A stretch of DNA of 57,006 nucleotides from Bordetella parapertussis. Lineage in GTDB: Bacteria; Pseudomonadota; Gammaproteobacteria; Burkholderiales; SG8-41. Under the pieces are notes generated by a model. It was not told the origin of the DNA and searched no databases. It saw only the letters and a program-made list of their open reading frames with translations. The translations under genes and the position numbers were made by a program. Shown here one piece after another: positions 1-57,006 of this stretch; the first letter of the stretch is position 1; each line of letters begins with the position of its first letter. Location of the stretch: positions 1 to 57,006 of the forward strand of contig CAMATZ010000040.1 of the NCBI GenBank assembly GCA_945861275.1. The letters run 5' to 3'.

Positions 1-110
1 CCATGGCACGGATATTTCCAATGAAGTTACTCGTAAAAAAGTCTCTCAGAACGCTCTACAATCGACGCTTGCATACTCGGGAGGGGTTGAAGGACCCTCG
101 AAAAACATCG

Positions 111-134
111 CCCTTCGCTCGCGAAGGGGTTTTT
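111..134 (+). terminator. Rho-independent terminator
   Basis: An 8-bp perfect stem (CCCTTCGC / GCGAAGGG) with a 2-nt loop is followed by GTTTTT. It presumably ends a gene lying left of the window. The T-run runs directly into a short sequence that matches the right end of the IS1182-like element further on. Confidence 0.7.
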
Positions 135-151
135 GCACAGCCTCGTTAGCC
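128..151. repeat. Solitary IS-end-like repeat
   Basis: This 24-nt block is identical to 11060-11083, the right end of the IS1182-like element plus 7-8 bases of its flank. It contains the inverse of GAGGCTGTGCAAAAA, the terminal repeat of that element. No transposase lies beside it, so it is either a leftover end after deletion or a recombination trace. The next gene starts 5 nt after it. Confidence 0.5.
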
Positions 152-155
152 GTCA

Positions 156-788
156 GTGGGAACGCCCGTGCGATATCAAGGCAAGATCACCGACTGGAAA
201 GACGACAAGGGCTTCGGCTTTGTTACGCCGAATGGAAGTGGGTCTAAGGTATTCGTCCATATCAAGTCGTTTTCGAACCGACAGCGCCGACCGATCGGTA
301 ACGAGCTCGTAACCTACGAACTCACACCTGATGCACGAGGTAGACCACAAGGTGTGAACATCACCTTCGTTAGCGATCGTCCATCTTCTCTTCCCACGAC
401 TGCGTCTGGCCCCGGGGTTGGAGCTTTAATTTTCGCAGCCGTCTTTCTTGCCTTCGTGGCAGGGACGGTGGCTACGGGTAAGTTACCTTTCGTGGTGCTT
501 ATCGCGTACCTTATGGCGAGCTGTGTCGCATACTTGGCTTACTTTTTTGACAAAGCCGCGTCTCTGAAGGGGCAGTGGAGAACTCCGGAGACCACATTAC
601 ACCTTTTCAGTTTGGTTGGTGGGTGGCCTGGTGCCATGCTTGCCCAGCGAACGCTTCGCCACAAGACGCAGAAGCAATCGTTTCAGGTGACGTATTGGGC
701 AACGGTTTTGCTCAACTGCGTAGTCTTGGGCTGGCTGCTTTCGCCTAGCGGGATGCGTACGGTAAAGTCCTTCGTGGGTGTCGCTTGA
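156..788 (+). CDS. Cold-shock domain / DUF1294 membrane protein
   Basis: This 210-residue protein has two parts. Residues about 7-70 form a cold-shock (OB-fold) domain with the nucleic-acid-binding motifs KGFGFV and VFVHI. Residues about 85-205 form a DUF1294-type region with at least three hydrophobic segments and the basic stretch typical of that domain (WRTPETTLHLFSLVGGWPGA). CspA-DUF1294 fusions are common in proteobacteria. The CSD probably binds RNA or ssDNA at the inner membrane face; the precise role is unknown. The start is GTG, the only good start in frame before the CSD, with no strong ribosome binding site. It begins just after an IS-end-like repeat, so its promoter may be IS-derived. 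Confidence 0.85.
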   Translation: MGTPVRYQGKITDWKDDKGFGFVTPNGSGSKVFVHIKSFSNRQRRPIGNELVTYELTPDARGRPQGVNITFVSDRPSSLPTTASGPGVGALIFAAVFLAFVAGTVATGKLPFVVLIAYLMASCVAYLAYFFDKAASLKGQWRTPETTLHLFSLVGGWPGAMLAQRTLRHKTQKQSFQVTYWATVLLNCVVLGWLLSPSGMRTVKSFVGVA

Positions 789-876
789 GGGCTAGCCTCA
801 CGTTCGAAAACGGACGCACGAAAAAGCTGCCTGCCATTCAACGCAAACGTTATGCATCACTAAACAGTCGCTGTTC

Positions 877-906
877 TTGACATACCATTCGTGGTATATA
901 CATAAT
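877..906 (+). promoter_or_regulatory. higBA promoter with palindromic operator
   Basis: A consensus -35 (TTGACA, 877-882) and a near-consensus -10 (CATAAT, 901-906) lie 18 bp apart. The spacer carries a perfect 6+6 palindrome, ATACCA-TTCG-TGGTAT (882-897). A dimeric XRE antitoxin bound there would block RNA polymerase, the usual autoregulation of HigA-type modules. Transcription would start close to the higB ATG at 912, so the toxin mRNA may be leaderless or nearly so. Confidence 0.6.
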
Positions 907-911
907 GTAAC

Positions 912-1196
912 ATGTGGCAAATCGAAGAGCACCGTCGCGTCGACAAGCAGCTTTCTGGCTCTGTTCCTACCGAGGTTTTGAAGCGTTACGAGAAATGGAA
1001 AGACATTGCTGGAATTTCAGGGCCGTTGGGATTGCGGGCCGTCAAGGGATTTCACGATGACGCCCTCTCTGGTGAGTGGAAGGGTCATCGCTCTTCCCGG
1101 CTGGGGCTTCAATGGCGGGTGATCTACCGAGTTACCGCCAATGTGTTGCTGATCCAGGTTGTTCAAGTTACCGCCCACGATTACAGGAGGCCATGA
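912..1196 (+). CDS. higB: HigB-like RelE/ParE-superfamily toxin
   Basis: A 94-residue protein of the RelE/HigB fold. HigB toxins are ribosome-dependent mRNA interferases. Visible family features are the basic central strand (LRAVKGFHDDALSGEWKGHR), the RxGLQWRVIYRV core strand and a C-terminal HDYRRP tail. The order is toxin first, antitoxin second, as is usual for higBA and unlike relBE. It ends 1 nt before the antitoxin ATG. No ribosome binding site is visible upstream of the start, which agrees with the predicted transcription start falling beside it. The toxin looks full length. Confidence 0.85.
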   Translation: MWQIEEHRRVDKQLSGSVPTEVLKRYEKWKDIAGISGPLGLRAVKGFHDDALSGEWKGHRSSRLGLQWRVIYRVTANVLLIQVVQVTAHDYRRP

Positions 1197-1197
1197 A

Positions 1198-1458
1198 ATG
1201 AAAGCGTTTCGTCCAGCGAAAAAACGAGTTGAAGTCTCGGTGGGTGAGTCTGTCCGCATCTTGCGCGAACTCCAGGATCTTAGCCAAAGCCAACTTTCCG
1301 AACTCACGGGCATCCCGCAAGCCACCATTTCCGCCATCGAGAATAATCGAGTGAATTTAGGTGTCGAGCGTGCAAAAGTTTTTGCCCGTGCCCTCAAGTG
1401 CCATCCCGCCGTGCTCGTGTTTCCGGGCTGGGAGGTTCCACTTGAGCGTGCCGCATAA
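1198..1458 (+). CDS. higA: HigA-like XRE-family antitoxin
   Basis: An 86-residue helix-turn-helix antitoxin. The HTH spans about residues 18-72, with the recognition-helix segment SQSQLSELTG-IPQATISAIENNR. The ATG at 1198 is preferred over an upstream in-frame ATG at 1159 because a perfect AGGAGG lies 7 nt before it (1185-1190), inside the end of higB. It is translationally coupled to higB. It should neutralise the HigB-like toxin and bind the palindrome at 882-897. Confidence 0.88.
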   Translation: MKAFRPAKKRVEVSVGESVRILRELQDLSQSQLSELTGIPQATISAIENNRVNLGVERAKVFARALKCHPAVLVFPGWEVPLERAA

Positions 1459-1523
1459 AGATGTCTGGGAATGATTGAAGACAATCGAAGCGTAAATGCC
1501 TTCAACGGCCGAGAAGAGATTGA

Positions 1524-1659
1524 GTACGCGTTGAACACTCACATGAAGATAAGCGCTTCCTGATGCTGGGCATGAGCTCTGGCGCAAATCTCCTCATCGC
1601 TTGTCATTGCGAGTATGAACATGGTGAGGTCATTCGCATCATCCCGGCCCGCAATGCAA
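1524..1659 (+). pseudogene. BrnT-type toxin, C-terminal remnant
   Basis: This open stretch follows an in-frame TGA at 1521. It reads VEHSHEDKRFLMLGMSS, then GANLLIACHCEYEHGEVIRI, then IPARNAT, which matches the C-terminal half of BrnT toxins (the DHS-RFLLLG-S-RGRLL-V-H-E-RIISAR-AT pattern). The N-terminal half and any brnA antitoxin are missing. It abuts the stop of the next gene. This is read as a decayed second toxin-antitoxin locus beside higBA; the family match is from memory. Confidence 0.5.
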
Positions 1660-2589
1660 CTACTTCACCTCAACCAGCTCCAGCGCCTCGCGGCTCGGCC
1701 CTTCGATCATCACCGCGCGCGTATCGCCCAGTGGGTACGGACCGTCGAGAAACGTCACGCCCTCGCTTTTCAATTTGCCGATCCACGCATCGAGGTCCGC
1801 GACACCAAACGCCAGATGATCGTAGCGTTGCCCGCGCGTGGGCACGAGCGGCGCACTGCCCTGCGGCGCGTACCATTGCACCGCCACGTCGCCGAACATC
1901 ACACCCGCGCGCGGCGCGCGGAACATGCCTTCCTGATTTAGCGAAGGCCAGCTGCGATCCGCGCCGCGCGGCACCTTGCAGGTTGCTTCCGTCACGGGCT
2001 CCGGGCTCATGCGCCCCGGCATCGGCGGCACATTCAGATGTTTTTGATACCAGAGCTGCGCGCAAAACGGTTCATCCTGCCACATGTGTACGTGGTTAAA
2101 ACGCTCGGCGGGATGATCGCCTATGTATTCCACCAGCGTGCCGTCGGGCGCCTGCATGTAGGCAAAACCGCCGCCGCCTTTGGGCTGGATGCCTTTCGCT
2201 TTGGCTTCGGCGATTTGCGTCTTGGTTAGTCCGAGCACATCGCCGACATTCGGCCAGGTGTCGCTACTGACGTGGACATAGCCGCCGCCTTCCGCCTCGG
2301 TGTAAAGCGGCATCAGTTTGACCTCGGAGCGCGTTTTGTACTCGGCCAGTTTTTCACGCACGTTGGCGACGTGCCAGCCGTAGTGCCAGATCGCGCTTTG
2401 CGGCATAACCGGTGGCGCTTTGTCTACCTTGTCGAACAGCAACATCACGTTGTTCGGCGTTTGCAGCGCAGCCATGCCGCCCCAAGTCGTTTTGGCTGTA
2501 CTCGCGAATTGCCGCGTGTAAAACCCGATGGCAGCATCGGGGTCTGCTGAATTCAGATGCACGTGATGAAAAGTGGGCGCGGGTAACAT
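1660..2589 (-). CDS. VOC-family (glyoxalase/dioxygenase-like) protein
   Basis: A 309-residue protein with two vicinal-oxygen-chelate modules: residues about 1-165 (FHHVHLNSADPDAAIGFYTRQF) and about 168-309 (FNHVHMWQD... HLAFGVADLDAWI... LEL). Candidate metal ligands are the early His in each FHHVHL/YDHLAFG strand and the late Glu in strands such as LVEYIGDHP. VOC enzymes include extradiol dioxygenases and lyases; the substrate here is unknown. The start at 2589 gives a good N-terminal VOC strand; an upstream in-frame extension would overlap the preceding gene. It lies 5 nt downstream of an amidohydrolase, so the two likely form an aromatic- or ring-cleavage-related operon. Confidence 0.75.
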   Translation of the reverse strand: MLPAPTFHHVHLNSADPDAAIGFYTRQFASTAKTTWGGMAALQTPNNVMLLFDKVDKAPPVMPQSAIWHYGWHVANVREKLAEYKTRSEVKLMPLYTEAEGGGYVHVSSDTWPNVGDVLGLTKTQIAEAKAKGIQPKGGGGFAYMQAPDGTLVEYIGDHPAERFNHVHMWQDEPFCAQLWYQKHLNVPPMPGRMSPEPVTEATCKVPRGADRSWPSLNQEGMFRAPRAGVMFGDVAVQWYAPQGSAPLVPTRGQRYDHLAFGVADLDAWIGKLKSEGVTFLDGPYPLGDTRAVMIEGPSREALELVEVK

Positions 2590-2594
2590 GGCAC

Positions 2595-3650
2595 TTACAC
2601 CGCCAGCCGATACACCCGCGCCGCGGTATCGCGATACAGCGCCAGCTTCTCGCCCGGTGTGCAGTTCGCGGTGATGCGCTTCAGGGCATTCCACAGCACG
2701 CAGTAACCCGTCGACTCCTTATCCACCGGGAAATTGCTTTCCATCATGCAGCGCTTCGCTCCAAACAGTTCAATGCAGGTCTCGATGTACGGGCGCCATG
2801 CGGCGGCGAGTTCCTCTGACGTCGGCGGCATATCGCGCAAATGAAAATCCCAGCCGCAGTAGGTCATGCCTAGGCCGCCGAGTTTGACGCTCAGGTTGGG
2901 GAACTGCACCAGATTCTGCATATTCTTTTTCCACACCTTGAACACCTCGGCGCGGTTTTCGTGCGGCGCGATACCGAGTACGCCGCCGGTATGATTGAGA
3001 ATGACGTTGGTTTCCGGGAAGGCCTTGAGCAGATCCGCGGTGTCGTCCAGCTGCGGATGAAACTGCCACGATTCAAACGACAATCCCAGCGGTTGCAGAT
3101 GCGCAAAGCCCTTGCGAAAATTCGGATCGAGCACCTGATGCCGCGGCGGCTGGCGGCGGCCCAACTTCGCGGCGTTACCGGTATCCCAGGTCACGCCATG
3201 ACGGATGCCGCGAAAGCGCCCATTCCCTGCCGCGATCTCGGCTTCCAGCACGGCTCGCGCGCCGTCGCCGAGCGTCAAATCGACATGCCCGATAATGCCC
3301 GCGCACAGGTTGGCTTTGCCGTAACGGCCGCTCGCGCTCATCGCTGCTGCGCCGTTGACAAACTCCACTTCGCCCACCGGCTTCATCGCTGCCGGGCCGT
3401 CGGCGCGATGCATCGAACCGCACTCGATAAACACCGTGGCGATGACGTTGTGACCGGAGTACACATCCTTCGCCAATTCGTTGATCAGATAGCGCCCGCT
3501 GTCTTTTTCCCACAAATGGTGATGCGGATCGATAATCGGCAGATCGGGTTCTAGCGCGGTTTCCTGCCGCTTTTCCGTCCACGCGGTGCGCGCCTCGTCG
3601 GTGCGGAATGTGCTGCCGCGGAATTCCTTCGATACGTCGAACTGGGCCAT
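2595..3650 (-). CDS. Amidohydrolase 2 family metal-dependent hydrolase
   Basis: A 351-residue TIM-barrel hydrolase or decarboxylase of the amidohydrolase_2 family. It shows the metal-binding DPHHHLW motif (about residues 41-47), a central NHTGG strand (about 220) and the C-terminal MMESNFPVDK motif (about 308), where the Asp-like position is ESN rather than a plain GSD. Relatives hydrolyse lactones or decarboxylate aromatic acids. It leads a two-gene minus-strand unit with the VOC gene and is divergent from the LLM oxidoreductase at 3809, so promoters for both probably lie in 3651-3808. Confidence 0.82.
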   Translation of the reverse strand: MAQFDVSKEFRGSTFRTDEARTAWTEKRQETALEPDLPIIDPHHHLWEKDSGRYLINELAKDVYSGHNVIATVFIECGSMHRADGPAAMKPVGEVEFVNGAAAMSASGRYGKANLCAGIIGHVDLTLGDGARAVLEAEIAAGNGRFRGIRHGVTWDTGNAAKLGRRQPPRHQVLDPNFRKGFAHLQPLGLSFESWQFHPQLDDTADLLKAFPETNVILNHTGGVLGIAPHENRAEVFKVWKKNMQNLVQFPNLSVKLGGLGMTYCGWDFHLRDMPPTSEELAAAWRPYIETCIELFGAKRCMMESNFPVDKESTGYCVLWNALKRITANCTPGEKLALYRDTAARVYRLAV

Positions 3651-3808
3651 GTGATTTCTCCTGTCATTTGTAAACTGAAGCCATTGTGTCAGAATCTACG
3701 CCACTCAGTGAGGATCACAATGAAGACACCCTGTGTACAAAACCCATTGCGCATAGCGGACTCAATTGTTTTGTCCGCTGTCCCTGGCGAATTGGTAAGT
3801 CAGACATC

Positions 3809-4729
3809 ATGGCCTTAAAAGACAGTATTCCCGTTGGCATGTCGCTTCCGCATCGTTCACTCACGCCGATCGACATGGCGACGGTGCGTCGGGTAGCCGA
3901 GCGTGCCGAAGCGCTGGGGTTCAGCGACCTGTGGGTAACCGAGAACACGCTGGACCACGCCTTCAGCTTCGATCCGGGGCTGATCCTGACGTACGCGGCC
4001 GCAGTCACCACGCGGATTCGCCTCGGCGTCGCGGTGGTGGTGCTGCCTGTGCACAACCCCAGCCATGTGGCCCACCAGTTCGCGACGCTCGACTACGTGA
4101 GCAATGGCAGGGCGATCCTCGGCCTCGGGCTAGGCCGCGAGCACCACTACGCGGAATTCCAGATCCCGGAGGCGCATCGGGTGCGCCGCTTTCGCGAGGG
4201 CGTGGAAATCATCAAGGCGCTGTGGACGCAGCCCAAGGTCGACTATCCGGGCAGCATTTATCAGCTCCAGGGCGCTGGCATGGTGATCAAGCCGGTGCAA
4301 AAACCGCATCCGCCGATCTGGCTCGGCGGCAACCATCCCGACGCGGTGCGCCGCGCCGCTGCGCTCGGCGATGGATGGATGGCCGCGGGCGGGTCGACCA
4401 CGGCTGCCTTCGGAAAGTCCGTGCAGATTCTTCGCGCCGAACTCGAGAAACTCGGCCGCAATCCCGAGACCTTCCCGATTTCCAAGCGGGTATTCCTATC
4501 GGTGGCCGAGCGCCCCGATATCGCCAAGGCCGAACTCGACCGTTGGTTCTCGATCGTCTATCACAGGCCCGGCGGGGCCGATGCAGGGGACATCCACGGC
4601 ACACCGGCGCAGGTGCGGGAACAACTGGAAGCGCTGGTCGCGGCCGGCGCGAACCATCTCCTCGTCAATCCCGTGGGTCGCTATGTTGAGCAGGTCGAGG
4701 CCCTGGCCGAGGTCGTAGGTCTATCGTAG
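3809..4729 (+). CDS. LLM-class F420/FMN-dependent oxidoreductase
   Basis: A 306-residue bacterial-luciferase-like TIM-barrel protein. Family features are the DLWVTENTLDHAF strand (about 34-46), TTRIRLGVAVVVLPVHNP (about 64-81), RAILGLGLGREHHYAEF (about 98-114) and KPHPPIWLGGNHPDAVRRAA (about 160-179). Such enzymes oxidise small organic substrates with reduced F420 or FMN. An in-frame extension back to 3686 lacks family similarity, so the ATG at 3809 was chosen. Divergent from the amidohydrolase/VOC pair. Substrate unknown. Confidence 0.85.
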   Translation: MALKDSIPVGMSLPHRSLTPIDMATVRRVAERAEALGFSDLWVTENTLDHAFSFDPGLILTYAAAVTTRIRLGVAVVVLPVHNPSHVAHQFATLDYVSNGRAILGLGLGREHHYAEFQIPEAHRVRRFREGVEIIKALWTQPKVDYPGSIYQLQGAGMVIKPVQKPHPPIWLGGNHPDAVRRAAALGDGWMAAGGSTTAAFGKSVQILRAELEKLGRNPETFPISKRVFLSVAERPDIAKAELDRWFSIVYHRPGGADAGDIHGTPAQVREQLEALVAAGANHLLVNPVGRYVEQVEALAEVVGLS

Positions 4730-4737
4730 CTCTGTGA

Positions 4738-4765
4738 TTCACCTTCGCTACCTGCTGAAGGTGAA
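4738..4765 (+). terminator. Hairpin after LLM gene
   Basis: A 9-bp perfect stem (TTCACCTTC / GAAGGTGAA) with a 10-nt loop starts 8 nt after the stop codon. There is no T-run, so it may act as a transcript-end stabiliser rather than an intrinsic terminator. Confidence 0.4.
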
Positions 4766-4835
4766 GCGCAAATCTGAAGCGAAAGCTTAAAGCGTTCGGT
4801 CTCTATTACTGGGTATCTACACATCTCCACTTCAC

Positions 4836-4962
4836 GGTCCCCTCGCCCCGCTCGCGGGGAGAGGGTTAGGGTGAGGGGATGCAGCGTGCCCCTACCCTCA
4901 CCCCAACCCTCTGCTTCGCTGCAAGTGTGCCCTTGTCCCGCCCCAAGGCGGGCGAGGGAGTT
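4836..4962. repeat. Dispersed palindromic intergenic repeat, copy 1
   Basis: The 365-bp gap after the LLM gene contains G/C-rich inverted segments (CCCCTCGCCCC... GGGGAGAGGG... CCTACCCTCACCCC... GCGGGCGAGGGAG). The core CTCTGCTTCGCT-CAAGTGT-CCCTTG also occurs, inverted and diverged, at 55204-55290. This resembles the REP-like intergenic repeats common in betaproteobacteria. No gene is visible in the rest of the gap. Confidence 0.5.
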
Positions 4963-5095
4963 ATTTCGCTGGTAGTGATCGTATTTTTTACATTGTAAAG
5001 ATGCGTAGATACGTATGCTCTGAAGAGGAAGGGACCTTCCGCGGGGCTATGCAGCCTCTGCTCAGACTTCAGTTAGAATCGCACCCAGTACACGC

Positions 5096-5587
5096 TCAGC
5101 GCTTGTCGGCATCCAGGGCATCCCGCAACAGTTCAAGCGCGGCGGCGGCGAACAGTTCCATGTTTTCGACACGGTCCGCGCTGCCCGTATTGAGTGTTTT
5201 CATGTGTAGCCCCGGCCCCGCCACGCCGAGGCAGGTGTGGCCGGCAGGGTCGCCGTAGCTGTTGCCGCTGGGGCCGGCTGCACCGGTCTCCCCAATGCCC
5301 CACGTGGTTCCCAGTTGCGCGCGGATGCGCTGCGCCAGGGTGATGGCATGCTTTTCAGTCGCGGCCCGCGCCTGCTTGTAGTCGTCGGGCGTGATGCCGG
5401 CGAAGCGCTCCTTCGATGTACGCGTGTAGGCGACCGCGCCGCCGACAAAAAAGGCCGATGCGCCGGGTACCGCAAGCAGGGCGGCAGATATGAGCCCGCC
5501 GGTGGACGACTCCGCGACGGCGACAGTTTCCTTGCGCGCACACAGGCGTTGCGCCACTTCGTTAGCGAGGGGAATCAAGGTCTGCAT
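5096..5587 (-). CDS. pncC: CinA C-terminal / nicotinamide-nucleotide amidase
   Basis: A 163-residue stand-alone CinA_C domain protein. PncC deamidates nicotinamide mononucleotide to nicotinate mononucleotide in pyridine-nucleotide salvage. The active-site region VAVAESSTGGLISAAL (about 23-38) and the second conserved block GIGETGAAGPSG (about 97-108) are present. Length is normal for the single-domain form. A very good AAAGGAGG site precedes the ATG at 5587. It stands alone between a repeat and a remnant-rich region. Confidence 0.88.
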   Translation of the reverse strand: MQTLIPLANEVAQRLCARKETVAVAESSTGGLISAALLAVPGASAFFVGGAVAYTRTSKERFAGITPDDYKQARAATEKHAITLAQRIRAQLGTTWGIGETGAAGPSGNSYGDPAGHTCLGVAGPGLHMKTLNTGSADRVENMELFAAAALELLRDALDADKR

Positions 5588-5683
5588 GGAACCTCCTTTA
5601 GTTTAACGCTGATCTTGGCCCCTTCGAGGGCCTGTGTCCATCTCTGGATTGAATGCCGCGCTTGAGGCCGGATTGGCGCCAAT

Positions 5684-5917
5684 ACCTATCCTCAAGGTTG
5701 GAAGGATTATCGCGCGGTGGCTTCCTATGATCGTTCGCACTGGTTCCGTGTACCGACCACCTACCACGGTAGCGTGATGACGGTTGAACATACGCCGGAG
5801 CACGAGGCTGTCGCCTACTTCGAACCCTACTCGCTCGAACGCCACCAGCAGCTGATCGGGCGCATGAGCGCCTCTCCACTCGCGCGCGTCACGCGCCTCG
5901 GCGCTTCCGTAGAGGGA
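5684..5917 (+). pseudogene. Fragment of M14 carboxypeptidase gene (partial duplicate)
   Basis: This stretch is nearly identical to 11530-11769 inside the intact carboxypeptidase gene downstream. It starts at ACCTATCCTCAAGG and ends at AGAGGG. Relative to the intact copy it has scattered substitutions and a 6-nt in-frame deletion (TGGTAC). It encodes the YDRSHWFRVPTTY... VTRLGAS segment only; the zinc-binding part is absent and the frame runs into unrelated sequence. It is a dead partial copy, either from a segmental duplication or from the remains of a close homologue. Confidence 0.85.
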
Positions 5918-6065
5918 GGCTGTTCTCGTTCCGACGCTTTGATGCCGCCTCTTGCTCGAGCCACGCTTCGCCGTGTTCCTCAAATTCTCGTTGGACACTC
6001 GCAACATCTTCCCAAGGCACGATCCCTCCCGGCTCCCTAGCTATCGGAGCAAAATTATGTCGCAC
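5918..6065 (-). pseudogene. Unrecognised short coding remnant
   Basis: The minus strand reads an open frame from GTG at 6065: VRHNFAPIAREPGGIVPWED, then VASVQREFEEHGEAWLEQEA. It then continues as antisense of the carboxypeptidase fragment. The amphipathic, Glu-rich composition is protein-like, perhaps a small antitoxin-type gene cut off at the junction. I do not recognise the family. Confidence that it was ever a gene is modest. Confidence 0.25.
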
Positions 6066-6111
6066 CGTGCCGACCTGTGACCCTCCCCGTCCACAGACCA
6101 GGTTTTTTCGG

Positions 6112-6885
6112 CTAAGGCTTCGCCCCGATGTATAGACGGATCCCCGAAGTGTTGGGTTTCACGCCGTCAGCGTGGACAACTGCCGGAAAACGCTCACGCT
6201 TAAATGCAGGCTCCTCTAGTGCGGCTGAGACACCCTCCGCGTTTAATGCGTCCAATAGTGCTCTTGCAGCAGCATTATCAGCAGCTGTAGCGTCGGCCCA
6301 AATGCCCACTGCGATGCCTGCAAAAGACGCGTCGCCCATAGTTATCTAGGTCGCCGATTGCCAAGCTGCGTTTCGCAACGCCTGTTCAAGTAAGGAGCGG
6401 AAGCCCGCGATCTCCGGCGTACCGCCAATCTGCAGAATGTCCACAGGTCGGCTGGCCGTAGCCTTCAATCGCTTTACTAGTCCTTGCATCTGGGCTGGGG
6501 TAAGTGATCTAGGCGCTAACCGCTGCTCGATCTTGACGCGAGCGAGCCGCTCCTCCTCAGCCTTTTGGTTCGCTTCAGCAGCGCGCAATTCGGCGTTCGC
6601 AATGCGCTCCAGCGCGTTCGCTGTTTCGGCTCTCTGCTGCTCAATGGCCAGATTCGCCTTAGCAGCGTCGCGCTCCACCGCGGCCGTGCGTTCCCGTGCG
6701 AGGGCAGCCTCCTGTTCGAGTTTGGCAGTTCGCTCGTGCGCCACTGCCAGATCTTGCTTGAGGTACTCCTCTTTTGCGTTGCCGAAATGGTGAATGCCCC
6801 ACGAAGCCAAAACAATCCCAATCGAAGACATAACAAGCAGGCCGTGGGAACGATCGAACCATGTTATGGCTGTTGCAAGCTCCAT
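6112..6885 (-). pseudogene. Membrane-anchored coiled-coil protein, split by an in-frame stop
   Basis: Two open stretches (6346-6885 and 6112-6339) are in the same frame, separated only by TAG and two codons (WQSAT-stop-IT-MGDASFAG). Together they would give about 257 residues. The order is an N-terminal membrane segment (about 15-32, LLVMSSIGIVLASWGIHHF), an Ala/Glu/Arg-rich coiled coil (about 38-125), and a C-terminal domain with VDILQIGGTPEIAGFRSLLEQAL and, past the stop, GIAVGIWADATAADNAAARAL. The C-terminal part looks like a small alpha/beta domain carrying on naturally through the stop. Function unknown. Either the gene is broken by one nonsense mutation or the downstream part is re-initiated at ATG 6339. 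Confidence 0.6.
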
Positions 6886-7134
6886 ATTCCTCCCTTAGTT
6901 GCCCAGGCGCCGGGTATAGGAATTTCAAACACCATTTTTTCCAGAACGGCAATCTATCCCGCGACGGGCTAACAGTCAATCGCGTGAATTTCCGCCAAGC
7001 CCCCCTGTTTTCCTGAAAATCTTGCCCTGCAAAACGTTTCGCCTCGGAGGATTTCCAGCCCATCGACGCCTTTACACGAGCGCAGCACAAGCAGCGCCCT
7101 CAGCTCACTGGTGGAACTGGTCTCGGCTTGAGCA

Positions 7135-8034
7135 TCAAGCCGCCTGAAACAGATCAACCCGCCGCGCCGCTGTGCGTGGCGGCGGTTGTGCTGCCAACCC
7201 CAGGTGCGTGAGGATGCGCTCAATCACCGAAGGTTCTTCAATCCTGTCCTGAGCCTGTCGAAGGGACCGCGATGATCTTCAATTTGCCGCCGCACACGCA
7301 ACGCTCGATATCAATGTCGAAAACGCGCTTGAGCAAGCGCGCCCAACTCATACGCACCGGCGCACTGTGGGCATTCGCATGCGTGCAATCGCCTTCGCCC
7401 ATAGTTATACTCTGCACCGGCGCCGGCACCACCACCGAACGTCATTTCGCATTCGGCGCGAGCACCCCATGAAAGCGTATCAGGTGCAAGCGCGGCCTTG
7501 GCAGCGCTGCCAGCCGCTGCATGAACTACAGCGGCGACATCACGATGTGCGTAGTGCCGTTGCGGTAAGGTGTTTTGAGTTTGAGAACGGCCTGCCCTGC
7601 GTGGTTGACACTCAACCGTTCGTTGGCCTGTCGTTAACAATCGCCGGGCGCGTGACCTAGCGGCACAGTTGTTCAAGATCACTGCGGCGATCGGCATCAC
7701 AGCGCACCCCGGCGTGCAAACTGAATCCGTGGGCGTTGGCGCACAGTTGTTGTGTGAGCGGCGCCACGCGGCGGGACGCGTATTGCAGGCTTAGCACTTT
7801 GCGCCCCGCGCGCGGCCCCATTGCGATGCGGTAAGTGCTTGATGCTGCTTGCAGCGGCATGAGTACGTCATCCGGGTCAATGCTGTCAGTGCGCGCCATG
7901 TAGGTGATGCCCTCCTCTTCGATCAGATAGCCGAGGCGGGTCAGTAACTTCATGATTCTTTTGATTATTTTGTCGAGACCCTTGTCACATATACCAATAT
8001 GCAGCATAGAAATTCTATTCGGCGGGTTTTTCAA
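7135..8034 (-). pseudogene. IS91-family transposase, C-terminal remnant with many stops
   Basis: Read on the minus strand, successive pieces rebuild an IS91-type transposase C-terminus. They are KLLTRLGYLIEEEG...LMPLQAASSTYRIAMGPRAG, HAGVRCDADRRSDLEQLCR, LSVNHAGQAVLKLKTPYRNG...HIVMSPL, RLHLIRFHGVLAPNAK, and RMSWARLLKRVFDIDIERC with VCGGKLKIIA, then PSVIERILTHLGL and RRVDLFQAA followed by TGA at 7135-7137. In-frame stops (after MSPL and after APNAK) and frameshifts break it. A short palindromic repeat interrupts the codons after KLKIIA. It lacks the N-terminal half, so it cannot act. Confidence 0.8.
7243..7266. repeat. Short dispersed repeat inside IS91-like transposase
   Basis: CCTGTCCTGAGCCTGTCGAA plus AGGG is inserted in the transposase reading frame between the IIA and EEPSVIE codons. 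Copy 2 of the element has a longer, fully palindromic version at the same site (15284-15333). This is a small repeat nested in a mobile element. Confidence 0.6.
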
Positions 8035-8081
8035 TACTATGATGCGACGATAAAACCATATAAACCGAGTTTGGAGGGGGC

Positions 8082-9203
8082 ATGCCTACTTTCGACTATA
8101 TCGCTTCAAAGGAATTTCGAGAATCTTTGGAAACTGACTATGCGGAAATGAGAAAATGCATTGATGCCGAGGCTTGGAAGAGTGCGCAAGTGCTTTCCGG
8201 CAGCATTGTGGAGGCCTTACTAGTTGATTATTTGGCCGCGACCACGAATGCGAACAGAAAGATAAAAGATCCGCTTAAGACGGATTTGGGACAGGCAATT
8301 GAAATTTGCCAAGACGAGAAAGTCATATCGGAGCGAACCGCAAATTTATGCAGTGTCGTCAGGTCTTACCGCAATCTTATTCATCCAGGGCGCATAGTGC
8401 GCTTAGCCGAAAAGGCTCCGGACAAGGCTAGTTCATCTGTGGCGCTAGCGCTGGTCGATATGATTACCGAAGAATTGGCGGTGTTTCGGCGCGCCACTGC
8501 AGGATTAGTGGCTGAGCAGCTATTGTCAAAGATTGAGCGTGATGAGAATTCTCTAACGATATTACATCATCTGATACAGGAAGTATCTGAAGCACAGCGT
8601 CAACGGCTACTAATTGAGCTGATACCAGCCGCGCACACGCAATCGTCGCAAGACGATGACCCATTTGCTAATACGTCGGGCCGCCTCGAAAAGGCTTATC
8701 GAATAATCTTGGATCTTGAGTCAGAGGAGGTGCGCACGCGTGTCGCACAAGAATTTGTACGTATCCTTCGCGAAGAGGATGGTGCAAACGTGCTGCGATA
8801 TGGCGCAGCATTTTTCCAGCCAGGTGATATACGTTACTTGTCTGGACAACATAAGGTAATGGTCATAGAGCATCTATTGGCTCGCGTGGGGACATCCCAT
8901 AATTCGCCAAGCTTGAGGTTAGTTAAAGGGATTAGTAGTTTCCTAGATGCCAAAGATGTTGTCGCATGGATTGATCCATACGTACGTACCATAATCTCTA
9001 CTACGATCAACGATGGTTTGAAGCAAAGAGCCAGAGAGCAATTGCTAAACGAGAGCATATTGACCGGGAAGGACATAGATAATCGTATTGCAAAGCGACT
9101 TGACGAGTGGATTCTGCATAACGATAAATATAAATCATCCGAAAAAGTAAATATTTTGCGCAAACTGAAGCAGGATATTGATGAATGGAACATCCCATTT
9201 TAG
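8082..9203 (+). CDS. HEPN-like hypothetical protein
   Basis: A 373-residue protein that I cannot assign to a named family. Residues about 15-140 are helical and contain SYRNLIHPGR (about 95-104), the R-N-x-x-H pattern of HEPN-fold proteins (Arg97, His101). Around it are an EAWKSAQVLSGSIVEALLVDYL helix pair and a second LVDMITEELAVFRR helix. The remainder (about 150-373) is helical, hydrophilic and repeat-like, without recognisable motifs and without membrane segments. A strong GGAGGGGG site precedes the ATG. Its A/T-richer codon use and position between two mobile elements suggest recent transfer. HEPN domains are often RNases in defence or toxin systems; a role of that kind is only an inference. 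Confidence 0.7.
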   Translation: MPTFDYIASKEFRESLETDYAEMRKCIDAEAWKSAQVLSGSIVEALLVDYLAATTNANRKIKDPLKTDLGQAIEICQDEKVISERTANLCSVVRSYRNLIHPGRIVRLAEKAPDKASSSVALALVDMITEELAVFRRATAGLVAEQLLSKIERDENSLTILHHLIQEVSEAQRQRLLIELIPAAHTQSSQDDDPFANTSGRLEKAYRIILDLESEEVRTRVAQEFVRILREEDGANVLRYGAAFFQPGDIRYLSGQHKVMVIEHLLARVGTSHNSPSLRLVKGISSFLDAKDVVAWIDPYVRTIISTTINDGLKQRAREQLLNESILTGKDIDNRIAKRLDEWILHNDKYKSSEKVNILRKLKQDIDEWNIPF

Positions 9204-9276
9204 GAACAAGTGAGCATCAGTTGTTGCGTGCCAACTCAGGGGAAGGGTTTCATCGATTGGCCTTTCATATCGCGTT

Positions 9277-11075
9277 GAGGCTGTGCAAAAAGGTCGAAAT
9301 GCAGGTCCACGCGAAGAGCGCATGACGCGTTAACTCATCAGCGACTGATGGGGGTAACGATGGCACGATACAAAGCAGTAGACATGAGTCCCCGGTTCCT
9401 GCCGGTAGTGTTGGAACAGCAACTGATGCCCGGAACGTTCGAGCACGCGCTACACGTACTGATTGATTCGGAGTTTGACCTTTCAGCATTGGCTGCGAAG
9501 TTCAAGAACGACCAGACCGGTGCGCCCGCCTATGACCCGGCGGTGATGCTAAAGATCGTGCTGTTGGCGTATTCACGCGGCATGGTGAGTAGTCGCACGA
9601 TTGAGCGGGCTTGTACGGAGAACGTGCTTTTCATGGCCATCTCGGGGGACACCCAACCGGCGTACACCACAATTGCTGCGTTTGTTCGCGGCTTAAGGGA
9701 TGAAATCGCCGCGATCTTCACCGCAGTCATCCTGATCTGTGATCGTCAGGGTTTGATTGGCCGGCAGATGTTTGCCATCGATGGGGTGAAGCTGCCCAGC
9801 AATGCAAGCAAGGCCAGGAGTGGAACGCATGCCGAACTGGCGCATCAGGCGCAGGCCATTGAGCAGCGGGTGAAGGCCATGCTCAAGGAGCACCGCAGGC
9901 AGGACGCCCTGGGAGATCAACACAAGGTAGGCAAAGACCAGCATCGCGCCGTCGAGTGGGCAAACCATCAGGATCGGGTCAAGGCGCTCAAGGCCGAGGC
10001 AGAGGCGATCCGGCGGTTTTTGCATACCCACCCCAAGCGCCAAGGGGCTGGTTCCGGCAAAGGCCCGGAGCGCAAAAGCAATCTGACCGATACCGACAGT
10101 GCCAAGATGGCCACGGGCAAGGGTGTAATACAAGGCTACACGGGTGCTGCGGCGGTGGATGCGCGCCACCAAATTATTGTGGCCGCCCAGGCGCATGGAT
10201 CAGGGTCCGAGCAAAGCCTGCTGATGCCGATGGTCGAGCAGTCCCAAGCCTTCGCCACGGGCAAGACCGTGATCACCGCCGATGCAGGCTACCATAGCGA
10301 AACGAATCTGCAGCGACTGCATGAGAAGGGCGTAACCGCCCTGATCGCGGACGGGCTGATGAGAAAGCGCGATGCGCGTTTCAAAAACCAAGACAGGTAA
10401 AAAGCAGGACCTGATCCGCTCTACAACAAAGCAGATTGCCTCAAGCCCGTGTCGAGGGGCAAGTTCACGCCGCGTGACTTTCGCTACGATGCTGCGACCC
10501 ATACTTGTATCTGCCCGGCCGGCAAGGCGCTCTACAGCAACGGCAGTCACTGTACGACCAGCGGTAGAACCCATCACAAATTCACGGGTGCCAAACGCGA
10601 CTGTGTGCCGTGTGCACTCAGGCACCAATGCCTGCGAACGCCGGACAAGACGCTAGTGCGCCAGGTGGCGATCTTCCACAAAAACCAGCCTTCCCCGCAC
10701 CAACACACGGAAGCTATGCGCCAACGCATCGATTCTGCCGCAGGTCGGGCTCTGTATGGCAGACGCATTGCCACCGTGGAACCCGTGTTCGGTAACCTGC
10801 GCTACAACAAGCGACTGGATCGCTTTACGCTACGAGGTCAAGGCAAAGTCGATACGCAGTGGAAGCTCTACTGCATGGTACACAACATCGAGAAATTGGC
10901 GCATCACGGGTATGCGCACTAGGTGGGGCGAGAACAGGCGCAAATCCGCCCCGCTATTGCCAATTCCGATCGAATCGCCCAAACTGAAATCCTAAAAAAT
11001 AACCCAATCACTCGAAGCTCTACGATGACAAATCAAGACAAGCCCGTCGTCGGAAATCGGGTTTTTGCACAGCCT
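9277..11075 (+). mobile_element. IS1182-family-like insertion sequence
   Basis: The element is 1.8 kb, bounded by 15-bp perfect inverted repeats: GAGGCTGTGCAAAAA at 9277-9291 and its complement at 11061-11075. It encodes one transposase on the plus strand. Flanking GTT on both sides (9274-9276 and 11076-11078) may be a 3-bp target duplication. The last 16 bp of the element plus GTTAGCC also occur at 128-151, without a transposase. The family is assigned from the transposase sequence. Confidence 0.75.
9348..10922 (+). pseudogene. IS1182-family transposase with one in-frame stop
   Basis: The reading frame is continuous over 525 codons except for a single TAA at codon 351 (10398-10400, in FKNQDR-stop-KAGPDPLYNK). 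DDE residues are all present: Asp in MFAIDGVKLPSNASK (about 144), Asp in VITADAGYHSE (about 308) and Glu in VEPVFGNLRYNKRLDRF (about 480). The CxxC-like zinc region (CPAGKALY... CVPCALRHQCL) is also intact. The original codon was probably TAC or TAT, one base change away. Without readthrough the product lacks its catalytic Glu. A downstream ATG-less frame could not restore activity alone. Confidence 0.82.
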
Positions 11076-11174
11076 CGTTAGCCTACGGGGCAAGTCACGC
11101 GCACCTGATGGTTGAGCATCGAAATCCGACGTGCGAGCGCATGCTACCACCTCCCCGGCGAGTTACTCGGCAAG

Positions 11175-11234
11175 CTACTCCGCCTTGATCCCCGCGATCT
11201 GCAACAGCTTCGCTGTCAGCTCGATCTCGCGGAG
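11175..11234 (-). pseudogene. C-terminal stub of an unidentified gene
   Basis: On the minus strand this reads REIELTAKLLQIAGIKAE followed by TAG. It looks like a genuine protein C-terminus, possibly of a binding protein. It is cut exactly at the TATAGGAATTTCA motif (11235-11247). The rest of the 10923-11331 gap holds the right end of the IS1182-like element and nothing else I recognise. Confidence 0.35.
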
Positions 11235-11247
11235 TATAGGAATTTCA
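11235..11247. repeat. Solitary IS91-like end motif
   Basis: TATAGGAATTTCA is identical to the 3' boundary of both IS91-like remnants (6915-6927 and 14955-14967). Here it stands without the rest of the element and truncates the stub at 11175-11234. A one-base variant (TATACGAATTTCA) lies at 21144-21156 just after the enolase-superfamily gene. Confidence 0.5.
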
Positions 11248-11331
11248 GGGTAGGGTAGGCAGCCCGCATGGGCGCTTGACCATGAATGCTAGACTCGCGA
11301 CGTAAACTAACTGATCACTGAAGCAACGCCC

Positions 11332-12471
11332 ATGGCTCCCACCATCTCGTCCCAATTCGATTCCGGCGCAATCGAAGTCATCTCTGCCGCCACCGCCGGC
11401 GCCACCGCTGATTTCAAGCTGGCCATCCGCAAGGACTCACACGCCGACTTCCGCCAGTGGTTCCATTTCCGGCTGTCAGACGCGCGCGGCCTCCAGTGCA
11501 AAATACACTTCGAGAACGCCGGCGCCTGCACCTATCCTCAAGGGTGGAAGGATTACCGCGCGGCGGCATCCTATGATCGTTCGCACTGGTTCCGCGTGCC
11601 GACCACCTACGACGGCAGCGTGATGACGGTCGAACATACGCCGCAGCACGACGCTGTCTGGTACGCCTACTTCGAACCCTACTCGTTCGAACGCCACCAG
11701 GAGCTGATCGGGCGCATGAGCGACTCTCCACTCGCGCGCGTCACGCGCCTCGGCGCCTCGGCAGAGGGGCGGGACATCGATTTGGTCACCATCGGAAATG
11801 CCAGCGGCGGGAAGAAAACGATATGGATAATCGCCCGCCAGCATCCCGGTGAAGCCATGGCCGAGTGGTTCGCCGAAGGCATGATCGAACGCCTCCTGGA
11901 TCGTTCAGATCCGGTTTCGCGCCGCCTGCTCGAAGTCGCAGTGTTGCACATCGTTCCGAACATGAATCCGGATGGCAGCGTCCGCGGCAATCTGCGCAGC
12001 AACGCCGCTGGTGCAAATCTGAATCGGGAATGGGCGAGTCCCAGCATGGAAACCAGCCCAGAAGTTTTCTGGGTACGCGAGCATATTCAGCGCACCGGCG
12101 TCGATGCTTTCATCGACGTGCACGGCGACGAGGGCCTGCCGTATGTGTTCGTCGCCGGCAGCGAGATGCTGCCGGGCTTCACATCTGAACAGGCTGCAGT
12201 GCAAAGTGCGTTCATCGACGATTTCAAGCGTGCCAGCCCGGATTTCCAGGACGTGCACGGCTACTCCAGCGGCAAGTACAGAGAGGACGCGCTCAAGCTT
12301 GCATCGAAGTGGGTCGGTCATACATTCGGCTGCCTGTCCCTCACGCTGGAGATACCCTTTAAAGACAATGCCAATCTGCCGGATCCCGATGTGGGTTGGA
12401 ACGGCGAGCGCAGCCGTAAGCTGGGCGCCGCCATGCTGGGGCCTCTGCTGGCGTCCGTAAAAGGTGGATAG
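11332..12471 (+). CDS. M14-type cytosolic carboxypeptidase
   Basis: A 379-residue zinc carboxypeptidase of the M14 cytosolic (CCP/AGBL-like) group. An N-terminal beta-rich domain (about 1-130, with FHFRLSDARGLQCKI and RSHWFRVPTTYD) precedes the peptidase domain. Zinc and catalytic motifs are RQHPGEAMAEW (HxxE, about 167-177), NPDGSVRGNLRSN (about 214), NREW, FIDVHGDE (His, about 265) and TLEIPF (catalytic Glu, about 340). No signal peptide is seen, consistent with cytosolic peptide trimming. Bacterial members have few defined substrates. It stands alone, with a dead partial copy at 5684-5917. The start is ATG at 11332; ribosome binding site weak. Confidence 0.88.
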   Translation: MAPTISSQFDSGAIEVISAATAGATADFKLAIRKDSHADFRQWFHFRLSDARGLQCKIHFENAGACTYPQGWKDYRAAASYDRSHWFRVPTTYDGSVMTVEHTPQHDAVWYAYFEPYSFERHQELIGRMSDSPLARVTRLGASAEGRDIDLVTIGNASGGKKTIWIIARQHPGEAMAEWFAEGMIERLLDRSDPVSRRLLEVAVLHIVPNMNPDGSVRGNLRSNAAGANLNREWASPSMETSPEVFWVREHIQRTGVDAFIDVHGDEGLPYVFVAGSEMLPGFTSEQAAVQSAFIDDFKRASPDFQDVHGYSSGKYREDALKLASKWVGHTFGCLSLTLEIPFKDNANLPDPDVGWNGERSRKLGAAMLGPLLASVKGG

Positions 12472-12570
12472 CGCAGGCACCCACACCATCACCAGGGTGC
12501 GTACTACATACCATCCGTCTTCGTGTTGGGTGTACAGATGAATTGTGTTGAAATCCATCGCAGAAAATGA

Positions 12571-12600
12571 TACCTTTAAAGGTACTTTTAAAGGAGTATC
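12571..12600 (+). promoter_or_regulatory. Palindromic operator of the Phd/ParE module
   Basis: A perfect 14-bp palindrome TACCTTTAAAGGTA (12571-12584) overlaps a second, imperfect one, TACTTTTAAAGGAGTA (12583-12598), both centred on TTTAAA. Tandem palindromes just upstream of the antitoxin ATG are typical autoregulatory sites for Phd/YefM dimers. The second palindrome includes the ribosome binding site AAAGGAG, so binding would also mask it at the DNA level. A possible -35 (TTGAAA) lies at 12548-12553. Confidence 0.6.
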
Positions 12601-12605
12601 ACGCG

Positions 12606-12893
12606 ATGGATATTACCGAAGACATACAGCCGCTGACGACTTTTCGCAATAATTCTGTTGCGTTTTTGCAGCGCCTGAAAAAGACAAAACGTCCGCTGGT
12701 GCTCACCGTCAACGGCAAGGCCGCTGCCGTAGTGCAGGATGCCGCCGCCTATCAGCGTTTGCTGGATATTGCCGCACAGGCCGATGCCGTCGAAGGCATC
12801 CGCCAAGGGCTTGAGGATGTGGTTAAAGGGCGCACCCATTCTGCGCGGGAGGCGCTCACACGATTCCGGCGCGAACATGGATTATCGCGTTGA
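12606..12893 (+). CDS. Phd/YefM-family antitoxin
   Basis: A 95-residue antitoxin of the Phd/YefM type. The N-terminal DNA-binding half is visible as DIQPLTTFRNNSVAFLQRLKKTKRPLVLTVNGKAAAVVQDAAAYQRLL (about 6-53), with the typical NGKAAAVV strand; a disordered toxin-binding tail follows. ATG 12606 has AAAGGAG 11 nt upstream. It overlaps the toxin start by 17 nt, so expression is coupled. It should repress its own operon at 12571-12598. Confidence 0.88.
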   Translation: MDITEDIQPLTTFRNNSVAFLQRLKKTKRPLVLTVNGKAAAVVQDAAAYQRLLDIAAQADAVEGIRQGLEDVVKGRTHSAREALTRFRREHGLSR

Positions 12894-13176
12894 ATTGACC
12901 GACCGTGCCTTGTCTGACCTTTCCTTAATCTACAGACAGATTGAGGCGACATCGTCCGCGCAAGCAGCACAATGGTTTGCCCGACTTGAGAACGCGATCT
13001 TTAGTCTTGAGAAATTTCCATTCCGCACACCACACACTCCCGAAGATTCGAGACTGAGGCATCTACTCGTTGGTCGCAAACCCTATGTGTACCGCGTTAT
13101 CTACGAGGTGAATGAACGCAAAGGCAAGGTTTTTGTGCTGCACGTCCGCGGGCCACGTCGTGATCGCATGAAGTAG
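12877..13176 (+). CDS. ParE/RelE-family toxin
   Basis: A 99-residue RelE/ParE-superfamily toxin: YRVELTDRALSDLSLIYRQIEATSS at the N-terminus, FPFRTPHTPED in the middle and LRHLLVGRKPYVYRVIYEVNERKGKVFVLHVRGPRRD at the C-terminus. The RKPYVYRVIYEV strand and the HVRGPRR tail are typical of the ParE branch, which targets DNA gyrase; the sequence alone cannot separate this from RelE-type RNase action. ATG 12877 lies within the antitoxin gene. Confidence 0.87.
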   Translation: MDYRVELTDRALSDLSLIYRQIEATSSAQAAQWFARLENAIFSLEKFPFRTPHTPEDSRLRHLLVGRKPYVYRVIYEVNERKGKVFVLHVRGPRRDRMK

Positions 13177-13261
13177 CATCCCAATCTGCGCGGATTGCTA
13201 ACTTTGTATCGTCTGACATGTATTATTTGCAATAAACAGCAGTAATCGGGTTCCTGAGCCT

Positions 13262-13792
13262 ATGGCACAAGTAGAAAATCATCCTGTCATCGCAGCCATT
13301 GCGGGTGCGGCGATCGTCGATGCCATCAAACGCAGTGGCGTCGAGTTTGTGGTCTCGGTGCCCGACCGCGTCACCAGCGAAAGCGTGTTGCGCCGGGTCG
13401 CAGCGGACTCCGCGCTGAAGCTGGTGCGCGTCTGCAAGGAAGACGAAGGCGTGTCGATATGCGCCGCGTTGTCGTTCTGCGACAAGCGCGCGCTGCTGCT
13501 GATGCAGAACACCGGCTTGCTCGATTCGGTAAACGCGCTGCGGGGAATCGCGGTCGAGTACCAGTTGCCGGTGGTCATGATGGTCGGTCTGCTCTCCCAC
13601 GAATCCGCTGCGCCGCCGACGCAGTCGCGCAGCTACGGCGTGCGCATTGTCACGCCGATCCTCGATGCGATGGGGATCGCGTATGAATTCCTGCACAGTG
13701 CCGGCGACGAGCAGCGCATCGCGCCCGCGATCGAACGCGCCTATGCGAATTCCGCCCCGCTGGTGCTGTTGATCGGGAGAAGCCCGCTATGA
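13262..13792 (+). CDS. ThDP-dependent decarboxylase, alpha (PYR-domain) subunit
   Basis: A 176-residue protein matching the N-terminal pyrimidine-binding domain of sulfopyruvate/phosphonopyruvate decarboxylases. Recognisable are VSVPDRVTSESVL, the catalytic-Glu region VCKEDEGVSICAALSFCDKRALLLMQNTGLLDSVNALRG (about 58-98) and VVMMVGLLSH. The ThDP pyrophosphate domain is encoded by the next gene, which overlaps it by 4 nt (ATGA). The split two-gene form resembles ComD/ComE of coenzyme M synthesis, but no other coenzyme M or phosphonate genes are nearby, so the 2-oxo acid substrate is unknown. Confidence 0.8.
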   Translation: MAQVENHPVIAAIAGAAIVDAIKRSGVEFVVSVPDRVTSESVLRRVAADSALKLVRVCKEDEGVSICAALSFCDKRALLLMQNTGLLDSVNALRGIAVEYQLPVVMMVGLLSHESAAPPTQSRSYGVRIVTPILDAMGIAYEFLHSAGDEQRIAPAIERAYANSAPLVLLIGRSPL

Positions 13793-14364
13793 TGAAGCGC
13801 GACCAGTGTCTGAAGCTGATCGCGAAATTCCATCGCGACGAACTCGTGGTGCCAGTGTATCAGGCGACGTTCGAGTGGCTGGCGATCAAGCCGGAAGCGC
13901 CGACTTTCACCGCGGTCGGGGCGATGGGCCAGGCATCGTCGCTGGCGCTGGGATTCGCGTTAGGCGCCCCGCAGCGCCGGGTGATCGTGCTCGACGGCGA
14001 CGGCAGCCTGCTGATGAACCTCGGCAGCCTGGTGACCATCGCCAACGCCGCACCGAACAATCTGCTGCACTTTGTGTGCGAGAACGGCACCTACGAAGCC
14101 AACGGCGGACATCCGATTCCCGCCAAGGACAGGGTCAGCTTTGCCGGACTTGCGCGTGCGGCAGGCTACCGGGAAGCGCATGAGTTCTCTGAGCTGGATG
14201 CGTTGGAGGCTGCGCTGCCCGGCATACTGCGCGCGAGCGGCCCGGTGTTGATCGATCTCAAAATCGAACCGGGCGAGACTTATCCGCAGGATTGGGCCTA
14301 CATGCACGGTGCTGCCGCACGCGAAAAATTCAGGGCGGCGCTGCGCCAATCGCGCCACCCCTGA
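13789..14364 (+). CDS. ThDP-dependent decarboxylase, beta (PP-domain) subunit
   Basis: A 191-residue ThDP pyrophosphate-binding subunit. The GDG-(x)n-NN motif is clear: LDGDGSLLMNLGSLVTIANAAPNN (about 66-89). It also has FTAVGAMGQASSLALGFALG before it and ENGTYEANGGHP after it. It would pair with the upstream alpha subunit to decarboxylate a 2-oxo acid such as sulfo- or phosphonopyruvate. The ATG overlaps the alpha stop (ATGATG), giving translational coupling. Confidence 0.82.
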   Translation: MMKRDQCLKLIAKFHRDELVVPVYQATFEWLAIKPEAPTFTAVGAMGQASSLALGFALGAPQRRVIVLDGDGSLLMNLGSLVTIANAAPNNLLHFVCENGTYEANGGHPIPAKDRVSFAGLARAAGYREAHEFSELDALEAALPGILRASGPVLIDLKIEPGETYPQDWAYMHGAAAREKFRAALRQSRHP

Positions 14365-14415
14365 GCGGCAAACGCATTCTGATTCCGGGAATGAAGACAG
14401 CGTCGGTTGTGCCGG

Positions 14416-14862
14416 TTACTTGAGTTGTGAGAAGTCCGTTGCATTGAGGAATACCGATTCCGTCTTGGCGACGATGTTCCCGCCGGCATTGGAGGCCGTG
14501 CGCGCCTCTACCCAACCCGGGTCCTTGGAGAACGCAGCCCAGCTCGCCTTTGCCGCATCGCGGCTGGAGTGAGCGAGCAGGTAGACGAGGGTGGTCTGCG
14601 AAGCGGGGGTATCCATTGGGATCCAGTATCCAATGTTGGTCATGCCATGTTTCTCGAAGTAGCGCATGGTGTGATTGCGAAAGCGGGCCTTGAGCTCTTC
14701 CATCTTGCCGCCCGATGCGGTGTAGGTGCGTAGCTCGAATACGCGCCCTGGATTTTGCGCGTTGGCTTTCGGCAATAACTCAATTGTGCTGCTGTTGCCC
14801 GCGAAAAAACCGGCGGCGAATACGGCGGCGAACAATACGGGGACGACGAGTTTGCGCAACAT
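14416..14862 (-). CDS. Exported NIPSNAP-family protein
   Basis: A 148-residue protein with an N-terminal membrane/signal segment (LRKLVVPVLFAAVFAAGFFAG, about 2-22) followed by a NIPSNAP domain (VFELRTYTASGGKMEELKARFRNHTMRYFEKHGMTNIGYW). The second half carries SRDAAKASWAAFSKDPGW, typical of this fold. NIPSNAP proteins are small dimeric alpha-beta barrels of uncertain enzymatic role. ATG 14862 is chosen because AAGGAGAGTCAC precedes it. It is expressed alone and is convergent with the ThDP genes. Confidence 0.82.
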   Translation of the reverse strand: MLRKLVVPVLFAAVFAAGFFAGNSSTIELLPKANAQNPGRVFELRTYTASGGKMEELKARFRNHTMRYFEKHGMTNIGYWIPMDTPASQTTLVYLLAHSSRDAAKASWAAFSKDPGWVEARTASNAGGNIVAKTESVFLNATDFSQLK

Positions 14863-14954
14863 GTGACTCTCCTTTGCGTGAATGTTCATGGAATTGCATG
14901 CAGGCTGAATCGCAGGCGGTAGATGACGCAATGCTGGATTTTCCGCACGTCGGA

Positions 14955-15352
14955 TATAGGAATTTCAAATACGATTTTTCCCAGGACGGCAATCTATCCC
15001 GCGACGGGCTAACAGTCAATCGTGTCAATTTTCGCCAAGGCCCGCTGTTTTTCTGAAAATCTTGCCCTACGAAACGGTCCGCAGCGGATGGTTTGCGCCC
15101 AATGGCCGCTGTTACACGAGCGCAAGCCAAGCAACGACGTCAGCTCACTGGAAGAACTGGTTTCGACTCGAGCATCAAGCCGCCTGAAAAAGATCAACCC
15201 GCCGCGCCGGTGGGCGTGGCGGCGGCTGCGCGCACAACCCCAGATGCGTGAGGATGCGCCCAATCACCGAAGGTTCTTCGATCCCTGTCCTGAGTCCTTC
15301 GACAAGCTCAGGACAGGCTCTGTCGAAGGGACCGCGATGATCTTCAGTTTAC
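14955..15352 (-). mobile_element. Decayed IS91-like element, copy 2 (3' end only)
   Basis: It aligns with 6915 to about 7280: the end motif TATAGGAATTTCA (14955-14967), the noncoding tail, and the last codons of the transposase (stop TCA at 15175-15177 on the plus strand; RVDLFQAA region). The copies differ by scattered substitutions. The reading frame is interrupted by a longer palindromic repeat at 15284-15333. Everything 5' of KLKI is gone. With the tRNA-Arg fragment this accounts for most of the 660-bp gap between NIPSNAP and the Bug fragment. Confidence 0.75.
15284..15333. repeat. Palindromic repeat nested in IS91-like copy 2
   Basis: CCTGTCCTGAG (15284-15294) and CTCAGGACAGG (15307-15317) form a perfect 11-bp inverted repeat with a 12-nt loop, followed by CTCTGTCGAAGGG. 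At the equivalent site copy 1 has only one arm-like unit. This looks like a mobile REP-type unit that either expanded or partly deleted after the element was duplicated. Confidence 0.6.
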
Positions 15353-15395
15353 CGCCACATGCTGCGGCACAAATATGTCACGCGGCCTAAATGAA

Positions 15396-15422
15396 CAAAG
15401 GCCTGAGTGATGCAAGCCTTTG
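15396..15422 (-). terminator. Hairpin downstream of the tRNA-Arg fragment
   Basis: CAAAGGC / GCCTTTG arms (7 bp) enclose a 13-nt loop. On the minus strand the hairpin follows the 3' end of the tRNA fragment by 7 nt and is followed by TTCATTTA. It fits as the original terminator of the tRNA-Arg gene. Confidence 0.45.
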
Positions 15423-15429
15423 ATTTAAT

Positions 15430-15474
15430 TGGCGCGCCCGGCAGGATTTGAACCCACGACCGCCTGGTTCGTAG
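15430..15474 (-). pseudogene. 3' half of tRNA-Arg(ACG)
   Basis: The minus strand carries 45 nt from the anticodon loop to the CCA end: CTACGAACC (anticodon ACG), GGCGGTCGTGGGTTCAAATC (variable region and T-arm), and CCTGCCGGGCGCGCCA. This matches the 3' half of bacterial tRNA-Arg(ACG). No 5' half follows upstream (15475-15540 is unrelated). Such half-tRNAs are typical attachment-site scars of integrated elements. The intact gene must lie outside this window. Confidence 0.75.
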
Positions 15475-15592
15475 TTGTGAATTGCAATTCGCACCCCACA
15501 GGTTCTCCCCGTACCGGTTAATATGGCTCCGTGAAAAACATTGAGACTTGACTATCTTTCGGTGACCCCGTCACGCTAATCTGAGGAGCCCG

Positions 15593-15965
15593 ATGTTTAA
15601 ATTCCCCGCCGCTGCGCAGCGAATATTGGCTGCGGGCGTGTTAATTGCACATGCCAACCCCGCCGCGGCGCAGCAGACTTACCCAACCAAGCCGATTCGC
15701 TTTATCCTGCCCAATGCACCTGGGGGCAGCAACGACGTCGTCGCTCGCCTTGTCGGAGAGAAGCTGACCGCAAGCTGGAACCAGCAGGTCATTGTGGACA
15801 GTCGTCCGGGCGGCAACAACGTCATCGCCGCGGAAGCATTGCTAAAATCTACGCCTGATGGCCACACAATCCTCTTGGTAACCGCTGCTCACGCCATCAA
15901 TCCGCTGCTGTTCCCCCGTCAGCCGTACGACGCCATCAAGGATTTCGCCGCGGTCGCCACGCTGG
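15593..15965 (+). pseudogene. N-terminal fragment of a Bug/TctC-type binding protein
   Basis: The fragment encodes a signal peptide (AAAQRILAAGVLIAHANPAAAQ), then QTYPTKPIRFILPNAPGGSND, VVARLVGEKLTASWNQQVIV and DSRPGGNNVIAAEALLKSTPDG, the first third of a tripartite-tricarboxylate-transporter periplasmic receptor. Homology stops after KDFAAVATLV near 15965 and the frame ends at 15994. The family is normally about 320 residues. A complementary C-terminal fragment lies at 25585-26124. About 25-30 residues of the middle are missing from both. Confidence 0.8.
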
Positions 15966-16131
15966 TCAGAATCAACATAAAGATTGAACATTAAGCTTGC
16001 CGATCCGCTTGCAAAGCTATGTAGATCGGAAGATTCAAGCGGCAGCGCAGTGATCGTAGTTGAGCATGCCACCAAACGAAAGCGCCGATAGACGAATGCC
16101 TCGTCTTCGCCTTCGGTTAGTTGTCCCCTAA

Positions 16132-16166
16132 GTAAGTGTCCCCCGGCTTTGCCGGGAGATACTTAC
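16132..16166. repeat. Inverted repeat upstream of the ABC exporter
   Basis: GTAAGTGTCCCCCGGC and GCCGGGAGATACTTAC form a 16-bp stem with two or three mismatches and a 3-nt loop. It lies 28 nt before the first ABC gene and could be an attenuator or an IS-end trace. The rest of 15995-16193 contains no recognisable gene. Confidence 0.45.
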
Positions 16167-16193
16167 TGAATACCGCAGCAGTACTCGCAACAC

Positions 16194-18113
16194 ATGATGG
16201 GAGCAGGCTTGAAAAACGCATCGGGAAAGCAAGACCAACACGCAGCCAGCGATCCCTCCGCTCCAAAGTCCGATTCATTGGACGCACCATTTCTCTCGGC
16301 GAACGTCATCCTGCGTATCCTGAGCATGGCAGCACGCTACCGGATCAGCATGGCGCTTGGCATTATGTGCGCGGTGGCAGCGGCAAATTTCCAGTTGCTG
16401 ATTCCCCAATACCTGGGCGCCGCCGTGGACCAGGCGCAAGGATTGCTCGCTCATGGTGGCGCCGGAAGGGAGTCCGCCAAAGCAGCGCTGTGGACGACCG
16501 CATTGATACTGCTCGGTGCAGGCTTGCTGCGCGGTGTATTCACCATGTTCCAGAACTACCTGGGTGAGGCGCTTGGACACAGAGTAGGCTACGAACTGCG
16601 GTTGGCCTGTTTCGAAAAGCTGCAGCGCATGAGCTTTAGCTACCACGATCGCGTTCATTCGGGCGATCTCATGACGCGCGGCATGCTCGACGTCGAGGGC
16701 GTGCGCCGTTTCCTGGAAAACGCCATGTACCGTACCGTCGTGCTCGTCATACTGGTCGGCTACGGCGGCTATCACCTGCTTCGCAGTGATCCGCTGCTGG
16801 GTGCGCTGGCCTTGAGCTTTGTTCCAATTGTGGCCTGGCGCGCTGCCGTATCACGGCTGTGGTTGCGGCGGACCTGGCGTCAGCTGCAGGAGTGCCTGTC
16901 GGAACTCACGCGCGTCATGGAAGAGAACCTGGGCGGTATCCGCGTGGTGCGCGCTTTCGTGGCTCAAGCCGTCGAGCTTGCGAAATTTGACGCCATTTCG
17001 GCCAAGGCAATTGCGATGTCCCTGAAGCGCGTGGAAATCCGCTACAGAAACGGCGCGCTGATGATTTTTTCCTACTACCTGGCGATGGGCCTGGTGCTGT
17101 GGATCGGCGGGCTCAAAGTCATTCATGGCACGCTTACCGTGGGTATGCTGACCGAGTTCCTCGCCTTCATGGCCATATTGCAACAGCCGGTGCGCCAGAT
17201 CGGCATGATCGTCAATGCCACTGCGCGCGGCTCCATTTCGGGCAAGCGGGTGTTTGAAATCATCGATCTGGAACCGGCGATACAGGACAAACCCGGCGCA
17301 AAGGAACTCGCCATCTCCCGGGGTGTTCTCAGATTCGAGCATGTCGACTTCAGCTACGATCAGAGCAGCGGTGTGCCGCTCGCGTTGCACGACATTACTT
17401 TCGAGGTCGGGATGGGCAAGACGCTGGGTATCGTCGGCCCGCCCGGTAGCGGCAAATCCACCATTGCCCATCTGATTCCACGCTTCTACGATGTTACTGC
17501 GGGCTGCATCACGATCGATGGTCAGGACATACGCGAGGTGGCGCTGGAGTCGCTGCGCACCTGTGTGGGCGTCATGCAACAGGACACCTTCCTGTTTTCG
17601 GCCCCCATTGAAAGCAATATCGCCTATGGTGAACCGGACGCGCTGCAGGAACGCATAGCCGACGCGGCAGGGCTTGCCCAACTGCATGATTACGTGCAAC
17701 GCCTGCCGTCGGGCTATGAGACCCTGATTGGCGAGCGCGGCCTCAATCTGTCCGGCGGACAACGCCAGCGGCTGTCGATCGCCCGCAGCATCCTGCCAAG
17801 TCCCGCTGTGATCGTCTTCGACGATTCCACGGCATCGGTGGACGCCGGCACGGAACAAAAGCTGCGCGCCGCGCTGCGTGATCTCAGCCAGGAGCGCACG
17901 ACGATCATCATCTCGCATCGACTGAATTCTCTGATGCATGCCGATGAGATCCTGTTCCTGCAAGCCGGGGAAATTGTCGAGCGCGGCAGCCATGCGCAAC
18001 TCCTCGCACTCGGCGGGCATTACAAGGACCTCTACGACCTGCAGGTCCGCGGTGGAAATGATGCACAGATCGTAGACATGCCGCCGGAACACGGCGGCAT
18101 CTACGCCAGTTGA
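16194..18113 (+). CDS. Heterodimeric ABC exporter, subunit with degenerate site
   Basis: A 639-residue half-transporter with an N-terminal six-helix domain (about 40-340) and a C-terminal ATPase domain (about 365-600). Walker A is GPPGSGKST (about 415), the signature is NLSGGQRQRLS (about 518) and Walker B is VIVFDDST (about 538), where the catalytic Glu is replaced by Asp; a switch His (IISHR) is present. This subunit's own Walker motifs would pair with the atypical signature LSLGQ of the next gene, giving one degenerate and one canonical ATP site, as in TM287/288-type exporters. The cargo may be a drug or lipid. The start ATG lacks a clear ribosome binding site; the initiation point is uncertain. 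Confidence 0.85.
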   Translation: MMGAGLKNASGKQDQHAASDPSAPKSDSLDAPFLSANVILRILSMAARYRISMALGIMCAVAAANFQLLIPQYLGAAVDQAQGLLAHGGAGRESAKAALWTTALILLGAGLLRGVFTMFQNYLGEALGHRVGYELRLACFEKLQRMSFSYHDRVHSGDLMTRGMLDVEGVRRFLENAMYRTVVLVILVGYGGYHLLRSDPLLGALALSFVPIVAWRAAVSRLWLRRTWRQLQECLSELTRVMEENLGGIRVVRAFVAQAVELAKFDAISAKAIAMSLKRVEIRYRNGALMIFSYYLAMGLVLWIGGLKVIHGTLTVGMLTEFLAFMAILQQPVRQIGMIVNATARGSISGKRVFEIIDLEPAIQDKPGAKELAISRGVLRFEHVDFSYDQSSGVPLALHDITFEVGMGKTLGIVGPPGSGKSTIAHLIPRFYDVTAGCITIDGQDIREVALESLRTCVGVMQQDTFLFSAPIESNIAYGEPDALQERIADAAGLAQLHDYVQRLPSGYETLIGERGLNLSGGQRQRLSIARSILPSPAVIVFDDSTASVDAGTEQKLRAALRDLSQERTTIIISHRLNSLMHADEILFLQAGEIVERGSHAQLLALGGHYKDLYDLQVRGGNDAQIVDMPPEHGGIYAS

Positions 18114-18124
18114 GCCGGAAAAGC

Positions 18125-20014
18125 ATGCCGATATCGATTGCCCGCACAAAGTCATCCAGCACGGCCGGTGTGGATTCTGCTACTAAACTCAAGGACGAGA
18201 TCGACGAGAAGATATTCGGCGCGGCCTTCAACGGCCACATTATTCGCCGTTTCATCGGATTCATGCGTCCCTATCGCGGGCCGCTGATACTCGCCATTGG
18301 CTGTGTCGTGCTGTTTACGGCGAGCCAGCTGTTGATACCGCTTGTTATCCGAACCGCTATCGACACCGCGCTTGTTCCGGGCGTTATGGATGTAAGAGTG
18401 CTGATGCTTATCGCACTGGCGTTTGCCGTTGTTATATCGGTCAATGCGGTGGCCAGTCTGGGACAGGAAATCATCGTCGGCAAGACCGGGGAACGTATTT
18501 TGTTCGACCTGCGGCGCGCCATGTATGCGCACCTGCAACGGTTGTCCATGTCGTTTATGGACCAGACCGAGGTCGGGCGCCTGATGTCGCGCCTGCAGGG
18601 CGACGTCGGAGCACTGCAGGAATTTCTGGACACTCTCGTGACTTCCCTCGGCGACATGCTGCTGCTGCTCGGGATCGTCACGGTATTGCTGTGGCTGAAC
18701 GTCAAACTCGCCACACTGACGCTGTCGGTGCTCGTTATCCTGCTGCTGGTGCGGATGATCTGGCTGCCCGCGGCGCGAAGAGCGTTTGTCCGAGCCCGCC
18801 AGGCCAGTTCCATTGTCAACGGGGCGCTGGCCGAGAACATCAATGGCGTGCGCACTGTGCAGGAGATGACGCGCGAAAAGGTTAACTTCGTACGCTTCGA
18901 GAAGAAAGCGCGCGACTACCTGCACGCCACGCTCAGGGCAGCGAAATTCTCTCAGGTCATGGTGCCGATCGTCGATATGCTGACCGGCGCCGCCATGGGC
19001 ATAGTCGTTTTTGCAGGCGGCGCCATGGTTCTGGATGGCACGCTCGAACTGGGTGTCATGGTGGCTTTTATCTTTTATGTGCAGCGTTTTTTCGATCCGA
19101 TACGCTCGCTGACCGCTCAGTACAGCGTGATGCAAAGGGCAATGGCTTCAGGACAGCGTATTTTCGAGGTGCTCGACGTAGCGGTCGATATCAAGGATAA
19201 ACGCGGCGCCATCGAACTCGCACAGTGCGACGCTTCAATCGAGTTTCGCAACGTGACGTTCGGTTACTATCCCGATCAGCCGGTGCTCAGGAATATCAGC
19301 TTCAAGGTACGCCCTGGCGAGGTCGTTGCGTTGGTCGGGCCCACCGGATCCGGCAAGACCAGCATCACCTCGCTGATCCATCGCTTCTACGACGTCGGGG
19401 AAGGCCAGGTACTGATCGGCGGACACGACGTGCGCGATATCACTCAACACTCGCTCGGCCGACACGTCGGCATGGTGCTGCAGGAGCCGTTCCTGTTTAC
19501 CGACACGATCTACGAGAATATCAAGTACAGCAGTGAAGGTGCAACGCGCGAGGATGTGATCAACGCCGCCAAGGTCGTCGGCGCCCACGACTTTATCATG
19601 CAGTTGCCGCACGGCTACGACACCCGGCTCGAGCAGCGCGGCGGCAATCTGTCGCTCGGCCAGCGGCAACTGCTGAGTTTTGCCCGTGCTGTGGTTGCCA
19701 ACACGGATATTCTGATCCTCGATGAGGCCACCGCCAGCATTGACAGCTACACGGAGCGTCAGATTCAGATTGCATTGAAGCGGCTTTTGAGCGGACGCAC
19801 CGGCGTGGTTATCGCGCACAGGCTGGCGACGGTGCGCAAAGCTGACCGCATCATCGTGCTGCAGGGCGGTTGCATCGTGGAAACAGGCACCCACCACGAA
19901 CTTCTGCAAAAGCGTGGGCTCTATTACCGGCTTGAATCGATGAATTACGCATCATTCGACGACATTCCCGAAGCGCTGTTACGTGAAGCCGTCGCCCAAG
20001 GCGCGATGACCTAG
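18125..20014 (+). CDS. Heterodimeric ABC exporter, second subunit
   Basis: A 629-residue half-transporter with six membrane helices (about 55-345) and an ATPase domain (about 370-610). Walker A is GPTGSGKTS (about 405), Walker B LILDEATAS has the catalytic Glu, and a switch His (VIAHR) is present. The signature is LSLGQRQL instead of LSGGQ. It pairs with the upstream subunit, which carries the normal LSGGQ, so the functional ATP site is formed by this subunit's Walker motifs and the partner's signature. The start at ATG 18125 is assumed; a TTG at 18110 overlapping the upstream stop is possible. The gap is only 11 nt, so the genes are co-transcribed. Confidence 0.87.
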   Translation: MPISIARTKSSSTAGVDSATKLKDEIDEKIFGAAFNGHIIRRFIGFMRPYRGPLILAIGCVVLFTASQLLIPLVIRTAIDTALVPGVMDVRVLMLIALAFAVVISVNAVASLGQEIIVGKTGERILFDLRRAMYAHLQRLSMSFMDQTEVGRLMSRLQGDVGALQEFLDTLVTSLGDMLLLLGIVTVLLWLNVKLATLTLSVLVILLLVRMIWLPAARRAFVRARQASSIVNGALAENINGVRTVQEMTREKVNFVRFEKKARDYLHATLRAAKFSQVMVPIVDMLTGAAMGIVVFAGGAMVLDGTLELGVMVAFIFYVQRFFDPIRSLTAQYSVMQRAMASGQRIFEVLDVAVDIKDKRGAIELAQCDASIEFRNVTFGYYPDQPVLRNISFKVRPGEVVALVGPTGSGKTSITSLIHRFYDVGEGQVLIGGHDVRDITQHSLGRHVGMVLQEPFLFTDTIYENIKYSSEGATREDVINAAKVVGAHDFIMQLPHGYDTRLEQRGGNLSLGQRQLLSFARAVVANTDILILDEATASIDSYTERQIQIALKRLLSGRTGVVIAHRLATVRKADRIIVLQGGCIVETGTHHELLQKRGLYYRLESMNYASFDDIPEALLREAVAQGAMT

Positions 20015-20038
20015 TGTCCACAACGAAGGAGTACCGTA

Positions 20039-21121
20039 ATGTCAGGTAAAAGCGTCGACGTAGAACTGTGGAATCTGCGCGTTCCGCTGGTTCCACCCAT
20101 CCATTCGCCTAGAGGCATGGTGAGCGAAACCTGCCTGTTGCTGGTCTTCCTATCCGACGGGAATGGCAATCGCGGCATCGGTTATTCGTCCTTCAGGCGA
20201 TCGTCAGACATGGATCTGGCGACCACGGTTGCCAGGAAACTCATCGCTGAATCAACGCCCGGCCTGGCAGGGCTGCTCAATGTCGAGCGTCAGGAGGAGG
20301 CAACCTGCGAAGGCAACTCGGCCAGCAAGTCTGCGGCCAGTGCTGTCAGCCTGGCGGCCTGGGATCTCGCCGGTAAACAGGCAGGCGTGGCCTGTGCCGA
20401 TCTGTGGGGACGCCCCGCAGGACGCGACAGCCTCGACTGTTATGCGAGCGCCCTGTGGCTGGACAAATCGCCCGATGAGTTGATCGTCGAGGCAAAGCTG
20501 CATCAGCGCAACAACTATCGCTATGTGAAGATGAGGGTCAGTCGCTCCCTTAAGGACAACCTGGAACGCATCGCGGCAGTGTGCCACGTGTATTCTGAAC
20601 CCAGAACCGTCGCGCTCGAAACGGGCTCGGAATGGACGGCAGCGATCACCAACGAGTTTCTCGATGCGTGCAGCGCCAAGCTCATGTGGATCGAGGATCC
20701 CGAAGCACATGACAAAATACATCTCGTCCAGGACCACCCGGTCAATACCATCGCGGCGGGAGAGAAATCCACCAGTGCGAGCGAACTCTACGACCTCTAT
20801 ACGCGCGGCCGGCTTCGCAAGCTGATCATCGACGTGCAGTACGTGGGCGGGCCGGTCCGCTTCCTCGAAGCCGCGAGAGCCCTGAACGCACTGGGCGCAA
20901 CGGTTGGCGCACACCGTTTCTCACATTATTCCATGCATCTGATGGCGTGTCTGCCGCGCAGCCTGCCCATAGAGATGCTCGACTGGACTAATCCGGCGTT
21001 TCATCCACTCGCGGGTCCGGATGCGTCCGGACGGTTGCCGGTCGAGGGACCGGGCTTTCGCATCTTGCTCGATCATGCCGTCATCGACCGGCACGGGGTG
21101 AAGCTGCCGCTGCAGCCCTGA
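20039..21121 (+). CDS. Enolase-superfamily (mandelate racemase/MLE-like) enzyme
   Basis: A 360-residue enolase-superfamily enzyme. The N-terminal capping domain covers about 1-125. In the barrel, the second-strand base motif is YVKMRVS (about 162-168). Metal-ligand positions are VALETGSEW (about 191), MWIEDPEA (about 220) and IAAGEKST (about 240), and a late VGAHRFSHYSMHLMAC strand supplies a His. The ligand set is E/E/E rather than the usual D/E/D or D/E/E. Members abstract the alpha proton of carboxylates; the substrate is unknown. It follows the ABC genes by 24 nt with AAGGAG before the ATG, so it probably belongs to their operon. Confidence 0.82.
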   Translation: MSGKSVDVELWNLRVPLVPPIHSPRGMVSETCLLLVFLSDGNGNRGIGYSSFRRSSDMDLATTVARKLIAESTPGLAGLLNVERQEEATCEGNSASKSAASAVSLAAWDLAGKQAGVACADLWGRPAGRDSLDCYASALWLDKSPDELIVEAKLHQRNNYRYVKMRVSRSLKDNLERIAAVCHVYSEPRTVALETGSEWTAAITNEFLDACSAKLMWIEDPEAHDKIHLVQDHPVNTIAAGEKSTSASELYDLYTRGRLRKLIIDVQYVGGPVRFLEAARALNALGATVGAHRFSHYSMHLMACLPRSLPIEMLDWTNPAFHPLAGPDASGRLPVEGPGFRILLDHAVIDRHGVKLPLQP

Positions 21122-21322
21122 TCGACGGTGTTGCTCACCGGTGTATACGAATTTCAAGCGCCTGCAGCTGTTGCATAGTGAGATTGTCTTGGAGTCAGGT
21201 ACATCAACCTTGCGGTTTTTGTACCTGATCTCCAAGACATTTCTTGGTGGACTTTTTCTTAGCCGCTTTGACGTTAGCGGACTTTTCTTGCCACCTCTTC
21301 AACTAGCATTGCTTCGCAAAAA

Positions 21323-21370
21323 CTACTTCTTTTTTGCGGGTTTCTTTGCTGCTTTTTTCTTTGCTGCCAT
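21323..21370 (-). CDS. Lys/Ala-rich micro-ORF (histone H1-like)
   Basis: The minus strand encodes MAAKKKAAKKPAKKK followed by TAG, with AAAGGAGA 6 nt before the ATG. The composition is that of the basic tails of bacterial histone H1-like proteins. Just downstream in another frame lies KSANVKAAKKKSTKKCLG, so this may be a frameshifted remnant of a longer basic protein. The codons GCA AAA AAG form an A-AAA-AAG heptamer, known as a -1 frameshift site in dnaX. In the rest of the 21122-21769 gap, an open frame at 21389-21622 (minus, TTG start) is unrecognised. Confidence 0.35.
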   Translation of the reverse strand: MAAKKKAAKKPAKKK

Positions 21371-21769
21371 GACAATCTCCTTTAGAGATTAAGTTATACA
21401 ACTAACCCAACCCGCCCAAACTGGCGCGGGCCATCCCATCGCAGCGATGATCTGCTGACGATCGAATACCGCAGGCTTCCCGCCTTTACAGGCGAACGCC
21501 GATGCTGCAATGCTTGTGTTTTCGTGCTTTGGAGTGAGATCGAACCCGCCGCCGCGGAGCGCCGCTTCGGGCATTTTTTGGCCAGTTGCTATGGCTATTT
21601 TGCTATTCCGAGAATTAAGCAATAGTTTTCTCGAGGCATTCGATCAGAATGCGATTAAACATCCGAAGCCACGAAAACGCAAGAACATTATGAAGGACGA
21701 GAGGTAGAATTCCGGCAGGGCGGCATTCATCCTGCCGGGTTGACGTAGCATCGATACAGGGAGCCTTGC

Positions 21770-23020
21770 GTGAATTGCGGAAATCTCTTCGACGGCATTA
21801 AAGTGCTTGCCGTGGCGCGCCAGATCGCCGCGCCTTTTGCGACCTACCAGCTTGCCATGCATGGGGCTGAAGTACTGACCATCGACAATCCCAAAGAAGT
21901 CGACAGCATGCGCTTGGTCGCAGGCGCTGGAAACGGGCTTGCCAAACATGCAATGAGCCACAGTTTTCTTGCCCAGGCGGCGAACAAGAAATCAATGCAG
22001 CTCGACATCAGCGTAGCCAAAGGCCAGGACATATTTCGCCGGCTCGCCGCCGAGTCCGACATCGTTTTGGAGAATCTGGTCGCAGGCGGCATGGCCAAGT
22101 ACGGTCTGAGCTACGGCGATCTCAGGACACTCAATCCGAAACTGATTTACTGCTCTGTCACCGGTTACGGCCAGACCGGCCCCACTGCCCGGCGCGCGGC
22201 GATCGATGGCGCGGTACAGGCGGCGAGCGGGCTGATGAGCCTGTCGGGCACGCCCGAGACAGGCCCGATGAAAGTGGGTTTTCTGATGGCCGACTACGCA
22301 ACCGGCTACGCCGCCGCACTGGGCATCGTCTCGGCACTGTATTACCGGTCGCAGACCGGCGAAGGCCAGTACATCGACTGCGCCATGCTCGATACCGCGA
22401 TGACCATGGCGGGGGCCGATCTCTGCGAAGCGGCAACCACCGGCAACTACAAGCCGCTGCGAGGCAACGGCGACGGTCGTTATATCTCGAATATTTTCCA
22501 GTGCAAGGAAGGCATCTTGTCCGTGGCGGCCACGACAGAGTCGCGCCGGGCGCGCTTCTGGAAGGCGATCGGCCGCACCGATATTCCACAGGATCCACGC
22601 TTTTGCAATGCCGGTGTGGTTGCCAGGAATTATGCGGCCTTGTGTGCGGAAATTGAAAAGACGCTCAAGCAGAAAACGGCGCTGGAGTGGGAGGAAATCG
22701 TCTCCGATGCGGGCGTGGCCGCGATGGCCGTACGCGATCTGCATCAGGCAATCGAGAATCCGCAAGTCGTGCATCGCGGACTCATGCACCGTTTTCCCTA
22801 TGATGCCGAACTGGGCTATTCAATATGCGTGCCCAAGGCACCGTATCAGCTATCGAAAACCGGGGCCCGCATTCATTCCCCGCCGCCACGCGTCGGACAG
22901 CATACCGACGAGATATTGCGCAGGCTGGGATTTGGCGAAGTGGAAATCCGGGAGCTGCACACGACGGGCATTGTAGAAGCATTGCCCTCGCCCGCGCAGG
23001 AAAAGACCCACATGCGTTGA
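21770..23020 (+). CDS. CaiB/BaiF-family CoA transferase
   Basis: A 416-residue class III CoA transferase. Typical blocks are [31 protein letters not shown] (about 9-40), [43 protein letters not shown] (about 74-117), [12 protein letters not shown] (about 128) and the catalytic-Asp region [21 protein letters not shown] (about 170-190). Members move CoA between carboxylic acids through an aspartyl-CoA intermediate. GTG start, with GGGAGCC upstream. It is on the same strand as the enolase-superfamily gene, and both lie between the two Bug fragments. CoA transferases and Bug receptors often occur together in betaproteobacterial carboxylate-catabolism loci. Confidence 0.87.
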
Positions 23021-23048
23021 AGGGGGTCTTTCGTGGAGGCAATGCTTT

Positions 23049-23073
23049 ATTTTATTGGCGGAGTGGACGGGAC
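23049..23073. repeat. Direct repeat of the tRNA-Asp 3' end (att-like site)
   Basis: These 25 nt are identical to 26469-26493: ATTTTAT plus the last 18 nt of tRNA-Asp (complement of GTCCCGTCCACTCCGCCA). The match extends to 29 nt with one mismatch (23045 / 26465). The repeats bracket 3.42 kb with katG, a LysR remnant, a Bug remnant and an isomerase remnant. The layout, with an intact tRNA at one end and a 3' fragment at the far side, is that of an element integrated at a tRNA 3' end. No integrase is present. Confidence 0.75.
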
Positions 23074-23159
23074 GCGGGCGCACGGGTGGAATTAGCAAGC
23101 AATCGGGCACTCAGTCTGCGGCTGCGCGGTGTAGGGCCTATAAGATCTTTCCGCTCAGA

Positions 23160-25325
<2,166 letters not shown>

Positions 25326-25418
25326 CTATGCTTGCTTGCAATTCATTATTCGATGTAACCCAGCGTTGTGCCGTGACTAATTCTGAAGATGTCCACGCAG
25401 TCGGTCCAATGACTAATA

Positions 25419-25438
25419 TTACGAGTTTATAATCGTAA
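25419..25438. promoter_or_regulatory. Candidate LysR-type operator upstream of katG
   Basis: TTACGA (25419-25424) and TCGTAA (25433-25438) form a perfect 6-bp inverted repeat with an 8-nt A/T-rich spacer. It lies between katG and the divergent LysR-like remnant, where an OxyR-family site would be expected. No other clear signal is visible in 25317-25489. Confidence 0.35.
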
Positions 25439-25489
25439 AAACTGATAATGAGCCTTTACGAAGATTTTACTCTCTCAAGCCATGACAGT

Positions 25490-25573
25490 TTTGACATCGA
25501 TCAAGCAATGCATTATCTGGTCGCCCTGTCCGAGCAACTCAATTTCGCGCACGCGGCTACCTTCGTTGCACCG
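25490..25573 (+). pseudogene. LysR-type regulator, N-terminal remnant
   Basis: The frame reads FDIDQAMHYLVALSEQLNFA, then HAATFVAP, which matches the first helices of LysR-family HTH domains (L-YLVALAE-NF-RAA). The divergent placement beside katG is that of oxyR. The homology stops after 28 residues, and the frame runs into the Bug fragment and a stop at 25631. It cannot encode a functional regulator. The family call rests on a short match. Confidence 0.4.
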
Positions 25574-25584
25574 GAAGGTGCGCG

Positions 25585-26124
25585 CGCGGCCAGCGCCGGT
25601 AGCCCTTGGCAAGGGAACCTGCGAATCAAATGACGCCTTGGCTGCGCAATTCATTCAAGGTGATGGCGCACATCGACATTGTGCATATCCCCTACAAGGG
25701 TGCAGCGCCTGCGTTGACCGACCTGATGGGCGGGCAGGTCGAACTAGCATTCACTAACGTGCTGTCATCACTGCCGCATGTGCGCTCGGGTCGATTGCGT
25801 GTACTCGCGGTCACGAGCAAGGCGCGTAGCCGCGTGCTGCCGCAAGTGCCCGCAATCGCTGAATCGGGTCTGCCGGACTACGAGGCCAGCGTCTGGTACG
25901 CAATCCTCGCACCCGCGCGTACTCCCGCCTCGGCGCTCACGCGGCTGCACAGCGAGTTTGTCAAAGCGCTGCTGCAGCCGAAAGTTCAGGAGCGCTTGGC
26001 CAGCGATGGCGCCAGCGTTGTAGGCAGTACCCCCGATGTGCTTGCGCGCACCATCGAGGCGGACACCGCGCGATGGGGCAAAGTGATCAGGCAGAACGGA
26101 CTCTCCCTCGAAACGCCGCGCTGA
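25585..26124 (+). pseudogene. C-terminal fragment of a Bug/TctC-type binding protein
   Basis: From about 25656 the frame is intact: FKVMAHIDIVHIPYKGAAPA, LTDLMGGQVELAFTNVLSSL, then VRSGRLRVLAVTSKARSRVL and the end at TGA 26122-26124. This is the C-terminal half of a Bug receptor. Upstream traces (AGSP, GKGT, ALAAQFI) appear in shifting frames back to about 25585, so it also carries frameshifts. No start or signal peptide belongs to it. It fits as the missing end of the fragment at 15593-15965, or as a separate decayed paralogue. Confidence 0.78.
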
Positions 26125-26237
26125 ATTGCATTGCCGACGCCCTGCTGATTTCTGCCCTCCTACGGATCCTCACCGTAGCCGGGCGTCATGCGCGTCAGTG
26201 ATGCGCAAAACCAATTCATTTTGCAGCGGAATGATCC

Positions 26238-26315
26238 ATGAACACGACGCTGCGCGAGTTGTCTCTCGCTCATTTGAGCGTGCTGGACGCTACGCCGCCG
26301 GAGCTGGCCACCGTG
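26238..26315 (+). pseudogene. N-terminal stub of a sugar-phosphate isomerase/epimerase
   Basis: ATG at 26238 opens TTLRELSLAHLSVLDATPPE plus LATV, which resembles the start of TIM-barrel sugar-phosphate isomerase/epimerase proteins often found next to Bug receptors. The similarity ends after about 26 codons and the frame continues into tRNA-Asp antisense. It is read as a truncated gene at the edge of the island. The rest of 26125-26475 shows nothing else. Confidence 0.4.
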
Positions 26316-26475
26316 ACACTACCGATGCCACGCTGCACGCAGATGGATGGATGGTCGCGACGGTATACGACCGGCGCAGGGTTAGAGTCGCGACACCGGC
26401 GAAATGACCTTCCAGAATTCCGGAAGATGATTGTAGATTTACTCCGTCGCACAAACTCTAACTACTTGATTTTAT

Positions 26476-26552
26476 TGGCGGAGTGGACGGGACTCGAACC
26501 CGCGACCCCCGGCGTGACAGGCCGGTATTCTAACCAACTGAACTACCACTCC
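26476..26552 (-). tRNA. tRNA-Asp (GTC)
   Basis: 77 nt on the minus strand from GGAGTGGTAGTTCAGTTGG to GTCCCGTCCACTCCGCCA, CCA encoded. The anticodon loop CTGTCAC gives GUC. The acceptor stem GGAGTGG pairs with CCACTCC. Its 3' end is repeated at 23049-23073. It lies just downstream of tRNA-Val and lon. Confidence 0.97.
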
Positions 26553-26575
26553 TCGAACTGCTCTTGCGAATTGCA

Positions 26576-26651
26576 TGGTGGGTGCTGACGGGTTCGAACC
26601 GCCGACATTCGCCTTGTAAGGGCGACGCTCTACCAACTGAGCTAAGCACCC
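26576..26651 (-). tRNA. tRNA-Val (TAC)
   Basis: 76 nt on the minus strand from GGGTGCTTAGCTCAGTTGG to GTTCGAACCCGTCAGCACCC plus ACCA. The anticodon loop CTTACAA gives UAC. CCA is encoded. It precedes tRNA-Asp by 23 nt in a probable two-gene transcript. Confidence 0.97.
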
Positions 26652-26735
26652 GGGGCACCGCAAAGACCGCGATTTTAGCGTATTTCGCCGCGATTAGCCA
26701 AATACGAGCAGCAGAGATTCACTGCGAATCGGCAT

Positions 26736-29186
26736 TTACATCAATGCTTGACGGGCTTCCGGCGCCGGTGGGGGTAGCGCTGCCACCGGTGCGGCCGCCG
26801 CAGGCTGCTCCGGCAACGGTTGCGGCTTGCGCTCGAGCGCGAGTTCCAGCGCCGTATCTATCCATCGGATTGGATGGATGTCGAGGCGATTCTTGATGTT
26901 GTCGGGAATCTCAACCAGATCTTTGACGTTTTCTTCGGGGATCAACACCATCTTGATGCCACCGCGATGCGCCGCCAGCAATTTCTCTTTCAGTCCGCCG
27001 ATGGGCAACACTTCGCCGCGCAAAGTGATTTCGCCGGTCATGGCCACGTCCGCGCGCACCGGTATGCCGGTCAGCATGGACACCATCGCCGTGCAAATGC
27101 CAACACCTGCGCTTGGTCCATCCTTGGGCGTGGCGCCCTCCGGCAAGTGGATGTGGATGTCGTGCTTTTGATAGAAGTCCGGGTTGATACCCAGGCGCTC
27201 TGAACGGTTGCGCACCACCGATAATGCAGCCTGTACCGATTCCTGCATCACTTCGCCGAGTTTACCAGTGGTAGTCATCTTGCCTTTACCGGGCATCATG
27301 ATCGCCTCGATCGAGAGCAGCTCGCCGCCCACTTCCGTCCACGCCAGACCGTTGACCTGACCCACCTGGCTTTTCTTTTCAGCCATGCCAAAGCTGTAAC
27401 GGCGTACGCCGCAATATTTGTCGAGGTTGCGCGCGGAGACGGTAATCTTGCGCCCTTTGGCCGGGGCTTTAATCAACTCCTTCACCACCTTGCGGCAGAT
27501 TTTTGAGAGTTCGCGTTCCAGCGCGCGCACGCCGGCTTCACGCGTATAGTAACGCACGATGTCGCGAATCGCACTTTCAGAGACCGCGATCTCCTCGGCT
27601 TTCAAGCCATGATTTTTAATCAGCTTGGCCAGCAAATGGTTCTGCGCGATTTTGACTTTTTCGTCTTCGGTGTAACCCGACAGCCGAATCACTTCCATGC
27701 GGTCGAGCAGTGCCGGCGGAATATTCAGGGTATTCGCCGTCGCCACGAACATCACGTCCGACAGATCGTATTCGACCTCGACGTAGTGATCGACAAACGT
27801 ATGGTTCTGTTCCGGGTCCAGCACTTCCAGCAACGCGCTTGACGGATCGCCGCGAAAGTCCATCCCCAGCTTGTCCACTTCATCCAATAAAAACAATGGG
27901 TTACGCACACCCACCTTGGACATATTCTGGAGAATTTTGCCGGGCATAGAACCGATGTAAGTACGGCGGTGGCCGCGGATTTCCGCTTCGTCGCGCACGC
28001 CGCCGAGCGCCATGCGCACAAATTTGCGGTTGGTCGCGCGTGCGATGGACTGGCCCAGCGAGGTTTTGCCCACGCCAGGCGCACCCACCAGACACAGGAT
28101 CGGTGCTTTTACCTTGTCCACGCGCTGCTGCACGGCGAGGTATTCGATGATGCGTTCCTTCACCTTTTCCAGACCGTCGTGATCTTCATCGAGAATTTTC
28201 TCGGCAGCACTCAAATCGGTGCTGATTTTGCTTTTCTTGCGCCACGGCAAAGCGGTCAGCGCATCGATGTAGTTGCGTACCACTGTCGCTTCGGCCGACA
28301 TCGGCGACATCAGCTTGAGTTTTTTCAACTCGGCGTCGGCTTTCTTGCGCGCTTCCTTGGGCATGCGCGCAGATTTGATGCGCTTGCCCATCTCGTCGTG
28401 ATCAACGCCATCTTCGCCTTCGCCCAACTCTTTCTGGATCGCTTTGACCTGTTCGTTGAGGTAATACTCGCGCTGGCTTTTCTCCATCTGCCGTTTGACG
28501 CGGCCACGGATGCGTTTTTCAACTTGCAGAATATCCAGCTCGCCATCCACCACTTTCAGCAGATGATCAAGGCGCTTTTTAACATCGAACATTTCCAGCA
28601 CTTCCTGCTTCTGCTCAAGCTTCAACGGCAGATGTGCCGCTATCTGGTCGGCGAGCCGGCTGGCATCGTCTATACCGGCGATGGAAGTCAAAATCTCCGG
28701 CGGAATTTTTTTGTTGAGCTTCACATACTGATCAAACTGCTGCACCATAGTGCGGCGCATGGCTTCGATTTCGCGATTCGCTTCGGCTGCGGTGGCGCTG
28801 ATCGCAATCGGCGTAACACTCGCCATGAAATGCGTGCCGACGTCGGTCACTTCGGCAATGCGCGCGCGCTGACCGCCCTCAACCAGCACTTTTACCGTGC
28901 CGTCGGGCAGCTTGAGCATCTGCAGAATCGTTGCAATCGCACCGATCGCGTAGAGGTCTTCAGGTCCCGGCTCGTCTTTTGCAGCCGAGCGCTGCGCGAC
29001 CAGCATGATGCTTTTGCCGGATTCCATCGCGGCTTCAAGCGCCTTGATCGATTTCGGTCGCCCGACAAACAGCGGTATCACCATATGCGGAAATACCACG
29101 ACATCGCGCAATGGCAGCAACGGCATCGCTAACGGATTTTGCGCTGGAATACTCGGTTGGGGTTGGGGCGTCGCCGCTTCAGTCAT
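26736..29186 (-). CDS. lon: ATP-dependent protease Lon
   Basis: An 816-residue cytoplasmic AAA+ serine protease that degrades misfolded and regulatory proteins. Domains in order are the N-terminal LAN domain (PLLPLRDVVVFPHMVIPLFVGR, about 22-220), a helical linker, the AAA+ module with Walker A GAPGVGKTS (about 365) and Walker B LFLLDEVDKLG (about 430), and the protease domain with the Ser-Lys dyad in KDGPSAGVG (Ser, about 690) and GGLKEKLLAAHRGG (Lys, about 733). A Pro/Ala-rich tail ends the protein. It is the last gene of the tig-clpP-clpX-lon minus-strand series; the HU gene often found after lon is absent. Confidence 0.97.
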   Translation of the reverse strand: MTEAATPQPQPSIPAQNPLAMPLLPLRDVVVFPHMVIPLFVGRPKSIKALEAAMESGKSIMLVAQRSAAKDEPGPEDLYAIGAIATILQMLKLPDGTVKVLVEGGQRARIAEVTDVGTHFMASVTPIAISATAAEANREIEAMRRTMVQQFDQYVKLNKKIPPEILTSIAGIDDASRLADQIAAHLPLKLEQKQEVLEMFDVKKRLDHLLKVVDGELDILQVEKRIRGRVKRQMEKSQREYYLNEQVKAIQKELGEGEDGVDHDEMGKRIKSARMPKEARKKADAELKKLKLMSPMSAEATVVRNYIDALTALPWRKKSKISTDLSAAEKILDEDHDGLEKVKERIIEYLAVQQRVDKVKAPILCLVGAPGVGKTSLGQSIARATNRKFVRMALGGVRDEAEIRGHRRTYIGSMPGKILQNMSKVGVRNPLFLLDEVDKLGMDFRGDPSSALLEVLDPEQNHTFVDHYVEVEYDLSDVMFVATANTLNIPPALLDRMEVIRLSGYTEDEKVKIAQNHLLAKLIKNHGLKAEEIAVSESAIRDIVRYYTREAGVRALERELSKICRKVVKELIKAPAKGRKITVSARNLDKYCGVRRYSFGMAEKKSQVGQVNGLAWTEVGGELLSIEAIMMPGKGKMTTTGKLGEVMQESVQAALSVVRNRSERLGINPDFYQKHDIHIHLPEGATPKDGPSAGVGICTAMVSMLTGIPVRADVAMTGEITLRGEVLPIGGLKEKLLAAHRGGIKMVLIPEENVKDLVEIPDNIKNRLDIHPIRWIDTALELALERKPQPLPEQPAAAAPVAALPPPAPEARQALM

Positions 29187-29310
29187 GTTGTTTCACCTTA
29201 TAGATCACTACATTCATCGCGGCTCGTTTGTCACACATCATGGCTAAGATATGGGGCGCATTTGCCGGCATTCAACCCTAACTGAAATAACAATAAAATC
29301 AATCACTTAT

Positions 29311-30582
29311 CTAAATTTTCGCACCTGCTGCCAATTTTGGCGGATCCGAATAAATCAACAATGGCGCGGCGTCGCTGAGGATGGTGGCCTCATCCACCAC
29401 CACTTTGGTCACATTTTCCAGGGACGGCAGATCAAACATGGTGTTGAGCAGCGTGTTTTCGAGTATGGAACGCAGGCCGCGTGCGCCCGTTTTGCGTTCC
29501 AGCGCGCGCTTGGCAATGGCTTTCAGGGCAGATTCACGAATTTCGAGTTCTGCACCTTCGAGGCTGAACATTTTTTGATATTGCTTGATCAGTGCGTTCT
29601 TGGGTTGCGTCAAAATCTGAATCAGCGCGCCCTCGTCGAGTTCGCCGAGTGTCGCGACCACCGGCAGGCGTCCGACAAATTCAGGGATCAAACCGAACTT
29701 AATCAAATCCTCGGGCTGCACATCGCGCAGCACGCGGGTAATGCTCTTGCGATCATCCTTGCTGCGCACTTCGGCGCCAAAGCCGATGCCGCCCTTTTCG
29801 GAGCGCGCGCGAATTACTTTTTCCAGGCCGTCAAACGCACCGCCGACGATGAACAGAATATTGGTGGTATCCACCTGCACGAATTCCTGATTCGGATGCT
29901 TGCGCCCGCCCTGCGGCGGCACCGACGCGGTCGTGCCTTCTATCAGTTTCAGAAGCGCTTGCTGCACGCCTTCGCCCGACACATCGCGGGTGATCGACGG
30001 GTTATCGGACTTGCGTGAAATTTTGTCGATTTCATCGATATAGACGATGCCGCGCTGCGCCTTCTCGACATCGTAGTCACATTTTTGCAACAGCTTTTGA
30101 ATAATGTTTTCGACGTCTTCGCCCACATATCCGGCTTCGGTCAAGGTGGTGGCATCGGCCATCACGAACGGCACATTCAGCAGCCGCGCCAGCGTCTGCG
30201 CCAGCAGTGTTTTGCCTGAACCTGTTGGCCCAACCAGCAGGATGTTCGATTTGGCGAGTTCGATATCGTCTTTTTTTGCGGCTTCTTTCAGGCGCTTGTA
30301 GTGGTTGTACACCGCCACCGACAGAATTTTTTTCGCCACGTCCTGACCGATCACGTATTGATCGAGAATGGCGCGGATTTCGTGCGGCACCGGCAAGTCG
30401 GACTTGGCGCCCTTGCCGCCTTTGTCGCCCTGAATTTCCTCGCGAATGATGTCGTTACACAGTTCGATGCATTCATCGCAGATGAACACCGAAGGGCCCG
30501 CAATCAATTTGCGAACTTCGTGCTGGCTCTTGCCGCAGAACGAGCAATACAGGAGTTTTTCGCCGCTGGCTTTTTCCGACAT
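29311..30582 (-). CDS. clpX: ATP-dependent Clp protease ATPase subunit ClpX
   Basis: A 423-residue AAA+ unfoldase that feeds substrates to ClpP. It has the N-terminal zinc finger ([14 protein letters not shown]...[10 protein letters not shown], about 13-41), Walker A GPTGSGKT (about 118), the pore loop [11 protein letters not shown] (about 152), Walker [10 protein letters not shown] (about 184) and the ClpP-docking IGFG loop (about 268). Length is standard. The 124-bp gap before lon (29187-29310) holds the lon promoter region; clpX follows clpP by 62 nt. Confidence 0.97.
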
Positions 30583-30644
30583 TGTTTTAGTTTCCTGTGA
30601 CCAAGTTTTATGGTTCCGTTACCTGTGTCAACTACTCAACCGCG

Positions 30645-31307
30645 TTACACCGCCGCCAGCGCATCTGCGCGCGACGCTATCACACGGTCCACCAGACCGT
30701 ATGCCACCGACTGTTCCGCGCTCAGAAAATTATCGCGATCGGTATCCTTGCTGACCGTATCGACGTTTTGCCCGGTATGTTTAGCCATGATCTCGTTCAG
30801 GCGCTGCTTCAGGAAAAGAATTTCCCTGGCGTGTATTTCAATATCCGACGCCTGCCCGCGAAATCCTCCCATTGGCTGATGAATCATCACGCGTGAATTC
30901 GGCAGACAAGAGCGCTTGCCCTTGGCACCCGCGGTCAGCAACAGCGCGCCCATGCTTGCCGCCTGCCCCACGCACAAGGTGCTGACATCCGGCTTGATGA
31001 ATTGCATGGTGTCGTAAATCGCCAGCCCCGCCGACACCGAACCGCCCGGCGAGTTGATATAGAACGAAATATCCTTGTCGGGATTGTCCGATTCCAGAAA
31101 CAGGAACTGCGCCACGATCAGATTCGCCGTTATCTCATTCACCTCGCCCACCAGAAAAACCACGCGCTCTTTGAGCAAGCGCGAATAGATATCGTAGGCG
31201 CGCTCGCCGCGGCCGCTCTGCTCGACGACCATGGGCACCAAGCCCAAGCCCTGGGGCGCCTCTATGCGTTCCATGCGATCCTGCGCCTGCGTCCCGTACA
31301 GCATCAT
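30645..31307 (-). CDS. clpP: ATP-dependent Clp protease proteolytic subunit ClpP
   Basis: A 220-residue serine peptidase that forms the double-heptamer chamber. The catalytic Ser is in [11 protein letters not shown] (about 114), the His in [10 protein letters not shown] (about 139) and the Asp in SKDTDRDNF (about 188). The N-terminal pore region [23 protein letters not shown] is intact. The ATG overlaps the tig stop (ATGA), so translation is coupled; an internal ATG at codon 12 (RMERI) is an alternative start. Confidence 0.97.
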
Positions 31308-32614
31308 TTGTTGTATCCCATCAGTTCGTCAAATGTAATCGTTTTGTCTTCGGCTTTGGCCACGCCCAGCGCCCATTCAACCACATTTTCCTCGAGCACG
31401 ACCGACTCGATATCGCGCAGCCGCTCCGGTTGCTGGTAAAACCATTTCACCACTTCCTGCGGGTGCTCGTAACTTAGCGCCTGCACATCCACCGCCGCAC
31501 GCACTTGCTCCGGACGCGCATGCAGACTGTGCGTACGCACCAGTTCACCCAGAATCAATCCCAGCGAAACACGACGCTGCGCCTGCGCCTCGAAGATCTC
31601 AGCCGGCATCGGCATATCAACATTGACCGGCATGCCACGCGCCGTCATGTTCTCGCGCGCCATCTTTTGCAGTGTATCAATCTCCATTTTAATCAAGGAC
31701 TTAGGTGCTTCAATCGGCGTGGAATCCAGCAGCGCCTGCATCACCTGTTCCTTGGTTTTGGCTTTCAACCGCTGCTTCACTTCACGCTCCAGATTGGCCT
31801 TGACCTCAGTGCGCATTTTGGCGACATCGCCGTCCGCGACGCCTAACGCTTTGGCGAATTCGGCATCAATTTCCGGCAATTTGGGCGCGGCGACTTCGCT
31901 CAGCGTGACTTCGAACCTCGCGGTTTTTCCAGCGACCTCCTTGCCATGGTAATCATCAGGAAACTTCAGCTCGAAAGTCTTGTTTTCACCGGCTTGCATA
32001 CCCGCCAGGTTTTTCTCGAAATCCGGCAGCAGCCGCCCTTCGCCCAGAACGGCATGCTGATTGTCGGCGACACCGCCCTCAAATGGCATGCCATCAATGG
32101 TGCCTTGGTAGCTGATTTGCACCCGGTCTTCGGTTTGCGCCGGGCGCTCGGCAATGTCGTACGAGATGCGCTGCTTACGCATGATCTCCAGGGTTTTATC
32201 GACCTCGGCATCACCGACTTCCAATGCAACACGGTCGATAGTGTTGCCCGCGATGTCGCCTACCTTGATATCGGGATACACCTCGAAAGTGGCGCTGTAT
32301 TGAAAGTCGGCGGCGCCCTCGCCTATTTGCGACGGCTCGAATTTTGGATAGCCCGCCACGTTCAGATTCTGCTCACGTACGGCGTCGCCAAAACTTTTTT
32401 CGAGCGTGGCGCCGAGAACTTCCTGGCGCACCGAAGCGCCGTACTGCTGCTGCACCACCTTGAACGGCACTTTGCCGGGACGAAACCCTGGCATTTTGGC
32501 GGTACGGCCGATGTTTTTAAGACGCGACAACACCTCGATTTCAATTTCCGCCAGCGGCACAGCCACGTTCAAACGCCGCTCCAGACCGCTTAATGTTTCA
32601 AGATTCACTTGCAT
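31304..32614 (-). CDS. tig: Trigger factor
   Basis: A 436-residue ribosome-associated chaperone and peptidyl-prolyl isomerase. The N-terminal ribosome-binding domain carries PGFRPGKVP (about 43), corresponding to the GFRxGKxP signature. The FKBP-type PPIase domain (about 150-245) has [20 protein letters not shown], and the C-terminal helical chaperone domain follows. ATG 32614 ([15 protein letters not shown]) is the conserved start; an upstream in-frame extension would enter the tRNA-Leu region. tRNA-Leu lies 33 nt upstream on the same strand. Confidence 0.96.
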
Positions 32615-32647
32615 GAACTGCTGTTCCTTATGTTCTCGTACGGTTAC

Positions 32648-32733
<86 letters not shown>

Positions 32734-32910
32734 TTGGTTACCACTTTCGCATTGCAGCATACGACGCCCATACAGGCACTACGCACGCCCAGCCATCCAA
32801 ACAGTCCGATTGTAATATACTCGACACTTTAACGACACCCCGCAATGCTTGCAATTTTCTCTAGATTTATTCTGCAAGCTATTGTTTAAATAAGATGTTT
32901 TCGCAACAAG

Positions 32911-33717
32911 ATGGCAACCGATCACTACGAGAATTTTCCGGTCGCCTCCATTCTGATGCCACGGCACTTGCGTTACCCCGTGGCGCTGATTTACCGTTTC
33001 GCGCGCGAAGCCGACGATTTCGCCGATGAGGGCGACTTACCTGCCACCGAACGTTTGGCCTTGCTCGCCGGCTTCGATCGCGAACTTGACCGCATTCAGG
33101 CCAACCTGCCGCCCACTGTTCCGTGGTTCGCCAATCTTGCAGCCATCATCCACCAGCACAGCTTACCCATCGCGTTGTTTCGTGACCTGCTATCGGCGTT
33201 TTCGCAGGACGTGGTCAAACAGCGTTATCGGGACTACGCTGAAGTACTCGACTATTGCCGCCGCTCCGCCAACCCGGTCGGCCGCCTGCTGCTGGTGCTC
33301 TACGGCGCCGCCAACCCTCAAAACAATACCTGGTCGGACGCCATCTGCTCGAGCCTGCAACTCATCAATTTCTGGCAGGATGTCGCTATCGACCACCGCA
33401 AAAACCGTATTTACTTTCCGCAGGACGATATGCTGCGCTACGGCATCAGCGAACTCGACATTGCAAATGCCAACACTAATGGCAAGTGGCAAGAATTCAT
33501 GCGTTTTCAGGTAGACCGCACGCGGCAGTATTTGTTCTCCGGCGCGCCGCTGGGGCGGGCGCTGAAAGGCCGCCTGGGTGTGGAAATGCGCATGATCATC
33601 GCCGGCGGCGACCGTATTTTGAGCAAAATCATTAATGTGGATTACGACGTATTTAGACGCCGGCCCGTGTTAAAGCCCCATGATTGGGCGCTGATGCTGG
33701 CGCGATCCGCGTTTTGA
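32911..33717 (+). CDS. hpnC: Squalene synthase HpnC (hydroxysqualene synthase)
   Basis: A 268-residue trans-isoprenyl diphosphate synthase-like enzyme. In the HpnC/D/E route HpnD makes presqualene diphosphate, HpnC converts it to hydroxysqualene and HpnE reduces that to squalene, the hopanoid precursor. Visible are the first Asp-rich motif FAREADDFADEGD (about 30-42) and the second region NFWQDVAIDHRKNRIYFPQDD (about 152-172). The gene is divergent from tRNA-Leu/tig and ends 1 nt before hpnD. It starts at ATG with the conserved HYENFPVAS N-terminus. Confidence 0.92.
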   Translation: MATDHYENFPVASILMPRHLRYPVALIYRFAREADDFADEGDLPATERLALLAGFDRELDRIQANLPPTVPWFANLAAIIHQHSLPIALFRDLLSAFSQDVVKQRYRDYAEVLDYCRRSANPVGRLLLVLYGAANPQNNTWSDAICSSLQLINFWQDVAIDHRKNRIYFPQDDMLRYGISELDIANANTNGKWQEFMRFQVDRTRQYLFSGAPLGRALKGRLGVEMRMIIAGGDRILSKIINVDYDVFRRRPVLKPHDWALMLARSAF

Positions 33718-33718
33718 C

Positions 33719-34552
33719 ATGACGCCTGACGAATACTGTCAGCAAAAAGCGGTAGCCTCGGGCTCCAGCTTCTACTACAGCTTTTTGTTCCTGCCGCCGG
33801 AGCGCCGCCGCGCCATCACCGCGCTCTATGCTTACTGCCGCGAAGTCGATGATGTCGTAGACGAATGCACCGATGCCGGCGTTGCGCGCGTGAAACTTGC
33901 CTGGTGGCGCGATGAAATCGGCAAACTCTACGACGGCAAGCCGCAGCACCCGGTGACCCAGGCGCTCGCCTGCGCGGTGGTCACCTACGACCTTCAACAG
34001 CAGCACATGCTTGAACTCATCGACGGCATGGCGATGGATCTGGACTACAACCGCTATCCGGATTTCGACACCTTGCAGCTTTACTGCCACCGCGTCGCGG
34101 GCGTAGTGGGCCTGATGTCGGCGAGCATTTTCGGCTATTCGGATAAGCAAACACTCGAATACGCGCCCGCGCTCGGCCTCGCATTTCAACTCACCAACAT
34201 CATCCGCGACGTGGGCGAAGACGCCCGCCGCAATCGCATCTACCTGCCGCTCGACGAACTCGAAAAATTCAAGGTCTCCGAGGCCGACATCCAGGCCGCG
34301 CGTGAAACCGAAAATTTCCAAAAGCTGATGGCGTTTCAAATCGAACGCGCACTCGCCCAGTACGATACCGCCTTCGCCAAACTGCCCGCGCGCGACCGCA
34401 AAGCGCAAATTCCCGGCATCATCATGGCCGGCATCTACCGCACCCTGCTGGAGGAAATTCGCGATGACGGCTGCAAGGTACTCCGACAGCGCACCTCGCT
34501 GACACCCATGCGCAAACTGTGGATTGCCAGTAAAACCTGGCTCAAAGGCTGA
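33719..34552 (+). CDS. hpnD: Presqualene diphosphate synthase HpnD
   Basis: A 277-residue squalene/phytoene synthase-family protein that joins two farnesyl diphosphates into presqualene diphosphate. The substrate-binding motifs are YCREVDDVVDE (about 38-48) and NIIRDVGEDARRNRIYLPLDE (about 160-180), with SGSSFYYSFLFLPPERR at the N-terminus. It is spaced 1 nt from hpnC, so both are on one transcript. The third enzyme of the route, hpnE, lies 4.5 kb further on. Confidence 0.93.
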   Translation: MTPDEYCQQKAVASGSSFYYSFLFLPPERRRAITALYAYCREVDDVVDECTDAGVARVKLAWWRDEIGKLYDGKPQHPVTQALACAVVTYDLQQQHMLELIDGMAMDLDYNRYPDFDTLQLYCHRVAGVVGLMSASIFGYSDKQTLEYAPALGLAFQLTNIIRDVGEDARRNRIYLPLDELEKFKVSEADIQAARETENFQKLMAFQIERALAQYDTAFAKLPARDRKAQIPGIIMAGIYRTLLEEIRDDGCKVLRQRTSLTPMRKLWIASKTWLKG

Positions 34553-34633
34553 CTTGGCAAACACGTCCACGCGTATTCACGATATTATGCGAGTGAGTTT
34601 TTTTTCGTTGCTATCTTTTCAGAGAGGACCACC

Positions 34634-35383
34634 ATGAAACCGGAGCAAATTCTAAAGCTTCCTTCGATGCCGGCCGCAAGTCCCAGCTACCCGATGGGGC
34701 CTTATCGGTTTATCAATCGCGAATTCATGATCGTGACTTACGAAACCGATCGCGACCTGTTGCGCGACGCCGTGCCGGAACCGCTGGAACCGAACCCGGA
34801 AGGTCATGTCCTCTATGAATGGATACGTATGCCCGACAGCTCCGGTTTCGGTGATTACACCGAAAGCGGAATTGTCATCCCCTGCTTGTTCAAGGGCGAG
34901 CCGATCAACTTCACCGCGCAGATGTACCTGGATGATGAACCACCGATTTCGGCCGGACGCGAAATCTGGGGCTTCCCCAAGAAATATGCGCTGCCGAAAC
35001 TGGAAGTGTGCTCGGATACACTGACCGGCACATTGCATTACGCAGGTCAAATGGTCGCCATGGGAACAATGGCCTACAAACATCAGGTTGCCCCAGGCGG
35101 CGTCGAAGCGCAGGCCAAGGGGATGACCAGAACTTCCTGCAATCTCAAGATCATTCCCGATGTCGATGGCAGCGCCAAGATATGCCAACTGGTCGCGTAT
35201 AACCTGACCGACATCACCGTCAAAGGCGTCTGGCTTTCGCCAGCGCGCCTGCATCTCATTCCGCATGTCAACGCGCCCGCAGCGGATCTGCCGATCAAAC
35301 GCATCATCGGCGGCAAGCATTTCATTAGCGACCTCACCCTGCCGCACGGGCGGGTGCTGTTCGACTACCTTAAAGACGCTTGA
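34634..35383 (+). CDS. Acetoacetate decarboxylase family protein, catalytic type
   Basis: A 249-residue protein aligned over its full length with the clostridial acetoacetate decarboxylase. SPSYPMGPYRFINREFMIV opens the fold, and GREIWGFPKKYALPKL (about 108-123) keeps both lysines of the PKK motif: the Schiff-base Lys and its pKa-shifting neighbour. It also has TESGIVIPC and an LHLIPHVNAPAADLPIKRIIGG C-terminal block. Expected reaction: acetoacetate to acetone and CO2. A good AGAGAGG lies upstream of the ATG. It forms a pair with the next paralogue, 20 nt downstream. Confidence 0.88.
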   Translation: MKPEQILKLPSMPAASPSYPMGPYRFINREFMIVTYETDRDLLRDAVPEPLEPNPEGHVLYEWIRMPDSSGFGDYTESGIVIPCLFKGEPINFTAQMYLDDEPPISAGREIWGFPKKYALPKLEVCSDTLTGTLHYAGQMVAMGTMAYKHQVAPGGVEAQAKGMTRTSCNLKIIPDVDGSAKICQLVAYNLTDITVKGVWLSPARLHLIPHVNAPAADLPIKRIIGGKHFISDLTLPHGRVLFDYLKDA

Positions 35384-35403
35384 TTCCATAGAGGCTTCAG
35401 ACC

Positions 35404-36147
35404 ATGAACAAGAATGATGTCAAAGCGCTGCCATCGATGCCGTTGCAAAGCCCGACGTATCCTCGCGGGCCGTATAGATTCTTTAATCGCGAATATCTGG
35501 TCATCCAGTACCGGACCGACCCGGCGTTGATTCGTGAGGCGTTGCCGGAACCGCTGGAACCTGCCGGTGACACGGTGGCCGTGCAATGGCTGGATCTGCC
35601 CGACGGCGAAGGCTTCGGCGCCTATTCCGCCGCGGCGCAGATTATTCCCTGTACGTTCAAGGGCGAACCCTGCAATTTCGTCAGTCAGATGTATGTCGAT
35701 AATACGCCGCCGCTTGCCGGTGGCCGCGAAATCTGGGGCTATCCGATGAAATACGGCAAGGCGGCGCTTGCAGTCAATGCCGATACCTTAACCGGAACGC
35801 TGCATTATGCAACGCAGTCGATCGCGATTGGCACCATGGTCTACAAGCATGACGCTTTCCGCACCGACCACACGCGGGAGCGCGAACTTCTGGCGCGCAC
35901 GCAGGTTACGCTCAAGTTGATCCCCGATATCGATGGCACGCCAGCCATCGCGCAGCTGGTCGCGATCAAGTTTGAAAATGTTGTCGTTCACGGGGCGTGG
36001 ACAGGGCGCGCGCGACTGGACTTAATCCCATCGGTAAATTGTCCGCTCGCGGATCTTCCGGTGCGTGAAGTGGTGGGCGGCCTGCATATGCTTACCGACA
36101 TGACCTTACCCTACGGCAAGGTTATTCACGACTATCTGGCCAAATAA
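35404..36147 (+). CDS. Acetoacetate decarboxylase-like paralogue lacking the Schiff-base Lys
   Basis: A 247-residue paralogue of the preceding gene (SPTYPRGPYRFFNREYLVIQ at the start, SVNCPLADLPVREVVGG near the end). The active-site stretch reads GREIWGYPMKYGK. By alignment with PKK of known decarboxylases the Schiff-base Lys is replaced by Met while the second Lys remains. It therefore may not decarboxylate acetoacetate by the normal route. It could be a hydratase/aldolase-type member of the ADC-like superfamily, a partner subunit, or an enzyme using the remaining Lys. Same operon as the first copy; a strong terminator follows. Confidence 0.85.
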   Translation: MNKNDVKALPSMPLQSPTYPRGPYRFFNREYLVIQYRTDPALIREALPEPLEPAGDTVAVQWLDLPDGEGFGAYSAAAQIIPCTFKGEPCNFVSQMYVDNTPPLAGGREIWGYPMKYGKAALAVNADTLTGTLHYATQSIAIGTMVYKHDAFRTDHTRERELLARTQVTLKLIPDIDGTPAIAQLVAIKFENVVVHGAWTGRARLDLIPSVNCPLADLPVREVVGGLHMLTDMTLPYGKVIHDYLAK

Positions 36148-36174
36148 TCCGGCGCCGCATCTCAGCACCAAAAT

Positions 36175-36212
36175 AAACGCGGCGAATCCGATAGCACGGA
36201 TTCGCCGCGTTT
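36175..36212. terminator. Strong bidirectional terminator
   Basis: A perfect 16-bp stem (AAACGCGGCGAATCCG / CGGATTCGCCGCGTTT) with a 6-nt loop, followed by GTTT on the plus strand. The A-rich left arm serves the minus strand. It lies between the convergent ADC operon and the patatin gene. Confidence 0.85.
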
Positions 36213-36239
36213 GTTTAATTGCGTCGGATCAGTTGCGGC

Positions 36240-37301
36240 CTACAGGAATTCTTTTTTCAGATCCACCGTTGAGCGCACGCCCAAGTGCTCGAAGTTTTGC
36301 TCCAGCCAATCCGTGGCCAATGCGCGGCCGCGATCGCGCAGCATGACCAGGAACTTCCAGTCACTGCTCATCTTGCTGGCCGAGGAAAGGTCGGACATCG
36401 CGTTATCCGCACGCACCGAATGGATCAACACATACTTCATTTTTTCCCGGTACTCATCCTTGATCCAGCCTTCGTCGAGCATCTTCTGCACAAAGTAGAC
36501 CGCGCGCAACTCCTTGATCAGCGAAGAATTGAACGTGATTTCGTTGAGGCGGTTGGCAATATCCGCCGAGGTGGTCGGCGGGCCCGGCCGCTCTATCGGA
36601 TTGATGTGAAGAATGACCACATCGCGCGAATCGGTGTAATAGAACAGGGGATACAGCACCGGATTGCCCATATATCCGCCGTCCCAGTAGTGTTCACCAT
36701 TAATTTCCACAGCCTGGAACACCTGCGGCAGACAAGCTGAAGCCAGTACCACACTCGCCGTGACCTCCGAGGTGTGAAATATTTTCACCTTGCCGGTACG
36801 CACATTGGTGGCGCAGATAAACAATTTGGTAAGCCGGCTGCGCTCGAGTTCCGCGAAATCGACCTGTTTTTCGAGCACTTCGCGCAACGGGTTGTAATTC
36901 ATCGGATTCATCTGGTAGGGCGAGACGATGCTCATCATCGCCTTCATCATGTCCTGCATGGGGTTGCCCTTGTGCTGCGTCCCGGTGTCCCACGGCATTT
37001 TCGGGGCAGCGAACTTTTGTCCGACATCCGAGATGGCCTTCCAGAAGTCATGCAGCGCCTGGCGCGCGCCGTCATTGCCTTTCAATTTTCCGTAGGCGTA
37101 TACCACGGCGTTCATGGAGCCCGCGCTGGTCCCCGAGATGCCTTCTATCTCGACACGTCCGTCTTCAAGAAATTTATCCATCACGCCCCAGCCAAAGGCG
37201 CCATGCGCACCGCCACCCTGCAGCGCCAAATTGATTGCCTTCTTCGACTTATCTGCGGACACGCTGGCCGCAGCTTTCGCCGTCTTGGATTTTGACGCCA
37301 T
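36240..37301 (-). CDS. Patatin-like phospholipase family protein
   Basis: A 353-residue patatin-fold hydrolase. The oxyanion-hole glycine motif is LALQGGGAHGAFGWGV (about 26-41), the nucleophile elbow is GISGTSAGSMNA (Ser, about 61) and the catalytic Asp is in HYWDGGYMGNP (about 213). A Lys/Ala-rich stretch leads the protein, with no signal peptide. Some patatin relatives act on lipids and others degrade polyhydroxybutyrate inside the cell. Its neighbours bdhA and the phasin make a PHB link plausible, but this is not shown by the sequence. Confidence 0.87.
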   Translation of the reverse strand: MASKSKTAKAAASVSADKSKKAINLALQGGGAHGAFGWGVMDKFLEDGRVEIEGISGTSAGSMNAVVYAYGKLKGNDGARQALHDFWKAISDVGQKFAAPKMPWDTGTQHKGNPMQDMMKAMMSIVSPYQMNPMNYNPLREVLEKQVDFAELERSRLTKLFICATNVRTGKVKIFHTSEVTASVVLASACLPQVFQAVEINGEHYWDGGYMGNPVLYPLFYYTDSRDVVILHINPIERPGPPTTSADIANRLNEITFNSSLIKELRAVYFVQKMLDEGWIKDEYREKMKYVLIHSVRADNAMSDLSSASKMSSDWKFLVMLRDRGRALATDWLEQNFEHLGVRSTVDLKKEFL

Positions 37302-37370
37302 GGTTAAACCTTTCGTGATGTCGGAGCGAAGCTCACCGGCAAACGCCAGTAGCCGGTCATTCTGCAGATA

Positions 37371-38153
37371 TCAATGCGCTGTCCAGCCGCCTTCGATGGA
37401 AATATTGGTGCCGGTAATAGAGGCAGCGGAATCCGAACACAGAAACACCGCAGTGCCCGCGACCTGCTCGACCGTGACAAACTGCTTGGTGGGTTGCGCC
37501 GCGAGCAGCACATCGCGCTTGACTTGCTCCTCGGTAATGCCGCGCGCTTTCGCGGTATCGGGAATCTGTTTTTCCACCAGCGGCGTCAGCACGTAACCCG
37601 GGCAAATCGCGTTGACGGTAACGCCCTGCTCGGCAACCTCGAGTGCGATGGTTTTGGTGAAACCCAGGATGCCATGCTTGGATGCGACATAGGCGGATTT
37701 AAACGGCGAAGCGACCAGCGCATGCGCCGACGCCACATTGATGATGCGGCCCCAGCCTTTGGACTTCATGTACGGCACCGCCGCGCGCGTGGCGTGAAAC
37801 GCCGATGACAAATTGATCGCAATGATGGCGTCCCACTTTTCTATCGGAAATTCTTCAACCGGCGCCACATGCTGAATGCCGGCATTGTTGACCAGGATAT
37901 CCACGCCACCCAGCGTCGATGCCGCCTTGCGCATCATGGCTTCGATCTGCTCCGGCTTGCTCATGTCGGCGCCATCGTACGAAACCTTGACACCATACTT
38001 CGACGCCAGACCCGCGCGTATTTTTTCGATTTCAGCCGCATCGCCGAACCCATTGAGCACCAGATTAATACCTTCTTTCGCGAACCCTTCGGCGATCCCC
38101 AAGCCGATACCGCTGGTGGAGCCGGTTACTACCGCATTTTTTCCCTTGAGCAC
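37371..38153 (-). CDS. bdhA: 3-hydroxybutyrate dehydrogenase
   Basis: A 260-residue short-chain dehydrogenase that interconverts (R)-3-hydroxybutyrate and acetoacetate with NAD. It has the nucleotide-binding motif TGSTSGIGLGIA (about 10-21), NNAGIQHVAPVEEFP (about 90-104) and the catalytic Ser-Tyr-Lys in NVASAHALVASPFKSAYVASKHG (about 140-162). The SAHALVASPFKSAYVASKHG block and the IPDTAKARGITEEQV lid are typical of BdhA. It lies 69 nt upstream of patatin and 61 nt downstream of the phasin on the same strand, in a likely PHB-use operon. Confidence 0.93.
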   Translation of the reverse strand: MLKGKNAVVTGSTSGIGLGIAEGFAKEGINLVLNGFGDAAEIEKIRAGLASKYGVKVSYDGADMSKPEQIEAMMRKAASTLGGVDILVNNAGIQHVAPVEEFPIEKWDAIIAINLSSAFHATRAAVPYMKSKGWGRIINVASAHALVASPFKSAYVASKHGILGFTKTIALEVAEQGVTVNAICPGYVLTPLVEKQIPDTAKARGITEEQVKRDVLLAAQPTKQFVTVEQVAGTAVFLCSDSAASITGTNISIEGGWTAH

Positions 38154-38214
38154 GATGTCTTCTCCTGTTTAGAACCCAAATAAAATCATCTGCATTTGAT
38201 CGCGTTTTTTGCCG

Positions 38215-38772
38215 CTATTTCTTTTTGGCGCTCTCGCCCGTGGCGGCCGCTGGTTTTGCCGTGGACGCAGTCGCAGTCGCCGCTTTGAAATTCGCACCGG
38301 CAATGCCCGCCATCTGACTCGCGACTGCGGTCATATTATCAAAGGCCTTGGTCGTCTGTGCCAGCATATCCTTCATCGCACCGGCCATCACGTCGCTACC
38401 GTCCAGCCCCGACGATTTTTTCTGTTCGATCGCAGACGCGGCGCTTTTGGCGAGCTGGCTGTAGTTGGCCTGCATCAGCGCCGTCACGTCTTTTTGCATG
38501 GCGTTCACCTGATCATAAACACTGCGCCAGTACTCCATCACCCGCTCAGGTTTCGCCATCTGCGCACTGAAACGCGACATATCGCCCATATCCTTCAATG
38601 AGGGCAGCGTATTTGCGCTGGTCGCGGAATTCGACATTACTTCCTTTGCAGCGGCCATGTTCAATTCGGCCAGACGCTGCATGCCTTCAAACGAGGTGCG
38701 CATAATGGCGGCCAGCACTTCCGAACTGGCCTTTTGCGCAACCAACATGTGTTCCAACTCAGGAATAGGCAT
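38215..38772 (-). CDS. phaP: Phasin family protein
   Basis: A 185-residue amphipathic helical protein of the phasin_2 type, which coats polyhydroxyalkanoate granules. The core is SSEVLAAIMRTSFEGMQRLAELNMAAAKEVM... and MEYWRSVYDQVNAMQKDVTALMQANYSQL, with an Ala/Lys-rich C-terminal tail. ATG 38772 follows AAAGGAGCGAGTG; an upstream in-frame extension lacks family similarity. It leads the bdhA-patatin strand and supports the view that the organism makes PHB. Confidence 0.88.
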   Translation of the reverse strand: MPIPELEHMLVAQKASSEVLAAIMRTSFEGMQRLAELNMAAAKEVMSNSATSANTLPSLKDMGDMSRFSAQMAKPERVMEYWRSVYDQVNAMQKDVTALMQANYSQLAKSAASAIEQKKSSGLDGSDVMAGAMKDMLAQTTKAFDNMTAVASQMAGIAGANFKAATATASTAKPAAATGESAKKK

Positions 38773-39006
38773 CACTCGCTCCTTTGCATTAACCACGGGG
38801 GCACAAGACGATAGAGGGGGTACAGACAAACACGAACGCACTGCGGTGAATAGCTATTATACATCAAATACTTAATCGGTTTGCGCAGCAAGCTGCTTTT
38901 TCCCTCACAGGCCTGCCGCCTTGCGCGATTGTTATAATCCGCCATCAAAAAGCGCGATCGGGAATCAACACCATGCAAGCCACAATCCCCTGCGTGATCA
39001 TGCGCA

Positions 39007-40356
39007 GTGGCAACTCTCGCGGCCCGTTTTTCCATTGTATCAGACGTGTCTGACGCACCCCTGCAGGTCGCAATCATCGGTGGCGGCTATGCCGGCATGG
39101 CGGCCGCCGTCACGCTGGCGGACCAACACATACCCGTCACCGTCTATGAAGCTGGCGCAGTACTTGGCGGCCGCGCGCGGCGCGTGGAAATTAACGGCGT
39201 CACGCTCGACAATGGTCTGCACCTGCTCATCGGCGCCTATCGCGAAACGCTGCGATTGATTGCGCAGGTTCATCCGGCGCCCGCGCGTGCGCTGCTGCGC
39301 ATGCCACTGGATTGGTACCGGCACGAACACTTGCATTTGCGTGCGCCCAGGTTGCCTGCGCCTTTACACCTGGCAGCGGCACTGCTCACGGCCAAGGGGA
39401 GCTCGTTGCGCGAGAGCTGGGCTGCCGTACGTATGATGCGCAAGCTGCGCCGCGCAAGTTTTCGCCTGCCACTTGACACCACTGTCAGCGAATTGCTCGC
39501 CCGCCACGCGCAAGGGCCTGTGCTCACACACCACCTGTGGATGCCCCTATGTGTATCCGCGCTTAACACGCCGCCGGATATAGCCTCCGCACAACTGTTC
39601 CTTAACGTGCTGCGTGACGGACTTAATGCCGACCGCGCGGGCAGCGATCTGCTGATTTCCAGGGTAGATCTGAGCGCGCTGTTCCCAGAACCGGCGGCGG
39701 ACTACGTACGTACTCGCGGTGGCGAAGTGCTGACCGGCCGCCGCGTCACGGCCATCGATCCCATGACCAGCGGTTTTCAAATCACCGCGAGTGCCGAAAC
39801 GCGCATTTTCAGCCACGTGGTCTGCGCCCTGCCGCCGCATCAGGTGGCGGCGTTCCTCGAAGGCATAACGGCGCTTGCGGAAACGATGGCACTGGTGCGG
39901 GCGCTGGAATATCAGCCGATCGCCAGCGTGTATTTGCAGTTCGAGAGTCGCGTGAGCTTACCCGCGCCGATGACCGGTTTGTCCGCCGGTGTTGCCCACT
40001 GGCTGTTCGACCGCGAAACCATTTGCGCACAGCCCGGTCTGGTCGGCGCGGTGATCAGTGCCGAAGGGCCGTATCAGGATTTGACGCAGGACGCGCTGGG
40101 CGCGCGGGTCCACGAGGAATTGGCTGCACAGTTCGGCCCGCTGCCGCCGCTCAAATGGCTGCGCGTCATCACCGAAAAACGCGCAACTTTTTCCGCCACG
40201 CCCGGCTTATGCCGTCCTGCACAGAAAACGCCGTTGAAAAATTTCTGGCTGGCCGGTGATTACACCGCCAGTGAGTATCCGGCTACGCTGGAGGCCGCGG
40301 TTCGCAGTGGTATCGTATGCGCGCGCGGCATTATTGAACATTGCGCAGCGCTATAA
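39007..40356 (+). CDS. hpnE: Hydroxysqualene dehydroxylase HpnE
   Basis: A 449-residue FAD-dependent amine-oxidase-fold enzyme that reduces hydroxysqualene to squalene, completing the HpnCDE route. The FAD dinucleotide motif is VAIIGGGYAGMAAAVTLA (about 21-38), followed by GGRARRVEINGVTLDNGLHLLIGAY (about 54-78). The C-terminal FAD-contact motif is FWLAGDYTASEYPATLEAAVRSG (about 415-437). GTG start at 39007; other GTG codons nearby are possible starts. Unusually it is separated from hpnC/hpnD by the ADC and PHB genes. Confidence 0.9.
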   Translation: MATLAARFSIVSDVSDAPLQVAIIGGGYAGMAAAVTLADQHIPVTVYEAGAVLGGRARRVEINGVTLDNGLHLLIGAYRETLRLIAQVHPAPARALLRMPLDWYRHEHLHLRAPRLPAPLHLAAALLTAKGSSLRESWAAVRMMRKLRRASFRLPLDTTVSELLARHAQGPVLTHHLWMPLCVSALNTPPDIASAQLFLNVLRDGLNADRAGSDLLISRVDLSALFPEPAADYVRTRGGEVLTGRRVTAIDPMTSGFQITASAETRIFSHVVCALPPHQVAAFLEGITALAETMALVRALEYQPIASVYLQFESRVSLPAPMTGLSAGVAHWLFDRETICAQPGLVGAVISAEGPYQDLTQDALGARVHEELAAQFGPLPPLKWLRVITEKRATFSATPGLCRPAQKTPLKNFWLAGDYTASEYPATLEAAVRSGIVCARGIIEHCAAL

Positions 40357-40385
40357 TATTCAGCAATCCAGTCAGGAGTCTCAAA

Positions 40386-42035
40386 GTGTCCGCACGCGAA
40401 TCCATGGAATACGATGTCGTTATCGTCGGCGCCGGCCCGGCCGGGCTCGCCGCGGCGATCAAATTGAAGCAGCTTGCCGTAGAGCATAGCCACGAGATCA
40501 ATGTCTGCGTGATCGAAAAAGGCTCCGAAGTCGGCGCGCACATTCTGTCGGGCGCGGTGATGGATCCGCGCGCCCTGAACGAGTTGCTGCCCAACTGGAA
40601 GGAACTCGACGCGCCACTCAATACGCTGGTCAGTGAAGACCGCTTCCTGTTCCTGACCGCAACGGCTTCGCTGCAGTTGCCGACGTTCATGCTGCCGGGC
40701 TGTCTGCAAAATCACGGCAACTACGTGGTAAGTCTTGGCAATGTGTGCCGCTGGCTGGGACAGCAGGCCGAGGGCCTGGGGGTGGAAGTTTTCCCCGGCT
40801 TCGCCGCCGCCGAAGTGCTGTTTGACGACAACGGCGCCGTCGCCGGCGTCGCCACCGGCGACATGGGCATAGGCCGCGACGGCAAGCCCACCGGCGCGCA
40901 TCAACCGGGCATGGAACTGCGGGCAAAGTACACGCTGTTTGCCGAAGGCTGCCGCGGCCATCTGGGCAAACAGTTGCAGGACAAATACCTGCTGCGCGAA
41001 GGTGTCGAACCGCAACTCTACGGTATCGGCCTCAAGGAACTGTGGGAAATCAAAGCAGAAAAACATCAGCAGGGACTGGTCATCCACACCGCCGGCTGGC
41101 CGCTGCAGAACGATACCTACGGCGGCTCGTTCTGTTATCACCTGGAAAACAATCTGGTCGCCATCGGCTTTGTGGTCGGACTGGGCTACACCAATCCTTA
41201 TCTCAGCCCCTATGAGGAATTCCAACGCTACAAGACGCACCCGGCGATCCGCACCTACCTCGAAGGCGGCAAGCGCATTTCGTATGGCGCGCGCGCCATC
41301 AACGCCGGTGGTTTGCAATCGCTGCCGAAGCTGGTGTTCCCGGGTGGTTGCCTGATCGGCGATGACGCAGGATTTCTTAACGCATCGCGCATCAAAGGCA
41401 GCCACGCCGCCATCAAGTCGGGCATGCTGGCAGCGGACGCGGTATTTGACGCCGTGCGCCAGGGCCGTGCCGGCGACGAACTCAACGCTTATCCGCTGGC
41501 ATTTGCAGGCAGTTGGCTGCACGACGAACTGCACCGCGCGCGCAACTTCAAGCCGTGGATGAGCAAGGGGCTGGTCATGGGCACGCTTATGTTTGGCATC
41601 GATCAGGTGCTGCTGCGCGGGCGCGCGCCGTGGACGCTGCATCACCATGGCCCCGATCACGAGTCGCTCAGGAACAAGAACGAGTGCGCGCCTATCGCCT
41701 ATCCCAAAGCCGACGGCGTAATCACCTTCGACCGGCTGTCATCGGTGTTTATTTCCAACACCAATCACAACGAAGACCAGCCGGTGCATCTCACGCTGAA
41801 AGACGCTGCGGTGCCGGTGGCGGTGAATCTCGAGCTCTACGATGCGCCAGAGCAGCGTTATTGCCCCGCAGGCGTTTACGAAATTGTGCGCGATGCCGAT
41901 GGCGCCAATCCCCGGCTGCAGATCAATGCGCAAAACTGCGTGCACTGCAAAACCTGCGACATCAAAGACCCGACGCAGAATATCGTGTGGGTGGTGCCTG
42001 AAGGCGGCGGCGGACCGAACTACCCGAACATGTAG
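40386..42035 (+). CDS. Electron transfer flavoprotein-ubiquinone oxidoreductase
   Basis: A 549-residue inner-membrane-associated ETF-QO that passes electrons from ETF, reduced by acyl-CoA dehydrogenases, to ubiquinone. FAD binding is seen in DVVIVGAGPAGLAAAIKL (about 10-27), and the 4Fe-4S cluster ligands are in the C-terminal INAQNCVHCKTCDIKDPTQNI (about 515-535) with a preceding CPAGVYE Cys. The GTG at 40386 has CAGGAG 10 nt upstream; this is preferred to an upstream ATG at 40341. It ends short of the beta-oxidation array at 42.7-54.5 kb and is its natural electron outlet. Confidence 0.94.
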   Translation: MSARESMEYDVVIVGAGPAGLAAAIKLKQLAVEHSHEINVCVIEKGSEVGAHILSGAVMDPRALNELLPNWKELDAPLNTLVSEDRFLFLTATASLQLPTFMLPGCLQNHGNYVVSLGNVCRWLGQQAEGLGVEVFPGFAAAEVLFDDNGAVAGVATGDMGIGRDGKPTGAHQPGMELRAKYTLFAEGCRGHLGKQLQDKYLLREGVEPQLYGIGLKELWEIKAEKHQQGLVIHTAGWPLQNDTYGGSFCYHLENNLVAIGFVVGLGYTNPYLSPYEEFQRYKTHPAIRTYLEGGKRISYGARAINAGGLQSLPKLVFPGGCLIGDDAGFLNASRIKGSHAAIKSGMLAADAVFDAVRQGRAGDELNAYPLAFAGSWLHDELHRARNFKPWMSKGLVMGTLMFGIDQVLLRGRAPWTLHHHGPDHESLRNKNECAPIAYPKADGVITFDRLSSVFISNTNHNEDQPVHLTLKDAAVPVAVNLELYDAPEQRYCPAGVYEIVRDADGANPRLQINAQNCVHCKTCDIKDPTQNIVWVVPEGGGGPNYPNM

Positions 42036-42091
42036 TGCTCACCTGACCTCGGCGCGCGCCTGCAAATCGCTACACGTCTACCAGCCTGCGG

Positions 42092-42703
42092 TTAGAACAG
42101 CCTGAACCCGCCGCTACCACCCAGCATCGCATCGCGCAGGCGGCCGTCCACCGGCCGCGCGCCGATCCAGATGCGCAGCAGAGCGCGAAAAAAATCCTCA
42201 CCCTTGATGATGAGTTTCTCCTCGCTGTTGATGCGGATATGAGTGCCGCTTGCGGGTTGATAACTCAGGGTTACCACCGTACCTTTTTTCAGCACGCGCT
42301 CGCCGATCATCATGCGGTTCAGTTCGCGCAAACGGTCTTCGATCAGCGCCAGTTCCGCGGGGATGTGATTGGCCGCCAGCGCATTGTTCATCGACGCCAC
42401 CAGCTCGCCGGCCGTGATCTCATCGGCCAGCACGAACATGGCGATGCGTTTGGGGCCGCCATCCTTAAGTACGTCATCGGTGCTGGTTTTTTTCGCAGGC
42501 AAATAAAGCGCGCCGACGTAGAGTTTAATGACCATCAGTTTGTAGCGCACGCCGGCGCCATTGAGCACCAGCGGCGCGCCATCGGCAAGTGTGATGCGCT
42601 CTTCAACGCTCAAGCCTTCAATATCCGCGGCGCTCGCCAACCCGCCGCAGAACAAAAACGCGCTTAGGGCGCAGATCAGGATTTTAAATTTACGCATGGC
42701 CAT
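42092..42703 (-). CDS. Exported chalcone isomerase-like protein
   Basis: A 203-residue protein with a signal peptide (RKFKILICALSAFLFCGGLASA) and a chalcone-isomerase-like fold: LNGAGVRYKLMVIKLYVGALYLPAKK and PKRIAMFVLADEITAGELVASMNNAL, ending in WIGARPVDGRLRDAMLGG. Bacterial members are periplasmic and probably non-catalytic or lipid-binding; true flavonoid activity is not expected. It lies 20 nt after the thiolase gene on the same strand. The start could be either of two nearby ATGs (42703 or 42697). Confidence 0.82.
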   Translation of the reverse strand: MAMRKFKILICALSAFLFCGGLASAADIEGLSVEERITLADGAPLVLNGAGVRYKLMVIKLYVGALYLPAKKTSTDDVLKDGGPKRIAMFVLADEITAGELVASMNNALAANHIPAELALIEDRLRELNRMMIGERVLKKGTVVTLSYQPASGTHIRINSEEKLIIKGEDFFRALLRIWIGARPVDGRLRDAMLGGSGGFRLF

Positions 42704-42723
42704 GGAGGCAGAAGATTCTTGGG

Positions 42724-43923
42724 CTACAGCGCTTCGAACAACCCGGCCGCACCCATGCCGGTCCCGATGCACATGGTCACCATGCCGTATTTCTTTTTGC
42801 TGCGGCGCAGGCCGTGCATCAAAGTCGCCACACGAACCGCGCCGGTGGCGCCCAGCGGATGACCCAGGGCGATCGCCCCGCCCAGCGGATTTATTTTTGC
42901 GCTGTCGAGTCCGAGTTCCCTGATCACCGCCAGCGATTGTGCGGCGAACGCCTCGTTCAGCTCTATCCAGTCGAGCGCATCCTGCCTGAGGCCCGCCTGC
43001 GCCAATACTTTCGGAATCGCCTTCACCGGTCCGATGCCCATGATATCCGGCGGCACGCCGGCCACGGCGTAACCCAGAAAGCGACCCATCGGCGTGGCAT
43101 TAAAACGCTTCATCGCGGACTCGCTCATCAGCACCACGGCCCCTGCGCCATCGGACATCTGCGAGCTGTTGCCGGCGGTGACACTGCCTTTTAGCGCAAA
43201 CGCGGGGCGCAGCCGCGCCAAACCTTCGGGCGACGTTTCGCGGCGCGGGCCTTCGTCTGTAGTCGCCTCGCGCGATTTAATCCTGATCTCACGGCCGACC
43301 AGATCCGGTAACCTGTCGTTGATCGTATAGGGCGTGATCTCCGCGTTGAAATCACCATTCTCTATTGCGCGCAACGCACGGCGGTGACTCTCGGCGGCGA
43401 ACATATCCTGATCTTCGCGGCTGACCTTCCATTTTTCGGCCACACGCTCAGCGGTAATGCCCATGCCGTAGGCAATGCCCATATTCTCGTCGTTGTCAAA
43501 AATCGCCGGACTGAACGAAGGCTTGTTGCCGCCCATCGGCACCATGCTCATGCTCTCGGTGCCCGCCGCGATCATCACATCGGCTTCACCCAGACGTATG
43601 CGATCGGCAGCCAACGCTACCGCTTGCACACCCGACGAACAAAAGCGATTGATGGTCATACCCGACACATTATCAGGAAATCCAGCCAGCAACAGAGCGA
43701 TGCGCGCCACATTCATGCCCTGCTCCGCTTCCGGCATGGCGCAGCCCACAATCACATCATCAATGGTGGTCAAATCCAGACCGGGGCACTGGCCCGCCGC
43801 CGCTTTCAAAACATGCGCCAGCAAATCGTCGGGGCGTACGTTTTTGAACATGCCGCGCGGCGCTTTGCCGACTGGCGAGCGGGTGGCGGCGACGATATAG
43901 GCGTCCTGGATTTGGCGTGGCAT
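42724..43923 (-). CDS. Acetyl-CoA acyltransferase (thiolase)
   Basis: A 399-residue thiolase. The acylation Cys is in [17 protein letters not shown] (about 91), the His in [20 protein letters not shown] (about 355) and the base Cys in [14 protein letters not shown] (about 387). The FadA-like length and the next gene upstream suggest it performs the last step of beta-oxidation, cleaving 3-ketoacyl-CoA. The acetyl-CoA acetyltransferase direction cannot be excluded. It lies just downstream of the FadN-type gene, forming an AB pair. Confidence 0.92.
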
Positions 43924-43941
43924 TTGGCACCTCGTTTATTG

Positions 43942-44003
43942 GTGAGGCGTGAAGCGTGAGGCGCAACCCATGGTGGTGTTACGCCTAACGCCTATCGCCT
44001 CAC
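43942..44003. repeat. Intergenic hairpin of GTGAGGCG units
   Basis: GTGAGGCG...AGGCG (43942-43963) pairs with CGCCT...CGCCTCAC (43982-44003). It fills most of the 84-bp gap between the thiolase and FadN genes. It is similar in style to the hairpin at 46995-47054. Confidence 0.5.
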
Positions 44004-44007
44004 GAGT

Positions 44008-46509
44008 TCAGTTCCTTAACGGCTTGCCCGTCTTAAGCATATGCTCAATCCGCGCCTGGGTTTTTTCCGTGGCGAGCAGTTCCATGAAATGCTGCCGCTC
44101 GAGATCAAGGTACCATTGCTCATCGACCAGACTGCCGGCTTCAATATCGCCGCCGCAGATCACGGTGGCAATCTTGCTACCGATCAAATGATCATGCTCG
44201 GAAATATGCCCGCCCGCCAGCATGTTTTCGAGAACCGTACGGATGGTGGCTATCGCGCTGCGCCCCGCCGCGGGTATCGCGTTCTGCCGCAGCGGCGGAC
44301 GATAACCCGCAGCCGCCAGCGCCCGCACCTCGGCCTTGGCTATCTCCAATAACTCGAAACGGTTCATCACTACTTTGTCAGTGGCGCGCAGGTAGCCGAT
44401 GTCGCGCGCGTGTTCGGCGCTGCGCCCGACTTCGGCCATCGCCATCGCCCTGAAATACTTCTGGATAAACGCCGAAGTGTCGCCGCCCTTCGCGTCGGCT
44501 ACCGCGCGCATCGCAAACTCCTTGCAGCCGCCGCCCGCGGGCAGCAGGCCGACGCCAACCTCAACCAGGCCGATATAACTTTCCAGCGTCGCCACCGCGC
44601 GATCGCAATGCATCACAAATTCGCAGCCGCCACCCAGCGCCAGCCCGTCAACCGCGGCCACGGTTGGCGTCATCGAATACTTGAGCGCCTGCGTGGTGAT
44701 CTGGAATTGCTCGACCAGATGCTCGACCTGCGCGAGTTTGCCCGCCATCAGTTGATCAGCGACCCCCAATTGCCGCGCGGCTTTTAACGCCAGCGATTCC
44801 GCTTCTTTCCTGAACGACCTGAACAACTTGCCCATCGCCGACGGCTTGGACGGATGGGCCCCGCCCGCAGGCGTCTTTTTCAGATTTGCACCGACAGAGA
44901 ACGGCGCCTCGGTCTGCCACACCACCAGCCCCAGGTATTTTTCTTCGGCTACTTCAATAGCCTGCTGCACACCTTCAAGCACATCATCGCCGATGGCGTG
45001 CATGCGGCTTTTGAAACTGACAATGGCAATATCATCGCCGGTGTGCCAGCAGCGCACGCCATCGGTCTCGAATATTGTTTCACCGTATTTGCGTTCTTCG
45101 CCCAACAGCTTGTCGGGGAAAGGCTGGCGCCTGTAGACCGGCAGCGTCGAGCGCGCCTGGTAGTTGTTAGCCGGCGGCGCAAACGAACCATGTGGCGTAT
45201 GCACACCCGCACGAGTTGCATCCGCAGCCCATACCGGCAGTGGCGCGTTCGCCATGGATTTACCCGCGGCAGCATCCTCGGCAATCCATTTCGCCACCGG
45301 CTGCCAGCCTGCCGCTTGCCAGATTTCAAACGGACCCGTGTCCCAGCCGAAACCCCAGCGTATCGCGAAATCCAGGTCACGCGCATTGCTGGCGATGGCG
45401 TCCAGGTGCACGGCGCAATAGTGAAACGTATCGCGATAGATCGACCATAAAAATTGCGCCTGCGGATGACTGCTTTCATGCAACCGCATAAAACGCTCGG
45501 CGACATTTTTGTTTTTCAGAATTTCGATCACACCCTCATCCGCTGCGCCATCTGAGACACGATACTTATTTTGTTTTAAATCAAGCACTTGTATGTCTCT
45601 ACCCACCTTCTGATAAACGCCACGTTGGGTCTTCTGCCCCAACGCACCCTGCTCGATCAAGGTTTGCAGCCACGCGGGCACGGCGTAATACTTGTGCCAC
45701 GGATCTTCGGGCAGCGTGTCCTTCATGGTGTTCACGACATGCGCGAAGGTGTCCAGACCCACCACATCGGCGGTGCGGAAAGTGGCACTCTTGGGGCGGC
45801 CGATCAGCGCGCCGGTTAATGCATCCACGGTATCAAAACCGATAGCCAGGCGCTCGGAATGATAAATCGTCGCCAGCATTGAAAACACCCCCACCCGATT
45901 GGCAATGAAGTTCGGCGTATCTTTGGCGCGTATCACGCCTTTGCCGAGCGTGGTGACCAAAAACTTTTCGAGATCGTCGAGGATAGTGGCGTCGGTTTCC
46001 TTGCACGCAATCAACTCCACCAAGTGCATATAGCGTGGTGGATTGAAAAAATGCACGCCACAAAACCGATGCCGCAATTCAGCGGGAAACGCATCCGCCA
46101 GTTGGTTGATCGACAGCCCCGAAGTGTTGCTCGCGAATATCGCATGCGGCCCCAGATGCGGCGCAACTTTTTTGTAAAGCTCGGATTTCCAGTCCATGCG
46201 CTCGGAAATGGCCTCGATTACGAGATCGCATTCCTTGAGCCGGTCAAGATGCTGAGCGTAATTGGCCGGACCGATGAAGCCCGCGCGCGCCGCTGTGGCC
46301 AACGGACTCGGTTCGAGCTTGCGCAGATTGTCCACCGCCTTCAGCACATTACCGTTAGGATCGCCCTCTTTCGCCGGCAGTTCAAACAGGATGACTTCGA
46401 CGTTGGCGTTGACGAGATGCGCGGCAATCTGCGCACCCATTACGCCGGCACCCAGAACAGCGGCTTTGCGCACCAGAAACGGCGAAGCAGCGGGAGAAGC
46501 AGAGGGCAT
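44008..46509 (-). CDS. 3-hydroxyacyl-CoA dehydrogenase / enoyl-CoA hydratase (FadN type)
   Basis: An 833-residue bifunctional beta-oxidation protein with the dehydrogenase first. The Rossmann motif AAVLGAGVMGAQIAAHLVNA lies at about 13-32. The catalytic region HRFCGVHFFNPPRYMHLVELI is at about 140-160 and DTPNFIANRVG at about 197. The crotonase-type hydratase domain is C-terminal (about 480-720), with VAAVDGLALGGGCEFVMHCDRAVA. This order is that of FadN rather than FadB or FadJ. It should make 3-ketoacyl-CoA for the adjacent thiolase. Confidence 0.92.
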   Translation of the reverse strand: MPSASPAASPFLVRKAAVLGAGVMGAQIAAHLVNANVEVILFELPAKEGDPNGNVLKAVDNLRKLEPSPLATAARAGFIGPANYAQHLDRLKECDLVIEAISERMDWKSELYKKVAPHLGPHAIFASNTSGLSINQLADAFPAELRHRFCGVHFFNPPRYMHLVELIACKETDATILDDLEKFLVTTLGKGVIRAKDTPNFIANRVGVFSMLATIYHSERLAIGFDTVDALTGALIGRPKSATFRTADVVGLDTFAHVVNTMKDTLPEDPWHKYYAVPAWLQTLIEQGALGQKTQRGVYQKVGRDIQVLDLKQNKYRVSDGAADEGVIEILKNKNVAERFMRLHESSHPQAQFLWSIYRDTFHYCAVHLDAIASNARDLDFAIRWGFGWDTGPFEIWQAAGWQPVAKWIAEDAAAGKSMANAPLPVWAADATRAGVHTPHGSFAPPANNYQARSTLPVYRRQPFPDKLLGEERKYGETIFETDGVRCWHTGDDIAIVSFKSRMHAIGDDVLEGVQQAIEVAEEKYLGLVVWQTEAPFSVGANLKKTPAGGAHPSKPSAMGKLFRSFRKEAESLALKAARQLGVADQLMAGKLAQVEHLVEQFQITTQALKYSMTPTVAAVDGLALGGGCEFVMHCDRAVATLESYIGLVEVGVGLLPAGGGCKEFAMRAVADAKGGDTSAFIQKYFRAMAMAEVGRSAEHARDIGYLRATDKVVMNRFELLEIAKAEVRALAAAGYRPPLRQNAIPAAGRSAIATIRTVLENMLAGGHISEHDHLIGSKIATVICGGDIEAGSLVDEQWYLDLERQHFMELLATEKTQARIEHMLKTGKPLRN

Positions 46510-46570
46510 AAAAACTTTCAGTAGGAACTGGCAGTGATTCTAGCACCGGGGCGCTGTGCTGCGTAGACCG

Positions 46571-46978
46571 CTAGTTGCGAGGCGCACTTACAGCGCGCGG
46601 CTGACGATTTTCATCCACTGCCACATAGGTCAGCGTCGCCTCGGTCACTTTCACGCACAGTTCTTTTTCGCGCCGCCGCTGCGCGTAGACCTCGACATCC
46701 ACGGTGATCGAAGTGCGCCCGACCTTCACCACCTCGGCGTAAAAACTCACCACATCCCCCACAAACACCGGCTGGCGAAACACAAATGAATTCACCGCCA
46801 CTGTCGCCACGCGCCCCTGCGCCATGCGCACAGCCGGTATGCTACCGGCCAAGTCCACCTGCGACATGATCCAGCCGCCGAAAATATCGCCGGTATGATT
46901 GGCGTCGGCCGGCATCGGAATCACGCGCAGCGTGGGGTCTTTGCCGGGCAGCGGAACAGCGTTTGGTTGTTGGCTCAT
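46571..46978 (-). CDS. Acyl-CoA thioesterase, YciA-like
   Basis: A 135-residue hot-dog-fold acyl-CoA thioesterase. The catalytic motif NHTGDIFGGWIMSQVDLAGSI (about 27-47) carries the active Asp, followed by VAVNSFVFRQPVFVGDVVSFYAEV. YciA-type hexamers hydrolyse a broad range of acyl-CoAs and may protect the free CoA pool. It lies between the acyl-CoA ligase and FadN genes, on the same strand. Confidence 0.9.
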   Translation of the reverse strand: MSQQPNAVPLPGKDPTLRVIPMPADANHTGDIFGGWIMSQVDLAGSIPAVRMAQGRVATVAVNSFVFRQPVFVGDVVSFYAEVVKVGRTSITVDVEVYAQRRREKELCVKVTEATLTYVAVDENRQPRAVSAPRN

Positions 46979-46994
46979 AGTTTAACTGCGTAAA

Positions 46995-47054
46995 GCAGTG
47001 AAGGCGTGAAGGCGTAAAGACGTGAAGGGGGTACCCCTTTCACGCCTTCACTGC
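46995..47054. repeat. Intergenic inverted repeat (GTGAAGGC units)
   Basis: GCAGTGAAGGCGTGAA (46995-47010) and TTCACGCCTTCACTGC (47039-47054) are perfect 16-bp arms. An inner stem around GGTACC adds CGTGAAGGGG / CCCCTTTCACG. The unit GCGTGAAG is repeated within it. It could act as a terminator between the ligase and thioesterase genes. Confidence 0.65.
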
Positions 47055-47070
47055 TTCACCGCTTCACGTC

Positions 47071-48885
47071 TCAGTGTCCCGCATACATCCCATCAATTTC
47101 GGCATTGAATTTTTCCATGACTTTCGGACGTTTGAGTTTCAGCGTGGGCGTCAGCAGGCCGTTTTCGACGCTCCAAGGCTCGAGCGACAGCGTCACGCGC
47201 CGCACCTGCGCGTAGCCGGGGAACGCCTTTAACTGCACACCCACGCGCTGTGTGATTTCCTTTTCGACAGCCTCGGCGTGCAGCGTCTCGGGATCATCGG
47301 CGTTCCAGCCTTTGTCCAGCGCAAGCTTTTTCCAGTGCCCGGCGTTGAGCACAGCAATCACACTCAGGTAAGGCTTGGCTTCACCCAGCAACATGATCTG
47401 CTCGAACAGCGGATCGCGCAAAATCGCGTTCTCCATATCCACCGGCGGCAACTTCTCGCCGTTGGACATGACGATAATTTCCTTGATGCGCCCGGTAATA
47501 AACACGTGGCCCTTCTCATCAATGCGCGCGGTGTCGCCTGAATTCAACCAACCATCGGATTGGATCATCGCTTTGGTTGCCGCCTCGTTGTTCCAGTAAC
47601 CCATCATGATATTCGCGCCTTTGATCAGCAGCGCATTGTTGTCGCCGATTTTTACCTGCACGCCAGCAACCGGCGTGCCCACACTGGCCGGCAGATTGTC
47701 CGACGGGCCATTGGCGCAGGCGATCGGGCTGGTTTCCGTCAAGCCATATCCTTGCAGCACCGGCAGCCCCAGTCCAATGAATACGCGCGAGATTTCCGGC
47801 GGCAGTGCAGCCCCGCCTGACATTGCCGCACGCATGCGCCCGCCCAGACGCGCCAGCACTTTGCTGGCCACCAGTGCATTCAGCAACGGCCACAGCAAAA
47901 ACGACGCCTTCCAGGGACCCCGCCCCTGCGCATGCTCAAAACGCGCGTAGCCCACATCCACCGCCAGCAAAAACAGTTTCTTGCGCAGCGGCGGGCCTTC
48001 ATCAAGCTTGGCGCGTATCGCGCCCCAGATGCGTTCGTAAATACGCGGCACCGATATCAACATCGTCGGACGAATGGTTTGCAAGTCCTCGCCCAACTGG
48101 GAAATGCCACGCGAATACGACACCGTGGCGCCACACATCATCGTCAGGTAGTAGCCGCAGGTGCGCTCAAAGGTATGCGACAGCGGCAGAAACGACAAAA
48201 ACGAATCATCCGCGCGCACCGTGAGCCGCTGCAAACCCGCGTAGGCGTTGCTGAGTATATTGGTGTGACTAAGCATCACACCCTTGGGCCGCCCAGTGGT
48301 GCCCGAGGTGTAGACGATGGTTGCGAGCTCATCGCTGTTGCGCGACAGGTGTTTGGTTTCAGTGCCGTGCGCAGGCAACCAGTGATCGATATCCCGCAAA
48401 CGCGGATCGTCCGGCGCGCCGGCATCCGGCAAGGGCGCCACCGTGAGGATGCGCGTGAGCGTGCTCAACTGGCCGCGCACTTCAGCAAATGTTTGCCACT
48501 GCGCATGCGTGCCAAACAGCAGCACCTTGCAGCCGGAATCCTTGACAATATAGGCGACGTTGTCGGGCCGATCCTGCGTGTACAGCGGCACCACCACCAG
48601 ACCCAGGCCCATCGCCGCTTGATCGAAGATCACCCATTCAGGCGAATTGCGCAGCATCACCGCCACACTGTCACCCGCCGTCAAGCCCTCTTTCTCCAGT
48701 GCCGCCTGCCAGCGCGCAACCTGATGATCAATCTGCGCCCAGGTGTAATCGCGCCAATTGGCATGCTGCGCGTTGTAATCGCGATAGGCAATCGCCTCCG
48801 GTGTGCGTTTTACCCGTTCGCGCAGCAGGCCGTCCAGAGTACCGGCAGTGGCGACGGAAATCACGTGCTCCATTGCATCCGGCAT
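47071..48885 (-). CDS. Long-chain acyl-CoA synthetase (AMP-forming)
   Basis: A 604-residue ANL-superfamily ligase that activates fatty acids to acyl-CoA. The AMP-binding P-loop is TIVYTSGTTGRPKGVMLSH (about 188-206), followed by FLPLSHTFERTCGYY (about 230) and the A5-type motif QGYGLTETSPIA (about 375). The C-terminal hinge is WLNSGDTARIDEKGHVFITGRIKEIIVMSNGEK (about 445-477). It has the long insertion typical of the FadD15/ACSL bacterial group. It feeds the beta-oxidation array. Confidence 0.92.
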   Translation of the reverse strand: MPDAMEHVISVATAGTLDGLLRERVKRTPEAIAYRDYNAQHANWRDYTWAQIDHQVARWQAALEKEGLTAGDSVAVMLRNSPEWVIFDQAAMGLGLVVVPLYTQDRPDNVAYIVKDSGCKVLLFGTHAQWQTFAEVRGQLSTLTRILTVAPLPDAGAPDDPRLRDIDHWLPAHGTETKHLSRNSDELATIVYTSGTTGRPKGVMLSHTNILSNAYAGLQRLTVRADDSFLSFLPLSHTFERTCGYYLTMMCGATVSYSRGISQLGEDLQTIRPTMLISVPRIYERIWGAIRAKLDEGPPLRKKLFLLAVDVGYARFEHAQGRGPWKASFLLWPLLNALVASKVLARLGGRMRAAMSGGAALPPEISRVFIGLGLPVLQGYGLTETSPIACANGPSDNLPASVGTPVAGVQVKIGDNNALLIKGANIMMGYWNNEAATKAMIQSDGWLNSGDTARIDEKGHVFITGRIKEIIVMSNGEKLPPVDMENAILRDPLFEQIMLLGEAKPYLSVIAVLNAGHWKKLALDKGWNADDPETLHAEAVEKEITQRVGVQLKAFPGYAQVRRVTLSLEPWSVENGLLTPTLKLKRPKVMEKFNAEIDGMYAGH

Positions 48886-48940
48886 GGCGTGCCTCCTTCT
48901 GCTACCTGAGTGGCGTTAAACTTATTGAGCTTTGACACTT

Positions 48941-49726
48941 TCATTTTCCCGAAAACACCGCCTTGCGCTTCTCCACAAACGCCGTCACACCCTCAGCAAA
49001 ATCCGCCTGCGCCGAACACCGTGCAAAGGCTTCTGCCTCGGCTCCCAGATGTTTCGCAAGACCTTGATTCATTGATGCATTTACCAGAGCCTTGGTCTCG
49101 GCGTAAGCGCCTGCCGGACCCGCCGCCAGGCGTTGCGCGAGTTTCAGGGTTGCGGTTTCGAGCGCCGCTGCGGCGACTACGCGATTGACTACGCCCATCG
49201 CCTGTAAAGTGGCCGCATCAACCACATCGGACAGCAGCAGCAACTCCATCGCTTTTTGATAACCCGCGAGGCGCGGTAAAAACCAGCTCGCACCCCCGTC
49301 AGGGCTGGTGGCGATTCGGCTGTAGGCCATGCTGAACTGCGTGTCATCAGCGGCGACTATCAGATCGCACGCCATCATGATGCTCATGCCCGCTCCCGCC
49401 ACCGCACCATGCACGCTGGCAATCACCGGCTTGGGCGCGCGGCGCAATGCCAGAATGCCGCGATGCAATTCACCCGTGAGGTCGAGCACTTTGTCGGAGA
49501 AATTTGCCAACTGGGCTTTGAATGACCCCACATCACCACCCGCCACAAACGCTGGCCCCGCGCCGCGCACCACCACCACCCGCGCCTGTTTGTCGTGTTC
49601 CGCGCGCTCACACAAGTCACGAAACACCCTGATCGACTGCGGATCGAGCGCATTCAACACCTGCGGCCGATTGAAGGTAATGGTGGCTATGCCATCGGCG
49701 ACGGCATATAAAATAAGTTCGCTCAT
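48941..49726 (-). CDS. Enoyl-CoA hydratase/isomerase family protein
   Basis: A 261-residue crotonase-fold enzyme. The oxyanion and active-site blocks are VVRGAGPAFVAGGDVGSFKAQ (about 51-71) and ASVHGAVAGAGMSIMMACDLIVA (about 103-125). The second catalytic Glu expected near SPDGGASWFLPRL is Asp/Gly here (SPDGGAS), so it could be a hydratase, isomerase or hydrolase. It lies between the acyl-CoA dehydrogenase and the ligase on the same strand. Confidence 0.88.
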   Translation of the reverse strand: MSELILYAVADGIATITFNRPQVLNALDPQSIRVFRDLCERAEHDKQARVVVVRGAGPAFVAGGDVGSFKAQLANFSDKVLDLTGELHRGILALRRAPKPVIASVHGAVAGAGMSIMMACDLIVAADDTQFSMAYSRIATSPDGGASWFLPRLAGYQKAMELLLLSDVVDAATLQAMGVVNRVVAAAALETATLKLAQRLAAGPAGAYAETKALVNASMNQGLAKHLGAEAEAFARCSAQADFAEGVTAFVEKRKAVFSGK

Positions 49727-49730
49727 ACCC

Positions 49731-49761
49731 GTCTCACTGGCGTCTCATTGCGTCTCACTGG
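49731..49761. repeat. Three tandem GTCTCAYTG units
   Basis: GTCTCACTGGC, GTCTCATTGC and GTCTCACTGGC follow each other just upstream of the enoyl-CoA hydratase start, in the gap before the FadE stop codon. Function unknown; possibly slippage of a short intergenic unit. Confidence 0.5.
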
Positions 49762-49765
49762 CGAT

Positions 49766-52249
49766 TTACTTGCGTGCAAGCGCCTCAAAAGTCACCGCCT
49801 GCGTGGTCTGAAACAGTTCGCTGCGACTGAAATCTTTGGGGAAATCATCGACCATGATCACCCTGCGGCGCAAGGATTTTGCATGCGCGAGGCTGTCGGC
49901 CTCGTGCTGCGTGATCACGCCTTTGGCCAGAGCATCCTGTGCCACCTGATCGCCGAACTCACCGCTGATCGCACCGGCGTGCCGCGCCGCCCGGATTTTG
50001 GCTTCAACGGGTTCAGCCGTTATCACCGCCAGCAAGGCGGCATCGATCACCGTCACCGGATCGTCGGGATCGCGCGGGATGCACATGCCTTGCGTGAGGC
50101 GGTCGCGCGACGGCCCCGGCGTCATCAGCAAGCCCACCACCTGGCTACCCAAAGCATCGGAGGGCGCATCCAATACGCGACCCCACGGGAAGATCGTCAG
50201 GCGCAGCGCCCATCCCACCAGGCGGCTCGGCAAATTTTCAAATAAACCGTAAAACGCTTCCTGCGTGCGATGCAATGCATCCTGCATTGCCCAGTGCAGG
50301 AACGGCAGGTCTTCGGCGGGCTTGCCGTCATCCTCAAAACGTTTCAGCACGGTTGATGCCAGATACAGCTGGCTCAATATGTCGCCCAGCCGCGCCGACA
50401 GCCGCTCGCGGCGCTTGAGCGACCCGCCGAGCACGAACATCGCCACATCCGAGGCCCACGCAAACGCGCTCGAAAGCCGCGTCAGTTGCTGATAGTACTG
50501 CCGCGTGTGCCGGTCTCCAGGCGTCATCACCAAACGCGCGCAGGTCAGTCCCATCCACGCCGCGCGCGCTTTGTTGGAAATCGCAAACGCCGCATGGCCG
50601 AAGAACGCCGCATCGAGTTCGCGCAGCGCCCTGGCATCGTCTTTCTCGTGCGCCGCCTCCATCTCCTTCAGCACAAACGGGTGGCCGCGAATTGCGCCCT
50701 GCCCGTAAATAATCATCGAGCGCGTGAGAATATTCGCGCCTTCGACGGTGATCGCGATCGGTACTTGCTGATAGCTGCGCCCGAGATAATTATTCGGCCC
50801 CATACAGATGCCTTTGCCGCCGTGCACATCCATCGCATCATTCACCACCTGGCGCCCGCGCTCGGTGAGATGGTATTTCACGATCGCGGAAACCACCGAC
50901 GGTTTTTCGCCCAAATCAATCGCACCGGCGGTCATCACCCGCGCGGCATCCATCAAATACAGATTGCCGCCGATGCGCGCCATCGCTTCTTCAACCCCTT
51001 CGAAACGCCCGATGGAAATATTGAATTGCGTGCGCACGCGGCCATAACCACCGGTGGTGCGCGCGGCCAGCTTGGACATGCCCACGGAATTGGCCGGCAA
51101 CGAAATCGAGCGCCCCGCCGCAAGGCAATTCATCAGCATCTTCCAGCCCTGACCCACGTACTCGACGCCACCGATCACGCAATCCATCGGCACAAAAACA
51201 TCCTTGCCCCAGTTGGGTCCATTCATGAACGCGCCGTTCAGCGGAAAATGCCGGCGCCCGATATTCACACCCACTGTGTCCGTCGGAATAATGCCCAGCG
51301 TGATGCCGCGATCCACAGTCGGGCCGAGTATGTGATCGGGGTCGTACAGTCTGAAAGCAAGGCCCAGCAGTGTCGCTATCGGCCCCAGCGTGATGTAGCG
51401 TTTCTCCCACGTGAGACGTATGCCCAGCACATCCGTCCTGCCATGCCACTCGCCTTTGCATACCACGCCGAAGTCCGGAATGCCGCCTGCATCAGAACCC
51501 GCTTCCGGACTGGTCAGGGCGAAACACGGCATTTCCAGACCCTTGGCGAGACGCGGCAGATAGTAATTTTTTTGCGCCTCGGTGCCGTAGTGCAACAGGA
51601 GTTCCGCCGGGCCCAGCGAGTTGGGCACCATCACCGACACCGCCGCGGTGCCGCTGCGCGTGGTGAGCTTGACGATCACCGCCGAATGCATCAGCGCCGA
51701 GAAACCCTTGCCACCGAATGCCTTGGGAATAATCATGCCGAGAAATCCCTGATCCTTGATGTACTGCCATGCGTGCGGCGGCAGATCATGCAGATCATTG
51801 GTGATTTCCCATTCATTGAGCATCTCGCACAGCGCTTCAACCGGACCGTCGAGAAAGGCCTGCTCTTCCGCGCTCAGGCTGGGCTTGGGATAGGCGTGAA
51901 GTTTTTTCCAATCCGGGTTGCCGCTGAACAGCTCGCCATCCCACCACACGGTGCCGGCATCCAGCGCTTCTTTTTCGGTAGTCGACATCTGCGGCAAAAT
52001 TTTGCGGAACAGTTCGAGCAACGGCGCGCCCAGCAGCGTGCGGCGTATTGGGCCGGGATTAAGCACCAGCGCAAGGATCGTAAAAATAATCCACGCCAGC
52101 GCTAACACCACCGGCGGTGCGCAGCCGGAGTAACCCAGAGCCAGCAGTCCCGCCGCCGCGGTGACGGTCCACAGCCACGCCGGCGCACGATGGTAGGCGA
52201 ATCCCCAAACAATGGCGCCCACACTACCGATTGCGATCAATGTAACCAT
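49766..52249 (-). CDS. fadE: Membrane-anchored long-chain acyl-CoA dehydrogenase (FadE)
   Basis: An 827-residue FadE-type acyl-CoA dehydrogenase. The N-terminus has two or three hydrophobic segments (VTLIAIGSVGAIVWGFAY and CAPPVVLALAWIIFTILALVLN, within about 1-70). The catalytic core (about 115-520) includes CFALTSPEAGSDAGGIPDFG for FAD contact and GGKGICMGPNNYLGR near the C-terminal half, followed by a FadE-specific C-terminal domain. It introduces the alpha-beta double bond and passes electrons to ETF. ATG 52249 gives the hydrophobic N-terminus typical of FadE. Confidence 0.93.
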   Translation of the reverse strand: MVTLIAIGSVGAIVWGFAYHRAPAWLWTVTAAAGLLALGYSGCAPPVVLALAWIIFTILALVLNPGPIRRTLLGAPLLELFRKILPQMSTTEKEALDAGTVWWDGELFSGNPDWKKLHAYPKPSLSAEEQAFLDGPVEALCEMLNEWEITNDLHDLPPHAWQYIKDQGFLGMIIPKAFGGKGFSALMHSAVIVKLTTRSGTAAVSVMVPNSLGPAELLLHYGTEAQKNYYLPRLAKGLEMPCFALTSPEAGSDAGGIPDFGVVCKGEWHGRTDVLGIRLTWEKRYITLGPIATLLGLAFRLYDPDHILGPTVDRGITLGIIPTDTVGVNIGRRHFPLNGAFMNGPNWGKDVFVPMDCVIGGVEYVGQGWKMLMNCLAAGRSISLPANSVGMSKLAARTTGGYGRVRTQFNISIGRFEGVEEAMARIGGNLYLMDAARVMTAGAIDLGEKPSVVSAIVKYHLTERGRQVVNDAMDVHGGKGICMGPNNYLGRSYQQVPIAITVEGANILTRSMIIYGQGAIRGHPFVLKEMEAAHEKDDARALRELDAAFFGHAAFAISNKARAAWMGLTCARLVMTPGDRHTRQYYQQLTRLSSAFAWASDVAMFVLGGSLKRRERLSARLGDILSQLYLASTVLKRFEDDGKPAEDLPFLHWAMQDALHRTQEAFYGLFENLPSRLVGWALRLTIFPWGRVLDAPSDALGSQVVGLLMTPGPSRDRLTQGMCIPRDPDDPVTVIDAALLAVITAEPVEAKIRAARHAGAISGEFGDQVAQDALAKGVITQHEADSLAHAKSLRRRVIMVDDFPKDFSRSELFQTTQAVTFEALARK

Positions 52250-52365
52250 GACGTGTCTTCCCCGATGAACATTGGGCGCATTATTCCACAATGAATCGGC
52301 ATACCGCGCCTGATCTTTGCGCAGTCAGCAGATATCGTCGCGCGCATCGCCTATGGCCTCACTTA

Positions 52366-52631
52366 GAGTGCCTAACATAATGAAACCCGTGCGTCATTGT
52401 GTCCAAAATCGGCGGTGGCGCGAAGGACTCGAAAGCGCATCTCGCGAATATGTGCGACGAGTCCGACAAAGCCAGCGCCGATTTTGGACACAACCCGTAG
52501 GGCTGGCGCGAGTTTTGCCTCAGAGCTTTGTCGCACGGCTTGCTAATATTCGCGATATTGGCTGCGCCGCGCTTCGCGCCCTGAAGCAAAATCGTGCCAG
52601 CGCCGCACGGGTTTCATTATGTTAGGCACTC
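52366..52631. mobile_element. MITE-like element with 33-bp perfect inverted ends
   Basis: The outer arms 52361-52393 and 52604-52636 are perfect 33-bp inverted repeats (ACTTAGAGTGCCTAACATAA at the left end). Taking TA (52364-52365, 52632-52633) as target duplication, the element proper is 266 bp. Inside are two further hairpins: arms 52397-52414 / 52476-52493 (18 bp perfect) and 52502-52518 / 52586-52601 (imperfect). There is no coding capacity. The flanks rejoin to the palindrome ACTTAAGT, and TA duplication is typical of IS630/Tc1-type transposition. It lies in the 420-bp gap upstream of fadE and may affect its expression. Confidence 0.75.
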
Positions 52632-52668
52632 TAAGTCACTGGACGGAAAGAATAAGCAGGCTCTGCGA

Positions 52669-54453
52669 TTAAAACTGCGATTCCGCCAGCGCCATCACAC
52701 TGTCTGCGCCGCTGATTACGGTGTGCCTGAAAGCAGCCGCCTGCGGCAATAGGTGTTCGCAGTAAAACCGCGCCGTGGCGAGTTTTGCGTCATAGAACGC
52801 AGTGTCCGCAGCGGGTTGGCCACGCTTGCGCTGCGCTACCTGCGCTGCGCGCACCATCATCCAGCCGCCACCGACGGTGCCGAACAACTTGAGATACGGC
52901 ACGGCGACTGCGTATACCGCGTTGGGATTTTGCGGGAACGTTGCGACGATCCAGCGCGTGGCTTCATCCAGTGCGTCGATGGCGCCGACGAATGATTTCC
53001 CGATGGCGGACAATTCACCTGCCGTAAGCGCCGTGACCGTTTGGCGCATTTGCGCAATCAGCGCCAGCGCCGTGGCACCTTTTTCATAACCCACCTTGCG
53101 CCCCACCAGGTCATTGGCCTGGATGCCGGTGGTACCTTCGTAAATCGTGGTGATGCGCGCATCACGCAGATACTGCGCCGCCCCGGTTTCTTCGACATAA
53201 CCCATGCCGCCGTGTATCTGCACGCCGGTAGAGGCGATTTCCACACACTGTTCGGTACACCACGCCTTTACCACCGGGATCAGCAAATCAGTCAGCGCCT
53301 GGTTGCGCCGCTGCTCGGTGGCATCGAGGTGGCGCTTGGCCTTGTCCAGCGCCGCTGCGGCGAAATACGCCAGCGCGCGCATGGCTTCAATCTGCGATTT
53401 CATGCTCATCAGCATACGCCGCACATCCGGATGATGAATGAGGGTCACGCGATCACCGCTGCGCTGGCCGACCGCGCGCCCCTGCACACGCGTCTTCGCG
53501 TGCTCGAGCGCGTGCTGATAGGCGCGCTCGGCCACCGCCACGCCTTCAAGCCCCACCGCGAGGCGCGCGTGGTTCATCATGGTGAACATGTACTCCAACC
53601 CGCGATTGGGTTCGCCGACCAGATAACCCGTAGCCCCGCCGCCATCGCCATACTGCATCACGCAGGTGGGACTGGCGTGGATGCCGAGCTTGTGTTCGAT
53701 GGACACGCATTTCACATCGTTGCGCGTGCCGGGACTGCCATCGGTGTTGAGCTGGAACTTGGGCACGATGAACAGCGAAATGCCCTTCACGCCTTCGGGC
53801 GCGTCAGGCAGGCGTGCCAGCACCAGATGCACGATGTTCTGGGTCATATCGTGCTCACCCCAGGTAATGAATATCTTGGTGCCGCTGATTTTGTAGTGGT
53901 CGCCGTTGGGCACAGCCTTGGCGCGCACTGCGGCCAGATCCGAGCCCGCCTGCGGCTCGGTGAGGTTCATGGTGCCGCTCCACTCGCCCGAGGTCAGCTT
54001 CGGCGCATAACGCTGCAACTGCCCGGGGGAAGCGTGATGTTGCAACGCCTCCAGCACACCGGAGGTCAACATCGGGCACAGACAAAACGCCATGTTGCTG
54101 CTGTTCCACATCTCCTGTACCGGATTGGAGACGATATGCGGCAACCCCTGGCCGCCGTATTCGGTCATGCCGCCAAGGCCGTTCCAGCCCGCTGCGGTGA
54201 ATTGCTGATACGCCGCCTTAAAACCGGACGGCGACGTCACCACGCCATCGGCCAGCCGCGCGCCTTCGGTGTCGCCCACGCGATTGAGCGGCGCCAACAC
54301 CTCCTGCGCGAATTTCGCTGCCTCGCCCAGCACGGCTTGCACCAAATCCGCGTTGACTTCCTCGCAGCCGGGCAATCGGGCCACCTCATCCAGCCCGGCC
54401 AGCTCGTTAATAACGAACAGCATGTCCTTGAGCGGCGCAATATATGACGACAT
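52669..54453 (-). CDS. Acyl-CoA dehydrogenase (long C-terminal type)
   Basis: A 594-residue acyl-CoA dehydrogenase of the group with an extra N-terminal and C-terminal extension. FAD and substrate motifs include MNLTEPQAGSDLAAVRAKA (about 157-175), KIFITWGEHDMTQNIVHLVLARL (about 193-215) and the C-terminal QCVEIASTGVQIHGGMGYVEETGAAQYLRDARITTIYEGTTGIQAND (about 405-451), with the catalytic Glu in IYEGTTG. It oxidises acyl-CoA with ETF as acceptor. Same strand as FadE, separated by the MITE-like element. Divergent from the CMD gene. Confidence 0.93.
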   Translation of the reverse strand: MSSYIAPLKDMLFVINELAGLDEVARLPGCEEVNADLVQAVLGEAAKFAQEVLAPLNRVGDTEGARLADGVVTSPSGFKAAYQQFTAAGWNGLGGMTEYGGQGLPHIVSNPVQEMWNSSNMAFCLCPMLTSGVLEALQHHASPGQLQRYAPKLTSGEWSGTMNLTEPQAGSDLAAVRAKAVPNGDHYKISGTKIFITWGEHDMTQNIVHLVLARLPDAPEGVKGISLFIVPKFQLNTDGSPGTRNDVKCVSIEHKLGIHASPTCVMQYGDGGGATGYLVGEPNRGLEYMFTMMNHARLAVGLEGVAVAERAYQHALEHAKTRVQGRAVGQRSGDRVTLIHHPDVRRMLMSMKSQIEAMRALAYFAAAALDKAKRHLDATEQRRNQALTDLLIPVVKAWCTEQCVEIASTGVQIHGGMGYVEETGAAQYLRDARITTIYEGTTGIQANDLVGRKVGYEKGATALALIAQMRQTVTALTAGELSAIGKSFVGAIDALDEATRWIVATFPQNPNAVYAVAVPYLKLFGTVGGGWMMVRAAQVAQRKRGQPAADTAFYDAKLATARFYCEHLLPQAAAFRHTVISGADSVMALAESQF

Positions 54454-54667
54454 GGTGGATCCCTATGAAAAAGTGGTGTGACCGCGCGGGGCACGCCATG
54501 ATGTTACCGCAAAGTATGCGTGACACTTTTCCTGTGGACGCTTGCCCCTGCGAGTCGGGAGGATTAGCATCATATTTTCTCAAGCCGCGCATCAGGTGTT
54601 GAGCGGGTGTTAGCCTGCCCGCGCCCAACCACGTACCGCACGCACCACTCGCACACGGAGCTACAGC

Positions 54668-55183
54668 ATGGCACGCATACCCTATCCTGATGTAAACGCA
54701 AACGCTGAAGTCGTCGCATTGGCGGCGCAGATTCGCAAGGAGCGCGGCCGCCTGCACAATTTGTATCATCTATTGCTCAACAGCCCTCCGGTGGCGCGCG
54801 GCTGGCTTAACCTGCTCACCGCCGTTCGTCAGCAGTGCAACCTTGCCGGCAAGTATCGCGAGTATGCGATTTTGCGTATCGCTATCCTCAACGGCGCTGA
54901 TTTCGAATACACCAGTCACATTCCGTTTGCGCTCGAGGAAGGCATACGTCAGGAACAAATCGATGCGCTTAACGCGTGGCAAAAATCGTCGGTATTTGAT
55001 GCCACCGAGCGCGCAGTGCTGGCTTACACCGACGCCATGACCGAGGACATCCAGGTGCCGGATGAGGTATTTGATGCACTAAGACCGCACTTCGATGCGC
55101 GCGAGTTGACCGAGCTTACCGTGACCATCGCGACCTACAACCTGGTATCGCGTTTTCTCGAAGCGCTGCAGGTCGATCACTAA
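54668..55183 (+). CDS. Carboxymuconolactone decarboxylase family protein
   Basis: A 171-residue alpha-helical CMD/AhpD-fold protein: QCNLAGKYREYAILRIAILNGADFEYTSHIPFALEEGI (about 58-95) and a second half with ERAVLAYTDAMTEDIQVPDEVFDAL. The CxxC redox motif of AhpD is absent (ADFEYTSH at that place), so a peroxidase role is unlikely. It may be a CMD-like hydrolase or decarboxylase of unknown substrate. It has its own promoter region in the 214-bp divergent gap 54454-54667. Confidence 0.85.
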   Translation: MARIPYPDVNANAEVVALAAQIRKERGRLHNLYHLLLNSPPVARGWLNLLTAVRQQCNLAGKYREYAILRIAILNGADFEYTSHIPFALEEGIRQEQIDALNAWQKSSVFDATERAVLAYTDAMTEDIQVPDEVFDALRPHFDARELTELTVTIATYNLVSRFLEALQVDH

Positions 55184-55203
55184 TTGTACTGTGTTACAAA
55201 TTA

Positions 55204-55290
55204 ATTCCCTCCCCTTCAAGGGCAAGGGAACACTTGAAGCGAAGCAGAGTGTTAGGGTGGGGATGGGGTTGGCACGCTGACACCCGCCCC
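55204..55290. repeat. Dispersed palindromic intergenic repeat, copy 2
   Basis: It contains CTCCCCTTCAAGGGCAAGGG and a segment complementary to the core of the repeat at 4836-4962 (CAC-CTTGAAGCGAAGCAGAG). The two copies lie 50 kb apart in opposite orientation. It occupies most of the gap between the CMD and BKACE genes. Confidence 0.5.
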
Positions 55291-55323
55291 CATGCATGAT
55301 GCAAACCCCACCAGGAGCAGACC

Positions 55324-56259
55324 TTGGCCGAAGCCCGAAAAGTAATCATCACCTGTGCCGTCACGGGTTCAATACATACCCCGACCATGACGCCCTATTT
55401 GCCGATAACGCCAGCGGAAGTTGCAGCCGGCGCGATAGGGGCCGCTGAAGCGGGTGCGGCGATTCTGCATTTGCATGCGCGCGATCCGCTGGATGGGCGG
55501 CCCACGCCCGACCCCAAGGTGTTCATGCAGTTTCTGCCGCAGATCAAGGCCGGCACCGATGCGGTGATCAATATCACCACCGGCGGCGGACACGGCATGA
55601 CAGTGCAGGAACGCCTCGCCGCGCCGCTCATCGCCAAGCCGGAAGTGTGCTCACTCAACATGGGCTCGATGAATTTCGGCCTCTATCCCAACCTCGATAA
55701 GCGCCGCGAGTGGAAGCACGAGTGGGAGCCGCAGTATCTGGAAGCCAGCCGTGATTTCATTTTTCGCAATACATTCAAGGACATAGAATATACGCTCAAA
55801 CACCTCGGCGAAGACTGCGGTACACGCTTTGAATTCGAGTGCTACGACGTCGGGCACCTCTACAATCTCGCGCATTTTCTCGAGCGCAAACTGGTCAAGC
55901 CACCGCTATTCGTACAAACCATTTTCGGCATCCTCGGCGGCATCGGCACCCACACCGAGAACCTGATGCACATGAAAACCATCGCCGACAAACTCTTCGG
56001 TGATCAATACCTATGGTCGATCCTCGGCGCCGGGCGTCACCAGATGGGTTTGGTGACGATGGGCGCGCTGATGGGCGGCAATGTGCGCGTGGGCCTTGAG
56101 GACAGCATCTACCTCGGCAAAGGCGAACTCGCCAAAAGCAACGCAGCGCAGGTGGCAAAGATACGCCGCATCCTCGAAGATCTGTCGCTGGAAATCGCCA
56201 CCCCCGCTGAGGCACGCAAGATGCTGGCGCTGAAGGGCGGGGACAACGTCGCATTCTGA
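55324..56259 (+). CDS. BKACE family (DUF849) 3-keto acid cleavage enzyme
   Basis: A 311-residue TIM-barrel enzyme of the beta-keto acid cleavage family, which condenses a 3-keto acid with acetyl-CoA to give acetoacetate and a CoA ester. The Zn-binding His pair is in AILHLHARDPLDGRPT (about 46-61), with the strands INITTGGGHGMTVQER and FECYDVGHLYNLAHF. The C-terminal catalytic Glu is in VRVGLEDSIYLGKGELA (about 258-274). The start is TTG with CAGGAG upstream; no better in-frame ATG exists near the conserved ITCAVTGSIHTPTMTP. The acyl group used is unknown; some members act on dehydrocarnitine, others on 3-keto-5-aminohexanoate. Confidence 0.9.
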   Translation: MAEARKVIITCAVTGSIHTPTMTPYLPITPAEVAAGAIGAAEAGAAILHLHARDPLDGRPTPDPKVFMQFLPQIKAGTDAVINITTGGGHGMTVQERLAAPLIAKPEVCSLNMGSMNFGLYPNLDKRREWKHEWEPQYLEASRDFIFRNTFKDIEYTLKHLGEDCGTRFEFECYDVGHLYNLAHFLERKLVKPPLFVQTIFGILGGIGTHTENLMHMKTIADKLFGDQYLWSILGAGRHQMGLVTMGALMGGNVRVGLEDSIYLGKGELAKSNAAQVAKIRRILEDLSLEIATPAEARKMLALKGGDNVAF

Positions 56260-56278
56260 ATTTCCCGGAGAAAAATCC

Positions 56279-57006
56279 ATGCAAGGCACCATGATGAATT
56301 TTCCGCTGACGCTTGCGCACGTGCTCGAGCGCGCAGACCGCCTGTTTGGCAATTCGGAAATTGTATCGCGCCTGCCGGATCGCTCGTTGCACCGCCATAA
56401 CTATGGTGATTTTTACCGGCGTGCGCGCGCGCTGGGCGCTGCGCTGCAAAAGCTCGGCCTGAAAAAAGGTGAGCGTGTGGCGACGCTGATGTGGAACCAC
56501 TACGCGCATCTGGAGGCCTACTTTGGCATCCCGTGTGCGGGCGGTGTGCTGCATACCCTGAATCTGCGGCTGCACCCGGACGACATCGCCTATATTGCCA
56601 ATCACGCCGAGGATCGATTTCTGATCGTCGATGATGTGCTGTTGCCGCTACTGGACAAATTCCACGCGCAGGTAAAGTTCGAGCGCGTTGTGGTGGTGCC
56701 GTTAAGCGGCAAACCCGTGCCTGCCGCTTACGACGATTATGAAAAGCTGATTGCAGATGGGCCCAGGTTCGAGATGCCGCACCTCGACGAGAACGACGCA
56801 GCAGGCATGTGTTATACCTCCGGCACCACCGGCAAACCGAAAGGCGTGGTGTATACGCACCGTTCCATCGTGCTGCATGCGCTGGCAACGGCTACCGTGG
56901 ATGTGCTGGGACTCAGCAATCGCGATTCGCTGTGTCCGATAGTGCCGATGTTTCATGTGAATGCATGGGGATTGCCGTTCTCGGCGGTGATGGTCGGCGC
57001 AAAAAT
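56279..57006 (+). CDS. AMP-dependent acyl-CoA synthetase (partial, runs off the window)
   Basis: The first 242 codons of an ANL-superfamily acyl-CoA ligase. Seen are FPLTLAHVLERADRLFG, a substrate region GVLHTLNLRLHPDDIAYIANHAEDRFLIVDD, the AMP-binding motif CYTSGTTGKPKGVVYTHRS (about 180-198) and the following PMFHVNAWGLPF. It resembles medium-chain fatty-acyl-CoA or 3-(methylthio)propionyl-CoA ligases. The gene is cut by the window edge, not by a mutation. It starts 19 nt after the BKACE stop, so they likely share a transcript. Confidence 0.9.
   Translation, partial: MQGTMMNFPLTLAHVLERADRLFGNSEIVSRLPDRSLHRHNYGDFYRRARALGAALQKLGLKKGERVATLMWNHYAHLEAYFGIPCAGGVLHTLNLRLHPDDIAYIANHAEDRFLIVDDVLLPLLDKFHAQVKFERVVVVPLSGKPVPAAYDDYEKLIADGPRFEMPHLDENDAAGMCYTSGTTGKPKGVVYTHRSIVLHALATATVDVLGLSNRDSLCPIVPMFHVNAWGLPFSAVMVGAK

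Follow-up and report, generated by a model that had tools for sequence, protein, structure and literature searches.

A 266-bp non-autonomous transposon, probably mobilized by IS5-type transposases, with a structured core that occurs between several kinds of transposon end

Insertion sequences (ISs) of the IS1031 group of IS5 duplicate TNA. Tourist/PIF-Harbinger elements, which are kin to IS5, target TWA, and we know of none with an order-wide structured core on which the ends have been swapped. Internal deletion of an IS is a common, not a required, origin for the body of a MITE. The element described here resembles IS5-family ISs with a 3-bp TWA duplication in its terminal repeats and target duplication, and complete ISs of 902 and 932 bp match it, but it carries no transposase and has only the ends in common with them; its duplication and that of its partner ISs may be comparable to that of the IS1031 group. 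In logic it recalls SINEs, with a structured non-coding body paired with the ends of different autonomous partners, but its ends are those of a DNA transposon and it does not depend on reverse transcription.

Bacterial MITEs are thought to derive mainly from insertion sequences (PMC10969869, in its accessible part). NEMIS/Correia, RUP and ERIC, as described in the accessible parts of PMC2229807 and PMC10969869, share with our element a short, mostly non-coding sequence, terminal repeats, target duplication, a transcript predicted to fold and mostly intergenic placement; unlike them, it has as its body an inverted pair of hairpins that is conserved across the order and joined to 6–15 groups of ends. 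CIR elements of Caulobacter and Brucella have a comparable RNA model, of two long arms and a linker, that is kept across genera, but the accessible part of PMC2229807 reports no terminal inverted repeats for them. Tourist/PIF-Harbinger MITEs also show a 3-bp duplication and mobilization in trans (PMC2213677 and PMC2836001, in the parts available) but live in eukaryotic hosts. A further report, available in part, sets a MITE beside the IS982-family element ISCca4 (PMC9769881), and the accessible text of PMC7031236 holds nothing on IS5 target duplications. In the literature searched, which lies mostly outside subscription journals, we found no earlier description of the element or of a structured core common to different IS ends.

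The element lies in a stretch of 57,006 nucleotides (the window). We are confident, short of certainty, that it is a 266-bp non-autonomous transposon, mobilized by an IS5-type transposase and carrying a portable structured core that also occurs with the ends of several transposases. Its interior owes nothing visible to the IS that supplies its ends, and conservation lies in this interior while the ends change.

The locus, its copies and their target site

The host genome (G000) is a draft of 5.5 Mb in 95 contigs, and the window is its contig C40. As the earlier note had it, the element stands between two acyl-CoA dehydrogenase genes; Pfam matches on both sides confirm this, with both genes on the minus strand. 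The features are as follows.

52366–52631, plus strand: element proper (GAG...CTC), 266 bp; boundaries set by 43 copies, 24 of which are exactly 266 bp long
52361–52365, no strand: left target-site flank ACTTA, in which TTA is the left copy of the 3-bp duplication (copy comparison)
52632–52636, no strand: right target-site flank TAAGT, in which TAA is one base off TTA (copy comparison)
52366–52391, plus strand: left terminal inverted repeat, end type GAGYNCCTAACATAATGAAAC (inverted-repeat search); agrees at 15–16 of the outer 18 bases with the ends of 902-bp IS5-family ISs from a related genus
52606–52631, minus strand: right terminal inverted repeat (inverted-repeat search, 43-copy boundaries, BLAST against ISs)
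52393–52501, plus strand: hairpin 1 plus flank, the ~110-nt structured core unit (covariance model R1; 105.7 bits, E = 1.1e-22; covariation)
52502–52601, plus strand: hairpin 2, a diverged inverted copy of hairpin 1 (hairpin 1 against reverse complement of hairpin 2, z = 4.9 in the window copy)
49766–52291, minus strand: fadE-type acyl-CoA dehydrogenase (ACDH_C; Pfam PF09317, 7e-113), downstream; start codon uncertain
52669–54453, minus strand: second acyl-CoA dehydrogenase gene (Pfam PF12806, PF00441), with its stop 37 bp from the element

Perfectly complementary arms of 33 nt each (52361–52393 and 52604–52636, 100%) enclose two hairpins, one of which contains an inner inverted repeat of 23 nt (52397–52419/52471–52493, 96%) that folds with a run of 18 uninterrupted pairs. 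The inverted-repeat search and the fold bear out what the earlier note described, perfect 18-bp arms included. Folded as RNA, the 276 nt reach −175.2 kcal/mol, far below shuffled versions (−93.2 ± 4.3 kcal/mol; z = −19; 0 of 200 that low). Target and boundaries were analysed on the 43 copies with readable ends, which place the outer five bases of each side (ACTTA/TAAGT) in target DNA, outside the element.

Five near-full copies (87–100% identity) are present in the window's genome, and 29 of the 60 genomes searched gave matches: the host's own, 9 of 13 from the same genus, 16 of 22 from other genera of the family and, weakly, 3 of 24 from other families (counted from the table). A 27-base inner motif was found in 12 named contigs, 11 from Betaproteobacteria or Burkholderiales and one from a Bordetella MAG. 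Mean identity over 32 aligned copies was 75%. The proposal of a MITE-like mobile element with inverted ends is supported by these copies, by the target duplications and by sites unoccupied at other copies. The contrary case raised with it, a single copy kept in the same place in distant relatives, was not seen: the element is multicopy, and the gap beside fadE differs in the relatives G004 and G005.

Flanking triplets were identical in 22 of the 43 copies (13 TAA/TAA, 9 TTA/TTA) against a shuffled mean of 11.8 (p = 5e-5), with a pyrimidine at position −4 in 36 and a purine at position +4 in 36. We therefore conclude that the target is YTWAR, with a 3-bp TWA (TAA/TTA) duplication, and not the TA duplication first proposed. 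The window copy has TTA on its left and TAA on its right, an imperfect duplication found in 3 of the 43 copies (this one included), and the copy nearest to it in G000 shares 93.6% identity with it, so that the recent movement suggested for this copy is unsupported.

Copies are mostly intergenic and often near gene ends according to crude gene calls, which gave no orientation bias relative to the genes on either side: of the 43 copies, 19 stand in tandem contexts, 10 of them sense and 9 antisense. Some copies take a 413-bp form through an extra module of about 147 bp (L062:2112–2260, with further places in G015, G016 and G024), which is a separate high-copy repeat. In three genomes this module matched 24, 25 and 28 times, and locally it forms tandem arrays with a period of about 106 bp. 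Palindromes of 46–52 bp consist of the two ends alone, with no body (L008, L148–L156 and also places in G202). TTA stands on both sides of 4 of the 10 listed short ones (46–51 bp). We initially read them as separate elements and dropped this reading, as their junctions look by eye like deletions of the body at short repeats; they probably arose from the full element by deletion.

For five copies (L068, L106, L058, L067 and L060) the two flanks were joined and searched for in 14 genomes of the genus. The joined flanks of L068, from G013, aligned through the junction in relatives, of which three (L191, L192 and L198) carry a single TAA, one (L197) has CAA and one (L199, in G004) has neither element nor triplet. 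Diverged alignments crossed the junction without the element for L106 in G004 (71%) and L058 in G006 (70%); for L067 and L060, no match in these genomes spanned the junction. The empty-site comparison proposed in the earlier note thus succeeded for other copies and failed at the window locus, where the predicted site ACTTAAGT was not found and the nearest relatives hold other DNA in the gap: in G004 and G005, whose fadE side is 95% and 92% identical to that of the window, unrelated DNA stands in place of the element. This intergenic gap is a variable spot (L139:1066–1694, L138:1202–2482), with a toxin–antitoxin-like gene pair in G005 and a helicase-like fragment in G004 (named by eye).

Target duplications and unoccupied sites tell against a regulatory RNA or terminator that benefits the host and is mobile in appearance only. 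The element is missing from the same gap in G004 and G005, has no Rfam match and shows no orientation preference. Its strong fold and its mostly intergenic position, often near gene ends, are what such an RNA would have; we regard this explanation as improbable.

Coding capacity was examined in 26 of the 32 aligned copies, leaving out six with rearranged parts. In many of these copies, each strand has one frame that runs nearly its whole length without a stop (median longest stretch 84 and 85 codons), which speaks for a coding element. The same two frames hold stops in other copies, where the longest stretch falls to as little as 43 and 44 codons, and variation in them does not consistently peak at any one codon position. 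Because stops occur and no codon position stands out, we read the element as non-coding and judge a coding role unlikely. At a threshold of 1e-3, the 102-amino-acid frame of the window copy matches no Pfam family, which, with the stops in other copies, agrees with the noted absence of a coding frame of its own. The window copy had no Rfam match even at E = 1, and nine other element loci gave, at gathering score, only a glycine riboswitch outside the element; we dropped a known RNA family on this basis. Cargo of plasmids or phages was dropped as an explanation: the window copy had no match among plasmids, the G247 copy none among plasmids or phages and the 27-mer none in viral contigs. Integron attC sites have RYYYAAC/GTTRRRY core sites, an imperfect palindrome and a cassette context. 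GCCTAAC/GTTAGGC is present in one end type of the core elements and is missing from the other end types read; we rejected an attC site, since attC-like core sites are confined to that end type and the copies show target duplications.

IS5-family partners and the ends they share

A transposase piece from G013 (P0001) matches NF033580 (transpos_IS5_3, 1.4e-35) and PF01609, and an N-terminal piece (P0002) matches PF13340. Partner ISs were found only via searches for IS5-family transposases. Relatives of P0001 at E = 1e-20 occur in 9 of 74 genomes of the host's family; G000 has none at this threshold, in a draft assembly of the kind that can lose repeats. Within the host's bacterial family, five of ten P0001-related loci hold a complete IS that ends in GAGCSCCTAACAAAATGA or GAGYGCATTTCAAAATGA: 932 bp long with ATTTCA-type ends (L182, L183) or 902 bp long with CCTAACA-type ends (L186, L187, L190). 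Flanking triplets are identical in four of the five. The ten IS ends match the best element copy at 16–17 of the outer 18 bases, and the two ends of a split IS copy in G013 at 15 and 16. Both sub-types of IS end also occur on the element: two copies in the window's genome (L106, L108) have ATTTCA ends on a body 91–92% identical to that of a CCTAACA-ended copy (L109). A third end type, GGGCCTGTTAACA, occurs on further core copies in G000 (L311–L314) and resembles the ends of IS5-family elements of 820 and 823 bp in G015 and G013 (14–16 of 18 bases at each end), which are flanked by CTA on the left and TAG or TAA on the right.

Because these ends are common to transposase-carrying insertion sequences, the element was probably moved in trans by an IS5-type transposase, as far as sequence comparison can tell; the transposase acting in trans that the earlier note supposed is to this extent probable. 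The autonomous IS with the same ends that it looked for was found in the form of the 902- and 932-bp IS5-family ISs, which share the outer 18–20 bases, but not for the window's exact ends, of which no pair lay 1–3 kb apart at up to 2 mismatches among the matches listed for six genomes. In no genome examined did we find both an autonomous IS and a full-length element that agree in end type.

An IS630/Tc1-mariner MITE with TA duplication, the origin first suggested, is almost certainly wrong. TA is part of both flanks and several known bacterial MITEs end in TA (PMC2229807, in its accessible part), but the flanks are 3-bp TWA duplications in YTWAR, the ISs with matching ends encode IS5-family transposases, and another end type, that of the G202 elements, is flanked by the 4-bp CTAG/CTGG.

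We compared three copies of the element with seven ISs by BLAST. Matches ran end to end over the outer 18–20 bases of the same end type, and interiors gave only 16–22-base matches (E = 0.19–0.67). Only the ends match, and the body is therefore not a remnant of these ISs; we reject its origin by internal deletion from them. The core model R1 had no match in five IS loci. Set beside a MITE mobilized by an IS5-family transposase, the element has the matching end repeats and the TWA duplication and is short, multicopy and devoid of transposase; its body does not derive from these ISs by internal deletion.

A core with different ends across the order

At the DNA level, 10 of the 399 genomes searched in the order gave a match, three of them outside the host's family. 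In one of these three, G202, the hairpin 1 unit lies in elements of 267–268 bp whose ends, GAGCCTGTCGGACTTAG, are unrelated, and an identical CTAG or CTGG stands on both sides in 5 of 5 full copies. We built a covariance model of the core unit (R1) on 25 sequences, including ones from G153 and G202. At 1e-6 it matched 94 of the 399 genomes and 50 of 158 genera, with at most nine places scored per genome; the matches listed span 32 families, and ends were inspected in 17. In G247, a 5.5-Mb genome in a single contig (G247:C1), at least nine core copies have an identical R1 score, perhaps from a recent burst, and this genome's bearer may be well suited as a host for experiments.

R1 matches were checked independently by their enclosing inverted repeats. 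Such a repeat was found around 55 of 63 core copies inspected, from 17 families; the other eight had none within the search bounds, several because the stretch ends there. In 50 of the 55 the enclosed element is 259–296 bp long, with the core 22–35 nt from the left terminus, lengths that are bounded by a search reaching up to 60 nt to the left and 80–220 nt to the right of the core. Grouped at 70% similarity, the terminal repeats form 6 groups, and at 78% they form 15, a number that varies with the threshold; among shuffled pairs, 99.9% stay at or below 67%. Some copies from different families have 78–83% of the core in common but no recognizable end (G202 against G153 and G109; G134 against G116), and in four pairs the ends are similar and the cores unlike; of the 19 pairs listed in this comparison, 6 include L293, for which the boundary is misplaced. 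Mapped onto the core tree, the 6 end groups require 12 changes, against a possible minimum of 5 and a shuffled value of 23.5, and for three of the groups the well-supported branches by themselves demand at least 3, 3 and 2 changes. Ends are therefore partly inherited and repeatedly replaced. A structured core thus persists while its transposon ends are swapped.

Covariation in the hairpin pair and its proposed role

Hairpin 1 is homologous to the reverse complement of hairpin 2 (z = 4.9–7.8 over 8 copies), and an antisense R1 match lies about 100 nt from hairpin 1 in the sister copy L281 and in others. The body is therefore an inverted dimer of one hairpin unit of about 110 nt. An inverted hairpin dimer repeated in intergenic DNA resembles the plan of REPINs, and a REPIN-like element would be moved by a RAYT/Y1 transposase on single-stranded DNA. 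The terminal repeats of 26–33 bp match the ends of IS5-family ISs and the duplications are of 3 bp, which makes such an element very improbable here.

The fold covaries. Over 32 aligned copies, 57 of 102 pairs were changed on both sides (shuffled 31.3 ± 2.7) and the covariation score was 0.284 (shuffled 0.106; slid versions 0.045–0.060), in a structure voted from the copies' own folds after 8 doubtful pairs (A1) were removed by hand. RNAalifold's own structure had double changes in 49 of 84 pairs. Order-wide, in 48 cores, 36 of 40 pairs were doubly changed (shuffled 26.8), with a score of 0.619 against 0.178, after 2 doubtful pairs (A3) were left out by hand; all scored structures were derived from the very sequences on which covariation was counted. 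In the host's family, with five rows of rearranged hairpin 2 left out for entropy and G-T counts, the most conserved part of hairpin 1 is its non-complementary internal loop (entropy 0.11, against 0.72 in the stem); order-wide this loop is far less uniform.

Mispairs in hairpin 1 are biased. In the host's family, G-T outnumbers A-C by 74 to 20 cells, by 14 to 5 columns (p = 0.06) and, counted by genus and column, by 38 to 12 (p = 0.0003). Order-wide the counts are 97 to 16 cells, one column supplying 28 of the 97, and 21 to 8 columns (p = 0.024). The excess is absent from hairpin 2 (48 to 50, five rearranged rows left out) and from the outer stem (15 to 19). Neither this absence nor the weight of the single column nor the lack of orientation bias favours a role in mRNA.

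Template switching in replication can yield compensatory changes in palindromes (PMC8794818, in its accessible part), and we regard it as a serious rival for part of the covariation. Taken further, it would make the fold a by-product of switching between arms and the body an inert spacer between IS5 ends. The same source describes switching as able to create and preserve hairpins; the two end sub-types differ on both arms together, which suggests copying of one arm onto the other, and derivatives of 46–51 bp exist without a body, 4 of the 10 listed having TTA on both sides. The conserved loop of hairpin 1 in the host's family is non-complementary, even if less uniform order-wide, and the G-T excess of hairpin 1 is strand-specific. 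An inert spacer also need not keep a length that is, within the search bounds, mostly 259–296 bp over 17 families and several end types. We give an inert body a minor share of the probability.

Under the reading that we prefer, a mobile element with a portable structured core, an IS5-type transposase would bind ends common to IS and element (GAGYNCCTAACA/GAGCGCATTTCA types) and insert the element with a 3-bp stagger. In G000, where no such IS was found, the element would now be an orphan. The body would be a structured passenger whose hairpin fold is maintained through compensatory changes and that acquires new transposase ends. We infer that the core functions as a single strand, most likely as RNA through read-through in host transcripts, where it might limit the damage of insertion or alter mRNA decay; less probably, it would serve transposition or replication as a hairpin of single-stranded DNA. 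A bolder version, for which we judge the case to fall a little short of evenly balanced, would make it the equivalent in bacteria of SINEs: a selfish, non-coding structured core of ancient origin, an inverted dimer of the ~110-nt hairpin, that persists throughout the order by taking on, again and again, the terminal repeats of any IS5-like transposase available. The core would be selected as RNA or single-stranded DNA and would be what is inherited, with its ends replaceable. If confirmed, this would make it testable whether the fold aids the element through host tolerance, mRNA effects or transposition, and how a body gains new transposase ends, and would offer a covariance model for finding more such elements.

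Elsewhere in the window, positions 9277–11076 hold an insertion sequence of 1800 bp with terminal repeats GAGGCTGTGCAAAAA...TTTTTGCACAGCCTC, whose DDE_Tnp_1 transposase frame is broken by one TAA.
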